64,000 nt of DNA from Corallococcus sp. NCRR (GTDB lineage Bacteria > Myxococcota > Myxococcia > Myxococcales > Myxococcaceae). How positions within the stretch are numbered: position 1 is the first letter of the stretch; each line of letters begins with the position of its first letter. The notes under the pieces are model-generated. The model worked only from the letters and a program-made list of their open reading frames with translations, had not been told where the DNA came from and ran no database searches. The position numbers were made by a program, and so were the translations under genes. Where the stretch lies: positions 558,001 to 622,000 of the forward strand of contig NZ_CP114039.1 in assembly GCF_026965535.1 (NCBI RefSeq), written 5' to 3'. Shown one piece after another: positions 1-64,000 of this stretch.

Positions 1-951
1 GTTGGGCATGTCACGGTTGATGTTGTTGAAGACGGTCATGTACTGCGCCTTCTTCGTGGCGTTCGTCGTCATCTTCGACAGGTCCATGGCGATGTACGCC
101 CAGTGCGAAGCCATGTGCGTATTGACGCGGTAGATGTAGCTGTTCGCGCCGCGCTTGAGCCACTTCTCGAACATGTTGCGTTCGGTGAACGCCAGCAGCT
201 TGTCGTACTGCGCCTTGTACGTGCTGTTGCCGTAGAGCGCGGGCGTCTCACGGATGGTGCGCAGCATGCGCGTCACGTAGCGCCAGCAGTAGCTCTCGAA
301 CAGGGGGACCTCCTGGCCCAGCGTGTCCGAGCGCGCCGAGGCCCAGCCCATGTAGCTGTCCTTGAACTGGCTCCGGGGCAGCGAAGAGGAGACCTTCGCG
401 TTGTTGACCATGTTGTTCACATACAGCAGCGCCCGGTCCATGTACTGCGTCTTGCCGGTGGCGCGATACATCGCGGTGTTGCCGTCGATGCCGTAGGCCA
501 GGTTGTAGAACTGCCAGCTGTCGAGCGACCTGCTCATGGGCAGGAAGCTGGAGGTGTGCTCCGAGTTCCAGCGGTTCAGGAACAGCGTCTCCCAGGCCGC
601 GACCGTGCGCAGGCTGACGGCCGCCTGGGCCGTGGTTCCAAGGGCCTCCTCGGCGGAGGTGGCAGGCGACTCCGCGGCGGCAGGGGCGTCCGCCTCCGGA
701 GTGGTGGGAGCAGCCTCGGTCTCCGGCTCGGAGGGGCCGACCGCGATTTCCTCTTCGGGGGAAGAGGGAGCGAGCGCGTCCGCGTCCGGGGGGGAGGCTT
801 CGGTGCTGCCCGGGGTGTTATCTCCGTTGGGACTGGCCGTGCTGGCCGCGTCCTGCTCGGGCTGGGGGCCGCAAGCACCCCCCAACAGCAGGCTCAGCGA
901 CAACAGGGATGACAGGGCGCGACCAGAGTTGCGACGACGGGATTCCAACAT
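1..951 (-). CDS. Surface lipoprotein with probable alpha/alpha-toroid domain (3' partial)
   Basis: The frame opens at an ATG (949-951) and runs off the left edge, so 317 residues are visible and the C-terminus is missing. The N-terminus is a lipoprotein signal: a basic start (MLESRRR), a hydrophobic run and the lipobox LLGGAC with the acylated Cys at residue 27. Residues of about 30-80 are rich in Glu, Pro, Ala and Thr and form a flexible linker. The rest is helical and aromatic, with segments such as YGIDGNTAMYRATGK near residue 150 that recall (alpha/alpha)-barrel glycoside hydrolases or polysaccharide lyases. This family link is inferred from style only and no catalytic residue can be named. 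The protein is likely anchored at the outer membrane or cell surface. No partner gene is visible. Confidence 0.75.
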   Translation of the reverse strand, partial: MLESRRRNSGRALSSLLSLSLLLGGACGPQPEQDAASTASPNGDNTPGSTEASPPDADALAPSSPEEEIAVGPSEPETEAAPTTPEADAPAAAESPATSAEEALGTTAQAAVSLRTVAAWETLFLNRWNSEHTSSFLPMSRSLDSWQFYNLAYGIDGNTAMYRATGKTQYMDRALLYVNNMVNNAKVSSSLPRSQFKDSYMGWASARSDTLGQEVPLFESYCWRYVTRMLRTIRETPALYGNSTYKAQYDKLLAFTERNMFEKWLKRGANSYIYRVNTHMASHWAYIAMDLSKMTTNATKKAQYMTVFNNINRDMPN

Positions 952-1298
952 CAGGGGGGTCCTGTGGGGTAGCTGCCGTCAACCGCCCGGTAGGCTACCC
1001 TGTTGTGGGAACGCCGGAGTGCGTTCACAGGACGCCAAAAGCCTTTGACGGCTCATGTAATTCCTTTGTGATGAGACAAAAAAATCACTGAGACTGCCCG
1101 TGGGTCATCAGTGCAAGGCTTCATGGGCCTGTCCGCCCGGGCTGGCGGACTCAGGGTCGGGGATGGATGCACAGGCCAGGGCAGGCAAGCGCCATGCTCG
1201 TTCCCGACGCGGGCGCCTCGGCGTTATCCGGGCAGTACTTCCGCTCCGGGCATCATCTTCGCGCCGAACAGGTGACCCATACACTGTTCATCCAATAA
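952..1298. other. Gene-free stretch
   Basis: This stretch separates the lipoprotein gene on the minus strand from the gene remnant at 1299. It contains an AT-rich patch near 1060-1090, which is the likely promoter area of the lipoprotein gene, but no clear -35/-10 pair. No convincing coding frame or RNA was seen. Confidence 0.4.
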
Positions 1299-1640
1299 AG
1301 CCATACGGGTGGGACGGCGCGAATCCCACTCATCGTGAGAACCATTGACGGCACCCCGTATCGCGACGCCATCGCTCCGTATGGGTTTCCGGGCGGCATG
1401 ACGGGGGGTTGGGGCAGCCTGCCAGCACCCTCTGTGGATTGGCGGAGCACGGAGCTTGTCAGCATCTTCGTGAGGGAGCGGGTTCAGGGACCGCACTGCT
1501 TCACGGAAGGTACGGCGCGCAACGAGGTCTTCTTCGTGGCCCCTCGCCGCCCGCTCACACCCGGGGAGCTGGACCGCCGGCACATGCGGCGAAACATCCG
1601 GCGGGGGTTCGTGAGCACGGTGTGCGCGGCCCGTCCATGA
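1299..1640 (+). pseudogene. Remnant of a GNAT/FemAB-like acyltransferase gene
   Basis: The frame contains RIPLIVRTIDGTPYRDAIAP followed by YGFPGG and later ELDRRHMRRNIRRG. This order resembles the middle of FemAB/GNAT-like acyltransferases, which carry a PL(L/I)VR...(S/P)PYG(F/Y)PGP block and then an R-rich helix. An in-frame TAA at 1296-1298 cuts off the N-terminal part and a TGA at 1638-1640 removes the C-terminal half. Only about 113 codons are left of a family that is normally about 300 residues or more. A GTG at 1335 could start a 101-residue peptide, but no ribosome binding site supports it. The remnant lies beside a polysaccharide biosynthesis gene, which fits a decayed surface-polymer locus. 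The family assignment is from memory of motifs. Confidence 0.4.
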
Positions 1641-1642
1641 CG

Positions 1643-1690
1643 AAAAGCCCCGGCCTCCCACCCCGGAAGGGGCACGGGAGACCGGGGCTT
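1643..1690 (-). terminator. Rho-independent terminator of the nucleotide-sugar dehydratase gene
   Basis: Arms 1645-1659 and 1676-1690 pair over 15 positions with one mismatch. Read on the minus strand, the hairpin is followed by TTTT (1643-1646). It lies 29 bases beyond the stop of the gene ending at 1719. Confidence 0.75.
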
Positions 1691-1718
1691 CTCGCGGACG
1701 GCCGGGGCCGCGTGGGGT

Positions 1719-3701
1719 TCAGGCGCTGACGTTCTGCTCCGCCGCGGACGGCTTCGCGGAAGCGAAGGCGGGCAGCACCTTCGCCACCGTCCCCGTCATC
1801 TTCGACGGGGTGTACGCGGGGATGAGGTCCTGGAGGGCGCGCTTCACGTCGTGGGCGTCACCGGCGCGGGCCGCGCGGTCCAGGCGCCGGAGCTGGAGCT
1901 GGAAGTCCGCGGGCGGCGCGGGGCTGCGGGCCACCTTGATGCGGTTGCGCACCTGCTGGGTGAGCTCCTCCTCCTCGGACATGAGCACCTCCTCCAGCTT
2001 CTCTCCCGGACGCAGGCCCGTGTAGACGATGTTGATGTCCTTGTCCGGCACCAGGCCCGTCATGGTGATCATGTTCGCGGCCAGCTCCGCGATGCGGACC
2101 GGCGCGCCCATGTCCAGGATGCACAGCTCGCCGTAGCCGCCCAGGCCGGCCAGCACCACCAGGCCCACCGCCTCCGGGATGATCATGAAGTAGCGGGTGC
2201 AGTCCGGGTGGGTGACGGTGACGGGGCCGCCCGCCTGAATCTGCTGCTTGAAGAGCGGCACCACGCTGCCCGCGGACCCCAGCACGTTGCCGAAGCGGAC
2301 GGCGCAGAAGGTGGTGCGTGACGTCACGGCGATGTCGCGGATGACCATCTCCGCCAGGCGCTTGGAGGCGCCCATCACCGACGAGGGCTTCACCGCCTTG
2401 TCGGTGGAGATGAGGATGAAGCGCTCCGCCCCGCACGCGTCCGCCATGCGCGCCACGTTCTGCGTGCCGAAGACGTTGTTCTTGATGGCCTCCTCCGGCG
2501 CGTCCTCCATCAGGGGCACGTGCTTGTGCGCCGCCGCGTGGAAGACGTACTGCGGCGCGAACTCCTGGCCAATGCGCAGCATGCGGTCCAGGTCGCGGAT
2601 GTCCGCCACCACGGAGTGCACCGGCACGTGCGGGTAGCGCGCCTGGAGCTGGCGCACCAGCAGGTAGAGCTCGTTCTCGTTGATGTCCACCACCACCAGC
2701 GACGCGGGCGAGTGCCCCGCGACCTGCCGGACGATTTCACTGCCGATGGAGCCCGCGCCGCCGGTCACGAGGATGCGGCGGCCCGTCACCAGCCGGTGCA
2801 CCTCCTCGTGGTCGAACGAGATGGCGTCCCGGGGCAGCAGGTGCTCCGGGGACAGGTCGTGCAGCATGGCGGCGGTGATCTTCTGGTCCAGGTAGGCGAA
2901 CGAGGCCGGGATGATCTTGAAGCTGACGCTCTGGTGCCGGCACAGGCTCAAGAGGTGCCGGGTGCGCTCCGGGGACAGCCGGGGGATGGCGATGAGCACC
3001 TGCGTCACCCGGTGCTTCTTCATCAGCTCCGGCAGCGCGTCCAGCACGCCCAGCACCGGCTTGCCGTTGAGGTACGTGCCCTGCTTGCCCGGGTCGTCAT
3101 CCACCAGACCGATGACGTGCCACGGGCTGTTTCGTTCCCGCAGCAGGTCGCGCAGGAGCAGGTCGCCGGCGCTGCCCGCCCCCACGATGAGGGTGCGCTG
3201 GGAGCCCTGCGCCCTCGCGCGCTGCCGGTCCAGGTACCACTGCCGGACCATGCGCGGGGCGAAGCGGTGGAAGCCCAGGAGCGTGGTGGTGACGAAGAAC
3301 TCCAGCGCGACCACCTGCCCCGGCAGCGACTCCATGAAGAAGACGGTGCGCAGCAATTCGAACACGATGGTGCCCGCCAGGCTCGCCAGCTCCAGCCGGA
3401 CCGCCTCGTGGATGCCGGAGCGGTGGAAGGACCAGCGGTGCAGGCCCAGCCAGACGAGCGTCACCAGGCGCACCGCGACCAGCAGCGCCACGGCCCGGGG
3501 CAGGACCTCCCTGCAGGCCGGGGACAGCCCATCCGCGAAGTGCAGCACCGTGGCGGCGACCAGCGAGCCGGCGATGAGGACCGCGTCCACCCCCAGCATC
3601 CGCAGCCAGCCGAAGCGGTGAGCCCTTCGCGGTGCCGGCTCCGGAGTTTCCCGGGGCCCTGCGTCCAGGCTCATCACTTCCAGATTCTGACCGTCTTTCA
3701 T
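1719..3701 (-). CDS. Membrane-bound NDP-sugar 4,6-dehydratase/epimerase (WbpM/CapD type)
   Basis: This enzyme would convert a UDP-HexNAc to a 4-keto-6-deoxy sugar for surface polysaccharide, at the inner membrane. I start it at the ATG at 3701 because GGAGGGGGAGG stands 5 bases upstream; an in-frame GTG at 3731 lacks such a site. With this start (660 residues), residues of about 35-150 hold four hydrophobic segments. A first Rossmann domain has GAGSAG at 174-179, as in the CoA_binding_3 region. The catalytic short-chain dehydrogenase-like domain has GGAGSIG at 314-320 for NAD(P). The STDKAVKPSS block is followed by Met443 and Lys447, where the large WbpM-like enzymes carry Met instead of the Tyr of the usual YxxxK. 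Length and layout fit the large membrane-bound subfamily. No other polysaccharide gene is intact nearby. Confidence 0.92.
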   Translation of the reverse strand: MKDGQNLEVMSLDAGPRETPEPAPRRAHRFGWLRMLGVDAVLIAGSLVAATVLHFADGLSPACREVLPRAVALLVAVRLVTLVWLGLHRWSFHRSGIHEAVRLELASLAGTIVFELLRTVFFMESLPGQVVALEFFVTTTLLGFHRFAPRMVRQWYLDRQRARAQGSQRTLIVGAGSAGDLLLRDLLRERNSPWHVIGLVDDDPGKQGTYLNGKPVLGVLDALPELMKKHRVTQVLIAIPRLSPERTRHLLSLCRHQSVSFKIIPASFAYLDQKITAAMLHDLSPEHLLPRDAISFDHEEVHRLVTGRRILVTGGAGSIGSEIVRQVAGHSPASLVVVDINENELYLLVRQLQARYPHVPVHSVVADIRDLDRMLRIGQEFAPQYVFHAAAHKHVPLMEDAPEEAIKNNVFGTQNVARMADACGAERFILISTDKAVKPSSVMGASKRLAEMVIRDIAVTSRTTFCAVRFGNVLGSAGSVVPLFKQQIQAGGPVTVTHPDCTRYFMIIPEAVGLVVLAGLGGYGELCILDMGAPVRIAELAANMITMTGLVPDKDINIVYTGLRPGEKLEEVLMSEEEELTQQVRNRIKVARSPAPPADFQLQLRRLDRAARAGDAHDVKRALQDLIPAYTPSKMTGTVAKVLPAFASAKPSAAEQNVSA

Positions 3702-4089
3702 TGATGCCTCCCCCTCCGGCCCGGCGTCCACGGAAAATCCGCCGTCCTCCCACCCGCGTAATCAGGAAGACACGCCCTAGCTCGGAATCGCGGAAAGGTG
3801 GACGCGCGTCCAGTGGCATCACAGCCGTCCAGGAGTGCTGTCCGACCCGATTCCCGTGAACGTGCGCGCCAGCGAGCAGGCCCCCTGCCCCACCGGGCCG
3901 GAACACGCCCATCGCCGCGTTCTCCAGGCGTCAGAAGCCCACGGGCAACGGCCTGCCGCGGCGGTGTTTCATCGATGTGACACACCCCCGGGCACACGGG
4001 GTGGGCGCGGCCGTGGCGCGATGGTGGCGCCCGCGGGCTGACACTTCTCGCGGCTTGCTCCGCCGGAGCCCGCCCGCCACGCTTGGGCC
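3702..4089. other. Divergent intergenic region
   Basis: This stretch separates the dehydratase gene (minus) from the histidine phosphatase gene (plus) and must hold both promoters. I see no clear -35/-10 pair, strong dyad or convincing reading frame in it. Confidence 0.4.
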
Positions 4090-4719
4090 ATGACGACCGA
4101 ATTCATCCTGCTCCGGCACGGGGAGACGGAGTGGAACGCCCTGGGGCGCCTGCAGGGGCACCTGAACAGCGTGCTCAGCCGTGAAGGACAGCGGCAGGCG
4201 GAGGCGCTCGCGGCGCGCCTCTCCACCCTCCCCTTCCAGGCCCTCTACAGCAGCGACCTGGACCGCGCGGTGCGGACGGCCGCCACCATCGCGGCGAGGA
4301 CGGGCCACGACGTCCAGCGGGACGCGCGCCTGCGCGAGCGCGGGCTGGGCGTGCTCGAAGGGCTGACGCGCGCGGAGGCCGGCCAGCGCCACCCGGCCGT
4401 CTTCGCCGCGTACACGGAGGGACACGCCGACTACGTGGTGCCCGAAGGAGAGAGCGCGTCCCAGCGCCTGCTGCTGGGGCTGCAATGCCTGGAGGAGCTG
4501 GGGGCGCGCCACCCGGGGGCCCGCGTCGTGGTGGTCACCCACGGCGGCCTGCTCAGCGCCCTCTTGCGCCACTGCCTGGGCATCCCCGCCGCCGCGCCGC
4601 GCGCCTTCTCCGTCCTCAACGCGGGTTGGAACCAGTTCGACCTCCACGAGGGGTCCTTGCGGATGGTGACCTGGGGGGACGTCAGCCACCTGCGCGCGCT
4701 CAGCCTGGACGACACCTGA
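4090..4719 (+). CDS. Histidine phosphatase (phosphoglycerate mutase-like)
   Basis: This 209-residue protein belongs to the histidine phosphatase superfamily, branch 1. The phosphoacceptor motif RHGE is at residues 9-12 (His10). The second Arg cluster lies in SSDLDRAVR (about 55-62), the acidic block in LRERGLGVLEG (81-91), and the second catalytic His in VVVTHGG (His151). All expected catalytic elements are present. Family members are cytoplasmic and act on sugar phosphates, cobalamin precursors or nucleotides; the substrate cannot be told here because no pathway gene is adjacent. The STAND regulator gene follows 48 bases downstream and may be cotranscribed. Confidence 0.92.
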   Translation: MTTEFILLRHGETEWNALGRLQGHLNSVLSREGQRQAEALAARLSTLPFQALYSSDLDRAVRTAATIAARTGHDVQRDARLRERGLGVLEGLTRAEAGQRHPAVFAAYTEGHADYVVPEGESASQRLLLGLQCLEELGARHPGARVVVVTHGGLLSALLRHCLGIPAAAPRAFSVLNAGWNQFDLHEGSLRMVTWGDVSHLRALSLDDT

Positions 4720-4767
4720 GGCGGCTGTGACGGGCAGTCCCGGGATGGACGTACACTGGCGCGCGCC

Positions 4768-7410
4768 ATGCGCACGCCAACCGCTCCGGGGCTGGGACCG
4801 CCGGCTGTCTTCGTGGGCCGAGCCCAGGAGGTACGGCGGCTGGGGGACATGCTGAGGCGCGTGCGCACGGGGGTCGTCTACGGACTTCCGGGCGCGGGCA
4901 AGTCCGCGCTGGTGGCGGCGGTGGCCGCGAAGCACCGGGGCCCCGTCGTGCACCGGCGCGTGCGCCCCGGAGACACGCTGGACACGGTGGTGGACGACGT
5001 GCGCCGCCTCTTGAGCGAAGCGCCCGTGGCCCAGGCCCTGTCGGACGCGTCCCGGCTGGAGGCGCTGGCGGAGGAGCTGGAGGCGCGCCGCGCCCTGTGC
5101 GTGCTGGACGACCTGCACGTGCTCGGGCCGCCGGAGCGCGCGGCGCTGGTGGAGGACCTGGGAGGGCGGCTGAGGCAGGGCACGCTGCTGGCCACCTCGC
5201 GCGAATCGGTCCCCCGGCACGCGGCGAGCCCGGACCGGGTGGAGCTGCGGCTGGAGGGCCTGTCCCGGGAGGCCGCGCGGGAGCTGTGGCGGGAGCTGGA
5301 CGCGCTCTACGGCGAGCGCGACGGCTTCGACGCGGCGTGGGGCCGCTCGCGGGGCCTGCCCTTCCTCCTGCGCCGCGCCCACGCGGGCGACACGGGCGGG
5401 GACGAACCCGTGCGCGCGGCGCTCGCGGCGCTGCCCCCGGACGAACGCTGGCTCTGCGCGACGCTGGCCTTGAGCCAGCTGCCGCTCACCGCGAGCACGC
5501 TGCGGCCGGTGCTGTCCGGCGACGCGGCGGACGCGGCGCTGCGCCAGCTGGGCGCGAGGCTGCTGGTGGAGACGGACCCGAGGGGCCGGCACGGCGTGCA
5601 CGACCTGGTGCGCGAAGCCATGGTGTCCCTGCTGTCGCCAGACGAAGCGCGCGCCGCCCACGAAGCGCTGCTGGAGGTCCTGGAGCGGGAGCCCCTGCCC
5701 GCCGTGGTCCGGGTGCGCGCGGTGTGCCGCCACCTCCAGGCGCTCGACCGGCACGACGCGCGCGCGGCCTTCATCGTCGCGCAGGCGGAGTCCCTGGTGC
5801 GCCACGGCGCCGCGGACGAGCTGCTGGGCCTGCTGGACTCGCTGCCCGCCGCGCTGCGCACGCCCCAGGTGAAGCTGGCCCATGCGCGCGCGCGGGTGCG
5901 GCTGCTCGACTTGCGCCGCGCCTATCCGGAGCTGTTGGCCCTGCGCGCGTCCCTGGAGGCCGGCTCCGGCGCGCCGGAGCCGGAGTCGAACGAGGCCCTG
6001 CGCGAGGGCGTGGGCGCCGTGCTGGTGCGGGTGGCCCTCTTCGCGCTGGAGCCGGAGGCCTGCGAGCGCACCCTGGAGGCCATGCCGGTGCCGAGCAGCG
6101 CGGAGGTCTTCCTCCAGCAATTGCTGGCATGGACCGCGCTGCGCTTCTTCCAGGGACGGTTGGATGAATCCCTGGCGATGCTGGACAACGCTGGAGCCGC
6201 GACCGGGGACCGGCGCGTGCTGGGCTGGTGCGCCTACGCCCGCGCGCTGATGCTCTGGATTGAAGGCCGGGACAGCGAGCTGGCGGAGCCCCTGGCCCAA
6301 TGCGTGTCATTGCTGGAGGACGCGCCGCTCGACTCGCGAGGCCCCCTGGTGGCGGCCATGTCCGCGGGCATCCTCAGCCGGCTGGGCCGCTTCACGGAGG
6401 CCGACGCCGCGCTCGCCAGCGCCCGGGAGCGCCTGGGCCAGCTGGGCGCGCCCCGCCTCGCGCTGGAGCTGGACTGCATCGCGGCGTGGGTGCGCGGTGA
6501 GTCGGGACAGCGCGGGGCGGCGCTCGCGGCGCTGAGGGAGACGGAGGGCCGCGCGGAGAAGGCGGGCTACCTCTTCGTCCGCCTGCTGTGCCGCGTGGGC
6601 GCGGGCCGCATGCTGCTGGAAATGGGCCGGCGCGCGGAGGGCCACGCGCAGTTGGACGTCGTGGAGGAGGAGGTCCGTTCGCGCGGCGTGGTGGGGCTGA
6701 TGCGGGCCGCCCGGGTGGCGCGCACGCTGGACGTGCCGGGACCGGACGCGCCGCCCATCACCGTGGAGCCCCGCGAGGTGCGCCCCGGCATCGCCGCCCG
6801 CCAGCGCGCCCTGGCCGCCCTGGCCGCCGCCCGGAGCGCGGACGCCCCGCGCGCCACGGCGCTGCTCACCGCGCTGGAGCCCCTGGCCCGCGGTGACGAC
6901 TTCGCGCTGGAGCGCACGCTGGGGCACCTGGCCCGCGCCACGCTCCACCAGCACGCGGGCCGCGCCCGGGAGGCGGCACAGGCCCTGGAGGCCGCCACGC
7001 GCGAGGGGACCGGAGGCGGCGTGGACCCCGAGCTGATGGCGGAGCTGACCCGGCCATTCGCCGCCGCCGCCCCGGAAGCGCCCGCGCCCAAGGCGGTGGT
7101 GCTGGATGCCCGCCGTCACGAACTGCGAGCCCCGGGAAAAACAGTCTCCCTGGAGCGCAGGGCCCTGCCGCGAAGGCTGCTCTACGCGCTGGCCCGCCAG
7201 CCGGGCCGCATCCTGTCGAAGGAGGACTGCGTGCGCGCCATGTGGAACGCGGACTACGACCCGCGCCTGCATGACAACGCCTTGCGCGTCCACGTGAGCC
7301 ACGTGCGAGACATGCTGGAGGGCACCGGCACCCGCGTGCTCTTCGACGACCCCGGCTACCGCCTGGAGGTGTCTCCGGGCTTCACCTTCGTCCCGGGTGA
7401 CACGGCGTAG
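4768..7410 (+). CDS. STAND-type ATPase transcription regulator with C-terminal winged helix
   Basis: This 880-residue protein has a P-loop GLPGAGKS at 39-46 and a Walker B segment CVLDD at 111-115, so it is an AAA/STAND NTPase. A long helical middle part (about 300-760) is rich in Leu, Ala and Arg in TPR-like periodicity. The C-terminus (about 790-870) reads as an OmpR/PhoB-type winged helix, with RRLLYALARQPGRILSKEDC and, further on, LRVHVSHVRDML. Members of this class switch between ADP- and ATP-bound states on a signal sensed by the helical repeats. In AfsR/SARP proteins the winged helix is N-terminal; here it is at the far end, as LuxR is in MalT. The target genes are unknown. The start codon has no obvious ribosome binding site. 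Confidence 0.85.
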   Translation: MRTPTAPGLGPPAVFVGRAQEVRRLGDMLRRVRTGVVYGLPGAGKSALVAAVAAKHRGPVVHRRVRPGDTLDTVVDDVRRLLSEAPVAQALSDASRLEALAEELEARRALCVLDDLHVLGPPERAALVEDLGGRLRQGTLLATSRESVPRHAASPDRVELRLEGLSREAARELWRELDALYGERDGFDAAWGRSRGLPFLLRRAHAGDTGGDEPVRAALAALPPDERWLCATLALSQLPLTASTLRPVLSGDAADAALRQLGARLLVETDPRGRHGVHDLVREAMVSLLSPDEARAAHEALLEVLEREPLPAVVRVRAVCRHLQALDRHDARAAFIVAQAESLVRHGAADELLGLLDSLPAALRTPQVKLAHARARVRLLDLRRAYPELLALRASLEAGSGAPEPESNEALREGVGAVLVRVALFALEPEACERTLEAMPVPSSAEVFLQQLLAWTALRFFQGRLDESLAMLDNAGAATGDRRVLGWCAYARALMLWIEGRDSELAEPLAQCVSLLEDAPLDSRGPLVAAMSAGILSRLGRFTEADAALASARERLGQLGAPRLALELDCIAAWVRGESGQRGAALAALRETEGRAEKAGYLFVRLLCRVGAGRMLLEMGRRAEGHAQLDVVEEEVRSRGVVGLMRAARVARTLDVPGPDAPPITVEPREVRPGIAARQRALAALAAARSADAPRATALLTALEPLARGDDFALERTLGHLARATLHQHAGRAREAAQALEAATREGTGGGVDPELMAELTRPFAAAAPEAPAPKAVVLDARRHELRAPGKTVSLERRALPRRLLYALARQPGRILSKEDCVRAMWNADYDPRLHDNALRVHVSHVRDMLEGTGTRVLFDDPGYRLEVSPGFTFVPGDTA

Positions 7411-7537
7411 CGGTCATGCCAACCCCATCACAGTAGTTATCCAGTTACGACAAATCGTCGCCCCGGGTGTTTACAACGAGTCCGCGATTCCTCCAGAATC
7501 CCCGCGCCTCATACCTCCCATTTAAAACGGGGTTCAC

Positions 7538-8710
7538 ATGATTTCGGCTCAGATGGTGCGTCGCTGGACTGCCGCGAGCGCGGTGTCGCTGCTGGTCGTC
7601 GGTTGCGGTCCCCAGACCACGGAAGAGAAGCAGACCCAGCCGGAGACGCCGGCTCCCGCCGCCACCACCCAGGAGATCGTCGGTGGCTCGGCGACCACCA
7701 TCGGGGCGAACCCCTGGCAGGTGTCTCTGCAGAGCAGCGGCGGCAGCCACTTCTGCGGCGGCTCCATCATCAACGAGAGCTGGATCCTCACCGCGCAGCA
7801 CTGCGTGAACTCCGGCGGCAGCATCTCCAAGCCGGGCCGCATCGTGGCGGGCGTCACCAACCGCACCACCACCACCGGCGGCCAGGTCCGCACCGTGTCC
7901 CAGGTGGTCGTGTACCCGGGCTACGTGGACGCCAACTACGGCAAGGACGCGGCGCTCCTCAAGCTGTCCTCGCCGCTGGACCTGAGCGGCGCGAACGTGA
8001 AGGCCATCCCCTACGTCACCGCGGCGGACGCGGCGGCGGGCGTGGGCGGCGTGGGCGCCGTGGCGCGCGTCACGGGATGGGGCACGCTGTCCAGCGGCTC
8101 CTCCTCGCTGCCGACCACGCTCCAGACGGTGGACGTGAACATCATCAGCAACGCGGACGCGCAGGCGGACTACCAGGGCCAGGAGACCATCACCGCGGAC
8201 CAGCTGGGCGCGACGGCCCCGGGCAAGGACTCCTGCCAGGGTGACAGCGGCGGTCCCCTCACCGTCCTCAAGGGCAGCACCCGCGTGCTCGCGGGCATCG
8301 TGAGCTGGGGCTACGGCTGCGCCGACGCGAATTACGCGGGCATGTACGGCCGCGTGTCGTCCTTCGCCAGCTGGATCGACAGCACCATCAACGCGGTCCA
8401 GCAGCCGACGCAGACGCTGCTGAGCCAGACCAACCTCTCCGGCTCCGCCAGCACCTGGAAGAACTTCACCATCACCGTCCCCGCGGGCGCCACGACCCTG
8501 ACGGTGGAGCAGTCCGGCGGCACGGGTGACGCGGACCTCTACGTGCGCCAGGGCTCTCTGCCCACCACCACGGCGTACAACTGCCGCCCGTACCTCAGCG
8601 GCAACGCGGAGACCTGCACCATCACCGCCCCCGCGGCCGGCACCTGGTACGTCTCCATTCGCGGCTACTCCGCGTACTCGGGCGTCTCCCTGAAGGCCAC
8701 GGTGCCGTAG
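7538..8710 (+). CDS. Secreted trypsin-like serine protease lipoprotein with PPC domain
   Basis: The 390-residue product has a lipoprotein signal ending in LLVVGC (Cys23) and a short Gln/Thr/Pro linker that acts as propeptide. The mature protease begins at IVGG (47-50). The triad is visible as His88 in TAQHC, Asp137 in KDAALL and Ser237 in DSCQGDSGGP. Cys73/Cys89 and Cys233/Cys261 can form the usual disulfides, while the Cys of chymotrypsins about 10 residues before the active-site block is absent (QLGATAPG). Residues of about 295-390 match a bacterial pre-peptidase C-terminal (PPC) domain, with GDADLYVRQG. Such enzymes serve predation and protein degradation in myxobacteria. A terminator follows. 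Confidence 0.95.
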   Translation: MISAQMVRRWTAASAVSLLVVGCGPQTTEEKQTQPETPAPAATTQEIVGGSATTIGANPWQVSLQSSGGSHFCGGSIINESWILTAQHCVNSGGSISKPGRIVAGVTNRTTTTGGQVRTVSQVVVYPGYVDANYGKDAALLKLSSPLDLSGANVKAIPYVTAADAAAGVGGVGAVARVTGWGTLSSGSSSLPTTLQTVDVNIISNADAQADYQGQETITADQLGATAPGKDSCQGDSGGPLTVLKGSTRVLAGIVSWGYGCADANYAGMYGRVSSFASWIDSTINAVQQPTQTLLSQTNLSGSASTWKNFTITVPAGATTLTVEQSGGTGDADLYVRQGSLPTTTAYNCRPYLSGNAETCTITAPAAGTWYVSIRGYSAYSGVSLKATVP

Positions 8711-8739
8711 CCGTCGCCTGACACCAGCCTGAGCGCGCG

Positions 8740-8777
8740 AAGGCCCTCTTCCTCCCTTCTTGGAGGGAGGGGGTCTT
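8740..8777 (+). terminator. Terminator after the protease gene
   Basis: Arms 8740-8755 and 8762-8777 pair over 16 positions counting three G-U pairs, with a 6-base loop. The tail is only weakly T-rich (CGTGTTT). Confidence 0.6.
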
Positions 8778-8822
8778 CGTGTTTCAGCGACCTTGGGTAC
8801 GCGGAGTGCTACACCCGGTGTC

Positions 8823-10130
8823 ATGGCCCGGCCCAGAGCTTCGCGCTGTCCCCACTGCAACGCCCCCTTCACGCCCCAGGCCGCGAAGACGCACTACGAC
8901 TGCGGCTACTGCGGCCACGCCTTCGACCTGGACGGCCCGCTTCCGGTGCGCCCGCCGCCGCCCGCCCAGGCGAACAACAAGCAGATCCCGATCATGCTCG
9001 CGGGCGTCGCGGTGACGGTCCTGATGGGAGTCATGGGCGCGGTGTTCGCCCTCTCCGCAGCCCCGGACACGTACGAGCCCCCTCGCACCCCGCCTCCCGC
9101 GGCCGTCGTCCCCGTCGCGCCTCCGGTCGTCCCCGGGCCTCCGCCCGAGCCTCCCAAGCCCGAACCCGAGAGCCTCCAGTGGGTGGAGCGGGGCGCGCCC
9201 GCGTTCGTGGACGTCAACGGCGACGGGACGGAGGACATCGTCGGCCACGTGAACCGGCACGTCACAGGCTCCGAATTCCAGCACGTCATCGCCGCGTTCG
9301 ACGGCCGGACGTTCCAGAAGCTCTGGGAGTCAGCGCCTTCGGAGGGGCCGGACGCTTCCCGCCATACGAAGGTCATCGCCCAGAACGGCCGGCTGGTGAT
9401 GAGCGAGCAGCGCACGGTGAACCTGCTGGAGCTGGAGACCGGCAAGCGGCTGGGGCGCGTGCCCCTGACGGACTCGCCGCGCCGGCTGTGCATTCCTCCG
9501 GGGGACACGACCTCCGTCTGGGTGGAATTGGTGGACCACCAGCACCTGCTCTTCGACACGCGCACAGCCACCGCGAAGCCCGCGCCCCGCGCGCCGAAGG
9601 GCTGCGCCACGCCGCCCTTGAGCCCGCAGACGTGCAACATGAGCCGGCCGGCGGAGCACCCCACCACCTGCGAGCGCTCCAGCTACCCGCCCTCCGACAT
9701 CCGCGGCTTCTCCACGAAGTACCTCTTCCGCACGGGCGGCTACACGCTGGCGCTGGGCACGCGGTGGCCGGGGACACAGGTGCCCCTGGTGGCGCTGTAC
9801 GCGCCGGGCAACCGCAAGCCGCTGTGGCACGACACCTTGTCGGACAAGGATCCGCTCCTCCTGCGGGACACCGCGCCGGAGGTGGGGGACATCACCCAGG
9901 ACGCCGTGTACGTCGTCTATCAGCTGGCGAAGGGCGGCTCGCAGCTCATCCGGCGCGACCTGCGCACCGGCGACATCGCCTGGGACGTGGCCCTGCCCGA
10001 GTCCCATTACACCTCCATGCTGACGGCCCTCTGGGTCCGGGAGGGCCGCGTGTACGTCCCGATCTGGGGCAGCCTGCTCGTGCTGGACGCCGCCACGGGA
10101 AACACCCTCGGCGGCATCGGGATGAAGTGA
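8823..10130 (+). CDS. Zinc-ribbon membrane protein with PQQ-like beta-propeller
   Basis: I start it at the ATG at 8823 (435 residues) because an upstream in-frame start at 8760 would lie inside the protease terminator. The N-terminus has a zinc ribbon, CPHC and CGYC (about residues 9-32). A membrane span follows at about 57-80, then a Pro-rich linker (about 85-120), and the rest is a repeat-rich outer domain. VDVNGDGTEDIVGH recalls FG-GAP/integrin-type repeats and the remainder reads as a PQQ-like propeller (for example LLVLDAATGNTLGGI at the end). The cytoplasmic ribbon plus extracytoplasmic propeller suggests sensing or scaffold work at the inner membrane. No specific function is recognised. 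The stop codon is one base from the stop of the convergent TonB-like gene. Confidence 0.75.
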   Translation: MARPRASRCPHCNAPFTPQAAKTHYDCGYCGHAFDLDGPLPVRPPPPAQANNKQIPIMLAGVAVTVLMGVMGAVFALSAAPDTYEPPRTPPPAAVVPVAPPVVPGPPPEPPKPEPESLQWVERGAPAFVDVNGDGTEDIVGHVNRHVTGSEFQHVIAAFDGRTFQKLWESAPSEGPDASRHTKVIAQNGRLVMSEQRTVNLLELETGKRLGRVPLTDSPRRLCIPPGDTTSVWVELVDHQHLLFDTRTATAKPAPRAPKGCATPPLSPQTCNMSRPAEHPTTCERSSYPPSDIRGFSTKYLFRTGGYTLALGTRWPGTQVPLVALYAPGNRKPLWHDTLSDKDPLLLRDTAPEVGDITQDAVYVVYQLAKGGSQLIRRDLRTGDIAWDVALPESHYTSMLTALWVREGRVYVPIWGSLLVLDAATGNTLGGIGMK

Positions 10131-10131
10131 A

Positions 10132-11193
10132 TCAGTAGATGGAGATGAGGTGGACCCGCACGCGGGGGTTGCCGAGGTACTCCTCCAACCGCCAGCGGGT
10201 CCGCATCCCGTCCTCGTGGATGCCCACGCCGCCGTCCGTGGGCGGCGCCGCGCTGGCGAGCGCATCCCGCAGGTGCGACACCGCCCAGCGGTCGAACTTC
10301 GGGTCCCCGGAGCCCTCCAGCACCTGGAGGTCGATGAGGCTGCCATCGCGCGCCTGCCGCACCTCCACGATGGCGACGAGCGCCAGGATGGGGGTGGTGA
10401 CATCCATCATGTAGACGTTCGCCGCGCGCCCGGCCTCCACCGCCGCGCGCAGCCGGTCGGACGTCTCCCGGCGGACGTCGCGCGCCTGGGGCGCGAAGGG
10501 AGTGCCCGTCTTGCCGAACCGCTCGATGGCCTCCAGCTGCTCGCGCTTCAGCCGGCGGGCGAGCACGTCGGTGTCGGGCGGAGGCGGGTCCACGAGCTTC
10601 TCGGAGAAGCCCTGGCGCAGCTTCGCGAAGTAGGGAGGCGTCGCGCCCGTGGCCCGCGCGGACGCGGTCGCGTCGTGGGCCCAGCCATCCACCTTCTGGC
10701 GCGCCTCCTCCGCCTCACGGGCCGCCAGGGCCTTGGGGTCCGGCTCCGAGCCGGGGACGTTGCGAAGCGTCCGCCCCGTCGACGGCGGCCCCTTGAGGAG
10801 CCCACCGCCCAGCAGCCCGGGCGGCTCCAGCTGGAGCGGGACGTCCCGGGCTGGAGGTGGCGGGCGCTCGTCGGGGGCTGTCGCGAGGGGCTCCGGAGCG
10901 GCCTCCCCGGAAGCGGCGGGAGCCTCGTCCTTCTTCCGCTCGCGCTGCGCCAGCGGCTTCGGCGCTTCGTCCTTCCGCCGCTCACGCTCCGCCGAGCGCG
11001 CGGGCCGAGGCGCTTCTTCGGGCACGGGCGGCGCGGGGCGTGCGTCCCGGGTGACGATCTCCAGCTCGACCGCCTGCGCTGGCTCACGACGCCGGACGTC
11101 GGCGGACGGGCTCCTCCACAGCGCGAAGAGCAGCGCCGCGTGCAGGAGCCCGGAGACGACGAGCAGCAGAAGCAGCTGTGAGCGGCGGGACAC
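10132..11193 (-). CDS. TonB-like energy transducer protein
   Basis: The 353-residue product has a basic start, a single membrane anchor at about 6-25 (LLLLLVVSGLLHAALLFALW), then a long Pro, Arg, Lys and Glu-rich periplasmic linker (about 35-130) and a C-terminal domain. The region with VRQARDGSLIDLQVLEGSG followed by FDRWAVSHLRDA fits a TonB/TolA C-terminal fold. TonB proteins couple the proton-motive force, via ExbB/ExbD, to outer membrane receptors. No exbB/exbD lies nearby, and myxobacteria have many TonB paralogues, so the partner is unknown. The start is a GTG at 11193 directly before the anchor. The gene could supply the siderophore system at 15.8 kb, but that is only a guess. Confidence 0.75.
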   Translation of the reverse strand: MSRRSQLLLLLVVSGLLHAALLFALWRSPSADVRRREPAQAVELEIVTRDARPAPPVPEEAPRPARSAERERRKDEAPKPLAQRERKKDEAPAASGEAAPEPLATAPDERPPPPARDVPLQLEPPGLLGGGLLKGPPSTGRTLRNVPGSEPDPKALAAREAEEARQKVDGWAHDATASARATGATPPYFAKLRQGFSEKLVDPPPPDTDVLARRLKREQLEAIERFGKTGTPFAPQARDVRRETSDRLRAAVEAGRAANVYMMDVTTPILALVAIVEVRQARDGSLIDLQVLEGSGDPKFDRWAVSHLRDALASAAPPTDGGVGIHEDGMRTRWRLEEYLGNPRVRVHLISIY

Positions 11194-11321
11194 GCCACTC
11201 AGCTTGCTCCCTCCCGCCCCACGGGAGAAGTGGCGCGGAGCGTGGGTGTTGGCCCCTCACGCTCCCCTGCCCTCCTCCTACGGCGCCGCCGGTGTCCGGA
11301 GCTCCGGCGTGGGTTGGAGCA

Positions 11322-11747
11322 TCACTCCGCCCAGTGGACCTTGCCCAGCCCCGCCGGGATGAGGTCGCAGACGTAGAAGATGTCGTCGTACGGGTAGTTG
11401 TCGTAGACGCCCCGCGCGGGGATGCAGCGCGCCTGGTTCGGATACGGCGCGTTGAACTCCGCGGCGAGCTGCTGGCAGTAGGCGTTATCGCCTTCGCCAC
11501 CGCACTCCTCGGTGCACTGGTCCGCGCGGATCCACTGCGAATTGTAGATGGGGTACGAGTCCGCCTCCGTCCAGCACAGGCCCGTGGCGCACTGCGTGTC
11601 CGCCGAACAGCCCTGGCCCACGGCGTTGAGGCCCTGCTCCTGCTGCGTCGGGGCGGGGGTCTGCGGCTCGGCGGCGGGGCTGCCACCACAGGCAACCAGC
11701 GCGAACGAGAAGAGCGTCACGGGAACAGCGAAGAGCTTCCGCATCAT
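11322..11747 (-). CDS. Small Cys-containing lipoprotein
   Basis: The predicted product (141 residues from the ATG at 11747; a second ATG is at 11744) has a lipoprotein signal MRKLFAVPVTLFSFALVAC with a Gly-Gly-Ser after the Cys. A Pro/Gln/Thr linker follows. The mature part has Cys spaced as GCSADTQCATGLC and later TEECGGEG, a pattern common in myxobacterial cell-surface lipoproteins with disulfide-rich modules. AAAGG lies 7 bases before the ATG. The function is unknown. It is followed on the same strand side by another small lipoprotein gene upstream at 11834, so the two may form one unit. Confidence 0.75.
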   Translation of the reverse strand: MMRKLFAVPVTLFSFALVACGGSPAAEPQTPAPTQQEQGLNAVGQGCSADTQCATGLCWTEADSYPIYNSQWIRADQCTEECGGEGDNAYCQQLAAEFNAPYPNQARCIPARGVYDNYPYDDIFYVCDLIPAGLGKVHWAE

Positions 11748-11833
11748 TGGAAAACCTTTCCAGGAGAAGGGGAGAGTCCGGAGAGAACCACTTTGGCCTC
11801 TTTGAGCCAAGTCACATTCTCACGGCAATGGAG

Positions 11834-12238
11834 TCACGGACCGTCGGGGGGAAGGGTGCAGGTCCAGGTGTTGTCGAACTTGCAATAGCAGCTGCCCGTG
11901 GGCAGCCCGTTCAGACAGCAATCACGGTAGGTGCCGGCGGAGGGACACGACGAGCCCTCGATGAAGATGCACGTGTTGGCGCGCGAGCAGTTGGGCGGCG
12001 GAGGCGTCGTGGGACAGTACTGATAGGCGCCGTCGCATTGCACATACTGGCCATCCACGGAGGAGCAGGCGTTCCCCGAGCAGGCCACCGTCGCCCCCGA
12101 CGCACAGGTCGTCGAACACGTCGACAAGGCGCCGGAGACCTGCCCCAGCTCCTCCGACGCGTCGCCGGACTCCACTCCACCGCAGGCCGCCATCGTCGCG
12201 ATGACCAGTGCCGCGAACACACCCGAGACAAGCTTCAT
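11834..12238 (-). CDS. Small Cys-rich lipoprotein
   Basis: I start it at the ATG at 12238 (134 residues), since AAAGGA stands 8 bases upstream and the signal MKLVSGVFAALVIATMAAC begins there. The mature part carries many Cys (CSTTCASGATVACSGNAC, CDGAYQYC, then a PTTPPPPN linker, and CCLNGLPTGSCYC), so it is a secreted, disulfide-bonded protein. It is probably anchored to the outer membrane. No domain family is recognised. The gene lies upstream of, and in the same direction as, the lipoprotein gene at 11322-11747 with an 86-base gap. Confidence 0.75.
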   Translation of the reverse strand: MKLVSGVFAALVIATMAACGGVESGDASEELGQVSGALSTCSTTCASGATVACSGNACSSVDGQYVQCDGAYQYCPTTPPPPNCSRANTCIFIEGSSCPSAGTYRDCCLNGLPTGSCYCKFDNTWTCTLPPDGP

Positions 12239-12371
12239 GAATCCTGTCCTTTCTTGCAGAGACGTCCAGCTAGACAGTTTATCCACACAAGATTCGATTC
12301 GATAGGGTTCACGGCGGGGGGCGCGGACGTGGAGTACGCTGGCGGCACCTCACGTGAAGGGGAAGCCGTCC

Positions 12372-12644
12372 ATGTGCCGGAGCATCAAGACGCTGTTCAA
12401 CTTCGAGCCCCCCGCGTCCGACGCGGAGGTGCGGGCGGCGGCCCTGCAGTTCGTGCGGAAGCTGAGCGGCACCAGCGCCCCATCCAAGGCGAACGAGGAG
12501 GCCTTCAACCGCGCCGTCGAGGACATCACCGAGACCGCGCGGCGGCTGATGGACTCGCTGGTGACCACGGCCCCTCCACGCAACCGCGACATGGAAGCCA
12601 TGAAGGCGAAGCTGCGGTCCGCGAAGCGCTTCGCGCCGCGTTGA
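12372..12644 (+). CDS. DUF2277 family protein
   Basis: The start MCRSIKTLFNFEPPAS at 12372 is the characteristic beginning of DUF2277 proteins, so I prefer this ATG to the in-frame GTG at 12354. The rest keeps the family pattern: EVRAAALQFVRKLSG, then PSKANEEAFNRAVEDI. At 90 residues it has the normal length of this small cytoplasmic family, which has no known function. The next gene starts 35 bases downstream on the same strand. Confidence 0.88.
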   Translation: MCRSIKTLFNFEPPASDAEVRAAALQFVRKLSGTSAPSKANEEAFNRAVEDITETARRLMDSLVTTAPPRNRDMEAMKAKLRSAKRFAPR

Positions 12645-12678
12645 GCTGGACAGACCCGCCGTTCCCGGAGTGCTCCTG

Positions 12679-14103
12679 ATGTTCCTTGCCTCGCTGCTGT
12701 CCGTGTTCGCTGGCGCCTGGATGTTCGCGGCGGCGCCGTTCACCGTCACGATGAAGTCCGCGGGCTACTCCGCCCACTCGGATGGCGAGACGGTCACCGT
12801 CACCCAGGTGGAGCCGAAGAGCGTCGCCGCCGAGGCGGGTCTCCAGCCGGGCATGAAGGTGAAGCGCATCGACATGCCGGCCCGGGCCTTCATCAAGGTC
12901 CCTCTGCCCCAGCTCGACGCGACGGACCTGCAGGACGCGCTGACGCCCCAGCCCGGCGAGTCCCTCTGGCTCAAGGTGGATCCGCACCCCAAGGGCACCA
13001 CCCAGGTCGTGCTCAAGAGCCGCGAGCCGCTCCCCGACAAGCCGTTCCCCAACGTCCCGCTGACGCAGGCCCAGCTGGAACGCCTCACGCCAATGCAGTT
13101 CGCGATGTATCACGCGCGGCTCCAGCAAGCCTTCATGGAGGAGCAGGAGCGGCCCCGGCTCGACGCCAGGCAGGACACCACCGCCTACGTGATGAAGGGG
13201 AAGCTCGTGGGAGTGGAGGGCGGCGGCGCCACGCCGAGGTGGCTCCACCCGAGCATCGACCTGACGGCCTCCTGTCTCACCGGCGTGGAGTCAGTGGAGC
13301 TGGTGAGCACCGCGAAGGGAGTGGGCCGAACCCTGCGGCCCGAGGACTCCCGCTACCCGGGCACGAAGACCTTCGACCTGACGCCAGCGCTCTGGTCGGT
13401 CCCGCAGGTGCTCCAGCAATGCGAGGGCACGCCCAGGCCCCTCGAGCAGTCCGTGCGCATCAAGCTGACCTGCAAGGGCAAGCCACCGCTGGAGCAGGAG
13501 GTCGCCATGAAGCTGGCCGTGCGCTGCGACGTCCCCGCCCCCGGGAACCGGCAGCCCCTGTCCCTGCGCGAGCCGTGGGACTTCATGGTGGGAGACAAGA
13601 CCCCGCTCCAGGTGGACGTGTCCGCGCATCAGCTCATCCCCCGCCCCACCGAGGCGACGCTGGTGGAGGTGGACGCCGAAGGCAGGGTGACCCGGCGCCT
13701 GAAGTCACTGCCCATGGGGAAGAACGCCCACGAGTCGAGCCTCCAGGTCGAGGTCCCCCTGGACACGACGGTGGCGCGCACCGTGAGGCTGGCGCTGGAG
13801 GCGCGCTACTCCGACGGAAGCACCTGGCTCAGCGAGCCGCAGACGCGGGAGATCCGCTCCCAGGCGCAGCGGGAGGTGGATGAGCGCGAGGTCATGGAGG
13901 CCCACGCGAAGATGGAGGCCTTCCAGAAGCGCCTCGCCGCGCGGTTCAACGACCCCTGCGCGGACCTGCCCGCCACGATGAAGTGGATGGATGCCCAGCC
14001 CGACCTCGAATACGCCTCGGCCGAGGAGGACGGCCACTCCTTCTCCTACAAGGTGAAGGGCGCGCTCGCGCCCCTCATCTTCATCTGCCACCGCCATCGC
14101 TAG
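12679..14103 (+). CDS. Exported PDZ-like protein of unknown function
   Basis: I start it at the ATG at 12679 (474 residues), with GGAG 8 bases upstream; a GTG at 12670 is the alternative. Residues 1-20 form a signal peptide or anchor. Residues of about 25-110 look like a PDZ-type module, with VEPKSVAAEAGLQPGMKVKR near 50-70, typical of the carboxylate-binding region of HtrA-like PDZ domains. The rest (about 180-470) has scattered Cys in pairs and beta-rich segments and is not recognised. No protease motif is visible. The last four bases overlap the stop of the convergent GH43-like gene. Confidence 0.65.
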   Translation: MFLASLLSVFAGAWMFAAAPFTVTMKSAGYSAHSDGETVTVTQVEPKSVAAEAGLQPGMKVKRIDMPARAFIKVPLPQLDATDLQDALTPQPGESLWLKVDPHPKGTTQVVLKSREPLPDKPFPNVPLTQAQLERLTPMQFAMYHARLQQAFMEEQERPRLDARQDTTAYVMKGKLVGVEGGGATPRWLHPSIDLTASCLTGVESVELVSTAKGVGRTLRPEDSRYPGTKTFDLTPALWSVPQVLQQCEGTPRPLEQSVRIKLTCKGKPPLEQEVAMKLAVRCDVPAPGNRQPLSLREPWDFMVGDKTPLQVDVSAHQLIPRPTEATLVEVDAEGRVTRRLKSLPMGKNAHESSLQVEVPLDTTVARTVRLALEARYSDGSTWLSEPQTREIRSQAQREVDEREVMEAHAKMEAFQKRLAARFNDPCADLPATMKWMDAQPDLEYASAEEDGHSFSYKVKGALAPLIFICHRHR

Positions 14104-15689
14104 GGGATGTTGATGCGCGAGTGCAGGGCCCGCCCGTCATACGCGGCGGCGCCGCAGCGCGCATGGGCCCAGTCGCCATTCACCGCGGAGCAGACGCGGA
14201 AGGCCTGGATGTTGGAGAACGGCACGTTGATGCCCGGCGTGTCGCAGCGCCCCTGGTAGGTCCAGGCCAGGCTCTTGTTCACGGCGCCCACGCCGATGCA
14301 CGGGCCAATCCACGCGCCCGTGTCCCGCCGCTGCACGTCGATGGAGTACTGCGCCAGCGTCTCCTCCTCGCTCCACTCCAGGTCCACGAAGGGCGTGACG
14401 CCGCCGGGCAGCTCCAGGGTCACGTCGTCGGAGATGCCGTCATAGGCCTTCTCCACGAAGGGCCCCCAGACGTTGTTGTTGGAATAGAAGAGGCGGAACG
14501 CGGCGATCTCCCCCTTCGTCACCACGCGGTCCCCGGCGCTGCGGCACACGCCGTCGAACACCGTCTTGTTGGCCTGCCCCAGCAGCACCACGGACGTGCA
14601 CGGCCCCACCACCGAGCCATTCTTCAGCACGACGTCCAGCGAGTAGCTGTACCCCGCGAGCCGGTTCCAGCGCACGCTCACCTGGTTGAGCGACGTCATC
14701 GCCCCGTCCGGCTTGAACGCGACGCGCTGCTTGTACGTGCTGCGCGAGGTGAGGTTGCCCGCGCTGTCGAAGGCGCCCTGGTGGAAGATGTTGAAGTACT
14801 CGCCCCGCCGCTCGACGATGACGTTGTGGCCGTGGGTCTGCACCAGCCGGCCCGCGGAGTTCTTCGACGGCAGGGACAGCCGCCGCACCGCCCGCGCCCG
14901 CGTGAGCTCCGGGATGGAGTCCGCCATCACGTAGTACATGGCGTACTGGCTGTTGTACCAACCGCCGCTGAAGACCATGTAGTAGCGCCCGTCGCGCTTG
15001 AAGAGCTCCGGCGCCTCGTTGATGCCCTCCTCGTAGGCCGGCGTCGCGAACACCGCAGGGCCCGCGTGGTTGTAGACGGTGCCGGGCGCGGCCAGCTTGA
15101 ACGAGGAGATGTTGTTGCCGTTCTGGAACCAGACATAGAAGAGCCACCGGTCCGCGCCGTCGTTGAACGTCGCGGAGTCGATGCGGATGTTCCGGTTGCA
15201 CCCCTGCGGCAGGCACGCCGTGCCGGTGGTGGTGCGCGGCCAGGTGGTGTTGGCGTTGATGGGCTGGGGCGCGCCGAAGACCAGGTTCAAATCCGGCGCC
15301 GTGGCCACGAAGGTCGTCACCTCCTGCCCCGCCGGAGGACACGCCGCGCCGTTGGGCACCCGGTGTCCTGAGAAGTGGAGCTGGTAGACGCTGCCCACCT
15401 TGCTCAGGTCCGGAGCCCACAGGAAGCAGTAGTCGTACGTCGGATCCGCCGCGGACGGGTTGTAGTCGCGCTTGAAGCGGAACGTCGTTAGGTCGTTGGA
15501 CTCATACAGCGGCAGCAGCACCCCGTTGCCCGTCCCAGTGAGGAAGAACAGGTCGTCGTTCTCCTTGTAGACGTCCGGATCCGCCAGCCACTGCATCAGC
15601 AGCGTGCGCGAGTTGTCCTGCGCGAGGGCGCTCCCGGCGAAGGTCGTGGTGAGGAGGGACAACAGCAGGACGGCTCGGACGGGCTTCAT
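14100..15689 (-). CDS. Secreted GH43-like glycoside hydrolase with two C-terminal repeats
   Basis: The 529-residue product has a signal peptide ending near ALAQ (21-24). The five-bladed propeller of clan GH-F enzymes is suggested by LADPDV (Asp37), YDYCFLWAPDLS (86-97), RIDSATF (Asp171) and INEAPELFKRDGRYYMVFSG (223-242, Glu225 as acid). These are the base, the modulator and the acid expected in GH43. Members act on arabinan, xylan and related glycans outside the cell. The C-terminal 190 residues hold two copies of an 80-85 residue module sharing YS(L/I)DV, GPC, NK, GxC, AFR and a final YDG. GAGAGG before the ATG supports the start. It is divergent from the siderophore operon and its leader has a CTTGAAATTCAAG dyad at 15709-15721. 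Confidence 0.82.
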   Translation of the reverse strand: MKPVRAVLLLSLLTTTFAGSALAQDNSRTLLMQWLADPDVYKENDDLFFLTGTGNGVLLPLYESNDLTTFRFKRDYNPSAADPTYDYCFLWAPDLSKVGSVYQLHFSGHRVPNGAACPPAGQEVTTFVATAPDLNLVFGAPQPINANTTWPRTTTGTACLPQGCNRNIRIDSATFNDGADRWLFYVWFQNGNNISSFKLAAPGTVYNHAGPAVFATPAYEEGINEAPELFKRDGRYYMVFSGGWYNSQYAMYYVMADSIPELTRARAVRRLSLPSKNSAGRLVQTHGHNVIVERRGEYFNIFHQGAFDSAGNLTSRSTYKQRVAFKPDGAMTSLNQVSVRWNRLAGYSYSLDVVLKNGSVVGPCTSVVLLGQANKTVFDGVCRSAGDRVVTKGEIAAFRLFYSNNNVWGPFVEKAYDGISDDVTLELPGGVTPFVDLEWSEEETLAQYSIDVQRRDTGAWIGPCIGVGAVNKSLAWTYQGRCDTPGINVPFSNIQAFRVCSAVNGDWAHARCGAAAYDGRALHSRINIP

Positions 15690-15760
15690 GAGGCCTCTCC
15701 ATGGAAGTCTTGAAATTCAAGCTTCCAGGGAAGACCTGGGCCGCGCAAGGCCGATGGGTT

Positions 15761-15789
15761 TTGACCGTCCGGCGGCGATCCGCTATATC
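15761..15789 (+). promoter_or_regulatory. Sigma-70-type promoter of the siderophore operon
   Basis: TTGACC (15761-15766) and TATATC (15784-15789) are separated by 17 bases, the optimal spacing. Transcription would start near 15796, just ahead of the Fur-like box. Confidence 0.65.
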
Positions 15790-15798
15790 CGCAACTTC

Positions 15799-15817
15799 GA
15801 TATTGCATATCAATATC
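15799..15817 (+). promoter_or_regulatory. Fur box
   Basis: GATATTGCATATCAATATC is an inverted repeat (GATATTG / CAATATC, 5-base centre) that matches 14 of 19 positions of the classical Fur box GATAATGATAATCATTATC. It lies 35 bases before the start codon of the siderophore-binding protein gene and covers the presumed transcription start, so Fe-Fur would block the operon when iron is sufficient. Confidence 0.75.
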
Positions 15818-15851
15818 ATTTGACCCTCCCTTTCTCTGGATTGCCTCTCCC

Positions 15852-16829
15852 GTGAGCCCCCCTCCCCGGCGGTTCCCTCCCCTCCTCGCGGCCCTCATGG
15901 GGGTCGCGGTCATCGCGCTCGCGGTCTTCTTCATGCGGGGCCCGCGAGCTCCGGCCCCGGCTCCGGCAGCGGGCCGGACCATTGCCCACGCGCAGGGCAG
16001 CACCGTCGTGAGCGGGCACCCGAAGCAGGTCGTGGTGTTCGACCTGGCGGCGCTGGACACGTTGGACGCGCTGGGGGTGGACGTGCAGGGAGTGGCGGGT
16101 GAGTACTTCCCCGGGCAGTTGGCGAAGTACGCGGACGCGAAGAAGTACCCGCGCTACGGGACGCTCTTCGAGCCCGACTACGAGGCCCTGCACGCCGCCC
16201 GGCCCGACCTGGTCATCACCGGCGGACGCTCCAGCGCCCGGTACACGAAGCTCGCCGCCATGGTGCCCACCATCGACCAGACCACGGACGACGCGCACTT
16301 CCTGGACACCGTGGTGGGCAACACGCAGCGGCTGGCGACCGTCTTCGGCAAGGAGGAGCAGGCGCGCGCGCTGGTGGAGGCGCTGAACCAGTCCATCGCG
16401 ACGCTGAAGGGCACCACCGCCAGCCGGGGCAAGGGGCTCATCGTGCTGACGTCCGGAGGGCGGATGAGCGCCTATGGCCCGGGCTCGCGCTTCGGCGTGC
16501 TGCACGACACCTTCGGCATCCCGCCCGCGGCCCCGGGCCTCAAGGCGTCGCTGCACGGAGAGGCCGTGGGCTCCGAGTTCATCCTGGAGACCAACCCGGA
16601 CTGGCTCTTCGTCATCGACCGGGACGCGGCCATTGGCGAGGGCGGCGGCGCGCAGCGGCTCCTGGACAACGAGCTGGTGCACCAGACGACGGCCTGGAAG
16701 CAGGGCCAGGTCGTGTACCTGGAGCCGGCGAACACCTATCTCATCGGCGGCGGCATCCAGTCCCTGCGGCGCCTGATGGAGCAGATCTCCGATGTCTACG
16801 CGAAGCCCCGACAGCCCCCCGCTCCCTGA
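15852..16829 (+). CDS. Siderophore ABC transporter substrate-binding protein (FatB/CeuE/YclQ type)
   Basis: The 325-residue protein is anchored by an N-terminal hydrophobic segment (about 10-32) without a lipobox. The binding domain begins with the strand KQVVVFDLAALDTLDALGV, typical of helical-backbone (cluster A-II) iron-siderophore binding proteins, and continues with LFEPDYEALHAARPDLVITG. FatB, CeuE and YclQ bind catecholate or petrobactin-type siderophores in the periplasm. The start is a GTG at 15852. It is the first gene of a four-gene importer operon behind a Fur box and overlaps the next gene by 38 bases. The exact siderophore cannot be inferred. Confidence 0.9.
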   Translation: MSPPPRRFPPLLAALMGVAVIALAVFFMRGPRAPAPAPAAGRTIAHAQGSTVVSGHPKQVVVFDLAALDTLDALGVDVQGVAGEYFPGQLAKYADAKKYPRYGTLFEPDYEALHAARPDLVITGGRSSARYTKLAAMVPTIDQTTDDAHFLDTVVGNTQRLATVFGKEEQARALVEALNQSIATLKGTTASRGKGLIVLTSGGRMSAYGPGSRFGVLHDTFGIPPAAPGLKASLHGEAVGSEFILETNPDWLFVIDRDAAIGEGGGAQRLLDNELVHQTTAWKQGQVVYLEPANTYLIGGGIQSLRRLMEQISDVYAKPRQPPAP

Positions 16830-17826
16830 GCCGGGCTTCGCGCTCCCCGGGTCCGTGGCTCCCCTGCCCCTGCTCGGCGTGGCCGTGCTCGGGGTGCTGG
16901 TGCTCGCGGGCATCAGCCTGCTGATTGGCGTGAGCCACGTGTCCTGGGAGGCGCTCCTCTCTCCGTCGGAGCACCAGCGAGCGGTGCAGGTGCTGGTCAT
17001 CAGCCGCGTGCCGCGCACGCTGGCGCTGGTGCTGGCGGGCATGTCCCTGGCCGTCGCGGGCCTCATCATGCAGATGCTCGCGCGCAACCGCTTCGTGGAG
17101 CCCTTCACGGCGGGCACGGCGGAGTCCGCGAGCCTGGGCCTGCTCGCCGTCACGCTGCTCGCGCCGGGACTGCCCATCCTCGCCAGGACGGCGGTCGCCG
17201 CCGGCTTCGCCATGGCGGGCACGGCGCTGTTCCTGTTCATCCTCCGGCGGATTCCACTGCGCTCGGCGCTCATCGTGCCCGTGGTGGGCCTGGTGCTGGG
17301 CGCCATCTTCGACGCGGCGACGACGTTCTTCGCCTACCGCTTCTCCCTGCTGCAATCGCTGATGGCCTGGACCACGGGCGACTTCTCCAGCGTGCTGCGC
17401 GGCCGGTACGAGCTGCTCTGGGGCGCGTTCGTGCTGACCGTCATCGCCTATGTCGTCGCGGACCGCTTCACCGTCGCCGGCATGGGCGAGGCCTTCACCA
17501 CCAACCTGGGCCTGAGCCACCCGCGCATCCTGGCGCTGGGGCTGGCCATCGTCGCCATGGTCACCGCGGTGGTGGTGGCGACCGTGGGGATGATTCCCTT
17601 CATCGGGCTCGTGGTGCCCAACGTCGTCAGCCTCATCGTGGGCGACAACGCGCGCCGCTCCATCCCGTGGGTGGCGGCGATGGGCGCGGGCTTCGTGCTC
17701 CTGTGCGACATCGTGGGGCGGGTGGTGCGCCAGCCCTATGAGATTCCCGTGGGCACCGTGGCGGGCGTGGTGGGCAGCCTCCTCTTCCTCCACCTGCTCC
17801 TGCGGAGGGACGGCCGTGTCGGCTAG
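16792..17826 (+). CDS. Siderophore ABC transporter permease (FecCD family), first copy
   Basis: This 344-residue membrane protein has about nine to ten hydrophobic segments. It carries SRVPRTLALVLAGMSLAVAG (about 65-84), the typical FecCD opening after the first span, and GLVVPNVVSLIVGDNARRS, which is the loop that contacts the ATPase. With its partner at 17816 it forms the membrane channel of the importer in the inner membrane. The start overlaps the end of the binding-protein gene, and its end overlaps the next gene by 11 bases, so the operon is tightly coupled. FatD and YclN are the closest named relatives by operon logic. Confidence 0.9.
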   Translation: MSTRSPDSPPLPEPGFALPGSVAPLPLLGVAVLGVLVLAGISLLIGVSHVSWEALLSPSEHQRAVQVLVISRVPRTLALVLAGMSLAVAGLIMQMLARNRFVEPFTAGTAESASLGLLAVTLLAPGLPILARTAVAAGFAMAGTALFLFILRRIPLRSALIVPVVGLVLGAIFDAATTFFAYRFSLLQSLMAWTTGDFSSVLRGRYELLWGAFVLTVIAYVVADRFTVAGMGEAFTTNLGLSHPRILALGLAIVAMVTAVVVATVGMIPFIGLVVPNVVSLIVGDNARRSIPWVAAMGAGFVLLCDIVGRVVRQPYEIPVGTVAGVVGSLLFLHLLLRRDGRVG

Positions 17827-18787
17827 CGCGCTGAGGCTGGAAGGCCATGAGCGGCGGCTGCTCCTGCTGGGGGGCCTGGCCACCTTCTGCGTGGTGGTGT
17901 TCATGACCGTGGACGCGGGCGGCAGGTGGGACTTCGTGCTGCCGTTCCGCGGGCGCAAGGTCGCCACGGTGCTGCTGGTGGGCTACGCCATCGCCGTCTC
18001 CACGGTGCTGTTCCAGACCGTGGTGGAGAACCGCGTCCTGACGCCCGCCATCATGGGCTTCGACACGCTCTACCTGCTCCTGCAGTCCAGCCTGCTCTTC
18101 TTCCTGGGCTCGCGCACCATGGCCAGCCTGGACCCCCGGCTGCTCTTCACGGTGGAGGTCGCCCTCATGGTCGCCTTCTCCGCGGTGCTGCACCGCTGGC
18201 TGTTCGAGGGTGGCCGGCGCAGCGTGCACCTGCTGCTGCTCACGGGCGTGGTGCTGGGCGTGCTCTTCCGCAGCCTCTCCAGCTTCCTCCAGCGCCTCAT
18301 CGCGCCGGGCGAGTTCGACTTCCTGCAGGACCGCTTCTTCGCCAGCTTCAACAACCCGGACCCGGACCTGCTCATCGTCTCCGCGCTGATGACGGTGGGC
18401 GCGTCCGTCCTGGGCTTCCGCCTGCTGCGCGCGTGCGACGTGCTGAACCTGGGGCGCGACGTGGCCCTCAACCTGGGCGTGGACCACCGGCGCACGGTGT
18501 CGCGGCTGCTGGCGGTGGTGGCGGTGCTGGTGTCCGTGTCCACGGCGCTGGTGGGACCGGTGACCTTCTTTGGGCTGCTGGTGGCGAACCTGGCGCACGG
18601 GCTGGTGCGCTCGCACCGGCACGTCCACGTGCTGCCGGCCGCCGTGTTCCTGGCGGTGATTGGCCTCCTGGGCGGTCAGCTCGTGCTGGAGCGCGTCTTC
18701 TCCTTTGGCGCCAACCTGCGCGTCATCATCGAGTTCCTGGGCGGCCTGATGTTCATCACCCTGCTCATGCGAGGCGTGCTGCGATGA
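17816..18787 (+). CDS. Siderophore ABC transporter permease (FecCD family), second copy
   Basis: I start it at the GTG at 17816 (323 residues) because GGAGGG lies 6 bases upstream; a longer in-frame reading from 17738 is a shadow inside the first permease. The protein has about eight to nine hydrophobic segments and ends with GPVTFFGLLVANLAHGLVRS, the conserved ATPase-contact region of FecCD permeases. It forms a heterodimer with the preceding permease. FatC and YclO are the comparable subunits. Its TGA overlaps the ATG of the ATPase gene (ATGA at 18784-18787). Confidence 0.9.
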   Translation: MSASALRLEGHERRLLLLGGLATFCVVVFMTVDAGGRWDFVLPFRGRKVATVLLVGYAIAVSTVLFQTVVENRVLTPAIMGFDTLYLLLQSSLLFFLGSRTMASLDPRLLFTVEVALMVAFSAVLHRWLFEGGRRSVHLLLLTGVVLGVLFRSLSSFLQRLIAPGEFDFLQDRFFASFNNPDPDLLIVSALMTVGASVLGFRLLRACDVLNLGRDVALNLGVDHRRTVSRLLAVVAVLVSVSTALVGPVTFFGLLVANLAHGLVRSHRHVHVLPAAVFLAVIGLLGGQLVLERVFSFGANLRVIIEFLGGLMFITLLMRGVLR

Positions 18788-19542
18788 TCGAAGCCCGGAA
18801 CGTGTCCCGCCGCTACGGAGACACCGTGGTGGTGGACGACGTCACGCTCCAGTTCCCGGAGACGGGCGTGACGTCCATCATCGGGCCCAACGGCGCCGGC
18901 AAGTCCACCCTGCTCTCCATGGTCAGCCGCCTGTTGCCGCTGTCCTCCGGGACGGTGTGGGTGGACGGCATGGACGTGGCCCGCACGCCCGGCGACGCGC
19001 TGGCGCGCAGGCTGGCCATCCTGCGGCAGGACAACGCCGTCACCTCACGGCTCACCGTGCGCGACCTGGTGACCTTCGGCCGCTACCCGCACTCCAAGGG
19101 CCGCCCCACGGTGGAGGACCGCGCCTTCGTGGAGGGGGCGCTCCACCACCTGGGCCTGGAGCCGCTCGCGCACCGCTTCCTGGACGAGCTGTCCGGCGGC
19201 CAGCGCCAGCGCGCCTTCGTGGCCATGGTGCTGTGCCAGGACACGCACTACGTGCTCCTGGACGAGCCCCTCAACAGCCTGGACATGAAACACGCCGTGG
19301 CCATGATGAAGGAGCTGCGGCGCGCCGCGGACACGCTGGGCAAGTGCGTGGTGCTGGTGCTGCACGACCTCAACTACGCCTCCTGCTACTCCGACCACGT
19401 CATCGCCATGCGCGCCGGGAAGGTCGCCTTCCAGGGGACGCCGGAGGAGCTGATGCGCCCCGCCGTCCTCCGCGACATCTATGACATGGACATCGACATC
19501 CACCTCCTCGACGGGAAGCGCATCGCGGTCCACTACCGCTGA
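18784..19542 (+). CDS. Siderophore ABC transporter ATPase (YclP type)
   Basis: The 252-residue protein has all the ABC ATPase motifs: Walker A GPNGAGKST (34-42), the Q-loop in LRQDN (80-84), signature LSGGQ (136-140), Walker B YVLLDEP (156-162) and the switch His194 in VLHDLN. It drives uptake through the two preceding permeases. It closes the four-gene operon; no outer membrane receptor or siderophore biosynthesis gene is found in the window, so the outer membrane step must be served from elsewhere. No clear terminator follows. Confidence 0.93.
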   Translation: MIEARNVSRRYGDTVVVDDVTLQFPETGVTSIIGPNGAGKSTLLSMVSRLLPLSSGTVWVDGMDVARTPGDALARRLAILRQDNAVTSRLTVRDLVTFGRYPHSKGRPTVEDRAFVEGALHHLGLEPLAHRFLDELSGGQRQRAFVAMVLCQDTHYVLLDEPLNSLDMKHAVAMMKELRRAADTLGKCVVLVLHDLNYASCYSDHVIAMRAGKVAFQGTPEELMRPAVLRDIYDMDIDIHLLDGKRIAVHYR

Positions 19543-19651
19543 CCCGAGGCTGTGACACACATGTCGCGCCGGGGCCGGAAGAGCGGTGACTCCGGACAGC
19601 CATTCCCTCTGGGACATCCTGGCACCGGGCTTGCTCAAGGGCCCGGGCACC

Positions 19652-20233
19652 ATGTCCCCATCCCGTGAAGCCTCCGCGAGTCCCGGCCTGCGTCATTGGG
19701 CCACCCGGCTGATTCTCCTGGTCGCCTGCGCCAGCGTGGTGGCCACGTCCGGAGTCACGTCCGGAGACGTCGTCTCCGAGCCCTACACGAGCGCGCCGCT
19801 GACCCTCACGACGGAGGCGCCCAAGCTCACGCGCCCCATCACGGTGAAGGTCACGGTACCGAAGGCGTCCTCGAGGACCGCCGAGGCCGACCTGACGGTG
19901 GAGGTGAAGGCGCGCTGGACGCCGGCGGACCCCACGGGGACGACGCAGCCCTGGATGCGCGTTTCGCTGGCCAGGCCTGGAGAGAACGGGTCCAGGCCCG
20001 CGCGCTCCGTCGTGCTGGAGGCGGGGACGGAGGTGCGGGCGCAGACCCCGGCGTACCTGGATCCGGCCTGTCAGCTGGGAACGGGGTGCGAGTGGGCCAC
20101 GGAGCTGACCGTCGAGCTTCAGCCAGACGCCGCCGGCACGGTCGAGCTGGAGTGGACCGGAGTCGCCCGGGCGCGCGTGCTCGACACGTCCGACATTCCC
20201 GCGGGCATGGCCGTGAGCGTTTCGGAGCCGTAA
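19652..20233 (+). CDS. Exported protein of unknown function
   Basis: I prefer the ATG at 19652 (193 residues), which puts a basic start before the hydrophobic signal RLILLVACASVVATSG; an in-frame GTG at 19586 would add 22 residues and has GGAAGAG close to it. The mature part is beta-rich with an ARWTPADPTGTTQPWMRVSL segment. The same arrangement, (T/E)TQPW(M/H)RV preceded by an RW pair, is seen in the next gene, so the two are probably related. No known domain is recognised. The protein is likely periplasmic or cell-surface. Confidence 0.6.
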   Translation: MSPSREASASPGLRHWATRLILLVACASVVATSGVTSGDVVSEPYTSAPLTLTTEAPKLTRPITVKVTVPKASSRTAEADLTVEVKARWTPADPTGTTQPWMRVSLARPGENGSRPARSVVLEAGTEVRAQTPAYLDPACQLGTGCEWATELTVELQPDAAGTVELEWTGVARARVLDTSDIPAGMAVSVSEP

Positions 20234-20252
20234 CCCCTGTCATGGAACCCAC

Positions 20253-20654
20253 ATGCGAACTGCCCTGCTGCTGTTGACGCTGACGGTCTCCGCCTGTGTC
20301 CCCGAAAGGGATTGGGTGATGGAGGAAGGCCCGGCTGAATCCGTCACGTTGACCACTTCAACCCCCAGCGCCCGACCCCGGCTGCGCGTGCAGGCCGCCG
20401 GCCGCACGGGGTCCGGCGTGGAGGTGTCCCTCGTCGGTGTCTCCTTCGTGGTGGAGCCACGCTGGGAGCTGCCCGCCGAAACCAGCACGGAGACTCAGCC
20501 CTGGCATCGCGTCCGCATCGTGGATGAGCGCGATGACCAGGTCCTGGCCGAGCACGTCTTCGTGCTCACCCAGCCGAACGTGACCGGCGTCATGAAGCTG
20601 GAGACCGACAAGCAAGCCAAGGACGACGTCGAGTTCACCTTCACGTCGCTCTGA
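20253..20654 (+). CDS. Small lipoprotein related to the preceding gene product
   Basis: The 133-residue product has a short lipoprotein signal MRTALLLLTLTVSAC (Cys15). The mature part is beta-rich and holds VEPRWELPAE followed by TETQPWHRVRIVD, which mirrors the segment in the upstream protein. It starts 20 bases after the preceding stop, so the two genes are probably cotranscribed. A conserved pair of secreted subunits is a reasonable inference, but the function is not known. Confidence 0.65.
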   Translation: MRTALLLLTLTVSACVPERDWVMEEGPAESVTLTTSTPSARPRLRVQAAGRTGSGVEVSLVGVSFVVEPRWELPAETSTETQPWHRVRIVDERDDQVLAEHVFVLTQPNVTGVMKLETDKQAKDDVEFTFTSL

Positions 20655-20732
20655 GCGGCACGTCCTCGGGTTGCTCTCCCGCCACGGAGAGTGAAAGCCT
20701 GTGCATCCCCTCTTCCAGAAAGGCAGCTGGCG

Positions 20733-21236
20733 ATGCGCGAGAAGAACCTGGAGTACATGCTGGATTGGATCGCCGTGCAGGAGCTGGTCGCCGAGTACGG
20801 GCAGGCCATCGACCATGGCAAGGACACGGGCGACTGGAGCCGGTGGGAGCGGGTCTTCGCCCCGGAGGTGACGTCGGACTACTCCCGCTTCATGGGCGTG
20901 CCGCCCTCCACCGCGCCGCGCGCCGTGCTGGCGCAGTTCGGCAACAAGGCGCTGGAGTGCTTCACCCGCGTGCAGCACGCCACCGCCAACACGGTGCGCA
21001 CGGAGTTCACCAGCCCCACCCACGCGACAGTGCACGCCTACGCGGAGGTGTCCCACTTCTTCACCATGGACGGGTATCCCCAGGAGTGGACCCTGGTGGG
21101 GCGCTATACGCACGAGGTGGTGAAGACGGCCGCGGAGGGCTGGCGCATCCAGAAGGTCACGCTGGATCCCATCCACCACCGGGGCAACCTGCTGGGCCTG
21201 GAGTTCGCCCGCGGCAAGCGGCTCGGAACGCCGTGA
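20733..21236 (+). CDS. SnoaL-like (NTF2 fold) protein
   Basis: From the ATG at 20733 this gives 167 residues, MREKNLEYMLDWIAVQELVA, which is the usual beginning of SnoaL_4-type domains (helix with ...QELxxxYgxAiD). It continues with DTGDWSRWERVFAPEV, then the strand pairs HATVHAYAEVSHFF and WTLVGRYTHEVVKT, and ends with WRIQKVTLDPI. An in-frame GTG at 20691 would add 14 residues. Members of this fold include polyketide cyclases, steroid isomerases and small-molecule binding proteins; the substrate is not known. It is convergent with the LysR gene that ends at 21264. Confidence 0.8.
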   Translation: MREKNLEYMLDWIAVQELVAEYGQAIDHGKDTGDWSRWERVFAPEVTSDYSRFMGVPPSTAPRAVLAQFGNKALECFTRVQHATANTVRTEFTSPTHATVHAYAEVSHFFTMDGYPQEWTLVGRYTHEVVKTAAEGWRIQKVTLDPIHHRGNLLGLEFARGKRLGTP

Positions 21237-21263
21237 CGCCTGACGTGCGGTGACGCGGCCCCG

Positions 21264-22187
21264 TCACCGCGCGCGCTTCTTCCGGGACCGGGCCGGAGGC
21301 TTCGCGAGCGCCTCCGCCTGCCTCCCAATGGTCTCCGCCAGGAAGTCCACCACCGCGCGCACCCGGACATTGTGGGCCAGGTCCTCATGGAACACCAGCC
21401 ACACGGTCCGCTCCAGCTCCGGCAGGGCGTCCCGCAGGGGCACCAGCTCCGGATGCAGGTGACCGAAGAACGCCGGCAACAGCGCCACCCCCAGGCCCTC
21501 GCGCGCGGCCTGGAGCAGTCCCAGGATGGACGTCAGCCGCAGCGCCACGGTGGCCTTCGCCGCGTGCACGTCCAGCCACTTCGACTCCGGCCAGCGCCGC
21601 GAATCCTGCGCGTAGCCCACCACCGAGTGCCCCTGGAGCCCCGTGTCGAAGCGCACCGGCCCCCGGCGGGAGAGATACGCCTTCGACGCGAAGGGCACGA
21701 CTCCAATGGCAGCCACCTTCCGGGCCCGCAGGGACGCCTCCTGCGGCCGGACCAGCCGGATGGCCACGTCCGCCTCGCGCCGCACCAGCGAGAGCGCCTC
21801 GTAGCCGGAGAGCAGCTGCAACTCGATCTCCGGATGGCGCTCCTGGAACGCGGCCAGCCACGGCATCACGTTGTGGACCAGGAAGGAGTCCGTCGCGGTG
21901 ACCGTCACCGGCCCGGAGGGACGCAGGTCCTCACCGCTGGCGAGCCGCTCCACCCGCAGCGCCTCCGCCTCCACCGCCTCCGCTGCCGGACGGATGCGCA
22001 GCGCCACGGCCGTGGGCTTGAGGCCCGTGGGCGTCCGGTCGAAGAGCCGCGCCCCCAGCTCCTTCTCCAGCACGGCCAGGCGCCGGCCCACCGTGGTCTG
22101 GTCCACCTTCAACCGCCGCGCCGCCGCGGAGAGGTTCCCCTCCCTCGCGATGGCCAGGAAGTGCCGCAGGTCGCTCCATTCGGGCAT
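21264..22187 (-). CDS. LysR-family transcription regulator
   Basis: I start it at the ATG at 22187, giving 307 residues beginning MPEWSDLRHFLAIAREGNLS. The winged helix is at residues 1-65 (LSAAARRLKVDQTTVGRRLA), followed by the linker helix and the periplasmic-binding-like effector domain (about 90-295). It is divergent from the cupin gene at 22290, which is the probable target. Half-sites of a LysR-type operator lie in the 102-base gap. The C-terminus is basic (ARSRKKRAR), which is unusual but may simply be a tail. Longer upstream frames through the cupin region are shadows. Confidence 0.9.
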   Translation of the reverse strand: MPEWSDLRHFLAIAREGNLSAAARRLKVDQTTVGRRLAVLEKELGARLFDRTPTGLKPTAVALRIRPAAEAVEAEALRVERLASGEDLRPSGPVTVTATDSFLVHNVMPWLAAFQERHPEIELQLLSGYEALSLVRREADVAIRLVRPQEASLRARKVAAIGVVPFASKAYLSRRGPVRFDTGLQGHSVVGYAQDSRRWPESKWLDVHAAKATVALRLTSILGLLQAAREGLGVALLPAFFGHLHPELVPLRDALPELERTVWLVFHEDLAHNVRVRAVVDFLAETIGRQAEALAKPPARSRKKRAR

Positions 22188-22197
22188 GGCCTGCACT

Positions 22198-22235
22198 TTC
22201 GCAGAGGTGCCCTGCGGATTCGGGCATTTTCGCAG
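22198..22235. promoter_or_regulatory. Candidate LysR operator half-sites
   Basis: TTCGCAG (22198-22204), CTGCGGA (22212-22218) and a second CGCAG (22231-22235) form an inverted repeat plus a further half-site. The first two are the T-N11-A-like arrangement expected for LysR-type regulators. The sites lie between the divergent regulator and cupin genes. Confidence 0.45.
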
Positions 22236-22289
22236 GGCCGCCTCAAGGCCATCCTCCCCGGCGTTTCCTTCCACCGAGGAGTGCCTCCC

Positions 22290-22733
22290 GTGAAGACCCT
22301 GCCCAAGCTCGCCGCCGCCGTCGCCGTCCTCTCCGCGTTCACCTTCGCCGCCGCCGGGGGGAAGGAGTCCGCCGCGTTCCAGCAGACCGCCTATGACAAG
22401 CTCACCTGGACGGAGATGATGCCCGGCGGCCCGTCCGTGCACGTGCTCTGGGGCGACATGAAGAAGGGCCCGTACGCCCTGCTGATGAAGTTCCCCGCCG
22501 GGTTCGACTCCGGGCCGCACACCCACTCCGCCAGCTACCACGGCGTGCTGGTGAAGGGCCGCATGACGAACACCAGCGAGGGCGCCGCCGAAGCGGGCGC
22601 CGTGGAGGCCGGCAGCACCTGGGACCAGCCCGGCAAGGTGGTGCACCGCAACCAGTGCGCGCCGGGCGCCGAGTGCGTGATGCTCATCGCCCAGGACAAG
22701 CCCTTCGACTTCGCGCCCGCCAAGGCGAAGTGA
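22290..22733 (+). CDS. Exported cupin-domain protein
   Basis: The GTG at 22290 gives 147 residues with a signal peptide (about 1-23) and a single cupin fold. GAGGA lies 9 bases upstream. KFPAGFDSGPHTHSASYHGVL (about 70-90) carries the metal-binding His pair typical of cupins, and DQPGKVVHRNQCAPGAEC the second half. The DUF4437-like layout resembles small secreted cupins sometimes controlled by a divergent LysR regulator, as here. Its substrate is unknown. It may act on an extracellular small molecule. Confidence 0.8.
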   Translation: MKTLPKLAAAVAVLSAFTFAAAGGKESAAFQQTAYDKLTWTEMMPGGPSVHVLWGDMKKGPYALLMKFPAGFDSGPHTHSASYHGVLVKGRMTNTSEGAAEAGAVEAGSTWDQPGKVVHRNQCAPGAECVMLIAQDKPFDFAPAKAK

Positions 22734-22737
22734 CGCT

Positions 22738-22908
22738 TCAGCGCGAATCGCGGCGCTTCTGCTGACGGGCGAACTCCGCCCGCAGCGCACCGCCGATGCG
22801 CTTGCCCGTCACCTGGGTGGGCTTGCGGATCTTCTGGAAGTCCTTCGTCTGCTGGATGAAGCCACCCCGGTGCTTCTTCGAGGTGGTCTCCTTCGGAGGC
22901 TGGAACAT
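22738..22908 (-). CDS. Small basic protein (56 residues)
   Basis: The frame starts at the ATG at 22908 with GGAG 9 bases upstream and ends at 22738. The product begins MFQPPKETTSKKHRGGF and is strongly basic (many Lys and Arg), with QKIRKPTQVTGKRIGGALRA in the centre. No signal peptide or membrane span is seen. It may bind nucleic acid or ribosomes, but there is no family match that I know of. The strong ribosome binding site, normal codon use and lack of competing frames support it as a real gene. Confidence 0.6.
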   Translation of the reverse strand: MFQPPKETTSKKHRGGFIQQTKDFQKIRKPTQVTGKRIGGALRAEFARQQKRRDSR

Positions 22909-23157
22909 CGGCGGGGCTCCTTGTCCGGCGGGGGGCTGACGGTTGTTTCCCGAAGATGCAGCACCTCCCGGAGGGTTGCCATCCCTCCAGGACGGAGCGC
23001 GGGCGGGCAGGCGGGCTCAGCCCCGGATGGGCACCACCGGGGAGGCGGCGTAGCCATCTGTCGTGTTGCCCGTCACGGTCGCCATGACGCGTTTTTGCAA
23101 TCCAACCCCAGGCTCCTGGCGTATCTGTCCGGCCACCAGGCAAGGGAGCAGATACCC

Positions 23158-23565
23158 ATGACGAAGCGCGCGAGTGGTCCTTTCGACGTGAAGCTCACCC
23201 CCATGGCCCCGGAGGCGGGCGCGGTGGAGGCGGCCCCGGGCCGGATGATGCTCGACAAGCGCTTTCACGGCGGACTGGACGCCACGAGCCACGGACAGAT
23301 GCTCGCGGTGCGGACGCCGGTGGAGGGGTCCGCGGGGTATGTGGCCATGGAGCGCGTCAACGGCACGCTGGACGGCCGCGCCGGCACCTTCGCGCTCCAG
23401 CACTCCGGGACCCTGACGCGCGGTGCACCCCAGCTCGTCATCACGGTGGTGCCGGACTCCGGCACCGGCGAGCTCACGGGGCTCGCCGGTTCGATGACCA
23501 TCGACATCGCGCCGGGCGGGAAGCACTCCTACGACTTCCAGTACACCCTGCCCGACGCGCCGTGA
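23158..23565 (+). CDS. DUF3224 family protein
   Basis: From the ATG at 23158, with GGAG 9 bases upstream, the product has 135 residues. It shows the DUF3224 pattern: GPFDVKLTP near the start, MLDKRFHGGLDATSHGQML, then YVAMERVNGTLDGRAGTFAL, and GTGELTGLAGSMTIDI near the end. The family forms a small beta-barrel like allene oxide cyclase; the role is not established. It is cytoplasmic and stands alone. Confidence 0.9.
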   Translation: MTKRASGPFDVKLTPMAPEAGAVEAAPGRMMLDKRFHGGLDATSHGQMLAVRTPVEGSAGYVAMERVNGTLDGRAGTFALQHSGTLTRGAPQLVITVVPDSGTGELTGLAGSMTIDIAPGGKHSYDFQYTLPDAP

Positions 23566-23582
23566 CTCACGGTGCGCACACG

Positions 23583-24074
23583 TCACCCGGCTCCCTTCAC
23601 CCGAAGCCATGACAGGGCTTGAAGGGCCGCGACCCACGCGCCTCCCGTCAGCGCATGACGGAGATGATTCATCCGGCTCCACCGCATGGCGGTCTCCACG
23701 GCCACCGGAGTGTCCTGCGATTGCATCAGCCGGACCATCGTGGGGATGAAGTACGAGAAAGTCAGCAACCGGTCCACGAGCACCACCCCCACGGCCGCGA
23801 GCCACCAGGAGCGCAGCGGTCCCGTCGCTCGCGTGGCGAAGTAGAGGCTGGCCAGCGTGAGCAGCGTCAGCGGCGCCGTGGTGACGACGCCCCAGAAGCG
23901 ACGGCCCACGTCATCCTGGCGCGCCGCCTCAGCGGACCAGTGCGCGCCCGTGACATCGAGCCACCGGGGGAGCGAGATGCGGTGCTCATAGAGCCCCGCG
24001 CCGAACGCGACGCCCAGGTTGAGCACGAAGAGCCACAACAGGATTTCCGCCCCGGAAGGCTTCAGGTTCATCAT
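23583..24074 (-). CDS. DUF1772-like membrane protein
   Basis: The product (163 residues from the ATG at 24074; longer starts up to 24098 are possible) has four hydrophobic segments, near residues 10-28, 65-85, 90-108 and 140-155. NLGVAFGAGLYEHRISLPRW in the first part and FSYFIPTMVRLM later match the DUF1772/anthrone oxygenase-like layout. The function of bacterial members is not known. The gene is divergent from a MarR-AraC fusion regulator at 24152, only 77 bases away, which suggests that it is the target. Confidence 0.7.
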   Translation of the reverse strand: MMNLKPSGAEILLWLFVLNLGVAFGAGLYEHRISLPRWLDVTGAHWSAEAARQDDVGRRFWGVVTTAPLTLLTLASLYFATRATGPLRSWWLAAVGVVLVDRLLTFSYFIPTMVRLMQSQDTPVAVETAMRWSRMNHLRHALTGGAWVAALQALSWLRVKGAG

Positions 24075-24151
24075 GGGGACAGCATGCGTCCCGTGCACCC
24101 GAACGTCTTTCGTGCCCTTGTGCTGTTTTTCTCGATCCTGCGGTGTTCTCC

Positions 24152-24940
24152 ATGAGCCCCCGGCACTCGCTCCTCGCCCAGATTGGCGCGGACATCGTCC
24201 GCTTCCAGGATGCCTCCGCGGAGTTCGACGCCACCGTGGGCCAGGTGCTCGCGCTCGGCCGCGCGGAGCTGACGTGTCTGGCGCAACTGCACTTCGGAGG
24301 CCCCGCGCCGCTGAGCGCCGTCGCGCGAGGCGCCGACGTGGCGCGCCTGGAGCTCGCCGGCTACATCCAGCGGGAGGGCGCGGGAAGCAGCAGGAGGCTC
24401 GCGCTCACCGCGCACGCGCGCGAATGGATTGAAACCCTCTGGGGCCCCCTCCAGGCGGAGGGCCTGCGGATGATGGCGCCCCTGCCGGATGAGGAGTTGA
24501 AGGTCATCGCCCGCTTCCTGGGCGAGGCGAGGAAGTCACAGGACCGCCATGCGGCCCGCGTGGCGAAGCTGCTCCAGGAGCCCGGAGGGACACGGGCGGC
24601 GCGGCGGCGCGGTGGCCTCTCCGCCGCCGCGCTCCACCGCGTGCGGCTCTTCATCGAAGCGCACCTCGCGCGGAGGATCCAGGTGGGCGAACTGGCCCAG
24701 CGCTCGGGGCTGAGCGTCTTCTACTTCACCCGCGCCTTCCGCCAGTCCATGGGCATGACGCCGCACGCCTACGTGCAGCAGCGGCGGGTGGAGCGGGCGC
24801 GAGACCTGCTGAGCCATACGAACCGCTCCCTCGGGGACATCGCGCTCGCGGTCGGCTTCAGCTCCCAGAGTCACTTCACCACGGTGTTCCGCCGGGTGAC
24901 GGGGCTCACCCCGGCCGTCCTGCGGCGCGCGGGGCGCTGA
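24152..24940 (+). CDS. Fused MarR-like/AraC-family transcription regulator
   Basis: The ATG at 24152 gives 262 residues; an in-frame GTG at 24143 is the alternative. The first ~130 residues look like a MarR-type winged-helix domain (VLALGRAELTCLAQLHF, then LAGYIQREGAGSSRRLALTA as the wing), with a rather short recognition part. The C-terminal ~100 residues are a complete AraC double helix-turn-helix: FIEAHLARRIQVGELAQRSG, RAFRQSMGMTPHAYVQQRR and IALAVGFSSQSHFTTVFRR. The N-terminal MarR-like domain would replace the usual cupin or binding domain. It is divergent from the DUF1772 gene and probably controls it. Confidence 0.78.
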   Translation: MSPRHSLLAQIGADIVRFQDASAEFDATVGQVLALGRAELTCLAQLHFGGPAPLSAVARGADVARLELAGYIQREGAGSSRRLALTAHAREWIETLWGPLQAEGLRMMAPLPDEELKVIARFLGEARKSQDRHAARVAKLLQEPGGTRAARRRGGLSAAALHRVRLFIEAHLARRIQVGELAQRSGLSVFYFTRAFRQSMGMTPHAYVQQRRVERARDLLSHTNRSLGDIALAVGFSSQSHFTTVFRRVTGLTPAVLRRAGR

Positions 24941-25017
24941 CGGATTCGCGGGCCCGGGCGGGAAGATTGGACCCGAGGGGCGTAGAAGCGGATGAGCCCC
25001 TTCCCAGGCACCCCACC

Positions 25018-26076
25018 ATGGCCCGCCCCAAGAGTCCCCTCTTCTGGATCCTCCTCACCGTCGGAGGCGCCTGCGCGTTCTGCTGCACCGGCACCCTGGG
25101 GCTCATGGCCCTGGGGTTGTTCGCGGGGGACGACAGCGCCACGTCCGGAGCCTCCGGCACGGTGAGCAGGGCCCGTGGCGGCGGCAGTCCCGGCGAGCCC
25201 GGAGGCTTCGCGTTCGACGCGCCCAAGGGCTGGAAGACCCAGCCCGACGGGCGCTTCATCCTCGAGTGGGACGAACGGGGCGACACCCTGGGGGTGGAGG
25301 CGCTCCGGCTGCCGGCCCTGCCCGGGCTCGACGACGCCGAGGGCCGGCTCGTGAAGCTCTGGCAGGAGCGCATTGGCGTGGACTGGAACGGCGTGCCGCC
25401 CAACCCGCTGGTGATGCGGCGCTTCATGTCCAACGGGGCCCGCGCCTTCTTCACCGCGGCGGTGGTGCGCGCGAAGAACAACGACCGCGGCTTCCGCGTG
25501 AGCCTCTATTTGGTGGAGGCGGGAGACCGCCTGGAGTCGCTGTTCTTCATCCAGAGCTTCATGACGCCCGGAGGCCTGGGTGAGGCCATGTCGGCCTCGT
25601 TCTCCTGGAACACGTCCTACCTCCGGGTGGAGGAGGCGCTGAAGGGCGTGCGCGGGAGCCCCGTGGGCCTGCCGCTGGTGGACGACGCGGAGGTCGTGGG
25701 CCACTTCGTCTACGGCACCAGCTCCGCGGCCCAGTGGGTCAACGCCTATACCGGCGGCACCACCATGACGGCGGTCTCCTACAGCATCGACTACACCTTC
25801 GGCGCCAATCACGCGTTCCAATACAAGTACGGCGGCGCGTCCGGACAGGTGGGCGCGATGAGGTTCGGCTCCGAGGACGACCAGGGCACCTGGAGCGTGA
25901 AGCACGACGTGCTGACGCTCACCGGAGCGAAGCGGACACGCCGGTACCTGCTCATCGGTGCGGCGCGCTCGCCGGAGGGAAAGCGCACGCTGTACCTCCT
26001 GAGGGAGAGCCAGGGCTGGTCGCTCGCCCCCGGCGCCATCGGCCAGGACGGCGAGCTGTACGTGTCAGTGGACTGA
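25018..26076 (+). CDS. Membrane-anchored protein of unknown function
   Basis: I start it at the ATG at 25018 (352 residues), which places the hydrophobic anchor SPLFWILLTVGGACAFCC (about 6-23) at the N-terminus. The soluble part is outside the membrane. It contains PKGWKTQPDGRFILEWDERG (about 65-85), and a beta-rich C-terminal half beginning near GHFVYGTSSAAQW. Two or more beta domains are likely. I do not recognise a family. No neighbour gives a hint. Confidence 0.6.
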   Translation: MARPKSPLFWILLTVGGACAFCCTGTLGLMALGLFAGDDSATSGASGTVSRARGGGSPGEPGGFAFDAPKGWKTQPDGRFILEWDERGDTLGVEALRLPALPGLDDAEGRLVKLWQERIGVDWNGVPPNPLVMRRFMSNGARAFFTAAVVRAKNNDRGFRVSLYLVEAGDRLESLFFIQSFMTPGGLGEAMSASFSWNTSYLRVEEALKGVRGSPVGLPLVDDAEVVGHFVYGTSSAAQWVNAYTGGTTMTAVSYSIDYTFGANHAFQYKYGGASGQVGAMRFGSEDDQGTWSVKHDVLTLTGAKRTRRYLLIGAARSPEGKRTLYLLRESQGWSLAPGAIGQDGELYVSVD

Positions 26077-26172
26077 AGTTCCGCCCTGACCGGTGACACC
26101 GCCGGAAAGCACCGGTGTTCCATCCGCCGGCCGGAAGAAAAGCACCGGCCCTTCCCTCACAGGAGATGGAAC

Positions 26173-27396
26173 ATGGCTGTCCTGCACCGTGGACTGCGGC
26201 TGGGTATGGCATTGCTCGCGAGCTTCACGGCCCCCGCCTGCGGGCCGGAGCTACCGGCCGGTGCCGCGCTGGAGGTGGGCGAACAGGAGCTGGAGGCGGC
26301 GCGGTCGCCCCTGCCGCCCCTGAACCGTGAGGCGTTGCGACAGGCCATCGAGGGACTGCCGAACGCGGAGGTGTCCGGCGCGCTGGTCCGGGTGAGCGGC
26401 GCGGAGGGACGCTGGCTGGGCACGTCTGGCGTGGCCGACATCCGCACCGGCGCTCCCGTGCCCGCGGACGCGCACTTCCGCATTGGCAGCATGACGAAGA
26501 CCTTCACGGCCACCGTCGTGTTGCAGCTCGCCGCCGAGGGGCGCGTGGACCTGGACCGGCCCGTCCAGGACTACCTGCCGCGCCTGCTGCCCGCGGGCGT
26601 CTACGCGCCCATCACCGTGCGCCAGCTGCTCAACTTCACCCACGGCCTGCCCGGCGTGCCGGTGCCTCAGAAGGACCCCGACTGGTTCTTCGAGAACCGC
26701 TTCCGGCGTTTCAGCCCCCGGGAGCTCGTCTCCCTGGCGCTCCCCCAGGGCCCCCGCTTCGCCCCGGGCACGCAGCAGGAGTACGGCAACATCGGCTACC
26801 TCGTCGCGGGGCTGCTCATCGAACAGGTGACGGGCCGGCCCTACGGGGACGCGGTGCGCGAGCGCATCCTGCGGCCGCTGCACCTGCGGGACACCTTCGT
26901 CCCCGGCAACGATGTGACCCTCCCCGGCCGCCACGCGCGCGGCTACGAGGAGGTCGCGCCGGAAGAGACGGGCTGCCCGACGGGTGCCATCGTGTACGGC
27001 ACGCGCTGCCTGGTGGACGTCACCGAGGCCAGCCAGTCCGTGCCCTGGGCCGCCGGAGAGATGATCTCCACCGCCGAGGACCTGGACCGCTTCCTCGTCG
27101 CGCTCTTCCAGGGCCGGCTGCTGCCGCGCAAGCAGCAGGAGGAGCTGTTCACCGTCCCGGACCTGCCCGCCGCGGGAGGCGGTCGCGCCACCTACAGCGC
27201 GGGGCTCTCCCGCTACGACCTCAATGGCGTCATCTTCTGGGGAAAGTCGGGCGACCGGCACGGCTACAACAACGGGATGGGCGCCACGCGGGACCTGCGC
27301 CGTCGCCTCATCTATTCGGTCAACACGCTCCACATGGGAGGGGACCAGCCAGACATCGCCGCGCGGATCATCGCGGCGGCGCTGCAGGGAGGTTAA
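26173..27396 (+). CDS. Serine hydrolase of the beta-lactamase/DD-peptidase fold (lipoprotein)
   Basis: The 407-residue product has a lipoprotein signal ending in ASFTAPAC (Cys23) and the class C-like serine hydrolase fold. The nucleophile and base are Ser106 and Lys109 in SMTK, the second motif is Tyr204-Gly-Asn206 in EYGNIGY, and the third is GKSGDRHGY near 355 in the place of KTG/HTG. Substrates in this family include peptidoglycan stems, D-amino acid peptides, esters and lactams. GGAG lies before the ATG. The gene is followed after 29 bases by a GST gene on the same strand. Confidence 0.9.
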   Translation: MAVLHRGLRLGMALLASFTAPACGPELPAGAALEVGEQELEAARSPLPPLNREALRQAIEGLPNAEVSGALVRVSGAEGRWLGTSGVADIRTGAPVPADAHFRIGSMTKTFTATVVLQLAAEGRVDLDRPVQDYLPRLLPAGVYAPITVRQLLNFTHGLPGVPVPQKDPDWFFENRFRRFSPRELVSLALPQGPRFAPGTQQEYGNIGYLVAGLLIEQVTGRPYGDAVRERILRPLHLRDTFVPGNDVTLPGRHARGYEEVAPEETGCPTGAIVYGTRCLVDVTEASQSVPWAAGEMISTAEDLDRFLVALFQGRLLPRKQQEELFTVPDLPAAGGGRATYSAGLSRYDLNGVIFWGKSGDRHGYNNGMGATRDLRRRLIYSVNTLHMGGDQPDIAARIIAAALQGG

Positions 27397-27425
27397 CCTG
27401 CCACGCCACATTCACGGGAGGCGCC

Positions 27426-28058
27426 ATGTCCGCGCTCGACAAGCCTGTCATCATCGGCCGTTCCAGCTCGCACTTCACACGCATTGCCCGGCTCTTCGCC
27501 GTGGAGCTGGGCGTCGACCATTCCTTCCAGGTGGTGAGGGACCTCCTGTCCACGAACCCGGAGGACTACGGCGGCAACCCCGCGCTCCGGATCCCGGTCC
27601 TGAAGACAGCGCAAGGGGCCTGGTTTGGCGCGCTCAATGTCTCACGTGAGCTGTGGCGACAGTCGAATCCCAGGCTCCGGGTGGTGTGGCCGGAGGACCT
27701 GGACACGCCGCTGCTGGCGAACCTGCAGGAGCTCACCCTGCAGGCCATGGCAACGGAGGTGACGCTGGTCATGGAGAAGCTGGCCGGCGCCGGTGAAGGC
27801 ACGACCCACGCACGCAAGCTCCGTGAGTCCCTGCTCAACATGATGTCGTGGTTGGAGGAGAACGCGAGCGCCGCGCTGGCCGCGCTCCCGCCCGAGCGGG
27901 ACCTGAGCTACCTGGAGGTCGCCCTCTTCTGCCTCGTGACCCATCTGGAGTTCCGGGACGTCCTACCCACGGCCTCCTATGCGGCACTGAACCGCTTCTG
28001 TCAGCAGTTCGCCCAGCGCCCCTCCGCCAGCGCGACCCAGTTCCGCTTTGATGTCTGA
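27426..28058 (+). CDS. Glutathione S-transferase-like protein
   Basis: The 210-residue product has the N-terminal thioredoxin-like half (about 1-85) with VIIGRSSSHFTRIARLFAVEL, and the substrate/cofactor strand-turn ALRIPVLKT near 55-65, where the cis-Pro of GSTs (RIPVL) is visible. The C-terminal half is helical as in GSTs. GGAGG lies 4 bases before the ATG, a strong ribosome binding site. It may conjugate or reduce a xenobiotic or an endogenous metabolite. The nucleophile is not obvious (Ser in RSSSH is a candidate). Confidence 0.85.
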   Translation: MSALDKPVIIGRSSSHFTRIARLFAVELGVDHSFQVVRDLLSTNPEDYGGNPALRIPVLKTAQGAWFGALNVSRELWRQSNPRLRVVWPEDLDTPLLANLQELTLQAMATEVTLVMEKLAGAGEGTTHARKLRESLLNMMSWLEENASAALAALPPERDLSYLEVALFCLVTHLEFRDVLPTASYAALNRFCQQFAQRPSASATQFRFDV

Positions 28059-28076
28059 GAACACCCGGACTTCGCC

Positions 28077-28268
28077 GTGCGAGCAATTCCCGTATATTTC
28101 CGCATCAACGCGGACACTCCGGGACTGCGTGCAGGAGTGGAAGCCGCGCTGAGAATGCTCCGTTCGTCCCATCCTGGCTGGACGTTCGAGGTGCGCTGGG
28201 GCATTGACCTCCGCTTGCCACCCCTGCCTGACTGGGCCACCGTGGGCCACCAGCAAGAGGGCCGCTGA
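28077..28268 (+). CDS. Short protein of unknown function (63 residues)
   Basis: A GTG at 28077 starts MRAIPVYFRINADTPGLRAG and the frame ends with TGA at 28266-28268. It is in the same frame as the stop of the GST gene 19 bases upstream. No ribosome binding site is evident. The stop overlaps the ATG of the next gene by one base (TGATG), which suggests translational coupling. No family is recognised. Confidence 0.45.
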   Translation: MRAIPVYFRINADTPGLRAGVEAALRMLRSSHPGWTFEVRWGIDLRLPPLPDWATVGHQQEGR

Positions 28269-28585
28269 TGTCCGTCGCAATTCTCGTCAGCTTCAAAGCG
28301 AAAGACAGGGAATCACTCTACATTCCGGTTGCCACCCAAGGGGCGTACCACGCCTTGTGGCTTCCGGCGGCGGAGAAGCTTGGACTCAAGTGGGTTCCCC
28401 TGTTTGAAGACGGCCCCATTGTCGACGTGGGAGAGCTGCCGGCATTGATGGATGAGCTCCGGAAGCTGCGGGACGCGCTGGCAGGAAACCCGAAGAACGA
28501 TGATCTTCTCGAACGTATCGATTGGATTCTGGAGGAGTTCAGCAGGCTGGACCTCACCGAGATCTCCAGAATCTCCATTGGCTGA
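28268..28585 (+). CDS. Small acidic protein, possible immunity-type
   Basis: The 105-residue product begins MSVAILVSFKAKDRESLYIP and has an acidic, Leu-rich C-terminal half (VGELPALMDELRKLRDALAG, WILEEFSRLDLTEISR) with no signal peptide. Size, charge and helical character recall immunity proteins of polymorphic toxins, but no toxin is adjacent, so this is a guess. Its start overlaps the stop of the preceding short gene (TGATG). The two may work as a pair. Confidence 0.6.
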   Translation: MSVAILVSFKAKDRESLYIPVATQGAYHALWLPAAEKLGLKWVPLFEDGPIVDVGELPALMDELRKLRDALAGNPKNDDLLERIDWILEEFSRLDLTEISRISIG

Positions 28586-28605
28586 TGGCTGAGCCCCTCC
28601 CGGCG

Positions 28606-29028
28606 CTACGGCCGCCGAGGTGCTCTCTTCCGTCGCGCGCCCGACGCTGCGCCTCGCAGGAGGCGGCGGAACGTAGGGCACTCCATGTGGCTTGGCGCGG
28701 GGCAGGACGCGGCGTGCCGCAGGCCGTCCCGCATCGCGCTCAGCTCGCGGATGGTCTTGTCCAGCTTCTCCGCCTGGGCTGAGAGCATCTTCCGGTCGAT
28801 TCGCGGCTGCCCGCCTGGCGCGAACATGCGCGAAATCTCATCGAGCGTGAAGCCCGCGGCCCGGCCCATCGCGATCAGCGCCAGCCGCTCCAGCACCTCG
28901 GGCCCGAACAGACGGCGCAGCCCCCGCCTGCCGATGGAGGCGATAAGCCCCCGCTCTTCATAGAAGCGCAGTGTCGAGGCGGGAACGCCCGAGCGCTTCG
29001 CCACCTCCGTGATGTCCAATGCCGTCAT
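28606..29028 (-). CDS. MerR-family transcription regulator with CX7C motif
   Basis: The ATG at 29028 gives 140 residues: MTALDITEVAKRSGVPASTL starts the MerR winged helix (residues 1-75, with LRFYEERGL and GRRGLRRLFG), followed by the long dimerisation helix (about 78-112). The C-terminal part has CPAPSHMEC, a CX7C spacing like the metal loop of CueR, ZntR and PbrR, then a basic tail. A metal- or thiol-sensing role is thus possible but unproven. The promoter dyad of the divergent methyltransferase lies 11 bases upstream of this start. The regulator probably activates that gene and controls itself. Confidence 0.88.
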   Translation of the reverse strand: MTALDITEVAKRSGVPASTLRFYEERGLIASIGRRGLRRLFGPEVLERLALIAMGRAAGFTLDEISRMFAPGGQPRIDRKMLSAQAEKLDKTIRELSAMRDGLRHAASCPAPSHMECPTFRRLLRGAASGARRKRAPRRP

Positions 29029-29032
29029 CCTC

Positions 29033-29063
29033 TTGACCTCAAGTCGACTTGAAGTGGCACCCT
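29033..29063 (+). promoter_or_regulatory. MerR-type promoter with SoxR-box-like dyad
   Basis: A -35 TTGACC (29033-29038) is followed by a 19-base spacer, then CACCCT (29058-29063) as the weak -10. Long spacers of 19 bases are the hallmark of MerR-controlled promoters. The spacer contains the perfect palindrome TCAAGTCGACTTGA (29039-29052), very similar to the SoxR box CCTCAAGTTAACTTGAGG. It lies between the divergent MerR gene and the methyltransferase gene. Confidence 0.72.
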
Positions 29064-29103
29064 GCGGGTGATGATTCTTGAAGGCAAGCTGAAGGAGCGC
29101 CCC

Positions 29104-29934
29104 ATGAATGACACGGACGAGCAGTCGAAGCTTTGGAACGGCACCGCCGGACGCGCCTGGGCGGAAAACCAGGAGGTGCTCGACGCGATGTTCAAGCCGT
29201 TCGAGGACCTGCTCGTCGAAGCCGTCGTCGCAAGCTCCGCGCGCCAGGTGCTCGACGTGGGTTGCGGTACCGGCAGCACGACGCTCGCTATTGCACGGCG
29301 GCTTGGCGCCATGGGCAACTGCACCGGCATCGACATTTCCGAGCCGATGCTCGCCACCGCCCGGGCCCGGGCCGAACAGGAGGGCATTCCGGCCCACTTC
29401 ATCCGCGCCAACGCGCAGTCGCACGCCTTCGAGCCCGCGACCTTCGACAGGGTCATCTCGCGCTTCGGCGTCATGTTCTTCGAGGACCCCGTCCAGGCCT
29501 TCGCGAACCTGCGGCGTGCCGCGAAAACCGACGCCAAACTCCTGGCCATCGCGTGGCGGAGCCCCTCGGAGAACCCGTTCATGACGACGGCCGAGCGCGC
29601 CGCGGCGCCGCTCGTGCCGAACCTTCCCGTCCGTCAGCCGGACGCGCCAGGGCAGTTCGCCTTCGCGGACTCGAACCGGGTCCACCGCATCCTGGAGGAG
29701 AGCGGCTGGACCGGAATCGACATCCAGCCCATCGACGTGACCTGCACCCTGCCCGAGAAGGAGCTGGTCCATTACCTGACCCGGTTCGGGCTCCTCGCAA
29801 GGGTCCTCCAGGAGGTGGACGAGACGACTCGCGCCCGGGTCATCGAAACGGTCCGCGCCGCGTTCGAGCCCTTCGTGCATGGAGCGGAGGTCCGCTACAC
29901 CGCTGCCTGCTGGAAGGTGGCTGCCAGCCCCTGA
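29104..29934 (+). CDS. Class I SAM-dependent methyltransferase
   Basis: From the ATG at 29104 (AGGAG 6 bases upstream) the product has 276 residues. Motif I VLDVGCGTGSTT is near residues 47-58, and the following GIDISEPML holds the acidic residue that binds the SAM ribose. FDRVISRFGVMFF is the post-motif II strand. The C-terminal half likely forms the substrate cap. The divergent MerR regulator and its dyad suggest that expression is induced by a small molecule or stress. The substrate is unknown. Confidence 0.9.
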   Translation: MNDTDEQSKLWNGTAGRAWAENQEVLDAMFKPFEDLLVEAVVASSARQVLDVGCGTGSTTLAIARRLGAMGNCTGIDISEPMLATARARAEQEGIPAHFIRANAQSHAFEPATFDRVISRFGVMFFEDPVQAFANLRRAAKTDAKLLAIAWRSPSENPFMTTAERAAAPLVPNLPVRQPDAPGQFAFADSNRVHRILEESGWTGIDIQPIDVTCTLPEKELVHYLTRFGLLARVLQEVDETTRARVIETVRAAFEPFVHGAEVRYTAACWKVAASP

Positions 29935-29958
29935 GCGCTCAGCACATCCCCGGATGAA

Positions 29959-29987
29959 CCTCCTGGCGGCATTCACTCGCCAGGAGG
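29959..29987. terminator. Bidirectional terminator between convergent genes
   Basis: CCTCCTGGCG (29959-29968) pairs perfectly with CGCCAGGAGG (29978-29987). It lies between the methyltransferase gene ending at 29934 (plus) and the lipoprotein gene ending at 30008 (minus). No strong T run is seen. Confidence 0.6.
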
Positions 29988-30007
29988 CTCCAATCCGAGG
30001 CGTCAGC

Positions 30008-30307
30008 TCAGATGGCGACGCAGTTCGTGCCGTTGGAATCACAGGCGTAGCACGTGCCATACCAGCACACGTTGTTACCGCCCGGGACACCACAGCGCAT
30101 TCCACACCAACCGCAGTTCTCCAGGTCGCTGTAGACGCTCGTACACACGCCGTTGCACACCGCTTCGCCATCCGCGCCACAGGTGAGCTCGCTGCCAACG
30201 CTCGTGACGTCGGAGGGGCTCGCTTCGTTCTCCACCTGCGGGTTCCCACCGCAGCCGGCCAGCAACGCGACGCAGCTCACCATGAGCACTGCTGCTCTCT
30301 TGAACAT
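30008..30307 (-). CDS. Small Cys-rich lipoprotein (99 residues)
   Basis: The product has a lipoprotein signal MFKRAAVLMVSCVALLAGC (Cys19 in the lipobox LLAGC) and a short mature part with about ten Cys, for example CGADGEAVCNGVC and CGWCGMRC. A folded disulfide-rich module on the surface is likely. AGGA lies 8 bases before the ATG. No domain name can be given. It resembles in style the lipoproteins at 11322, 11834 and 42993, which suggests a family of small surface proteins in this organism. Confidence 0.75.
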   Translation of the reverse strand: MFKRAAVLMVSCVALLAGCGGNPQVENEASPSDVTSVGSELTCGADGEAVCNGVCTSVYSDLENCGWCGMRCGVPGGNNVCWYGTCYACDSNGTNCVAI

Positions 30308-30434
30308 GACAGGTTCCTCTCAGGTCCGGATGCGGTGCTTCCGTGGTCCCGGTACGGGTCGCCGGGGCGGACCTGAAAGTTTTCTAGACCATTCTTCCTG
30401 AAGCTCACAGACAATCGCTCACTCAACACAGACA

Positions 30435-30454
30435 GTGAAATCAAGGGATTTCAC
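30435..30454 (-). terminator. Possible terminator after the aldehyde dehydrogenase gene
   Basis: GTGAAATC (30435-30442) and GATTTCAC (30447-30454) form a perfect 8-bp hairpin with loop AAGG, 30 bases beyond the stop of the aldehyde dehydrogenase gene on the minus strand. It is AT-rich and lacks a clean T run, so it is only a candidate. Confidence 0.4.
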
Positions 30455-30484
30455 GAACTGTTGGAGCCGCGACGGATGAAGGCC

Positions 30485-31993
30485 TCACGCGGGCCAGTTG
30501 CCTTCCATGGGATGCGGGCCATCCGTGAAGGCACGCACCAGGTGGATGCCACCGACGAAGGCGCCTGCCCAGGAGCCGCCCCTGCCGCCGAAGGACTCCT
30601 CACGGTCGCCACGCGAGCGCAGCGCATTGATGCCCACCTTGAAGGCATGGAGCCGCTCCGCGATGCGCCGGGCGAGCTCCGGGTCATCCGTCGCCACCGA
30701 GGCCACGAGCGCGCCATTGGAGACGTTGGCCTCCCGCAGCAACTCCTCCTCGGAGTCCACCGACACCAGGAGGTCGACGGGGCCAAAGGGTTCACGCAGG
30801 TAGAGCTCGCTGTCGCGCGGGACACCGAAGAGCAGGACGGGCGGCAGGTACGCGCCCCGCTCCTGCCGCGCGGTGAAGGCATCCTCCGCAAGCATCCCCT
30901 GATGCAGCACCTGCGTGCCCTGCTCCCGCGCCTGGGCGATAAGAGAGCGGAGCTCCTCGGCCTTGCTGGGGGAGATGAGCGGCCCGAAGTCCACGTGCGC
31001 CCCCAGGACCGGATTGCCGACACGCAACGTGGAGACCGCATCGACATACGTCCGGACGAACTTCGGGACGAGCGACTTTTCGACGACCCAGCGCGTGTAG
31101 GCGGTGCAGCGCTGCTTGCCGAAGTCGAAGCCCGCGCGAATCTGTGCGCCGAGCCCATCCCAATCCGAGAAGTGCGTGACCGCGTAGGCGTTCACGCCCT
31201 CCATCTCCAACGCGTAGCGCTTGTCCGTGTCACGCAGGCGGCGGTGGACCTCGCCCCCGTTGGCGCGGCCGCCAATGAAGGCGACGCCCGCGATGTGGGA
31301 ATGTCCGACGAGCGCCTCGGAGAGGTCCCTCCCGCGTCCACCGACGAGCGAGACGGGCAGGCCCGCGCGGCGCAGCAACGCGAAGGCGAGCGTGAGGGAG
31401 ACGCCGCCGCCCTGGGTCGGAATCTTCGCGATGACCGAGTTGCCCGCGAGCGACTGCACGAGCACGTTGAGCAGCAGGACGGAGAACGGATAGTTCCAGG
31501 AGGCGATGTTCGAGACCAGGCCGAGCGGCTTGCGGCCATCGAGCATCCGGTCCATCCGCTCCAGGTACCACGCGATGCCCGCGAGACACCGGTCCACGTC
31601 GTTGGAGGCCGTGGGCAGCGTCTTGCCGATGTCCCACGCGAGAATGCGGACGAGCAGGTCCCGGTGTGAATGGAGCAACACCACCGCCTCCGCGACAGCA
31701 CGGGCGCGCTCATCGAGCGGACGCGCCGCCCAGGGCCCGAACTCCGCCGCTGCCTGCTCGACGCCCGCGGCGACCTGCGCGGCGCCCAGCAGCGGCAGCT
31801 CCGCGAGGACGCTGCCATCAATGGGCGACACAGCGTTGAACCAGGCAGGCGGCTGGACCCACCTTCCCGCGACGGGAGAGAGCAGCCGGCCCTGGGAGTC
31901 GAAGGCCTCCGGCACGGCCCTCCGGGCCTCGGCCAGCAGGAGGCGACTTTCAAGATGACGAAGGGGCTCGCCAACACGTTCGGTATCCAGCAT
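30485..31993 (-). CDS. Aldehyde dehydrogenase family protein
   Basis: I start it at the ATG at 31993 (502 residues) since GGAGGAG lies 6 bases upstream. The fold is that of NAD(P)-dependent aldehyde dehydrogenases. The residue pattern is recognisable but divergent: Asn167 in SWNYPF, Glu263 in ALEMEG (usually ELGG) and the catalytic Cys296 in GKQRCTAYTR (usually GQxC). All three key residues are present, so it is probably active on an unknown aldehyde. It is divergent from a 3-hydroxyacyl-CoA dehydrogenase gene, which may belong to the same pathway. Confidence 0.85.
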   Translation of the reverse strand: MLDTERVGEPLRHLESRLLLAEARRAVPEAFDSQGRLLSPVAGRWVQPPAWFNAVSPIDGSVLAELPLLGAAQVAAGVEQAAAEFGPWAARPLDERARAVAEAVVLLHSHRDLLVRILAWDIGKTLPTASNDVDRCLAGIAWYLERMDRMLDGRKPLGLVSNIASWNYPFSVLLLNVLVQSLAGNSVIAKIPTQGGGVSLTLAFALLRRAGLPVSLVGGRGRDLSEALVGHSHIAGVAFIGGRANGGEVHRRLRDTDKRYALEMEGVNAYAVTHFSDWDGLGAQIRAGFDFGKQRCTAYTRWVVEKSLVPKFVRTYVDAVSTLRVGNPVLGAHVDFGPLISPSKAEELRSLIAQAREQGTQVLHQGMLAEDAFTARQERGAYLPPVLLFGVPRDSELYLREPFGPVDLLVSVDSEEELLREANVSNGALVASVATDDPELARRIAERLHAFKVGINALRSRGDREESFGGRGGSWAGAFVGGIHLVRAFTDGPHPMEGNWPA

Positions 31994-32251
31994 GGGTGCT
32001 CCTCCTCGCGCGGCAGGCCGCGCTGAATCAATTGAAACCACGGCTCATGACAAGCTGCGGCATGAGCGCAATATCGTCATGCACGCCCCGTCCGTCTGGG
32101 GGGGCAGGCAGGGGCCCGCCGGACGGGATGTGCGTCCCCTGAAGGCTCGGCGCGTCACACACGCGCCCTGGACAATTGCAGCCACTATTCAAGGGATTGC
32201 CACGCGTGCGGCGGGCAGCCACGCTCGTGTCACATGGGACACAAGCGGCTG

Positions 32252-33193
32252 ATGAGGATTGGCGTTGTCGGCGGCGGAGCCATGGGGTGCGGCATCGCGC
32301 TCGAGCTCGCCATGGCTGGCAGACAGGTGGTGCTCTTCAACCGGCATGCGGGCAGCAGCGAGGCCGCGCGCGTGAAGCTGGAGCGCGACGCGGCGCTGCT
32401 GGTGGAGACGGGGTTGCTCGGCGCGGAGCAACGCACCCTCGCGCTCGCGCGCATCCATCGCACCACGGAGCTCGCCGAGGCCGCCGTGGTCCAGGACCTG
32501 GTCATCGAATCCATCCCCGAGGACCTGGCGCTCAAGCAGCAGCTCTTCAAGGAGCTGGACCGGCTCGCGGCACCGGACACCCTGCTCGCCACCAACACCA
32601 CCGCGCTGAGCGTGACAGCCATTGCCCGCGACTGCGCACACCCCGAGCGGGTCCTCTCCGCGCACTACTACCTGCCCGCGCACCTGGTGCCGCTGGTGGA
32701 CGTCATCCCCGGCGAGAAGACGTCCCCCGACGCGGTGGAGACGGTGCGGCGCTTCCTCGAGGAGCTGGGCAAGTCGCCCGTGGTGTTCGCGCGGGACGTG
32801 CCGGGCTCGGTGGGCCCGCGCCTGCAGCAGGCGCTCATCGGCGAAGCGCTCCGGATCGTGACGGAGGGCGTGGCCACGCCGGAGATGGTGGACCGCGTGC
32901 TCACCCAGGGCATCGGGCGGCGCCTGGGGGCCTCTGGCATCTTCGACCGGCTGGACCTCGTGGGCCTGGACTTCATCACGAACGTCCTGCGCGGCGCGGG
33001 GCGCCCGGTGCCGCCGGTGCTCGAGCAGAAGGTGGACCAAGGCCAGCTGGGCCTGAAGACGGGCCAGGGCTTCTATCCATGGACGCCGGACAGCGCCGCC
33101 GCCTTCGAGGAGCGCATGGCCCGCCACCTCATCACACAGCTGCGCGAGGACCGGGCCGCGGGCCGCCTGCCCACGCCGGAGTCCGAGGAATGA
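32252..33193 (+). CDS. 3-hydroxyacyl-CoA dehydrogenase-like protein
   Basis: I prefer the ATG at 32252 (313 residues; an ATG at 32234 adds six residues) because the dinucleotide-binding MRIGVVGGGAMGCG then begins at the N-terminus. The protein has the 3-hydroxyacyl-CoA dehydrogenase layout: Rossmann half (about 1-185) with LLATNTTALSVT, the catalytic His in VLSAHYYLPAHLVP (about 135-148), and the C-terminal helical half with LDLVGLDFITNVL. It oxidises or reduces a 3-hydroxyacyl thioester or related acid. Its stop overlaps the start of the next gene (ATGA). Confidence 0.9.
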   Translation: MRIGVVGGGAMGCGIALELAMAGRQVVLFNRHAGSSEAARVKLERDAALLVETGLLGAEQRTLALARIHRTTELAEAAVVQDLVIESIPEDLALKQQLFKELDRLAAPDTLLATNTTALSVTAIARDCAHPERVLSAHYYLPAHLVPLVDVIPGEKTSPDAVETVRRFLEELGKSPVVFARDVPGSVGPRLQQALIGEALRIVTEGVATPEMVDRVLTQGIGRRLGASGIFDRLDLVGLDFITNVLRGAGRPVPPVLEQKVDQGQLGLKTGQGFYPWTPDSAAAFEERMARHLITQLREDRAAGRLPTPESEE

Positions 33194-33783
33194 GCGCCGA
33201 CGTCGTGCTCGTGGACCCCGCGGCGCTGTCCGACTTCATGGCGGACGCCGTTCGGGAGTACTCAACGTGCACGCCGGAGCTGCCGCCGCGCAGCTGGGCG
33301 GTGCTGCTGGGGCGCTTCACGGACGACGCGATGCACGTGGAGCGCGTGGGCTTCGCCACCAACATCCGCGAGACCGACGACACCGTGCTCCAGGAATTCG
33401 AAGCGGCCATCATCCCCCGCTTCGGCGCCTGCTACGCCAACGGGAGGCGCGGCTATTGGTGTGAGCCCCGCGAGCTGCTGCGCATCACCGCCGAGGCCGA
33501 GGCGGAAGGGCTGGAGGTGCTCGGCTCCATCCACCTGCACCCGGACTGGCACCGCATCGGCCCGCCCCACGAGCGCGGCCTGCGCGTCAGCCAGGAGCCC
33601 ACGCCCATGGACAGACACCTGTTCCAGGGCAGCGGCTGGCCGCTCAACATGATCCTCTACCTGGAGCGGAGGGAAGGCAGGCTCTACCACTCGCTCGGAG
33701 CGTGGGCCCCGCCCGCCGACGCAGCGCCCGAAGCAGGTTGCCGTGCGCTCGCCATCCGCATGCGCACTCCGGAGAGAAACTGA
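33190..33783 (+). CDS. JAMM/MPN+ metalloprotease-like protein
   Basis: The ATG at 33190 overlaps the preceding TGA (ATGA), so the two genes are translationally coupled; the product has 197 residues. The JAMM (Mov34/MPN/PAD-1) zinc motif is visible as HLHPD (His115, His117) and, after a loop about 12 residues longer than usual, EPTPMD with Asp141 in the place of the PSxxD of the family. GFATNIRETDD earlier holds candidate acidic residues. Bacterial JAMM proteins cleave ThiS/MoaD-like carrier proteins or ubiquitin-like tags, for example the CysO-cysteine peptidase Mec. The substrate here is unknown. Confidence 0.82.
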   Translation: MSADVVLVDPAALSDFMADAVREYSTCTPELPPRSWAVLLGRFTDDAMHVERVGFATNIRETDDTVLQEFEAAIIPRFGACYANGRRGYWCEPRELLRITAEAEAEGLEVLGSIHLHPDWHRIGPPHERGLRVSQEPTPMDRHLFQGSGWPLNMILYLERREGRLYHSLGAWAPPADAAPEAGCRALAIRMRTPERN

Positions 33784-33784
33784 A

Positions 33785-33817
33785 GAGCCGCCTGGGGCAG
33801 GTGCCTCCAGGCGGCTC
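33785..33817. terminator. Bidirectional terminator
   Basis: GAGCCGCCTGG (33785-33795) and CCAGGCGGCTC (33807-33817) form a perfect 11-bp stem with an 11-base loop. It lies between the JAMM gene ending at 33783 (plus) and the RND pump gene ending at 33845 (minus). Confidence 0.75.
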
Positions 33818-33844
33818 ATTCAACCGCGCTGCTCCAACCGCCGC

Positions 33845-36800
33845 CTACGTCGCGGCGTCAGGCGCCGGCTGGAGCTCCGGGGCTTCGCTGACGGCCGCGG
33901 TGCGCGTCTTGGCGATGAGCAGGTAGATGGCCGGCACGAAGTAGAGGGTGAAGAGCGTGCCCAGCGCCATGCCCGTCACCAGCACGAGCCCGATGCTGTT
34001 GCGCGCCGCCGCGCCCGGGCCCGACACCAAGACAAGCGGGAAGTGGCCCGCGACCGTGGCCACCGTCGTCATCAGGATGGGACGGAGTCGCTCGGAGGCC
34101 GCTTCCTTCACCGCTTCGAGCTTCGACCTGCCCTCCTCCTGGAGGCGGTTGGCGAAGTCCACGATGAGGATGCCGTTCTTCGCGATGAGGCCCACCAGCG
34201 TCACCAGCCCCACCTGTGAGTAGATGTTGAGCGTGGTGGTGAAGCTGTCCGTGAAGTACGGCATCATCGGGTTCGGCATCCGCAGGAACGTGGTCACCAG
34301 CGCGCCGAAGAGCGCCAGCGGCACCGACCCTGCGAGGATGATGAGCGGATCCCGGAAGCTGTTGAACTGGGCCGCGAGCACCAGGAAGATCAACACCACC
34401 GCCAGCCCGAACGCCGGGGCGAACGAGTCCCCTTCCGTGCGCAGCTGCCGGGACTCGCCCGTGTAATCGATGCGGTAGCCCGCGGGCAGGATGCGCGCGG
34501 CCTCCGTCTCCAGGTAGGTGAGCGCCTCGTCCAGCGGACGGATGGCCACGCCGCTGAGCTTCACGGCGTTGAGCTGCTGGAAGCGGTTGAGCGACCGGGG
34601 CGCCACCTTGTCCTTGAGGGACGCGATGGACGACAAGGCCACGAGCTTGCCGTCCGGGCCGGTGACGTGGATGTCCTTGAGCTGCTCCGGCGTGAGGCGG
34701 GAGGAGCGCAGGATCTGCGGGATGACCTTGTAGCTGCGGCCGGCGATGTTGAACCGGTTGACGAAGTTGCCGCCCACGGCGGACCCCAGGTCCTGGCCCA
34801 CGGTGCCCAGGTTCAACCCCAGCTGCGCGACCTTCTCGCGGTCCACCTCGAGCTCCGACTGGGGCTGGTCCAGCTTCACGTCGATGATGGGCGGGAAGGC
34901 GAACAGCCCGCTCTGCGTCGCCTTCTCCTGGAGCTGCTGCGCGAAGCCCAGCAGCTCGTCCGCCTCCGCCGTGGAGGCGATGACGAACTCCACCGGGAAG
35001 TTGCCGCCACCCGGCAGCGCGGGGGGCTGGAGGGCGAAGGTCTGGACCGCCGGAATGGTGTTCACCCGCTCCTGCGCCTCCGCCAGCACCTGCGCCGTGG
35101 TCCGCTTGCGCTCCTTGAATGGCTTCAGCACCAGGCCCCAGAAGCCGTTGCTCGGCTGGACGATCTGGAAGTTGAAGCTGGACTCCGGCATCTCCATCAG
35201 CAGCTCGCTCGTCTTGGTCACCGACGGCTTGAGCTGATCCAGGGTGGAGTTGGACGGCGTGCTCATGATGCCGATGACGAAGTCCTGGTCCTCCACGGGC
35301 GCCAGCTCCCGCGCCGACTGGTTGAACATCAAGAACGCGAGCAGGCTCAGGAAGATCCACGCCGCGTAGATGGGCCCGCGGACGAGCAGCGAGCTGTCCA
35401 GGGTGCGGGCGTACGCGGCCCGCAGGCGCTCGAAGCCGCGGTTGATGACGCCCGCGAGCCCCTTGTCCTCGTGGCCCGCCTTCAGGAGCACGGAGGACAT
35501 CATCGGGGAGAGCGTCAGCGCCACCACGCCCGACAGGGTCACCGCTCCGGCCAGCGTGAGCGCGAACTCGCGGAAGAGCGAGCCCGTGAGCCCGCCCTGG
35601 AACGCGATGGGCGCGTACACCGCCGCGAGCGTGAGGGTCATGGCGATGATGGGACCCACCAGTTCGCGCGCGCTCTTGATGGCGGCGTCCACCGGGCGCA
35701 GTCCGTCACGCAGGTGGCGCTCCACGTTCTCCACCACGACGATGGCGTCGTCCACGACCAGGCCGACTGACAACACCACCGCGAGCAGGGTGAGCAGGTT
35801 CACCGTGAAGCCGAACACCTGCATCAGGAACACCGTGCCAATGAGCGACACCGGGATGGCCACCACCGGCACCAGGATGGAGCGCACGGAGCCCAGGAAC
35901 AGGAAGATGACGATGACGACGATGATGAGCGTCTCGATGAGCGTGCTCACCACCTCGTCGATGGCGTTCTGGATGTAGTCCGTACCGTCGAAGGCGACGC
36001 CGCCGTGGATCTGCTCGGGCAGGTCCTTCTTGAGCGAGTCCATCTCCGTGCGGATGCGCTGCATGACGTCCAACGAGTTGGCGTTGGGCAGCGCCCAGAT
36101 GCCGACGAACACGGCCGTCTTCCCGTTGAGCGTCACGTCGGTGTCGTAGTCCTCGGCGCCAAGCACCACGTCCGCGACGTCCGACAGCCGCACCACCGCG
36201 CCGCCATCCTTGCGGACGATGAGCTGCTTGAACTCCTCCACGGAACGCAGGCCCGTGTTCGCGGTGAGGTTCACCTGCACGAGCGAGCCCTTCGTCTGGC
36301 CCACGGCGGCGAGCGCGTTGTTGGCGGCGAGCGCCTGACGGACCTGGATGGGGCTGACGTTGAGCGCGGCCATCCGGTCCGGCTTCATCCACACCCGCAT
36401 GGCGAACGTGCGCGCCCCAAGGATGTCCGCGCGCTGCACGCCTTCCACCGAGGACAGCCGGGGCTGCACCACGCGCACCAGGTAGTCGGACAGCTCGTTC
36501 TGCTCGAGGAAGTCGGAGGTGAAGTTGAGGTACGCGACGGCGAACTGGCTGTCCGCGGACTCGATGCCCATCACGGGCACCTGGGATTCGGGCGGAAGGT
36601 CGCCGCGCACCTGGTCGACCTTGGCGCTGATTTCGCTCAGGGCACGGTTGGCGTCGTAGTTGAGCTTGAGCCGGGCGCGGATGAGGGAGACGTTCTGCGA
36701 GCTCGTGGACTCGACGTAGTCGATGCCGTCCGCCGCGGAGATGACGCGCTCCAGCGGCGTGGTGATGAAGCCACGGACGAGCTCCGCGTTGGCGCCGACG

Positions 36801-36952
36801 TAGACCGTCGTGACGGTGATGTCGGCGTTCTCGCTGCGCGGGTACTGCCGCACGTTGAGCGAGCGCAGGGCCTGCAGGCCCGCGATGATGATGATGAGGT
36901 TGACGACCAGCGCCACGACCGGACGCCGGATGAAGAGGTCGGTGAATTTCAT
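33845..36952 (-). CDS. RND efflux pump inner membrane protein (AcrB/HAE1 type)
   Basis: The 1035-residue protein has the HAE1-RND layout: an N-terminal span MKFTDLFIRRPVVALVVNLI, two large periplasmic domains and twelve membrane segments. VGLVVDDAIVVVENVERH is the conserved part of TM4 with the proton-relay Asp pair (GLVVDDAI). It exports drugs, bile-salt-like compounds or metabolites via the proton-motive force, as one subunit of a trimer. The adaptor gene lies 21 bases upstream, in the same direction. No outer membrane TolC-like gene is adjacent, so a shared one must be used. Confidence 0.95.
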   Translation of the reverse strand: MKFTDLFIRRPVVALVVNLIIIIAGLQALRSLNVRQYPRSENADITVTTVYVGANAELVRGFITTPLERVISAADGIDYVESTSSQNVSLIRARLKLNYDANRALSEISAKVDQVRGDLPPESQVPVMGIESADSQFAVAYLNFTSDFLEQNELSDYLVRVVQPRLSSVEGVQRADILGARTFAMRVWMKPDRMAALNVSPIQVRQALAANNALAAVGQTKGSLVQVNLTANTGLRSVEEFKQLIVRKDGGAVVRLSDVADVVLGAEDYDTDVTLNGKTAVFVGIWALPNANSLDVMQRIRTEMDSLKKDLPEQIHGGVAFDGTDYIQNAIDEVVSTLIETLIIVVIVIFLFLGSVRSILVPVVAIPVSLIGTVFLMQVFGFTVNLLTLLAVVLSVGLVVDDAIVVVENVERHLRDGLRPVDAAIKSARELVGPIIAMTLTLAAVYAPIAFQGGLTGSLFREFALTLAGAVTLSGVVALTLSPMMSSVLLKAGHEDKGLAGVINRGFERLRAAYARTLDSSLLVRGPIYAAWIFLSLLAFLMFNQSARELAPVEDQDFVIGIMSTPSNSTLDQLKPSVTKTSELLMEMPESSFNFQIVQPSNGFWGLVLKPFKERKRTTAQVLAEAQERVNTIPAVQTFALQPPALPGGGNFPVEFVIASTAEADELLGFAQQLQEKATQSGLFAFPPIIDVKLDQPQSELEVDREKVAQLGLNLGTVGQDLGSAVGGNFVNRFNIAGRSYKVIPQILRSSRLTPEQLKDIHVTGPDGKLVALSSIASLKDKVAPRSLNRFQQLNAVKLSGVAIRPLDEALTYLETEAARILPAGYRIDYTGESRQLRTEGDSFAPAFGLAVVLIFLVLAAQFNSFRDPLIILAGSVPLALFGALVTTFLRMPNPMMPYFTDSFTTTLNIYSQVGLVTLVGLIAKNGILIVDFANRLQEEGRSKLEAVKEAASERLRPILMTTVATVAGHFPLVLVSGPGAAARNSIGLVLVTGMALGTLFTLYFVPAIYLLIAKTRTAAVSEAPELQPAPDAAT

Positions 36953-36973
36953 GGGTTCGCCCTCTTGCGTCCC

Positions 36974-38152
36974 TTAGGGGTTCACGGGCTGGGGCGCGAC
37001 TTCAATGGGCGGCGCCAGCGCGTTGTTCACGACGACGGCCGCGCCGTTCTTCAGCTTGAAGACGCCGCTGCTGACCACGGTCTGCCCGGGCTTCAGGCCG
37101 GCCGTCACCGCGACGTAGTCCCCCCGGCGCTCCCCCAGCCGCACGAACTGCTGCCGCGCCAGCAGGGCCGTCTTGCCCGCTGCGTCCTTGCCTTCGGACA
37201 GGGTGAACACCGAGTCGCCGTAGGGGGCGAAGAGCACGGCGGTGGCGGGGATGGCCACCACCTGCTCGCTGGCGTCGGAGAGCACCTCCACGCTGGCGAA
37301 CATGCCCGGAAGGAGCCGGCCATCCGCGTTGGGCACGGTGGCGCGCATGCGCACGTTGCGGGAGGACAGCTCCACCTCCGGGTTGATGGTGGTGAGCTCC
37401 CCCTCGAACGACTCGCCCGGGAAGACGTCCACGCGCAGGCGCACCTTCTGACCCTGCTTCACCTGGGCCAGCGCCTGCTGGGGCAGCTGGAACTCCACCA
37501 GCGCGGGGGTGGAGGACTGGAGGGACGCGATGGGGTTGCCCGGGGAGACGAGCTGTCCCAGTTCCACCTGGCGGATACCGATGCGGCCATCGAAGGGCGC
37601 GCGGAGGGTCTTCTTGGCGATGAGGGACTTCAGGTGGGCCACCGTGGCGGAGGACTGGAGCGCCCGCGCGCGGACGGCGTCCAGGTCCGACTGGGTGTTG
37701 GCGCCCTGGGCGTTGAGCTTCTCGGCGCGCTCGCGGGTCAGTCGCGCGAACTCCGCGTCCGCCTCGGCGCCGGCCAGTTGGGCCTGCTCGCTGGAGGTGT
37801 CCAGTTGCACGAGCACCTGGCCCTTCTTCACCGAAGCGCCGTTCTCGAAGCGGATGTCGGTGACGACGCCCGGTAGCTCCGCGCTCAGGGTCACACCCCG
37901 GAGCGCCAGCACGGTGCCGACAGCGCTCCGGGTGCCCTGCCAGCCGAAGGACTCCGCCTGGGTGGAGGTGACGGACTCAGGGGGCTGCACGAAGGTCTCA
38001 CCGGCGTTGATCATCGAGACGATCTGGCCCGCCTTGACGGCGGCGAGCCCCGCGAAGATGGCGAGCAGGAGCAGCACGCCGATGATCCACCGCTTGAGGC
38101 GGCTGGCGCGCGGCGGTGAGGCGAGAGGCACTTCAGGAGCGGAGGCATGCAT
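36974..38152 (-). CDS. RND periplasmic adaptor (membrane fusion protein)
   Basis: I start it at the ATG at 38152 (392 residues; a GTG at 38161 is possible). A membrane anchor is at about 22-45 (WIIGVLLLLAIFAGLAAV). The lipoyl-like hairpin domain begins with LPGVVTDIRFENGASVKKGQ, typical of AcrA/MexA proteins, followed by a coiled-coil part (about 115-170) and the beta-barrel domain with GRIGIRQVELGQLVSPGN. It links the RND pump at 33845-36952 to the outer membrane channel. The two genes form an operon; the dyad at 38300-38317 may bind a regulator. Confidence 0.93.
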   Translation of the reverse strand: MHASAPEVPLASPPRASRLKRWIIGVLLLLAIFAGLAAVKAGQIVSMINAGETFVQPPESVTSTQAESFGWQGTRSAVGTVLALRGVTLSAELPGVVTDIRFENGASVKKGQVLVQLDTSSEQAQLAGAEADAEFARLTRERAEKLNAQGANTQSDLDAVRARALQSSATVAHLKSLIAKKTLRAPFDGRIGIRQVELGQLVSPGNPIASLQSSTPALVEFQLPQQALAQVKQGQKVRLRVDVFPGESFEGELTTINPEVELSSRNVRMRATVPNADGRLLPGMFASVEVLSDASEQVVAIPATAVLFAPYGDSVFTLSEGKDAAGKTALLARQQFVRLGERRGDYVAVTAGLKPGQTVVSSGVFKLKNGAAVVVNNALAPPIEVAPQPVNP

Positions 38153-38299
38153 CGTGGGCACCCACGGGCTGACGGGAGCAGCCGATTCAGGGAATGCGCC
38201 GCCCTCTAGCTGAACCGAAGTGCGTTTGCGCCCTTGAAAATCTGTTCAGGTTGTGACCACTCCCTGGGTTGGTTTGAAGCGCGTTTTTTCGAGCGGCCA

Positions 38300-38317
38300 C
38301 GTAACGAGCCTGTTACG
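38300..38317. promoter_or_regulatory. Candidate operator dyad upstream of the RND genes
   Basis: CGTAAC (38300-38305) and GTTACG (38312-38317) form a perfect inverted repeat with a 6-base centre, 148 bases upstream of the adaptor gene start. TetR-like regulators often bind such sites. No regulator gene is adjacent. Confidence 0.35.
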
Positions 38318-38522
38318 GGCGCGCGGGCCGCCGAGACGCACAGCATCGTACGTGGGTCCAGGTGCCGCGCCTGATGACCACGCAGAGGGACAGCAAAGAG
38401 ACACAGCCCGTCTCACCGAGCGCGTCATTCCCTTGTCGTCACCGTGAAACAGGTTCGCCACTCCGCCTGCTCCACGGCCAGCGCACGCCGTCCTCGAAGC
38501 AGTCCCCGGCTGATTGCATAGC

Positions 38523-38554
38523 TTCATGTGCAGTCGTTCAACGACACACATGAA
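38523..38554. promoter_or_regulatory. Long nested palindrome before the stress operon
   Basis: TTCATGTG (38523-38530) and CACATGAA (38547-38554) are perfect 8-base arms. Inside, GTCGTT (38533-38538) and AACGAC (38540-38545) form a second perfect arm pair. The element ends 26 bases before the ATG of the DUF883 gene, so it is either an operator or a 5' leader hairpin. Confidence 0.55.
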
Positions 38555-38580
38555 CCCATCACACCGGGGGAGGTCGCGAC

Positions 38581-39012
38581 ATGGGCAGCATCATCGAGGA
38601 AGAGGGCCTGAGGAATCCCAGCTTCTACAGTGACAGCCAGTCCGCATCAGCGGGCGGCGGTGAGCGGGTGGGCCTGAAGCAGGAGGGCACGGAGCAGGTA
38701 AAGCGCATCGGCGGCATCACCCGCCAGCGCGCCTTCTCCCAGGTGGACTCCCGCAAGGGCGTCCTGGTGGAGAGCCTCAACGGCTTCGCGAAGCAGCTCG
38801 AGTCCATCTCCGGTCAGGGGGACACACAGCTGCCCCAGCAGCTCATTGGCAGCGCCGTGGGCTTCGTGCGCAAGGCGTCCGACACCCTGGAACAGAACTC
38901 CACGGAGGAGCTGCTGCGCCAGGCGCAGACGCGGATGCGTGAGCGCCCGGGCGTGGCGCTGGCGGGGTGCGCGCTGCTCGGCTTCGTCGCCGCGCGATTC
39001 CTCAAGGCGTGA
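38581..39012 (+). CDS. DUF883-like membrane protein (stress operon, first gene)
   Basis: The 143-residue protein has a strong ribosome binding site (GGGAGG) before the ATG. It is mostly an amphipathic helix with one C-terminal membrane span (VALAGCALLGFVAARFLKA, about 125-143), preceded by RMRERPGV. This layout is typical of DUF883/ElaB-YqjD-like proteins, which bind the inner membrane by the tail and associate with ribosomes or the envelope under stress. It begins a three-gene unit with a holin-X and a DUF3618 protein, with only short gaps or overlaps. This combination is common in bacteria under osmotic or stationary-phase control. Confidence 0.78.
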   Translation: MGSIIEEEGLRNPSFYSDSQSASAGGGERVGLKQEGTEQVKRIGGITRQRAFSQVDSRKGVLVESLNGFAKQLESISGQGDTQLPQQLIGSAVGFVRKASDTLEQNSTEELLRQAQTRMRERPGVALAGCALLGFVAARFLKA

Positions 39013-39023
39013 GGGGGACGGAC

Positions 39024-39533
39024 ATGGATCCCTCATCCTCACGCGCTCGCGGTCAATACATGGGGCTGGACGCGGACGACGTCCGGTCCCGCCCCCAGTC
39101 GGAAGGCTTCCGTGACACGGACTCGCTGGGCGAGCAGTCGCTCGGGACGATCGTGTCCGAGTTCCTCGAGCAGGGCCGGCACCTGCTGCGGGCGGAGTTC
39201 AGCCTCGCGCGCACGGAGATGCGCTCCGAGGCGAAGAAGGCCACGGCGGGCGGCGGAATGCTCGCGGCGGGAGGCGGGGTGCTTCTCCTGGGCGCCATGG
39301 CGCTGGTGGCCTTCCTGGTCATCGCGCTCGCGCAGGTGATGCCGCTGTGGGCCAGCGCGCTGCTGGTGACCGTGCTGCTCATCGCCGCGGGGGCGGGCAT
39401 CGCCGCCGTGGGAGCGAAACGACTCAAGGCGGTCCACGCACCGCGCAAGACCATCCAGACCCTCAAGGAGGACAGCCAATGGGCGAGCACGACGATGCGC
39501 TCCGCGAAATCGCGGATGCACGGGCACGCATGA
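39024..39533 (+). CDS. Phage holin family/holin-X superfamily protein (DUF1469-like)
   Basis: From the ATG at 39024 the product has 169 residues: a soluble N-terminal part, the amphipathic segment FLEQGRHLLRAEFSLARTEM and two hydrophobic spans (GGGMLAAGGGVLLLGAMALV and LWASALLVTVLLIAAGAGIA), as in DUF1469/actinobacterial holin-X proteins. These are not proven holins; they are widespread membrane proteins associated with DUF883 and DUF3618 genes. Its 3' end overlaps the next gene by 55 bases. Confidence 0.83.
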   Translation: MDPSSSRARGQYMGLDADDVRSRPQSEGFRDTDSLGEQSLGTIVSEFLEQGRHLLRAEFSLARTEMRSEAKKATAGGGMLAAGGGVLLLGAMALVAFLVIALAQVMPLWASALLVTVLLIAAGAGIAAVGAKRLKAVHAPRKTIQTLKEDSQWASTTMRSAKSRMHGHA

Positions 39534-40426
39534 GCGTGCTGGCGGATGAGCTCGGCCGCCGCGCGAACCCCGAGCTCTTGAAGGCCCGCGCGAAGGACTT
39601 CGCGCTCGAGAAGAAGGAAGAGGTGACGGAGCACGCGAAGCAGCTCGCCGCGGAGAAGCGCGAGGAGCTGAAACAGCAGGCCCGCGAGAAGGTGCTCGAC
39701 TGGAAATCACACGCCAAGGAGAAGGCGATGCGCAAGACGTATGAATGGACGGATGAGGCCACCCACACGCCACGAGGACTGGGGCTCTTGGGCGCGCTGC
39801 TGGGGGCCGGGGTCGGCTCCATGTTGATGAAGCGGGCCTTCCGCTCGCGCATCGAGGAGCGCGAGTACCGCGTCCGCGAGCGCATCCCCCTGTACGAGGC
39901 CGAGCGCGAGTACTACGGCGCCCCGGATTCAGGCAGGGTCATCCCGGTCGCTGGCTACAACACACGCGACGAGTCCACCGGGGATGAGGGCACGCACCTC
40001 AAGGACCGGGTGAGCAGCGCCGCGGACAGCGTGCGCGGCCGGGTCCATGACGCGGCTGACACCGTGCGAAGCCAGGCCTCGCACCTGCGCGAGCGCGTGC
40101 CGTCGCCCCAGGCCATCCGGGGAAGAACCTCGCAGTGGTACGACCGGGCCCTCGAGGAGCAGCCCCTGGCGCTCGCGCTCGGCGCGGTGGCCCTGGGCAT
40201 GCTGACCGCGAGCCTGCTGCCGGTGACGGACAAGGAGCGTCAGCTCCTGGAGCCCGCGAAGCGCCGCGCACAGGAAGGACTGGCCCAGTTGGGAGACCAG
40301 GTGAGCCAGAAGCTGGAGGGCAGCGAAGAAGAGGACACGTCCCGCGCTGGAACCGTCTCCATGGGCGCGAGCGGCGGAATCCCGCCACTGCCGCCGCTGG
40401 AGCAGATTGCCCCGAAGATGCACTGA
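39479..40426 (+). CDS. DUF3618-like protein (stress operon, third gene)
   Basis: The ATG at 39479 (AAGGAG 8 bases upstream) gives 315 residues. The N-terminus, DDALREIADARARMSVLADE, is the typical DUF3618 helix, followed by a long charged helical part and a small hydrophobic segment (GLLGALLGAGVGSML, about 100-115). A second span (ALALGAVALGMLTASLLPV) is near 240-258. The protein is Lys/Glu-rich and probably lies along the inner membrane. It shares 55 bases with the preceding gene and completes the operon. A hairpin follows at 40450-40488. Confidence 0.8.
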   Translation: MGEHDDALREIADARARMSVLADELGRRANPELLKARAKDFALEKKEEVTEHAKQLAAEKREELKQQAREKVLDWKSHAKEKAMRKTYEWTDEATHTPRGLGLLGALLGAGVGSMLMKRAFRSRIEEREYRVRERIPLYEAEREYYGAPDSGRVIPVAGYNTRDESTGDEGTHLKDRVSSAADSVRGRVHDAADTVRSQASHLRERVPSPQAIRGRTSQWYDRALEEQPLALALGAVALGMLTASLLPVTDKERQLLEPAKRRAQEGLAQLGDQVSQKLEGSEEEDTSRAGTVSMGASGGIPPLPPLEQIAPKMH

Positions 40427-40449
40427 GCACGGGAAGCCCTTGATACACG

Positions 40450-40488
40450 GAGGCTCGCCGGGTCTGGGCGCTCTGCCCCGGGAGCCTC
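40450..40488 (+). terminator. Possible terminator after the stress operon
   Basis: GAGGCTC plus CCGGG (40450-40462, one bulged G) pairs with CCCGGGAGCCTC (40477-40488) to form a 12-bp stem. The hairpin is 24 bases after the stop; no T run follows. Confidence 0.5.
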
Positions 40489-40582
40489 GCTGTCCCTGAC
40501 TTCACCCCGCGCGCGAGTGCATTGCAGCCCCAATCCAGGGATGCTTCCGCGCGTCCGCCCCGCCCTGGGGCGGACGTCTGGG

Positions 40583-41140
40583 ATGGGTGCCGCGTTGAGT
40601 GAAGAGATCGTCTACCGCCATGCCATCGAGGGGCTCTTCCTGCGCTCCCTGGGCACGCGCCTCACGCCGGAGCTCAAGGCCCGGCTGAGGGCCATCGGGC
40701 TGGACCTGGACGAGAAGATCCCGCACCACACGCCCCGCCACGTCTTCGCGGAGGCCCTGGGCATCACCGCGCGCCACCTGTACCCGGACGTGGACGCGAA
40801 TGAAGGCTACCGGCGGCTCGGCATGGGCGTCATCAAGGGCCTGGAGCACACGCTGCTGGGCAAGGCGCTCGTGTCTCTGTGGCCCATCTTCGGGCCCGAC
40901 CGGGTGCTCTCCCGCATGCAGGAGAGCTTCGCCACGGTGAACAACTACCTGAAGACCGAGCTCATCACCCACGGCCGCGCGAACCACACCATCAAGGTGA
41001 GCGAGTGCAACGGCAACCCGGGCTACCACATGGGCATCATCGAAGCCGGGCTGACCCGTGCCGGCGCGAAGAACATCCGCGTGGAGCCATTCGACTACAA
41101 CGGCCACGCCTGTTCATACCGCGTGCGCTGGGATTCGTGA
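40583..41140 (+). CDS. DUF2378 family protein (Myxococcales-restricted TIGR02265)
   Basis: The ATG at 40583 gives 185 residues. The pattern VYRHAIEGLFLRSLGTRLTPELKARLRAIGLDLD at the start and the following HHTPRHVFAEALGIT and YRRLGMGVIKGLEHTLLG match the DUF2378/TIGR02265 family known from myxobacteria, where many paralogues of about 190 residues exist. They are cytoplasmic with unknown function. The presence of this family is a strong hint at the taxon. The gene precedes a SnoaL-like lipoprotein gene by 28 bases on the same strand. Confidence 0.85.
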   Translation: MGAALSEEIVYRHAIEGLFLRSLGTRLTPELKARLRAIGLDLDEKIPHHTPRHVFAEALGITARHLYPDVDANEGYRRLGMGVIKGLEHTLLGKALVSLWPIFGPDRVLSRMQESFATVNNYLKTELITHGRANHTIKVSECNGNPGYHMGIIEAGLTRAGAKNIRVEPFDYNGHACSYRVRWDS

Positions 41141-41168
41141 GCACCGGCCCCCATGGCAGACTGAGGCC

Positions 41169-41675
41169 ATGACCCGCTCTTTTTCTTTCGCAGTCGTCGC
41201 GGCGCTGAGTCTGGTGCTGGTGTCCACGGCGTGCACGGCCCCTGACCACACTCAGGACGAGCAGGACCTCCGTCAGTTGGTGAAGGCACAGACCGAAGCC
41301 TGGAACGCCCACGACGCGACGGCATGGTCGCGGGACTTCGCGGACGACGCGGACTTCATCAACATCGTCGGCACGGTGTTCCAGGGCCGCGCGGAAATCG
41401 AGACGCGCCACGCCGCCATCTTCGCGAGCATCTTCAAGACCAGCCACGCCGAGGTCACCGTGCGCAAGATCCGCTTCCCCAGCGCGGACATCGCCGTCGT
41501 GGACACGACGCATGAGGTCACCGGCCACACGGGGCTTCCTCCCGGCGTGCAGAACACCGAGGACGGACTGCTGCGCACGCAGATGCGGTATGTGCTCAAG
41601 CGCACCCAGAAGCAGTGGCGCATCGTCTCCGGTCAGAACACCGACGTGAAGCCGGTTCCCAAGCCCGTGCCGTAG
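41169..41675 (+). CDS. SnoaL/SgcJ-like lipoprotein
   Basis: The ATG at 41169 gives 168 residues with a lipoprotein signal ending in LVLVSTAC (Cys22). The NTF2-like fold is seen as LRQLVKAQTEAWNAHDATAW followed by FADDADFINIVGTVFQGRAE, the pattern of the SgcJ/EcaC subfamily. The family usually binds small hydrophobic ligands or catalyses isomerisation; an outer-surface role is implied here by the lipid anchor. No pathway partner is visible. It is preceded by a DUF2378 gene. Confidence 0.82.
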   Translation: MTRSFSFAVVAALSLVLVSTACTAPDHTQDEQDLRQLVKAQTEAWNAHDATAWSRDFADDADFINIVGTVFQGRAEIETRHAAIFASIFKTSHAEVTVRKIRFPSADIAVVDTTHEVTGHTGLPPGVQNTEDGLLRTQMRYVLKRTQKQWRIVSGQNTDVKPVPKPVP

Positions 41676-41731
41676 ACCTCCCCGCCGTCCACCGCTCACA
41701 TGGGTTTGCGAGCTCGCGGTGTCAGCGTGGC

Positions 41732-42673
41732 TTAGGTCCCGGAGCGCCCCATGCGGGTCCGCCAGGCGATGAAGGGCGCGGAGTGAGCCAGCGTGCGCGC
41801 GAAGGGCAGGCCGTGCGCATGCAGCCACTGGCGTGTCGCATCACGCAGCCCGGCCTGGTCGAGCAGCTCCCCCACGGTGTGCCGCGACAGGTCCTCCAGG
41901 ACGGTGTGGAGTTCGGCCTTCAATCCCTCACGCACCTCGGGACGCGCGAGGTTGTGCGCGATCACCTGGGGCGCCAGGGGGTCGAGGTGCTCATGGGGCA
42001 CCCGGCCCAGTGCCTCCGCTGCTTCAGCCTCTGTCTTCTCCAGGGTGGCCAGGAAGACCTGCAGGCGCCGTGCGCCCAGGGCGCGGGCGGTCTCCTCGCT
42101 CGCGAGCCGCTCCGCGATGCGCCGCTGCACCATGGCCATGGAGCCATCGATGACCTCGCGCACGCGGTCCTGCAAGCTGCCCCCCAGGCCTCCCAGGATT
42201 CCCTTGCCCGCCGAGGCCGCCGCGCGCGCGCCCCAGCTCAGCGCATCCCTCAGGCCCCCGGCGACACCTGCCCCGGGAGCCCCCGCGATGACCTTGCTCA
42301 CCAGGGACGACAGGGTCTCCTGGAGCGTGGTGCGCACGGTCTCCCGCACCTGCTCGGACGCCACCAGCTCGTCGATGGCCTTGCGCGGCAGGTGCACCGG
42401 CTTTCCCAGGAGCGTCGTCAGGGACGCGGTGGCCTCGTCGGGCAACCACGCCCCCAGCTTGATGGGGCTCTTCGCCGCGCGCGCGAGCAGGCGCGTGCGC
42501 AAGGGCGCCACCAGCCGGGTGTGCCAGCCCGTCACCCGCTCGGGCGTCAGGGCGAGGTCGACCGCGGCGAGAACCCGGTCGGGGTCCACCCAATCCGAGA
42601 CGCGGGACGCACAGAGCGCGTCGAAGGTCAGGTCCAACAGTTCCAGGAGCGAGGCGTCGTCGAGTTCGGACAT
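41732..42673 (-). CDS. Conserved protein of unknown function
   Basis: The ATG at 42673 gives 313 residues, largely helical, beginning MSELDDASLLELLDLTFDAL. A central Gly/Ala-rich part (GAPGAGVAGGLRDALSWGAR, about 150-170, and KGILGGLGG) is a possible membrane-interacting or flexible region. There is no signal peptide and no recognised motif. A longer in-frame reading to 42952 has no ribosome binding site and looks like leader sequence. The gene is convergent with the lipoprotein gene ending at 41675. Confidence 0.6.
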   Translation of the reverse strand: MSELDDASLLELLDLTFDALCASRVSDWVDPDRVLAAVDLALTPERVTGWHTRLVAPLRTRLLARAAKSPIKLGAWLPDEATASLTTLLGKPVHLPRKAIDELVASEQVRETVRTTLQETLSSLVSKVIAGAPGAGVAGGLRDALSWGARAAASAGKGILGGLGGSLQDRVREVIDGSMAMVQRRIAERLASEETARALGARRLQVFLATLEKTEAEAAEALGRVPHEHLDPLAPQVIAHNLARPEVREGLKAELHTVLEDLSRHTVGELLDQAGLRDATRQWLHAHGLPFARTLAHSAPFIAWRTRMGRSGT

Positions 42674-42810
42674 CGGGACGGTCCTACTACGGCCGGGGCC
42701 GGAAGGGTGGAACGACGGCCTCCCATGGCGACCCGTGTACAGATAGAGTCCTCGCGTCAGCGCGCCATCCCTTCGGCCGCGGTACGCCCTCCCCCGGGAC
42801 GCGGATAGAG

Positions 42811-42992
42811 ATGCCGCAGGCCATCCTGAAGAAGCTGGCACGAACGGGCGGCTGGAAGGTCGCCGATTCCCAGCCAAACAAGGGACGACGGATGCGGCCT
42901 TCAAATACGCATCAATCAACACAGGAACCGCGAAGAGCATCACCCTTCCCAACGGGATTCAGGCGGGCATCGGGACAAGGAAAACACGCCGA
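42811..42992 (+). pseudogene. Possible frame-shifted gene fragment
   Basis: One frame gives MPQAILKKLARTGGWKVADS from 42811, and another gives TDAAFKYASINTGTAKSITL up to the next start. Joined by one shift near 42880 they would give a plausible ~60-residue tail, KSITLPNGIQAGIGTRKT, of the kind seen at C-termini of secreted toxins. This is a weak hint, and the region may be non-coding. Confidence 0.3.
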
Positions 42993-43406
42993 ATGACACA
43001 CGCGCATCGCAGAGTGCTCACATCGACCGCCTCTTGCTTGCTGCTGACCTTCATGGCCTGCATACGAGCCAGCGCGCCGCTGGAGGTAACAGCAACGGAC
43101 CCGTGCCGGAATGCCCCTGCCTGCGAGCAGGGCCAGGTATGCGCCCCCGCACGGTCCGCGGAGGGCAGTGAACTGACTGCCACTTGTGTCATCCCTTGCT
43201 TCCCGGACGCAGGTGTACCCGAGCTGTGCCCCGGAGGATTGCTCTGCGTGCTGTACGATGCGCACGGACCTCAGATTCCCCACTGCATTGGCCTGCCCAG
43301 GGGCATGGAAGTGGTGAATGGAGGGCGTTCATTCAGGGTGCTTCCAGACGCGGGATGGTTCCAGCAGGAGCCTGGCTTCCAGGATGGAGCAGACGCAGGG
43401 CTGTAG
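42993..43406 (+). CDS. Cys-rich lipoprotein (137 residues)
   Basis: The ATG at 42993 starts a signal with LTSTASCLLLTFMAC, a lipobox-like end (Cys23). The mature part has Cys in pairs, such as CRNAPACEQGQVCAP and CVIPCFPDAGVPELC, a style common among myxobacterial surface lipoproteins. The tail is Asp/Gly-rich (FQDGADAGL). No domain family is known. It lies directly behind a possible gene fragment. Confidence 0.65.
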   Translation: MTHAHRRVLTSTASCLLLTFMACIRASAPLEVTATDPCRNAPACEQGQVCAPARSAEGSELTATCVIPCFPDAGVPELCPGGLLCVLYDAHGPQIPHCIGLPRGMEVVNGGRSFRVLPDAGWFQQEPGFQDGADAGL

Positions 43407-43758
43407 CCTGGCAGTAGAACGGCATGCTGTCGCCCCGGGCGAGGAAGCCTTCGACTTCCTTGCTCGGCCAACGTTTCACGGGGACCGCGACCGCCTGGGT
43501 CGCGGTACCGCCCTCAACCGGCGGTGTCACCTTCGCTTCCGGCACGGAAGGAGGTGAGCACGACGTATGGGATTGGAAAGACTTTCACGGAAGACTCCGT
43601 GCTGAGTATGGCCGCCTCATCTTCGACGCGGACCGCTGACGCTGGATGTCAGACCGCATCTGCAGAAGGTCATCCCGACGATGACCGAGAAAATCATCTT
43701 TCCTGAAGAACCAGCATTTCAGGATCAGATCAGAACACCTGGGCGTCTTCGTCAGTCC
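43407..43758. other. Gene-poor stretch
   Basis: Short frames on both strands exist, but none has a good ribosome binding site, a domain or a length above about 70 residues. The region may hold decayed sequence ahead of the damaged ABC transporter genes. It must contain the promoter of the ABC unit. Confidence 0.4.
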
Positions 43759-44650
43759 ATGGGGCCCGCGCAAGGAACCGCCCTGCTCTCCGCGGAGCGG
43801 CTCTCCTTCGCCTTTCCCCAGGGGACGCCCGTGCTCCGCGATGTCTCCCTCCGCTTGAAGGGGGAACATCCGTGGGGCTGCTCGGCGCCAACGGCGCGGG
43901 CAAGACGACGCTGCTCGGCGCGCTCACCGGCACCGTGCGGGGAACGACGGGCGGCTCGGTGCGGCTCGACGTGGGGGGCTGCACGCCCGCCGCGCCATCG
44001 GGTTCGCGACGCAAGCCATCGCGCTCTATCCCGTGCTCACGGTGGAGGAGAACGTCGGGCACCTGACCCGGCTGTTGTTGGGACGCGGTGAAGCGAAGGC
44101 CGCCATCGAGCGGACCCTGGAGGAGTTCGCGCTGGGTTCCATTGCGCGCATGCGCGTGCATCACCTGTCGGGTGGGCAGCGGCGGCTCGTGCACCTGGCG
44201 GCCAGCTTCGTCCATGCGCCTCCCATCCGGTTGCTGGATGAGCCCACCGTCGCGCTCGACTTCGAGGCGCGCCAGTTGGTCGTGCGCCGGGTGCGCGCGT
44301 GGCGCGAGGAAGCCGCAGCGGTGCTCGTCACCGCGCACTACCCGGAGGACATCGAGGAACTCTCCACGGAGTTGGTGCTGCTGCGGGACGGGAAGACCCG
44401 CGACCTGGGAGAGCTGGGCACCGTGCTGTCGAACCAGACTCGCACGCTGTCGCTGCGTGGCGCGCGTCCCGACGCTTCGTGGGAGCTCACGCTCGCCACC
44501 AGCAGCCTGGAGGAGGTCCGCTCGAAGCTGGGCGAGGTCCCCTCCGATGTCCACCTGTCCGAGCTGCGCCTGTCCGGCAACCGGCTCCGCGACATCCTGC
44601 AGAGGGACCCGTCCCTGAGCGCCTTCGCCCGGGAGTCCGAGGCGCCATGA
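43759..44650 (+). pseudogene. ABC transporter ATPase gene with two frameshifts
   Basis: Three overlapping frames make one ABC-2 exporter ATPase. Frame one (from the ATG at 43759) gives LLSAERLSFAFPQGTPVLRD. After a five-G run at 43860-43864, which needs one more G, the next frame carries Walker A LLGANGAGKTTLLG. After a six-G run near 43973-43978, again one G short, the third frame continues with VLTVEENVGH, signature HLSGGQRR, Walker B IRLLDEP and TAHYPED as the switch His. Both breaks are missing G in G runs, so sequencing error and true decay are both possible. It precedes a truncated ABC-2 permease gene. It would export a peptide or lipid. Confidence 0.7.
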
Positions 44651-45258
44651 ATCAAGACATCGTTTCGAGTGCCCCCTCCGCTCCCAGCGGCGTGTCGGGT
44701 TTTGTCAACGTGGTGCGCTGCTACGCGCTGACGGAGTGGCGGGTGCTCGCTCGCGAGCGCACGGCCATGGTGTTCATCTTCATCCTGCCCGCGGTGCTCT
44801 CCGCCATCCTGGGCCCCGGTGTGTCGGGGCTCGACTCGGCTCCGGGCGCCATGGGCCGGGCCACCATCGGCTTCGCGGTGATGTTCAGCTACATAGTGGT
44901 GACCTACTCCGGTCACGCGTTCTACCGGGACTTCTGGTACCACACCCACGGCAGGCAGGCGCTGATCCGCCCCTCCCGGCTCGCGTTCGCCATGGGCAAG
45001 GTGCTGCCCGCGTGCGCGATGTCGTTCGTGCAACTGCTGCTCTTCACGGGCTTCGCGGCGGTGTTCCTCGGCCTGCCGCTGAACGGTGACGTCCTCCAGG
45101 TGGCCCTCACCGGCGCGGCGCTGGTGACGAGCGGCTCCGCAGCGCACCAGGGAGCCAGAGGCAGGGGTCCGCGCCATCCGGAACGCCAGCTGTTTCAGGG
45201 CTGCCATGACGTCCTTCGCTCGGGTGTCCGTCGAAGCAAGCATGCCCTCGCGGTCTGA
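44647..45258 (+). pseudogene. ABC-2 permease gene, 3' truncated
   Basis: The ATG at 44647 overlaps the ATPase stop. Residues of about 15-160 read as an ABC-2 permease: an N-terminal helix (VVRCYALTEWRVLARERTAM), a first span, a loop with SYIVVTYSGHAFYRDFWYHT and a Leu-rich span at FVQLLLFTGFAAVFLGL. After LTGAALVTSGSA (near 45135) the sequence turns into a charged, non-membrane tail, so at least the last two or three spans are lost. On the opposite strand the segment of about 45137-45246 reads as a plausible N-terminus of an unrelated gene, so a recombination or deletion junction is likely near 45130-45150. Confidence 0.6.
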
Positions 45259-45463
45259 CAACGCGCCGCGGCGGTTCTACTCCAGGCGGGACGCTCCGGG
45301 TCATCGGTGCGACCGCCAGCGCCAGGGCGTGTCAACGTTCGGAAAACCGAGGGGCAGGAATGAGCCCCCATGGGGCTGCCCGGCCCCTCCACTGCGCAAC
45401 GCGGCAACGCAAGGATTTGATGCAGACAGTCAATCCCTCTTGAAAGTCTTTTCAGGTCATTGC

Positions 45464-45469
45464 TTGACA
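45464..45469 (+). promoter_or_regulatory. -35-like element before the peptide gene
   Basis: TTGACA matches the sigma-70 -35 consensus exactly, 68 bases before the peptide start. No good -10 follows at 16-18 bases, so the promoter assignment is tentative. Confidence 0.35.
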
Positions 45470-45536
45470 CTTCAATACTGCCAATGAGAAGGTTTTTGGC
45501 GCGGGTTCCCCGCAAATCGAATCTGGGAGGCTATTC

Positions 45537-45635
45537 ATGAAGATGAAGAAGCTGACTGTTCAGGCCGAGATGGCGAAGACGGCGTTCCCTTTCTACGATT
45601 GGCTCTGCGATTCTGACGGACCGATCTGGGCGTAA
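45537..45635 (+). CDS. 32-residue peptide gene (candidate peptide signal or RiPP precursor)
   Basis: A GGGAGG ribosome binding site (45525-45530) lies 6 bases before the ATG. The product begins MKMKKLTVQAEMAKTA and ends FPFYDWLCDSDGPIWA. The front is a Lys-rich, amphipathic leader-like part; the end has two Trp, two Phe, one Tyr and one Cys. Ribosomally made, modified peptides often show a basic or helical leader and an aromatic/Cys core, but no modifying enzyme is seen nearby, so this is an inference. A strong terminator follows 20 bases after the stop and the degenerate NTPase/TPR gene starts 57 bases beyond it. A leader peptide of an attenuator is the alternative. The damaged ABC exporter lies upstream. 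Confidence 0.6.
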   Translation: MKMKKLTVQAEMAKTAFPFYDWLCDSDGPIWA

Positions 45636-45655
45636 TTCCCAGGCAGTGGAATCCG

Positions 45656-45693
45656 ACGCCGTGCGCTCTTCCTGAGCGCACGGCGTTGTATTT
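45656..45693 (+). terminator. Terminator after the peptide gene
   Basis: ACGCCGTGCGCTC (45656-45668) pairs perfectly with GAGCGCACGGCGT (45674-45686), a 13-bp stem with a 5-base loop, then TGTATTT. It lies between the peptide gene and the NTPase/TPR gene, as an attenuator or a true end. Confidence 0.75.
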
Positions 45694-45750
45694 GGAGCCC
45701 TTCATCGCGGGCACGTGAATGCGGTCCATCTCGTCTCCTGTGGAGTGACA

Positions 45751-47724
45751 ATGCCCTGGCACGACTCGCTTCCCTTGCTTGAGTCCTTGCAGACTCCGTC
45801 GCTCGTTGTGGTCGAGGCAGCCCCTGGAGACGGGCGTCAGGAGCTCCTGGCGCGCTGGCTGCGCGAGGGAGGTTCGCAGGCCGCACGCACGTGGCACGTC
45901 ACCGCGGATTTCAACGAGCAGGGGCCGTGGGCCGGCCTCCGCGGTGTGCTGGCGGACCTGCTGGGCGACATCGAGCAGAACGCCCCCGAGCTCTTGGAGC
46001 GGCACAGCTATGAGCTCTGCACGATCCTCCCCATGCTGCGGCACAAGATGGAGGTTCGGGGCTTCTCCCTCACGGACGTGGCCAGGGGAGATGAGAAGGT
46101 CCGGCACTATCCACCCGATCGCGCCTTTCGAGTCGTGCAGGGTGTCATCAATCTGCTCACGACGTGGCGAGCGCTCGCGCCCGCGGGCCGGTGGGTCTTC
46201 GTCTTCGATGCCTTCGAGCATGCGAGCACGCTGGGAAAGCTCTTTGTCTCAGAGCTCCTCCGTCGACGGGGGCAGTCGCTCCAGGTGACCGTGGTCCTGG
46301 CCGTGGCTCCTGGTACGGGCGAGGAGCAGATTCCGCCCCTCCAGATGCACACCGCCGAGGTTTCGCGCGTGCGGCTCGACCTGGCGCCCTCTTCCGAGGC
46401 CCCCATGAGTCCTGCCACCGCTGCGCGGCTGGCGGAAGAGCTCGAACAGCGGATGGCGAAGGACCCCGCCGAGCATGAAGCGCACCTCCCGGCGGTGCTC
46501 AAATACTGGAAGCAGTCCCAGCGAGATGACATGTGGCGCAAGAGCCTGGCGCTCGCGCTGAACCTCGCGATCCACCGGGGAACCTACGCGGACGCCATGC
46601 GGTACGGCGCCGGGGTGCTCGGGGAGCTGGACCTGCTCGCGAAGGAGGCCCCCAAGCTCTACCGCTCGGCCCTCTTCAGCCTCATGTATGGGTATATCGC
46701 CGCGGGCGAGCCAGCCCGGGCTTTGCAGATCGTGATGCGGCTGGACCCGGGAGTGGAGTCTCCGGAGACCTGTATCCGGCTGGACTACAACCTGGCGATG
46801 TTGCATTCGCGCTTTCTTCCCCAGCCCGACTACGACCGGGCGGAGCGCTACCTCCAGGACGCGCTGAAGGAGATCGAGCGCTCGTCGTTGCCCGAAGGCG
46901 AGAAGCACTTCGCCCATGTGTTCAATCGCAATGGGCTGGCCTACGTGCGAATGCGGCAGCGCAGGCCCCAGGAAGCCATTGAGTTGTGCAAGCAGGGGTT
47001 TGAACGGCTCAGCGAGCACCTCCACCCGGAGCGGCACAAGCTGCACCGCTCCGTGCTGCTCTACAACATCGCGCAGGTCTACGCGGGGCTGGACATGGTC
47101 GAGCAGGCGATCTCGCAGATCACGCTCGCCATGGAGATGGATCCCAACTACTCGGAGTACTACAACGAGCGGGGCTCCCTGTTCCTCAAGTCAGGCCGGC
47201 CAGACAAGGCGCTCGCGGATTTCCGAAAGGCCATTGACTGCAGTCCTCCCTACGCGGAGGTCTGGATCAACCTGGCGCAGTGCTATCGCGCGATGAACCG
47301 CCCGCAGCAAGCGGTGCAGGCCTTCTCCGAGGCGTTGGACCTGGCCCCCAACAACCTGCTCGCCTTGCGTGGCCGCGCCGATTGCCATGACGACCTGGGC
47401 CTCTCCGAGCAGGCCATCGCGGATTACAGCGCGGCGCTTGCGCTCTCGCCGGCCCAGCCCGGGCTCCTGGCGAATCGCGCCATCTTGCGTTACGCGTCCG
47501 GCCAGATCGCGGAGGCAGCCGCCGACCTCGACGCGGCCATCCGCCACGCGCCGCAGATGGCGGATCTCTACCGCAACCGGGCCATCGCGCTGTTCGACCT
47601 GGGGAGGGAAGAGGACGCGGTCCGCGACTGCCAGACGTATCTGCGGATGGCGCCGGAAGCGGAGGACCGTCAGGAGATCGAAGCACGTCTCCATGCCACG
47701 CAGCGCGCACGCGCCACGGGCTGA
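45751..47724 (+). CDS. Degenerate P-loop NTPase with C-terminal TPR repeats
   Basis: I start it at the ATG at 45751 (657 residues) because GGAG stands 5 bases upstream; a GTG at 45715 is the alternative. Residues 22-31 (EAAPGDGRQE) lie where a Walker A P-loop is expected but the catalytic Lys is missing. A Walker B-like FVFDAFEH is at 150-157. The N-terminal ~230 residues resemble a STAND/AAA domain, so it is probably a non-hydrolysing sensor. From about 320 to 640 there are some eight TPR-like helical pairs, for example YYNERGSLFLKSGRPDKALA and VWINLAQCYRAMNRPQQAVQ. Its stop overlaps the next gene by one base. It follows the peptide gene and may read or process the peptide. Confidence 0.78.
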   Translation: MPWHDSLPLLESLQTPSLVVVEAAPGDGRQELLARWLREGGSQAARTWHVTADFNEQGPWAGLRGVLADLLGDIEQNAPELLERHSYELCTILPMLRHKMEVRGFSLTDVARGDEKVRHYPPDRAFRVVQGVINLLTTWRALAPAGRWVFVFDAFEHASTLGKLFVSELLRRRGQSLQVTVVLAVAPGTGEEQIPPLQMHTAEVSRVRLDLAPSSEAPMSPATAARLAEELEQRMAKDPAEHEAHLPAVLKYWKQSQRDDMWRKSLALALNLAIHRGTYADAMRYGAGVLGELDLLAKEAPKLYRSALFSLMYGYIAAGEPARALQIVMRLDPGVESPETCIRLDYNLAMLHSRFLPQPDYDRAERYLQDALKEIERSSLPEGEKHFAHVFNRNGLAYVRMRQRRPQEAIELCKQGFERLSEHLHPERHKLHRSVLLYNIAQVYAGLDMVEQAISQITLAMEMDPNYSEYYNERGSLFLKSGRPDKALADFRKAIDCSPPYAEVWINLAQCYRAMNRPQQAVQAFSEALDLAPNNLLALRGRADCHDDLGLSEQAIADYSAALALSPAQPGLLANRAILRYASGQIAEAAADLDAAIRHAPQMADLYRNRAIALFDLGREEDAVRDCQTYLRMAPEAEDRQEIEARLHATQRARATG

Positions 47725-48323
47725 TGTCTTCTGATTCCGACATGCGGCCTGGCGTCATCCGGGCGTGGCTCTGCGCGGGGCTTGCCGCGACGCTGCTCAT
47801 GGCGCCTGCCTGTCAGGAGCAATCCCGGGGCACCGCGGATTCGGAACATGGGGGCGGTGAGAAGGGCCAGGTGGAGGCCCCAGCGCTGTCCGCCAGCACG
47901 AAGCCTTCGCCGGGCGCCAGCGTGGCGGAGCGGCTCAAGGCGGAGGCGCCCCTTGTCGAATCGGCCCGTCTTGTCTCCTGCCAGGGGGACAAGGTGTTGG
48001 CGCGGATGCCCGAGCCGCTGTTGACGCAGCTTCGGACCGCGCTGCCCCAGGCAGCGGTTTCGCGGACCCCGGCCCTGACGACGCCACCTTGGGAGTCCGT
48101 CCTCCTGGAGCTGAACTTCCGGGACGGGCGGGCGGTTTTCGCGCAACTGGTGCGCGAGGACGTCCTCCGCCTGCGCGAGGAGCGGTGGTGCGGAGCGGGA
48201 GTGCAAGGCGTTGAACTGCTTCTGTCGGACGGGCCCTCGCTGCTCCCGTGGTTCCAGCAGCACCTGGGACCCGTACAGTCCAAGGAGCAACAGCTTCCGC
48301 CGGGGCTTCCCCCACCTCCCTGA
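47724..48323 (+). CDS. Lipoprotein coupled to the TPR gene
   Basis: The ATG at 47724 shares its A with the TGA of the preceding gene, so it is translationally coupled. The 199-residue product has a signal ending in LLMAPAC (Cys30), a Gly/Glu/Ser linker and a mature part with several conserved-looking Cys (for example LVSCQGDK and RWCGAGVQ). It is probably on the outer membrane. No domain family is recognised. The coupling suggests that it acts with the TPR protein. Confidence 0.65.
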   Translation: MSSDSDMRPGVIRAWLCAGLAATLLMAPACQEQSRGTADSEHGGGEKGQVEAPALSASTKPSPGASVAERLKAEAPLVESARLVSCQGDKVLARMPEPLLTQLRTALPQAAVSRTPALTTPPWESVLLELNFRDGRAVFAQLVREDVLRLREERWCGAGVQGVELLLSDGPSLLPWFQQHLGPVQSKEQQLPPGLPPPP

Positions 48324-48359
48324 CGCGAAGTCCGCGCGAAGCACTCGTGAGGAATACGG

Positions 48360-49724
48360 GTGGGCCGTTTCACGTTGCCCACGGTTTCTCCGAGCATGAC
48401 CCCAGCCCCTTCCGAGGTCTCGTCCCCCAGTGCCGAGGCCCGTCCCGTGGACTCCAGCGAGCGGCTGGCGCTTCTCGACACACTGCGTGGTTTCGCGCTG
48501 TGCGGCGTGTTCATCTCCAACGTGATGGTGTGGTTCAGCGGCAGGGCATTCCTGCCGCGAGAACAGACGCTCGCGGCGATGAACACCGCGTCGCTCGCGG
48601 ACACCCTCACCTGGCAGGCGTACGTGTTCCTCGTGGCGGGGAAGTTCATCACCCTCTTCTCGTTCCTCTTCGGCCTCGGCTTCGCGGTGCAGATGGGCCG
48701 CGCCGAGGCCCGAGGGGCCTCCATCACACCGCTCTATGTCCGGCGGCTGGGGGTGATGCTGGTGATGGGGCTCTCCCACCTGTTCCTCATCTGGTACGGC
48801 GACATCCTCAGCACGTACGCGGTGCTGGGTTTCGGCCTGCTCCTGTTCCGGGGGCGCTCGGAACGGACGCTGCTCATCTGGGCCCTGCTGTTCGCCCTGG
48901 GGTGGTCCGTCGTGGGAGTGGTCATCCTCAAGCTCCCACAGCTGATGGCGGACTCACCGGAGGCCGGCGCGGCCATCGTCAAGGCGGCCACCGAGAAATC
49001 CGAAGCCATCCGGGCCCGGACGCTGGCGGCCTACGCGGGTGGAGGCTGGTTGGACGTGACGAAGGCCACCTTCCACTTCGTCTTCCGCGACTACTTCCCG
49101 CTGCTGCTGGCCATCACGCTCTCGACCTTTGGCCGGTTCCTGCTGGGCCTGCTGGCGGGGAAGCGCCGCATCTTCCACGACGTGCCCCAGCACCTGGGGC
49201 TGTTCCGCCGGGTCCTCGGCTGGGGGCTCGTGGCCGGGGTGATTGGCGGCGGCAGCGGCCTGGTGCTGCAACAGCTCATGCTCAAGCAGGTCTTCACCCC
49301 GGAGACGCTGCCGACGTGGGTGTCCTTCGTCATGGCGCCGCTGCGGAACCTGGGCGAGCTGGGCTTCGCGGCCGTCTACGTGTCCGGCATCACCCTGCTC
49401 TTCCAGCGGGCCCCCTGGCAGCGAGCGCTGGGCCTGCTCGCGCCCGTGGGCCGCATGGCGCTGACGAACTACCTGTCACAGTCGCTCATCAGCGTGCTGT
49501 TCTTCTATGGATACGGACTGGGCTTCATCACGAAGCTGGGCCCCACGGCGTGCGTGGCGTACTGCCTGGCCATCTTCTGCGTCCAGGTGGCATGGAGCCA
49601 CCTGTGGCTGTCGCGCTTCCGCTTCGGCCCCGCGGAGTGGGTGTGGCGGTCGCTGACGTATGGCAAGGCCCAGCCGATGCGCCGTGATGACGCCCGGGGC
49701 CAACGCACGACGGCGCCGGCATAG
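48360..49724 (+). CDS. DUF418 family membrane protein (YeiB type)
   Basis: The GTG at 48360 is preceded by GAGGA at 6 bases; an ATG at 48396 is the alternative. The 454-residue product has some ten to eleven membrane spans. SSERLALLDTLRGFALCGV after the N-terminal tail is the typical opening of DUF418 proteins, and SQSLISVLFFYGYGLGFI near the C-terminus the typical end. The family is often found beside transport or stress genes; its role is not established. It stands 36 bases after the lipoprotein gene and may be cotranscribed. Confidence 0.88.
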   Translation: MGRFTLPTVSPSMTPAPSEVSSPSAEARPVDSSERLALLDTLRGFALCGVFISNVMVWFSGRAFLPREQTLAAMNTASLADTLTWQAYVFLVAGKFITLFSFLFGLGFAVQMGRAEARGASITPLYVRRLGVMLVMGLSHLFLIWYGDILSTYAVLGFGLLLFRGRSERTLLIWALLFALGWSVVGVVILKLPQLMADSPEAGAAIVKAATEKSEAIRARTLAAYAGGGWLDVTKATFHFVFRDYFPLLLAITLSTFGRFLLGLLAGKRRIFHDVPQHLGLFRRVLGWGLVAGVIGGGSGLVLQQLMLKQVFTPETLPTWVSFVMAPLRNLGELGFAAVYVSGITLLFQRAPWQRALGLLAPVGRMALTNYLSQSLISVLFFYGYGLGFITKLGPTACVAYCLAIFCVQVAWSHLWLSRFRFGPAEWVWRSLTYGKAQPMRRDDARGQRTTAPA

Positions 49725-49769
49725 CGCGACGCTGCGCCCAGGGACACATCAACGGCGGCCAGCCGCGGG

Positions 49770-50612
49770 TCAACGGCAACCAGCAGCCTTGAAGATCAGC
49801 TCGGTGACGGCTTCAGGGTGGCTGATCATCGCGACGTGTGAGCTGCGAATCTCGACGGTATGGGCGCGAGCGCGCCGGGCCATGAAGCGTTCAGCCTCGG
49901 GCGGGATGGTGTTGTCGTCGCGTGCGACCATGTACCAGGACGGAATGACCTTCCACGCTGGCGGCCCAGATGGCTCATTGAAGACGGAGACGGCGGCTGG
50001 GCGCTGACTGGCGGCCCCCACCGCCGCGTCCTTCTCACGGAGGTCGGCCGCGAAGAGCTCCTGGAAGAAAGCGGGGTCGATGTATGCGTCGGCGTCCGAG
50101 CTTCCGCCCCCTGGGAACGGGCGCAAGACGAGGTGCTCGCCAAGCTCGGAGTGGCCGCCGCCGAGCGTGTTGGCCTCCGAGATGCTCTCCCCCTCATCCA
50201 GTGCATACGCGGCGATGTACACGAGCGCCCTCACGCTCGGGTTCCCGTTGGCCGCGTTCGTGATGATGGCTCCGCCGTAGGAGTGGCCGACCAGGACGAC
50301 GGGACCGGTGAGGGTCCCCAGGAAGTATCGAAGATACTCCGCATCCCCCGAGATGCTTCGCAAGGGATTGGCGAACGCGTGCGCCGTGTAGCCTTGCCTC
50401 TGCAACCGTTTGATCACATCGGCCCAGCCGGATGCGTCGGCGAACGCGCCGTGGACGAGGACGATGGTGGGCTTGCGACGACAGCCGGTGTTCGCCACGT
50501 CTTCGGATGCAACGGCCTGGGAGGGAATGGCGCTGACAGCCAGCAGCATCCAGAGAGCATGGAGCAGGCCCAGCCGGCGCATGTTCCGTGGGGTGAAACG
50601 CTGAGCGTTCAT
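49770..50612 (-). CDS. Secreted alpha/beta hydrolase
   Basis: The 280-residue product has a signal peptide (about 1-35) and an alpha/beta hydrolase fold. IVLVHGAFADASGW holds the oxyanion HG motif, VVLVGHSYGGAIIT the nucleophile elbow GHSYGG, and IRSSHVAMISHPEAV the catalytic His near the C-terminus. The family often hydrolyses esters, lactones or amides. GAGG 3 bases before the ATG supports the start. No partner is obvious, although its frame reaches close to the hydroxylase gene upstream. Confidence 0.9.
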   Translation of the reverse strand: MNAQRFTPRNMRRLGLLHALWMLLAVSAIPSQAVASEDVANTGCRRKPTIVLVHGAFADASGWADVIKRLQRQGYTAHAFANPLRSISGDAEYLRYFLGTLTGPVVLVGHSYGGAIITNAANGNPSVRALVYIAAYALDEGESISEANTLGGGHSELGEHLVLRPFPGGGSSDADAYIDPAFFQELFAADLREKDAAVGAASQRPAAVSVFNEPSGPPAWKVIPSWYMVARDDNTIPPEAERFMARRARAHTVEIRSSHVAMISHPEAVTELIFKAAGCR

Positions 50613-50736
50613 CGGCCTCTCCGGATGAGTCCGCGCGAGGTGCGGGACGGCGCGGAAGGTGGGTGGCCGATATCACCGCGCCAACCCGGACCGGGGTCCA
50701 GGCAGGATGAACGCGCCCGGCAAGGCGCCCGGCCCC

Positions 50737-51969
50737 TCAGTCCACTGCGACGCGGCCCACGGCGCTCCTCGCCATGCGCAGCCACACCAGCGAGACCATC
50801 AGCCACGCCGCCGTGAGCGCACTCCAGGCCTGGGGCGCGCTGGCCTGGACCAACCACAGTGTCACGACCACCCCCATCGCGAGCACCCGGGCGAGCTCCA
50901 GGGGCTCGCTCCACGCCTTCGACTCCAGCATGCCGCTCCAGGCGGTCGCCATCGCCCAGAGCAGCAGGCTCAACACGACCTTCTGCCAGCCCGAGAGCGG
51001 CGAGGCATGGTGGCTCACCAGGAGCATGAACGGCATCGACGCGAACAACTGGAAGACGAGGTACCTCCGCACGCCAGGCAGTTCCCGCGAGTGGTACTTC
51101 ACCTCCGCGCCCTCCTGCTTCCAGTAGCCCAACGCACGAGGAGGAAGGTCCGCGGGCCGCCAGCCCGTGGGCATCACCCAGAGGCGCAGCCGGTCCCAGT
51201 GGCTCTTCGTGGCGACGGCGTCCGCGAAGAGCCGGGCCCAGGCTTGGAAGTTGATGGCCGTGGGGTCCCAGGTGTTCGCCGGGGTCGTCAGGCCATAGGA
51301 GCACGGCTCGGTCTCCTCTTCGTAGGTGCCGAACATCCGGTCCCAGATGATGAGGAAGCCCGCGTAGTTCTTGTCGATGTACAGGTCGTTGCGCGCGTGG
51401 TGCACGCGGTGGTGCGACGGCGTGTTCAGCCACGACTCCACCCACCGGGGGAGCTTGGGGATGACCCGCGTGTGGGGGATGAACTGGAGCACCAGGTGGA
51501 AGGCCACCATCGCCAGCACCGCCTCCGGCGGAAAGCCCACCAGCACCAGCGGCCAGTAGAAGAGGAACGAGAAGAGGCGCTGGGTCACGCTCGCGCGCAG
51601 GGCCACCGCGTAGTTGAGCTCTTCGGTGGAGTGGTGCGGCGAGTGGGCCGCCCAGCCGATGTTGGTGCGGTGGCCGAAGCGGTGGAACCAGTAGAAGAGG
51701 AAGTCGACGCCCAGGAAGAGCGCCACCAGTGACAGCGGCGACGTCGCGTCCAGCCGCCACGGCGCGAACTGGCCCAACTGCGTGAAGAGGGGCAGCACCA
51801 GCAGCGCCACCGCGACGTTGACGCACTGGTTCATCACGGCCGTGCCCATGCTCGCGATGGAGTCCTGGAAGCTGTAGTAGCCGTTGCGCCGCGCCACGCA
51901 CCAGGCGAACTCGGTCAGGGCCAGGGCAATGACGAAGGGCGTCGCCACGGCATAGACGTTGATGGACAT
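50737..51969 (-). CDS. Sterol desaturase/fatty acid hydroxylase family protein
   Basis: This 410-residue membrane protein has several hydrophobic segments and the eight-His di-iron motifs: HRFGH, HSPHHS and HHRVHHA. These are diagnostic of the fatty acid hydroxylase superfamily. It would introduce a hydroxyl group or double bond into a lipid or carotenoid. The C-terminal ~100 residues contain further hydrophobic segments. It is divergent from a Crp/Fnr-type regulator, with a dyad between them, so it is probably that regulator's target. Confidence 0.92.
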   Translation of the reverse strand: MSINVYAVATPFVIALALTEFAWCVARRNGYYSFQDSIASMGTAVMNQCVNVAVALLVLPLFTQLGQFAPWRLDATSPLSLVALFLGVDFLFYWFHRFGHRTNIGWAAHSPHHSTEELNYAVALRASVTQRLFSFLFYWPLVLVGFPPEAVLAMVAFHLVLQFIPHTRVIPKLPRWVESWLNTPSHHRVHHARNDLYIDKNYAGFLIIWDRMFGTYEEETEPCSYGLTTPANTWDPTAINFQAWARLFADAVATKSHWDRLRLWVMPTGWRPADLPPRALGYWKQEGAEVKYHSRELPGVRRYLVFQLFASMPFMLLVSHHASPLSGWQKVVLSLLLWAMATAWSGMLESKAWSEPLELARVLAMGVVVTLWLVQASAPQAWSALTAAWLMVSLVWLRMARSAVGRVAVD

Positions 51970-52004
51970 GCCGCCGGTATATGGTTCCCCCAGCGGCCTG
52001 CGCC

Positions 52005-52018
52005 TTAACCCAGGTCAA
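52005..52018. promoter_or_regulatory. Candidate Crp/Fnr-type binding site
   Basis: TTAACCCAGGTCAA is a 14-base dyad with arms TTAAC and GTCAA and a 4-base centre, close to the Fnr-type pattern TTGAT-N4-ATCAA. It lies in the 67-base gap between the divergent hydroxylase and regulator genes. It is thus a fitting site for the regulator of this pair. Confidence 0.5.
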
Positions 52019-52036
52019 GCCAGGGTCCTTCGAGCC

Positions 52037-52624
52037 GTGAGATTCCCCAAGCTCTTCGAGCGCCTCGCCACGCTGGCCCCGCTACCTCCCGAGGAATGGG
52101 TGAAGGCCGAGGCCGTGGCGAAGGAACAGTCGCTCGCGAAGCGGGAGCTCTTCCTGCGGCCAGGGGACGCGGCGGACCGGTTCGCCGTGGTGCTCCAGGG
52201 CGTCTTCCGGGGCGTGCGCGTGTCGCCACGCGGGGGCGAGTCCATCAAGGCCTTCCGCGCCGAGGGAGAGCTGATTGGCGCGTACGCGGAGATGTTGCAG
52301 CGACGGCCGTCGATGACCTCGATTGAAGCGCTGGAGCCGAGCCGCGTGCTGGTGTTCCAGGCGCGGGACTTCCAGGCGCTGGAGCAGGGCCACGTGTGCT
52401 GGGAGCGGCTGGCGCGCCGCGTGGCGGAGCAGCACTTCCTGCTCAAGGAGCGCCGTGAGCAGGAGTTCCTGGAGCTGTCCGCGGAGGAGCGGCTCGTGAA
52501 CTTCTGGGAGGAGCATCCCCATTTGAAGGGACGGGTCCCCCAGCGCGACGTGGCGGCCTACCTTGGCATCACCGAGGTGGGACTGAGCCGCATCATATCC
52601 CGGCGCCGCAAGCGCGACGGTTGA
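52037..52624 (+). CDS. Crp/Fnr-family transcription regulator
   Basis: I start it at the GTG at 52037 (195 residues, MRFPKLFERLATLAPL) because a longer in-frame start at 51959 would overlap the divergent gene. The first ~110 residues form a cyclic-nucleotide-binding-like barrel (RELFLRPGDAADRFAVVLQG, then GELIGAYAEML), without Cys clusters for iron-sulfur binding. The C-terminal winged helix has VPQRDVAAYLGITEVGLSRI. It is divergent from the fatty acid hydroxylase, its likely target. The gene ends directly at the stop of the convergent gene at 52625. Confidence 0.88.
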   Translation: MRFPKLFERLATLAPLPPEEWVKAEAVAKEQSLAKRELFLRPGDAADRFAVVLQGVFRGVRVSPRGGESIKAFRAEGELIGAYAEMLQRRPSMTSIEALEPSRVLVFQARDFQALEQGHVCWERLARRVAEQHFLLKERREQEFLELSAEERLVNFWEEHPHLKGRVPQRDVAAYLGITEVGLSRIISRRRKRDG

Positions 52625-53209
52625 CTAGAGCTTGGGGAACTTGACGACGCTGGAGGAGACCTTGACGAGGTCGTAGGACTCCTGCCGGCTGACCAGGTTC
52701 GTCTGCTGCGCGACCAGTTGCGCGCGGAACTCCACCTGCCGCGCCTCGTAGTCGAAGAGCGCGTAGACGACGTAGTACCGCGCCCGGCGAACCATCGTTT
52801 CCTGGTCGACCGAGAGCTGGATGTCGTCCGGGTTCAGGCTGCTGTCGACGACGCACTTGAAGCCGGCCAGCTTGTGCAGGTTCTGCGAGGCGCTGTCGGT
52901 GCGCGCCTCGTGCCGGATGAAGATGCGGCCCTCCTGGAACTTGTACCAGAGGCTGCAACCGCTCAGGTTCGCGGTGAAGAAGTACGTGAGGGTGCCGGTC
53001 GAGAGATCGATCTCGCCCTCCGTGACGTCACCGGACTTCCACGGCAGGTAGAAGGTATCCGGGGACTTGCTCTCCTTGAGCGTGGCCAGCTCGCGGTCTT
53101 CCAACTCATCGAACGCCACCGCGTAGGCGCCCATGCCGGCGCCAGGAGCGGGACCGAGAATGAGCGGCTTCTGCTTCTGCCTGCCAGATGCGTTTCCCAT
53201 GAGACTCAT
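52625..53209 (-). CDS. Protein of unknown function (194 residues)
   Basis: The ATG at 53209 (or 53200) opens a 194-residue frame without signal peptide. It is beta-rich with charged turns, for example TFYLPWKSGDVTEGEIDLST and DPFEL-type spacing is absent; FIRHEARTDSASQNLHKLAG and YYVVYALFDYEARQVEFRAQ follow. No family is recognised and no neighbour gives context. It is convergent with the Crp/Fnr gene with no gap between the two stop codons. Confidence 0.55.
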   Translation of the reverse strand: MSLMGNASGRQKQKPLILGPAPGAGMGAYAVAFDELEDRELATLKESKSPDTFYLPWKSGDVTEGEIDLSTGTLTYFFTANLSGCSLWYKFQEGRIFIRHEARTDSASQNLHKLAGFKCVVDSSLNPDDIQLSVDQETMVRRARYYVVYALFDYEARQVEFRAQLVAQQTNLVSRQESYDLVKVSSSVVKFPKL

Positions 53210-53297
53210 TCATAGCAGCAGGGTGGTGCGTCTTCACCTGAAGCCCTTGAAGTGGGAATATCCGCTCAAACCGACTTAGCCCACAGAAAGGTTTACG

Positions 53298-53882
53298 ATG
53301 ACGACCTCATCCCGTTCTCTTGCCCTGCTCTTCCTTGGCGCTGCGCTGATGGGTGGCTGTGAAGCGGAGCAGACGACCACGCCCACGAGCGAAACCACGG
53401 TCCTCCCGACGGATGACCTGCGAACGGTCGAGAGCCGCTCGACCATCGATCCTTTCTGCAAGGCGGCGACGCAGGAGAACTTCGTGCTTTCGCTCCTCAA
53501 CCAGCGACGTGCTGCGGGCGCTAACTGTGGTGGGGTGGCGAAGATGCCGGTGCCTCCGCTCTCCGTGAACGCGAGACTAACGTGCACGTCGACCAATCAC
53601 GCCCAAGACATGGCTACGAATGGCTACCTTGGATACATCAGCCTGAATGGCTGGACCCCCTTGCGGCGCGTCACGAACGCGGGCTACACCCCGCTATCGT
53701 ACGTGGAGGAGAACGTCGCCGCTGGTTACAGCACGGTGGAGGCGGTGGTGGATGCATGGATGGCCAATCCCCGCGACTGCAACAACATCATGAGCCCGGC
53801 GCACATTCACGTGGGCATCGGACAGTCCACCGTGCAGGGCAGCACGTACAGCTATTGGGTGCTGGATTTCGGCCGGCCGTAG
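53298..53882 (+). CDS. CAP/SCP-domain lipoprotein
   Basis: The 194-residue product has a lipoprotein signal ending in LMGGC (Cys21). The CAP (SCP/PR-1) pattern is visible as NFVLSLLNQRRAAGANCGG, LTCTSTNHAQDMATNGYLGY and VEENVAAGYSTVEAVVDAW, ending with SPAHIHVGIG. The putative metal-site His are present (HAQD, HIHVG). Bacterial CAP proteins are secreted with unclear roles, possibly sterol or peptide binding. AAGG before the ATG supports the start. Confidence 0.9.
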   Translation: MTTSSRSLALLFLGAALMGGCEAEQTTTPTSETTVLPTDDLRTVESRSTIDPFCKAATQENFVLSLLNQRRAAGANCGGVAKMPVPPLSVNARLTCTSTNHAQDMATNGYLGYISLNGWTPLRRVTNAGYTPLSYVEENVAAGYSTVEAVVDAWMANPRDCNNIMSPAHIHVGIGQSTVQGSTYSYWVLDFGRP

Positions 53883-54053
53883 CGGCACCGCCCGTAGCCA
53901 GGTGGAACCCCCTTCGTCGGGCCTGATCCGTCCTGGCAGCCGCGGCCCCCTTCGTAGTCGCCCTGCGTGCCAGGCTGAAGGGGCGAATGGACCGCTCTCA
54001 TTCCCCCTCCCCTACTCCGCATGTTAGGAGTTGCCCGGTTCCGGGAGGAGTTC

Positions 54054-54926
54054 ATGCGTTCATCTCAGGCATTGGGGCCGCCCCTGTGCTGGGTCTTTCT
54101 CGTCATCCTGCCGTCAGTCGGGCTGGCGGCTCCAAGCAGCGAGGTGAAAGGCCATCTGGAGGCCATCGCCAGTCTCTACGAAGAGCTCGAGTTCGAGAGT
54201 GCCCTCGGCCAACTCGCCACGGCGCGGCGGCAGGCGAACGGACCGGAAGACGACGTCGAACTTTCACTCTGGGAAGGCTTGCTCATGGCGGAGTTGAGCC
54301 GGACGGAGGAGTCCAACGCTGCCTTCATGGCCGCCCTGTTCCTGCGGCCGGACGCACAGCTCCCCTTGAAGGTGTCGCCCAAGGTGGCGAACCAGTTCGA
54401 ATCGCTGCGGAAGGTGGTGAAGCGCACGCAACAGACGCGCCGTGACGCGCCCAAGCCCTCGCCCGCACCGCGTCAGGCGACGGATGTACCGCGTGAAGGC
54501 CCTCCGCCATCCGCACCGCCTCGCATCACGTCTCCGGCCAGCGTCGAGGTGGCATCGGCGCCCATCGCGCCCCCGCTCCAGGTGACCCAGGAGACGCGGA
54601 AGAGTTCCTTGCGCTCCAAGGCCTATATCCCCGCGATCGCCGGCGGCGCGCTCACCGTCGCGGGTGGGATTTCCTGGGCCCTGTCTCGTGGAGAGCTGTC
54701 GAAGCTTCGCAACGCGGACCCGTCCCTGGCGAACTTCGCGGACATTGACCGGGCCGCGTCGCGGGGGCGGACACTGCAAGCCGCGGGCGTCGGAATGCTG
54801 GGGGTCGGTGTGCTGGGGCTGGGGTTGGCGACGGGCATGTATCTGATCGGTGCTCCCGAGAAGAACCTCGCCATGCAGATGGGAACGGATGGCCGGTCGG
54901 CGCTTGTGTATGGGAGGTGGCCATGA
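54054..54926 (+). CDS. Exported protein with Pro-rich linker and C-terminal membrane segments
   Basis: I start it at the ATG at 54054 (290 residues) because GGGAGGAG lies 3 bases upstream. A signal peptide is at about 1-27 (PPLCWVFLVILPSVGLAA). The N-terminal ~110 residues are helical and could be a TPR-like domain. A Pro-rich linker follows (about 130-175), then two hydrophobic segments (IPAIAGGALTVAGGISWALS and GVGMLGVGVLGLGLATGMYL). Such proteins often accompany large secreted proteins, and here it overlaps the start of the MopE-like gene by four bases. Its function is unknown. Confidence 0.6.
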   Translation: MRSSQALGPPLCWVFLVILPSVGLAAPSSEVKGHLEAIASLYEELEFESALGQLATARRQANGPEDDVELSLWEGLLMAELSRTEESNAAFMAALFLRPDAQLPLKVSPKVANQFESLRKVVKRTQQTRRDAPKPSPAPRQATDVPREGPPPSAPPRITSPASVEVASAPIAPPLQVTQETRKSSLRSKAYIPAIAGGALTVAGGISWALSRGELSKLRNADPSLANFADIDRAASRGRTLQAAGVGMLGVGVLGLGLATGMYLIGAPEKNLAMQMGTDGRSALVYGRWP

Positions 54927-56941
54927 ACCTGTTTCGACTGCGGGCAGCGCTGGTCCTGTTCGTGCTCGCGAGCGTGGCCTGCACCGACTTCGATCTGGAA
55001 AAGCAGAAGCTGTGCAAGCAGTTCCCTGAACGGTGTGGCAACGCCGACGGGAGCATTGGCGACTGGACGGGTGGAGCGCTGAACGTCACCTTCGAATACA
55101 GCGGCTTCGAGCGCGGGTGCGTCACGGTGACCGCAACGGACGCGGCCAACCCGGGGAACACGAGCAGCCTCGACGTAGCGCTCCCCGGCAAGACGCCCGG
55201 TTCCGTGTCGGTGATGGTGTTCCGGACGAAGGACTGGGGCCACACGCTGAACGTGACGACGCAGTTGCATGAGATCGACTGTTCAGCCCCCTTGGTTGGG
55301 GCCGCGCAGGAGAAGAAGACGGACGTCCCCGAGGGGGGCACGCTGGACGTGGCCTTCACGGTGAGCGCCATTGATGGAGATGGAGACGGCTACTTCAGTA
55401 GCGGTGGCCCCGGGGGGACCATCAAGGGCTCCGACTGCAATGACGGGGACCCGGCTGTGAACCCCAGCGCCAAGGAGGTGTGCAACGGAAAGGATGACAA
55501 CTGCACCCTCGGAGAGTCGGACGCGGACGACAAGCCGACCTGGTACACGGACGGAGATGGGGACGGATACGGAGACGTCGCGGTGCAGTCCTGTTCCCAG
55601 CCTGCTGGGACCGTGGCTCTGGGCGGTGACTGCAACGACAACGACGCGCAAGTCCGGCCGGGCCGGGCAGAGTTCCTCTGCGATGGCAAGGATGACAACT
55701 GCAATGGCACGAACGACGAGAACTTCAATCTCGGCAGTGATTGCGAGACTGAGTTCAAATGCGCTGGCAAGGTGGCATGTGCCAGCACCTCAAGCCAGAC
55801 TGCTTGTGTGCCTATCGAGGAGCCGCTGACCTGGTACGTGGACAGCGACGGTGACGGCTTCGAGGGCCAGGCAGTGGCGGAGCAGGCCTGTGAGTCGCCC
55901 GTTGCAGGTGGTGTCTCGCCCGCCCAGGACTGCGACGAGAGTTCTGTCTACGTCCGGAATGGGCTACCGGAGGTCTGCGACCGGCTGGACAACAACTGCT
56001 CTGGCACGGTGGACGAGGGGTGTGGTCCACTCACCTGGACGGTGAAAACGTCAGTCGGTGGAAGCGATAGCCTGACGGCCATCACCCTTTACGACAATGG
56101 GCAAAAGGGATGGCTGGTTGGCACAAACAATCTCGTCCATTACGACTTCACAACTGGCACTGCAACGCCGTATACGCATTCCTCCTGCCTGGATAACTGG
56201 ACGGCGGCATGGGCGTCCGCGAACGGACGGCTCTTCGCCGTCGCGCAGTCAGGGAAGATTGTGACCCGGCTCTTTAACGGCGATCCCGGTTGTTTCCAGG
56301 TCACCGCGCCCGCTCCAACATCGCTATATGGCATCACCGGCATCGAGCAGTCCGGGCAAGACGCCACCGTCTATGCGGTTTCAAGCAATGGCAGGATTTT
56401 CAAATGGACATCACCTTACGGCCAGAGCGGTGCTCTTTCTACCTTCGGTAATGTTGGTGACAATCTTCGTGCGATCGCGAACTCCGGGTCCGAGGGAACG
56501 TTGTTGGCCGTTGGTGGGAGTAGCAATGCCAAGGCAGTTGCCTACCGCTATGACACGGCAAGCTCTCAGTGGGTTTCAGACCCGTTGAGCGGAAGCTTCG
56601 ACGGATTCCTCAAAGGCATCCATGTAACGGACAGCCGATTCGCCTACGCGGCTGGCGACAATGGACTGGTCTTCAAGAGGAGTGGAGGCGTCTGGACCCC
56701 CTTGCCTACCGTCGTCGAGTCTGACGGAACAACGAAGGTCCAGATTCGGGACGTCCTTGCCTTCAGCGAGAAGGGCATCTACGTCGCCACCAGCGCAGGG
56801 ATGATCCTTTTCTACAACGGATCCGTGTGGACCACCGTGTACACAGGACCAGCCCCGCTGTACTCGCTCGATGCCCCTTCACCCGCTCGCATCGTGGCGG
56901 CGGGCGAAGGTGGCACCGTCGTGAGCTTCACGGCGCCCTGA
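54923..56941 (+). CDS. MopE-like protein with metal-binding repeats and C-terminal propeller
   Basis: The ATG at 54923 (GGGAGG upstream) gives 672 residues with a lipoprotein signal ending in LASVAC. Three putative metal-binding motifs of the MopE type follow: DCNDGDPAVNPSAKEVC, DCNDNDAQVRPGRAEFLC and DCDESSVYVRNGLPEVC, each with CNGKDDNC-like ends. The C-terminal ~320 residues form a beta-propeller (for example FAVAQSGKIVTRLFNG, VYAVSSNGRIFKW). MopE proteins bind copper outside the cell. The propeller half is coded with visibly lower GC than its surroundings, which hints at recent acquisition. The gene is coupled to the preceding one by ATGA. Confidence 0.82.
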   Translation: MNLFRLRAALVLFVLASVACTDFDLEKQKLCKQFPERCGNADGSIGDWTGGALNVTFEYSGFERGCVTVTATDAANPGNTSSLDVALPGKTPGSVSVMVFRTKDWGHTLNVTTQLHEIDCSAPLVGAAQEKKTDVPEGGTLDVAFTVSAIDGDGDGYFSSGGPGGTIKGSDCNDGDPAVNPSAKEVCNGKDDNCTLGESDADDKPTWYTDGDGDGYGDVAVQSCSQPAGTVALGGDCNDNDAQVRPGRAEFLCDGKDDNCNGTNDENFNLGSDCETEFKCAGKVACASTSSQTACVPIEEPLTWYVDSDGDGFEGQAVAEQACESPVAGGVSPAQDCDESSVYVRNGLPEVCDRLDNNCSGTVDEGCGPLTWTVKTSVGGSDSLTAITLYDNGQKGWLVGTNNLVHYDFTTGTATPYTHSSCLDNWTAAWASANGRLFAVAQSGKIVTRLFNGDPGCFQVTAPAPTSLYGITGIEQSGQDATVYAVSSNGRIFKWTSPYGQSGALSTFGNVGDNLRAIANSGSEGTLLAVGGSSNAKAVAYRYDTASSQWVSDPLSGSFDGFLKGIHVTDSRFAYAAGDNGLVFKRSGGVWTPLPTVVESDGTTKVQIRDVLAFSEKGIYVATSAGMILFYNGSVWTTVYTGPAPLYSLDAPSPARIVAAGEGGTVVSFTAP

Positions 56942-56964
56942 GTCGCCCGGCCCCGGCTGGAATC

Positions 56965-56993
56965 GCGCGTCGGATCCATCGACGCGTCTTTCC
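56965..56993 (+). terminator. Terminator after the MopE-like gene
   Basis: CGCGTCG (56966-56972) and CGACGCG (56980-56986) form a 7-bp stem, followed by TCTTTCC. It lies 24 bases after the stop. Confidence 0.55.
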
Positions 56994-57163
56994 CCGGGGC
57001 CTTGCCCGTGGGCCGTTCCACCCAGCAGGCCTGGTGCCGGGCCCGCCGGTCCAACAGGAGGGTCCACATTCCCCCTGTACTTATCCGGTGATCAGCGGTA
57101 GACCGGCGCCCGCACGAGGTGAGCGGCTCAGCTTCAGAGCCCGTTCCGCCCTGGGGCTTTTGT

Positions 57164-57240
<77 letters not shown>

Positions 57241-57244
57241 CCAA

Positions 57245-57285
57245 GAAGGGCCCGGAATCGAAAGGTTCCGGGCCCTTCGCTTTTT
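57245..57285 (+). terminator. Terminator after the tRNA gene
   Basis: GAAGGGCCCGGAA (57245-57257) and TTCCGGGCCCTTC (57266-57278) form a perfect 13-bp stem, followed by GCTTTTT. It starts 5 bases after the tRNA. Confidence 0.85.
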
Positions 57286-57463
57286 CCGCAACGGGTGGCC
57301 TGGTGGGATGCGGCCCACTCCATCTGGCTTTGCCATCCTGTCCCTTCAGACCGATTGCGAAGCCGTCGCCGTCAGGTTCTAGACTGCCACCCGTCACGGC
57401 CAAAGCCTCACAACCAGACACAAGCAGGGGGCGTGGTCCCAAGGGGCCACGGAACAGACAAGC

Positions 57464-58822
57464 ATGAAGACTGCCATTCAATGGATGGGGATGCTGGCCA
57501 CGTGCGCGTGGCTTGCCTCGTGTCAGGGGATGCCCCCGGAGGGCTCCGAAATCATTCGCATGGAGATCGCCCTGACGGGGGATGTCTGCGGAGTCACTTC
57601 CGCCACCGCGACGGTCTCCGCGCCGGACATGACGACCCTGGGCCCCGTGGCGCTCCAGGTGACAGAGGCGGCCATCCAGGGCCGCATCACCCAGGTCCCG
57701 GCGGGCACGGCCCGCACGGTCCAGGTGAACGCGCTCAACGCTTCCGGCCAGATGGTGTACTCGGGCAGCACCCAGGTAGATGTGGTCGCGGGCAGCGTCA
57801 CCTCGGCCAACCTCGTCCTGCGCCGTGACCTCACGAACTGCCCCAGCACGCCGGGCACCGGTGGCATCGACATCATCGGGTCGCTGGAGACGGGTGAGCC
57901 GTCCAGCGACGGGGGCACGTCCGACGGCGGGTCGCCCTCGGATGGGGGCATCGTCCTCGATGGCGCGCAGCTGGCCTTCAACGTGGACGACGCCACACTG
58001 ACCAGCGGAGGCATCATCCACTTCTTCGACCGCACCGCCGACCGGGTCCACCGGCTCGACGTGAAGAATCGCCGCTTCCTGAGCGCCTACGCGGGCACGG
58101 CCGACGCCGTGTCCATGGCGGTGACTCCGGACGGGGCCACCACGTACCTGGCCTACACCGGCGGGCGCATGGACGCCTTCTCGCGCGACGGCACCGCCCG
58201 CTTCTTCGCCGCGGCGCCGGAGACGGTCTCCAGCATGGTGGTGGCCGGCAACTACCTGTTCACCATCGACGGCTCCGGCGCGTGGGATTCGCACTCGCTC
58301 TACCAGCGCGCCACGGGTGCGCGCGTCGCCACGGCCGAGTGGCGCTACTCCGCCCGCAGCCTCGTGTTCTCCCCGGTGAACAAGCGCGTCTACCTGCTCA
58401 ACTCGGGCGTCTCCCCGACGGACGTGACGATGGTGGACGTGGACCCGGTGGCGGGCACGCTGGGCGCCGAGCGGGACTCGCCGTACCACGGTGACTACAA
58501 CCTGCCCAACCCCATCCGGCTCCTGCCGGACGAGTCAGGCGTCCTGGTGGGCAGCGGCCTGTTCTTCAACGCTGGCGACCTCACCTACCGCACCAGCATG
58601 GGCCTGTCGTTCGTGGACGCTGCGTTCCACGGCGGCCGCTACTACCTCATCGACACGGTGGGCAACACGACGCAGCTGCGCGTGCTGAGCAGCACCTTCG
58701 ACATCCTCTCCGCGGGCTACCACCCTGGCATCGCGAAGCGGGTGTTCGTGCACGACGGTGAGCTGGTGCTCGTCACGGAGGTGCGCACGGGGCAGCTCCA
58801 GGTGCGCATCCTCGCGCTGTAG
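57464..58822 (+). CDS. Lipoprotein with beta-propeller-like domain
   Basis: The 452-residue product has a lipoprotein signal ending in AWLASC (Cys20). An immunoglobulin-like domain follows (about 30-120, with VSAPDMTTLGPVALQVTEAA), a Ser/Gly/Asp linker (about 145-165, with SSDGGTSDGGSPSDGG) and a seven-bladed-propeller-like part (about 170-450) with repeated strands such as VSMAVTPDGATTYLAYTGGR. The protein is on the cell surface. The function is not known. The gene is convergent with the operon that starts at 61218. Confidence 0.72.
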   Translation: MKTAIQWMGMLATCAWLASCQGMPPEGSEIIRMEIALTGDVCGVTSATATVSAPDMTTLGPVALQVTEAAIQGRITQVPAGTARTVQVNALNASGQMVYSGSTQVDVVAGSVTSANLVLRRDLTNCPSTPGTGGIDIIGSLETGEPSSDGGTSDGGSPSDGGIVLDGAQLAFNVDDATLTSGGIIHFFDRTADRVHRLDVKNRRFLSAYAGTADAVSMAVTPDGATTYLAYTGGRMDAFSRDGTARFFAAAPETVSSMVVAGNYLFTIDGSGAWDSHSLYQRATGARVATAEWRYSARSLVFSPVNKRVYLLNSGVSPTDVTMVDVDPVAGTLGAERDSPYHGDYNLPNPIRLLPDESGVLVGSGLFFNAGDLTYRTSMGLSFVDAAFHGGRYYLIDTVGNTTQLRVLSSTFDILSAGYHPGIAKRVFVHDGELVLVTEVRTGQLQVRILAL

Positions 58823-58846
58823 GCCGGAGCCCCGTGGGTGCAGTCA

Positions 58847-58883
58847 GAAGCCCAGCAACCCCATCGGGTTGCTGGGCTTCTTT
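58847..58883. terminator. Terminator between convergent genes
   Basis: GAAGCCCAGCAACCC (58847-58861) pairs perfectly with GGGTTGCTGGGCTTC (58866-58880), a 15-bp stem with a 4-base loop, then TTT. It serves the lipoprotein gene ending at 58822 and could also serve the gene ending at 58897 on the other strand. Confidence 0.85.
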
Positions 58884-58896
58884 CACGTGCAGCCTG

Positions 58897-59523
58897 CTAC
58901 TGCGTGACGTCGACGGTGTAGACGCCATCGCCGGACGTGGCGGTGCCCGTCACGTGGGTGCTGCCCGGCGTGCGGCGGACCTTGCCGGTGCCGTCGTCCT
59001 CGATTTCACCCGTGAGGGTGAGATCCAGGATGACGCTGCCCTCCAGGTCTCCCGTCATCTGGAAGGGCCCCTTGAGCGTCCCGGTGAACGTGCCGTCCGG
59101 GATGTCGCGCAGTTGGAGGGTGAGCTCCGGCTGCGCCGCCGTGTCCGTGCTCGACGCGTAGGTGATGTTCACCGGGTCCTCGTCCCCGCCTGGGAGGATC
59201 TCTCCGTCAGAGTACCCGGTCATGCCAATGCGCAGGCGCATGCCCTTGTTGGCCGAGCTGCCCTGGTCCACCTGCCCGGTGACGAGCAGCGTCCCGGAGA
59301 CGTCGCCCGTCGTGGACTGGGGCGCGATGTTCGCGCTGGACGCGGTGTTGAAGCCGACGAAGCCCAGCTGCAGGGCCTTGCTGACGGACGGGTCGAGCCC
59401 GAGGTACGCGCGGCGGGCCTGCTCGTCGGAGCTGATGTCGTCATCACCGCAAGCCGTGAGGCCCAGGGACAGGAAGAGGGAGCACGCGACAGCGGTCACG
59501 GCACGCGGAAAAGGTGTGAGCAT
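58897..59523 (-). CDS. Lipoprotein of unknown function (second gene of a pair)
   Basis: The 208-residue product has a signal ending in SLGLTAC (Cys25), then a beta-rich mature part without Cys repeats. GDEDPVNITYAS and FQMTGDLEGSVILDLTLTGE look like strands of a beta-sandwich. The gene starts 15 bases after the stop of the Cys-knot lipoprotein gene and is clearly in the same operon. The pair may act together at the surface. Confidence 0.7.
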   Translation of the reverse strand: MLTPFPRAVTAVACSLFLSLGLTACGDDDISSDEQARRAYLGLDPSVSKALQLGFVGFNTASSANIAPQSTTGDVSGTLLVTGQVDQGSSANKGMRLRIGMTGYSDGEILPGGDEDPVNITYASSTDTAAQPELTLQLRDIPDGTFTGTLKGPFQMTGDLEGSVILDLTLTGEIEDDGTGKVRRTPGSTHVTGTATSGDGVYTVDVTQ

Positions 59524-59538
59524 GATGGGTGTCTCCTG

Positions 59539-61218
59539 TCATCCGATGGGGCTGTTGCACACGCAGGGCGTCGTGCCAGTGCAGGCTTCCCCGCTGATCG
59601 TCTCGCAGTTGAGCCGCGGGCAGCACGGGCTGGTGGGCGAGCACGCCTGACCGCCGGCGGAGCAGGTCGAACCCGTCTCGCAGGTGCCGACGACGCTCCC
59701 ACCCGGGATGTTGCAGCCGAGCCCGACGCAGCAGTCCGCGGGCGTCGTGCAGGCCTGGCCCTGGGGCTGACACGCGCTGGGAGCCGAGCAGGTGCCATTG
59801 GAGCAGATGCCGGAGCAGCAGGCGGCGCCCGAGGCACAGGCCTTCCCGTTCGCGGCGCACGTGCCCGCGTCCGTCCCCCCCGTGCCTGCGTCCTGGGTGC
59901 CCGTGCCACCGTCCGTGCCGCCACCGCCCGGCACGTTCCCGGTACGGCAGGCATAGCCAAACTCGGAGGCGACGAAGCAGGTGGTGCCCGCACAGCACCT
60001 GGAGTTCCGCGGGTCACAGGGCGTGCCCACGGGATCGCACGTCACCTTCTGGCAGGTCAGGCCGCCATCCGCGCCGGGCAGGCAGCGCGCCCCGCCGCAG
60101 CACTGGTCGGAGAACTGGCACTGCTGGTCCTGCGCGATGCAGCACGGCTCCTCGCCGGTGTAGCCCGTGGGGCAGCCCGCCGGGCAGTTGTTGTTGGGGC
60201 AGCCGCCGAAGCAGCGCGGCACGCCGACGGAGTCCACCTTGCACACGGCCTTCTGGCCGTCGCAGCAGGCCTCGCGGGCGTTCACGTCGATGATGCCGCC
60301 ATCCGGCAGCTGGCCGCTGCCGCAGATGTTGCCCACCGGGTTGCAGCCATTCGGCTTGTCACAACGGCTCTCGCGGCAGTCCACCGCGTTGGACAGCTTC
60401 TCGCCGCCACAGCACACGCCGTCGTCGGTGCAGTAGTCGCCCGTGGGACGGCAGCCGCCCACCGGCTGGCACACGGTGGTCCCGTAGCCCAGGTCCACGC
60501 ACGTGCGCGAACAGCAGGTGCTGGAGCCCGAGCACGGATTGCCGTCCTGGAGGCAGCCGCCCGCGCCGCCACCGCTGACCGCCACGCAGCGGCCCGGGGT
60601 GCCCGTGTTCTCCTGCGAGCACACACCGCCGCAGCAGTCCGCGCCCTTCATGCACAGGTCGTTATTGGCCTGGCACGAGTACGCTGCCTTGCAGACTCCT
60701 CCCTGGCAGTTGCTGGAGCAGCAGTCCCCCGCGCCGGTGCAGGCCTGGCCCGGCACCTTGCAGCTGCTGGTGCTGCTGGAAGGCAGCGCCGCGCACTTGC
60801 CGTCCGCGCCACAGAGCTTCGTGCAGCACGCCTCCGCGCTCGCGCACGTGCTGCCTACGTCCAAGCACTGCAGCGTGGAGCACCTGCCGTCCAGGCAGCT
60901 GTTCGTGCAGCACTCGATGCCGCTGGTGCAGGCCTCGCCCGCGGCGGTGCACTGGGCACTGGGGGCCGGACAGACGCCCGTGTCCGAGCAGAGGCCCGTA
61001 CAGCACTGGGCGCCCGAGTCCCGGCTGCACGCCGTGCCCTCGCCGAGGCACTGGGAGCCAGGCCCCGCGTCGGGCAGGGGCTGCGGCCCCGCGTCCGTTC
61101 CGGCATCCACCGTGACCGGCGGAGGGTCCGGCGGCTTGCCGATGTCTCCACTGCTACAAGCCACGACACCGAGGGCCACACCCAGGGCGCCCAGCAACAG
61201 CCAGCGGTTTGCCTTCAT
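59539..61218 (-). CDS. Cys-knot repeat lipoprotein (559 residues, 85 Cys)
   Basis: The ATG at 61218 gives a lipoprotein with signal MKANRWLLLGALGVALGVVAC (Cys21), an Asp/Pro-rich linker (about 25-55), then about thirteen repeats of the pattern C-x6-C-x5-CC-x3-C-x(4-5)-C, for example CTAAGEACTSGIECCTNSC. By my count there are 85 Cys and 14 CC pairs. The tandem modules recall small disulfide knots of the Dickkopf or EB type. It is a surface protein, possibly an adhesin or a predation-related factor. A Gly/Thr/Asp-rich spacer near 420-445 splits the repeats. It is followed 15 bases on by a second lipoprotein gene. Confidence 0.82.
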   Translation of the reverse strand: MKANRWLLLGALGVALGVVACSSGDIGKPPDPPPVTVDAGTDAGPQPLPDAGPGSQCLGEGTACSRDSGAQCCTGLCSDTGVCPAPSAQCTAAGEACTSGIECCTNSCLDGRCSTLQCLDVGSTCASAEACCTKLCGADGKCAALPSSSTSSCKVPGQACTGAGDCCSSNCQGGVCKAAYSCQANNDLCMKGADCCGGVCSQENTGTPGRCVAVSGGGAGGCLQDGNPCSGSSTCCSRTCVDLGYGTTVCQPVGGCRPTGDYCTDDGVCCGGEKLSNAVDCRESRCDKPNGCNPVGNICGSGQLPDGGIIDVNAREACCDGQKAVCKVDSVGVPRCFGGCPNNNCPAGCPTGYTGEEPCCIAQDQQCQFSDQCCGGARCLPGADGGLTCQKVTCDPVGTPCDPRNSRCCAGTTCFVASEFGYACRTGNVPGGGGTDGGTGTQDAGTGGTDAGTCAANGKACASGAACCSGICSNGTCSAPSACQPQGQACTTPADCCVGLGCNIPGGSVVGTCETGSTCSAGGQACSPTSPCCPRLNCETISGEACTGTTPCVCNSPIG

Positions 61219-61371
61219 CCCCAGGAGACCCCAACGGGTGATTACCGGCCACGTGACAGCCCTGCCCACGCCCTGATGCCAGGCGGTCCTCCTCTGCGGT
61301 CCCGAGGTCGGGCCGGCAATCGAACGGAGAGGCGGGCGTACACCTCGCGGACTCCTTCCCTTGGTGAACCC

Positions 61372-62943
61372 ATGCGTCGTTCCCTGTCCCGCCTCATGCT
61401 CGCGGCCATCGTGTTCAGCCCGGGAGGTGCGGCCCTCGCGGCGGAGGGGACGAAGAAGCCCGCGACGCAATGGCTGGCCAGCCCTGCACAGGCGGCCCGC
61501 GCGGCGCGAGTGGAGGCGGGCCTGGCCCCGGTCGTCATCGAAGGCGAGAAACCCCAGAGCCTGACGCTCTCGCAGTGGATGGCGCTGTACCGGATCCCCG
61601 GGCTGAGCATCGCCGTCGTCGACAAGCACGCCATCGTCTGGGCCAGGACCTATGGCGTGAAGGAGGCGGGTGGCTCGGAGCCCGTCACCCTGGAGACGCT
61701 GTTCCAGGCAGGCTCCATCAGCAAGCCCGTGACGGCCCTGGCGGCGCTGCACTTCGTCGAGGCTGGCAGATGGTCGCTCGACGAGAACATCAACGACAGG
61801 CTGCGCTCGTGGAAGGTCCCCGAGAACGACCTCACGAAGGAGCAGAAGGTCACCCTGCGCCGGCTGCTCAGCCACAGCGCGGGGACGACCGTGCATGGCT
61901 TTCCCGGGTACGCCGTCGACGCCCCCATGCCCACGCTGGTGCAGGTGTTGGAGGGCGAGGCGCCCGCGAACACGGCCCCGGTGCGCGTCGACCTCGTCCC
62001 CGGTACGAAGACGCGCTACAGCGGCGGGGGGACATCCATCGTCCAACTGATGATGGTGGATCAGCTCCGGAAGCCGTTCCCCCAGGTCATGCGGGAGACG
62101 GTGCTGAAGCCGCTCGGCATGAGCAGCAGCTCCTACGAGCAGCCCCTCCCTCCGGCCCTCGCCGCAAGGACCGCGACCGGGACGTATGCCAGCGGGAAGA
62201 GCGTCGCGGGCCGCTGGCACGTGTACCCGGAGATGGCCGCGGCCGGACTGTGGACCACGCCGTCCGACCTCGCGCGGGTCGCCCTTGAGGTGTCCAGCGC
62301 GAAGGCGGGGAAGTCCAAGCGCGTGCTGTCGCAAGCGATGACGAAGCAGATGCTGACGCGGCAGTCGGAGTCGTTCGGATTGGGCTTCCAGGTGGAGCCC
62401 GGCACCGACCGCTTCGTTCACGGAGGCTCGGATGAAGGCTTCCAGGCCGCGTTCATGGCCTTCAGTGACACGGGCAGCGGCGTGTTCGTCATGGCCAACT
62501 CCGACAACGGCTTCCTGCTCTTCGACCGCCTCATCGCCAGCGTCGCGGCCGAGTATGGCTGGACCGGGTTCAAGCCCGAGCCCGAGTCGCCGTCCGCCCA
62601 CGTGGATGTGCTCATGCGGCTCAAGGGCGTCGACACCGCGCTCGCCTGGTACACCGCGAAGCATCACGAGGGCATGAAGGGCCTGGAGCCAGGGCACCTG
62701 AACCAGCTCGGCTACCGGTTGCTGGGAGACGGCAAGGGCGCGGAAGCGGTGCGGGTGTTCGAAGCGAACGTGAAGCTCTTCCCGACGGATGCGAATGCCT
62801 ACGACAGCCTGGGCGAGGCACAGCTCCAACTGGGACAGAAGGAAGAAGCCATCGCGAGCTACAGGAAGTCACTCGCGCTGGACGCGAAGAATGCCAATGC
62901 GGTGAAGGTCCTCGAAAAGCTGGGGGTGTCCACCGGGAAGTGA
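61372..62943 (+). CDS. Serine hydrolase of the beta-lactamase fold with C-terminal TPR
   Basis: The ATG at 61372 gives 523 residues with a signal peptide (about 1-24). The nucleophile is Ser115 in SISKPV (SxxK), the Tyr motif is TRYSGGG, and FVHGGSDEGF carries the HGG motif. The C-terminal ~120 residues form TPR-like helices (YDSLGEAQLQLGQKEEAIAS, the last repeat). The fold acts on peptidoglycan peptides, esters or D-amino acid peptides. The TPR tail may bind a partner protein. A long open reading frame on this strand upstream is only a shadow of the Cys-knot gene. Confidence 0.88.
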   Translation: MRRSLSRLMLAAIVFSPGGAALAAEGTKKPATQWLASPAQAARAARVEAGLAPVVIEGEKPQSLTLSQWMALYRIPGLSIAVVDKHAIVWARTYGVKEAGGSEPVTLETLFQAGSISKPVTALAALHFVEAGRWSLDENINDRLRSWKVPENDLTKEQKVTLRRLLSHSAGTTVHGFPGYAVDAPMPTLVQVLEGEAPANTAPVRVDLVPGTKTRYSGGGTSIVQLMMVDQLRKPFPQVMRETVLKPLGMSSSSYEQPLPPALAARTATGTYASGKSVAGRWHVYPEMAAAGLWTTPSDLARVALEVSSAKAGKSKRVLSQAMTKQMLTRQSESFGLGFQVEPGTDRFVHGGSDEGFQAAFMAFSDTGSGVFVMANSDNGFLLFDRLIASVAAEYGWTGFKPEPESPSAHVDVLMRLKGVDTALAWYTAKHHEGMKGLEPGHLNQLGYRLLGDGKGAEAVRVFEANVKLFPTDANAYDSLGEAQLQLGQKEEAIASYRKSLALDAKNANAVKVLEKLGVSTGK

Positions 62944-63014
62944 GCCGTGCGCCGCGCATGGAGGAGCGGCAGGCCCGGCCTGGCTTCGGGGAGCACCTGC
63001 ACCGGTCCCCCAGG

Positions 63015-63031
63015 CCGAGCCCGAAGCTCGG
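63015..63031. terminator. Weak hairpin between convergent genes
   Basis: CCGAGC (63015-63020) and GCTCGG (63026-63031) pair with a 5-base loop. It lies between the serine hydrolase gene and the repeat protein gene, with no T run. Confidence 0.3.
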
Positions 63032-63050
63032 GATGATATCGTGGGTCCGC

Positions 63051-64000
63051 TCAGCGGTTGTAGACGGCCACGCGCAGCTGGGAGCGGATCTCCATGAGGA
63101 CATCCCGGGGGGCCTTCCCGGCCTTGAGCATCTCCTCCGCGATCCGCCTCCACGCCTCCATCTCACGGGGCTTGGGCGGACGGTAGGCGCCTTCGAGCAC
63201 GTCCTTGAACGCCATGTTGACGATGCCGTCCGGGCTGGGCGTCTTGCCGAAGTCCTTCTCCGAGCGGAGCTTCTCGGAGATGGCGTACATGATGGCCTGG
63301 GAGGCGGAGCCCCCCTTCGCCATCTCCTGCGCCAGCTTCGAGTACTCCGCGTACTCGGCCGGGGTGGCCGTGCGGTTCTCCTTCTCGAAGACGCGCGCGA
63401 AGGCCTTGTCGATGGCGGCCTTGATGGCCTTGGGGTCCTCCGGCTTGCCGCCGTAGTCCTTGATCTGCCGGACCTTCTCCGCGACGGCGAACATGATGTC
63501 CTTGGGGGCGGCGCCCTTCTCCGCGAGCTCCTTGGCCATGGCCCGGTACTCGGCCTTCTCAGCCTCGGTCGTGGGACGCGACTCGTTGTTGTAGACGTAC
63601 TTGTAGGCCTGGTCGATGACGTCGTCGATGACCTTCGGCGAGTTGACCGGCGCACCACCCGTGCTCTGGCGGGCCCGCATCTTCTCCGCGACGGCGAACA
63701 TGATGTCCTTGGAGCTGGAGCCGGACTTCGCCATGTCCTCGGCCATCTTCGTGAACTCCGCGTACTCCGCGGCGTTGGGCTTGCGCGAGCCTTCGAAGAC
63801 CCGATCAAAGCCTTTCTCGATGGCGGACCGGATGACCGCGGGTTCGCCCGGCTTGCCGCCCCAGTCCTTGACCTGCCGGATCTTCTCCGACAGGCCGTAA
63901 AGGAGGTCCTTGCCGCCAAGGCCCTTGTCCGAGAGCTCCCGGGCCAGCTCCCGGAACGCGGCCTTCTCCGACTCGGAGGTGGGACGCGCGTCGTCAAAGT
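63051..64000 (-). CDS. Protein of tandem ~68-residue helical repeats (5' partial)
   Basis: The frame runs off the right edge without a start, so the N-terminus is missing; about 316 residues are visible. It is built of repeats of about 68 residues: one with KDLLYGLSEKIRQVKDWGGK, one with KDIMFAVAEKMRARQSTGG, one with KDIMFAVAEKVRQIKDYGGK, one with QAIMYAISEKLRSEKDFGK, and a degenerate last one with DVLMEIRSQLRVAV. Each has an entry helix (for example EYAEYSKLAQEMAKGGS), a (I/L)(M/L)(F/Y)A(V/I)xEK(M/V/L)R helix and a third helix near (A/I)I(D/E)KAFxRVFE. The protein is Lys/Glu-rich and probably cytoplasmic. I do not recognise the repeat family. Confidence 0.72.
   Translation of the reverse strand, partial: FDDARPTSESEKAAFRELARELSDKGLGGKDLLYGLSEKIRQVKDWGGKPGEPAVIRSAIEKGFDRVFEGSRKPNAAEYAEFTKMAEDMAKSGSSSKDIMFAVAEKMRARQSTGGAPVNSPKVIDDVIDQAYKYVYNNESRPTTEAEKAEYRAMAKELAEKGAAPKDIMFAVAEKVRQIKDYGGKPEDPKAIKAAIDKAFARVFEKENRTATPAEYAEYSKLAQEMAKGGSASQAIMYAISEKLRSEKDFGKTPSPDGIVNMAFKDVLEGAYRPPKPREMEAWRRIAEEMLKAGKAPRDVLMEIRSQLRVAVYNR

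Follow-up and report, generated by a model that had tools for sequence, protein, structure and literature searches.

The 32-residue frame at positions 45537–45635 of the window, by which is meant the whole 64,000-nucleotide stretch of Corallococcus sp. NCRR analyzed here (contig NZ_CP114039.1, positions 558,001 to 622,000), probably belongs to a RiPP-like peptide system of which the strain has kept only the precursor and its TPR partner. In its full form the system would consist of one to five short precursors, a site-2 (M50) intramembrane protease fused to an RRE domain, and a pseudo-NTPase/TPR protein. In the sequences compared, the window peptide falls within the precursor family, the family is linked to the TPR and protease genes, its members are under purifying selection among relatives, and the leaders are weaker in most of the protease-less loci.

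The precursor-peptide gene (45537..45635, forward strand) encodes MKMKKLTVQAEMAKTAFPFYDWLCDSDGPIWA, 32 amino acids followed by TAA. A GGGAGG ribosome-binding site is located 6 nt upstream of the ATG (45525..45530, forward strand), and one of the words GGAG, AGGA, GAGG or GGGG was present at most 16 nt upstream of 52 of the 55 family peptide genes. The translation can be divided into a putative leader region MKMKKLTVQAEMAKTA (45537..45584, forward strand), the most divergent among the family members scored, and a putative core FPFYDWLCDSDGPIWA (45585..45632, forward strand) with the Tyr and Cys typical of the family. The core of the nearest relative, locus L023, is PSFYNWICDIFDPPPTQA; Tyr, Trp and Cys agree between the two cores (FYDWLCD and FYNWICD), and the pairwise estimate of dN/dS for this single pair was 0.33. 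A promoter scan gave no sites.

A profile of 36 non-myxobacterial peptides ranked the window frame first among 1363 six-frame segments (E = 0.0092, the next best segment 1.5), and a 46-member profile built without the window peptide gave it E = 2.4e-4 with the next at 2.0 among the same number of segments. The top rank with both profiles ruled out a chance frame, and on these scores the tiny gene is real and belongs, as a divergent representative, to the MKK-x-x-[IV]-R-x-x-ET-[LV]-KTT-A family. A first-pass annotation, made from the letters of the window, had described the small frame with its GGGAGG site, a basic leader-like front and an aromatic and Cys-containing tail, and had considered this more than a random short frame would show; the profile searches and the membership of the family bear it out. 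It had also named as grounds for refutation that relatives have no translated homologue in this place; run on the sequences, this test did not refute it.

BLAST with the 32-mer alone gave no convincing relative (three matches with E 0.43–0.94 among 58 relatives) and no match in plasmids, and only the partner gene led to the peptide family. The TPR gene was present in 12 of the 195 genomes of the phylum (E 1e-40), and upstream of it short frames of one design, such as MNSTSTQPAMKKFTIREMETVKTTAAYYDIWCILTGAGAN and MSMKKIIKVETVKSSPSFYNWICDIFDPPPTQA, were found in 11 of the 12. A profile built from those 11 peptides recovered them with E < 5e-10, and each of these matches adjoined the TPR gene. Altogether 45 of the 195 genomes had a match at E 0.5 or better, including the 11 strong ones; the other 34 (best 0.013) were judged noise by their scores. 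With the non-myxobacterial profile, the peptide upstream of the TPR gene was the top match in 10 of the 11 other myxobacterial loci, the exception being L026, which has no peptide. Among 23 TPR-bearing genomes, chosen for that gene, 22 matched the peptide profile at E 0.01 with 35 matches in all. Thirty of these matches belonged to loci of the set, and 29 of the 30 were inside the TPR locus by exact sequence, with L131 (E 0.006) outside; the remaining five fell within the same coordinate ranges. A search of 250 genomes of the Lysobacter order added a single match (E 2e-4), which lies within a frame of 213 codons and was taken to be noise.

Among 50 non-redundant TPR loci (38 + 12) the peptide was found in 47 and an M50 protease gene between the peptide and the TPR gene in 41, all of which also had the peptide, as counted with a profile trained on most of these same loci. 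Scanning contigs with the TPR alignment had given 50 loci, of which six (L060, L061, L065, L069, L074 and L083) were dropped as duplicates of genomes already included and L104–L109, which match the TPR part only, were set aside; the 38 that were left were counted together with 12 others. The NTPase/TPR neighbor pointed out in the first-pass annotation is thus a conserved partner of the peptide. The peptide was missing from loci L026, L086 and L098, the two latter being TPR homologues of one Gemmatimonadota MAG which also lack the protease and possibly represent a different use of the TPR protein. The same peptide design was present in myxobacteria, cyanobacteria, acidobacteria, Chloroflexota, alpha-, beta- and gammaproteobacteria, and others.

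The precursors share a basic leader ending in K-T-T and a core of 6–30 residues rich in Ala, Cys, Pro, Tyr and Trp. Cys was present in 45 of the 48 cores and Tyr likewise in 45 of 48, with L029, L030 and L071 as visible exceptions. A ribosomal precursor with a conserved leader and a variable core, as expected of RiPPs, is seen at the level of the family, the leader of the window peptide being divergent. Over 12 other related pairs, some of which share members, the summed pS was 0.44 and the summed pN 0.10, which shows purifying selection on the peptide across the family. One pair (L079/L080) had a dN/dS of 1.17 on few changes, and two pairs were saturated. Nine of the 50 loci (L063, L064, L066, L067, L072, L085, L093, L097 and L102) contained two to five precursor genes. 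The highest number, five, was found in Nostoc calcicola (L064), and within Nostoc the cores, such as AYVCWICSSCW, are near-constant.

No description of the peptide family or the three-gene locus was found among the literature matches listed, in which subscription papers are largely missing, and no curated model for the peptide was found in Pfam, searched with the window peptide alone, or in NCBIfam, searched with 47 peptides. The family of short precursors is thus apparently undescribed, in line with the earlier remark that no described family with this core is known. The six-cysteine SCIFF model matched two of the 47 peptides (best E 9.9e-4), and these matches were judged spurious.

The partner gene (45751..47724, forward strand) is intact and encodes 657 amino acids from the ATG at 45751, which was our choice of start. 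It was annotated by domain search, alignment and structure model as the fusion of a TPR superhelix to a pseudo-NTPase, which is AAA_16-like but lacks the Walker A lysine. The N-terminus is degenerate (AAA_16-like with E 7e-4, below the curated cut-off) and is followed by TPRs, for which a superhelix was predicted (mean pLDDT 90.6). In the stretch that aligns with residues 16–66 of the window protein, none of the 50 homologue rows showed the Walker A motif GxxxxGK[ST], and the protein is therefore probably not an NTPase. An ExxxGxxR motif was invariant across 12 aligned partner homologues. A padloc match was limited to residues 498–543, and a viral scan gave one weak match, to the TPR part.

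The statistics of the M50 protein are based on 27 aligned proteases of the 41. The HExxH motif was invariant in these and Peptidase_M50 matched all 27 (best 2.8e-7). The best-matching named model was the daptide protease model NF041824, with 14 of the 27 matched by E-value rather than by the curated cut-off (best 9.2e-12), and the YydH/LiaK model matched five (best 7.6e-4). In the predicted structure of the L009 protease, residues 8–89 superposed on lasso RRE–leader complexes (6jx3 with Z 10.5, 5v1v with Z 10.4) and residues 109–347 on the site-2 protease of M. jannaschii, 3b4r (Z 6.4 over 147 residues); both the RRE and the site-2 protease are accordingly predicted folds. Foldseek gave a best E of 0.17 with no match below 0.001, and non-RRE winged-helix chains reached Z 8.4 against the same N-terminal domain, so that the RRE-like fold seen in this one model is good but not proof of an RRE. 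The Pfam family PqqD matched two of the 27 proteases (best 0.017). From its predicted structure, the protein looks like a membrane protease built to recognize and cut the peptides of the family.

No M50/RRE homologue was detected at the locus in the window, nor genome-wide at E 1e-5. The TPR tree paired the window with the protease-less L023 (100/100) inside a clade that also holds protease-bearing relatives. Protease absence corresponded to five gains or losses on this tree, at least four by the starred branches, and repeated loss of the protease is the simplest reading of these sequences. Within one genus, the genome with locus L026 (G022) lacks the peptide and protease genes in comparison to that with L024 (G104); as it has kept an intact TPR gene and has the upstream gene in common with G104, this looks like a recent deletion.

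Judged from their sequences, the leaders were for the most part more strongly conserved in loci with the protease. With an ungapped matrix trained on non-myxobacterial peptides, the 11 held-out myxobacterial leaders scored 34.7–45.5 with the protease (n = 5) and 1.8–24.4 without it (n = 6), an ordering of which 1 in 462 is as extreme; this matrix penalizes the window and L023, whose leaders align shorter. A gapped leader model gave 21.0–34.6 with and 4.9–23.2 without the protease. Here the separation was incomplete because of the overlap of the protease-less L030, which outranked two protease-bearing leaders (3 of 462 orderings, 1 of 35 after near-copies were collapsed). The whole-peptide profile gave 42.0–54.6 bits with the protease and 11.8–27.0 without, a difference helped by short cores (L029 and L030). 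Leader decay was clear in two of the three protease-less clades (window/L023 and L010/L027) and partial in the third, and such decay in the absence of the protease is to be expected if recognition by the RRE is what the leader is for.

In the proposed mechanism, the RRE domain would bind the leader and present the peptide to the membrane protease, which would cut near the junction of KTT and the core. The core could then be released into or across the membrane or pass through an exporter, and the TPR protein may bind the peptide in the cytosol as a chaperone, an escort or a receptor. The Corallococcus lineage has no such protease, for which loss is the simplest explanation, and the precursor and the TPR partner would have been kept. 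In the strain of the window, the peptide would be processed by another protease or act unprocessed through the TPR protein; the lack of the protease together with the most divergent leader of the 11 also means that the window copy may be decaying or reused. The system would add an apparently undescribed ribosomal peptide family across several phyla; since it is not marked by a modifying enzyme, enzyme-anchored genome mining might overlook it. The RRE-protease is missing from scattered loci, most of them with weaker leaders, and this would amount to a natural experiment on selection by the RRE. Full three-gene loci are present in records of Lysobacter, Duganella, Pseudoalteromonas, Sphingomonas and Nostoc, and the system is therefore directly testable.

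The nearest known architecture is the RRE–site-2-protease fusion of the daptides, which is absent from the window genome and present in its relatives according to the structure model and profile. Daptides have short precursors (MpaA), often several per locus, near such a fusion, in which the RRE is N-terminal to the site-2 protease, and a leader with ELExMEAP (PMC10036551); the family shares with them the short, often multiple precursors and a protease matching the NCBIfam model daptide_HExxH (14/27), but its leader is MKKxxIRxxETxKTTA, and ELExMEAP was found in none of the 47 peptides. Neither did any of the 47 precursors end in Thr, in contrast to the invariant C-terminal Thr of daptides, and filing the family among daptides was rejected. 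A recurring set of oxidative decarboxylase, aminotransferase and methyltransferase was not seen either, and the partner here is the TPR pseudo-NTPase: aminotransferase class I/II matched 2 of 143 neighbors, and decarboxylase and methyltransferase were outside the 25 commonest families.

Epipeptides use a radical SAM epimerase, whereas no radical SAM family matched at least three of the 143 neighbors here. The likeness to them lies in the M50 intramembrane protease, EpeP/YydH/LiaK, which matures the short peptide EpeX/YydF (PMC10885120), and in the YydH/LiaK matches mentioned above. With lasso peptides the similarity is in the modeled RRE of the protease, whose fold resembles that of TbiB1 and of the lasso B1 protein of 6jx3. 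The protease is, however, a membrane M50 protein, and neither a B2 protease nor an asparagine-synthetase-like cyclase (C) was among the families matching at least three of the 143 neighbors, and filing as a lasso peptide was rejected. In TMcins the site-2-clan protease TmcP removes the RiPP leader at the membrane (PMC13252029), and a protease of this clan is thus found in both; TmcA differs by its transmembrane helix and a leader of 45 residues, TmcP belongs to DUF3267, and the hosts are Gram-positive.

Signaling by a peptide pheromone with the TPR protein as its receptor is a possible but somewhat unlikely alternative, in which the core would be exported and re-imported, or act within the cell, and signal through the pseudo-NTPase as in RRNPP or Rgg/SHP systems; the first-pass annotation had likewise proposed a sensed peptide, which is possible. 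Rgg is a TPR-type protein. A parallel is provided by the Eep/PptAB/Rgg scheme, in which a short hydrophobic peptide is trimmed by Eep, a metalloprotease of the membrane, and the likeness extends to the short peptide, the membrane metalloprotease and the TPR-type protein (PMC13361665). The peptide and the TPR gene also form the most persistent pair, kept in six protease-less loci, and Rap (4i1a, Z 21.3) and NprR–NprX (4gpk, Z 18.9) are among the many TPR proteins on which the TPR model could be superposed. These fold matches are nevertheless generic, the match to LGN being higher (Z 25.6), and the domain search gave no match to an HTH or other output domain in the TPR protein. Unlike in RRNPP and Rgg/SHP systems, an RRE-like domain is situated on the protease and the loci are spread over several phyla. 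Where RRNPP regulators have an N-terminal HTH or a Spo0F/ComA-binding domain, the N-terminus here is degenerate and AAA_16-like, and classification as an RRNPP regulator was rejected. Nor does any regulator recur nearby, because HTH_18 and HTH_AraC each matched only 2 of the 143 neighbors. A still bolder reading, which we regard as unlikely, is a cross-phylum class of RRE-guided site-2 protease, Tyr- and Cys-rich mini-peptide and pseudo-NTPase/TPR receptor, in which the RRE would be employed for signaling and myxobacteria would repeatedly have discarded the protease while keeping the peptide–receptor pair. If true, RRE recognition would serve signaling instead of antibiotic tailoring.

The gene surroundings were surveyed in 33 loci with at most five proteins each, altogether 143 neighbors from our own gene caller, omitting proteins of less than 120 or more than 900 amino acids and genes starting or ending inside the operon span. 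No modifying-enzyme family matched at least three of these neighbors (Pfam at 1e-5). Clustering of the genes near the system gave the TPR gene in 55 and the M50 gene in 34 of 56 loci, six of them duplicates, and all other families in at most six. Not every RiPP class has an RRE. Of the earlier proposal of a RiPP precursor without adjacent modifying enzymes, the RiPP-like character fits best; the absence of such enzymes is not supported as a trait peculiar to this strain, as no modifying family recurs in the neighborhoods surveyed, and what the strain lacks is instead the RRE-protease. In the proteobacterial branch, protein cluster 5 adjoins the system in L089, L092, L093, L095, L097 and L099; these are probably DUF4440/SnoaL-like proteins and candidates for an accessory or modifying enzyme.

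The survey also bears on a peptide toxin or bacteriocin with the TPR partner as a self-immunity or chaperone protein, which we find unlikely on balance and hardly to be favored. The short aromatic, Cys-containing cores that are diverse between species would suit such a function, as would the patchy spread of the TPR gene in the phylum. ABC exporters adjoin three of the 33 loci and were seen beside L010 and L027 and in L085, and the NHLP bacteriocin-exporter model matched three of the 143 neighbors (best 3.7e-200). Most of the surveyed loci are, however, without an adjacent exporter of that type, the TPR fold shows no sign of immunity, and the near-identical tandem precursors of Nostoc do not discriminate. 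MacB/FtsX-type permeases matched 5 of the 143 neighbors. In L085, an uncultured Anaerolineae, the ABC exporter, with a C39-like N-terminus as seen by eye, is at about -4027 from the TPR match and upstream of two precursor copies.

Upstream of the window peptide, positions 43750–45170 hold the remnant of an ABC-2 type exporter, with an ABC ATPase broken up among three frames and a truncated ABC-2 permease that continues into unrelated sequence. The damage noted in the first-pass annotation was thus confirmed, but the exporter looks unrelated to the peptide system, and a partnership with it was rejected, since the neighboring exporters elsewhere are of the ABC_membrane/ABC_tran type and found in 3 of the 33 surveyed loci.

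That the window copy is a dying remnant, the precursor drifting without the RRE-protease and having no functional product, is likewise doubtful. The window leader scored 1.8 with the ungapped matrix and 4.9 bits with the gapped model, the lowest of the 11 myxobacterial leaders in both, and the whole peptide had the lowest score of the 11 myxobacterial peptides with the non-myxobacterial profile; the genome has no protease at E 1e-5, and the neighboring ABC locus is already broken. The frame, the ribosome site and the partner gene are nevertheless intact, and the match of Tyr, Trp and Cys with the L023 core and the dN/dS of that one pair also argue against decay.

Between the peptide and the partner gene there is a stem-loop at 45654..45688 (forward strand; folding and scan), with a perfect inner stem of 13 bp, a loop of 5 nt and 15 pairs in total. 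The 75 nt following the peptide stop fold with -39.2 kcal/mol (z -5.0 against 200 shuffles). The earlier description of a perfect 13-bp terminator about 20 bases past the stop was right about the stem and its position; the label of terminator is not supported, because there is no T-tract after the GC stem and the terminator scan gave no sites. The element could be a partial terminator or stabilize the mRNA. Rfam had no meaningful match (best E 0.62). When 55 exactly matched peptide genes were surveyed with 60 mononucleotide shuffles each, stem-loops with z ≥ 2.5 followed 19 of them, the window included. A pure attenuator, i.e. a leader ORF that is translated to regulate the following gene by way of the hairpin, as also suggested in the first-pass annotation, could draw on this strong hairpin and on the 19 stem-loops in the family but is very improbable, as across phyla the peptide is conserved in sequence and the stems are not, the hairpin has neither a T-tract nor an Rfam match, the protease gene lies between the peptide and the TPR gene in 41 of the 50 loci, and 9 of the 50 have two to five peptide genes.

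Some single loci deviated from the general pattern. L096, titled Bacillus sp. 2B10, grouped with Sphingomonas in the TPR tree (97/81) and is possibly a mixed assembly. The protease gene of L100 and the TPR gene of L088 were each in two separate frames, representing either broken genes or sequencing errors. In L103, from Actinoplanes, the protease is present and a divergent precursor, MEKSQTKRTGMKKVTIRKTGPVRLTASACSHYPGQV, is located at about -1235 from the TPR match.
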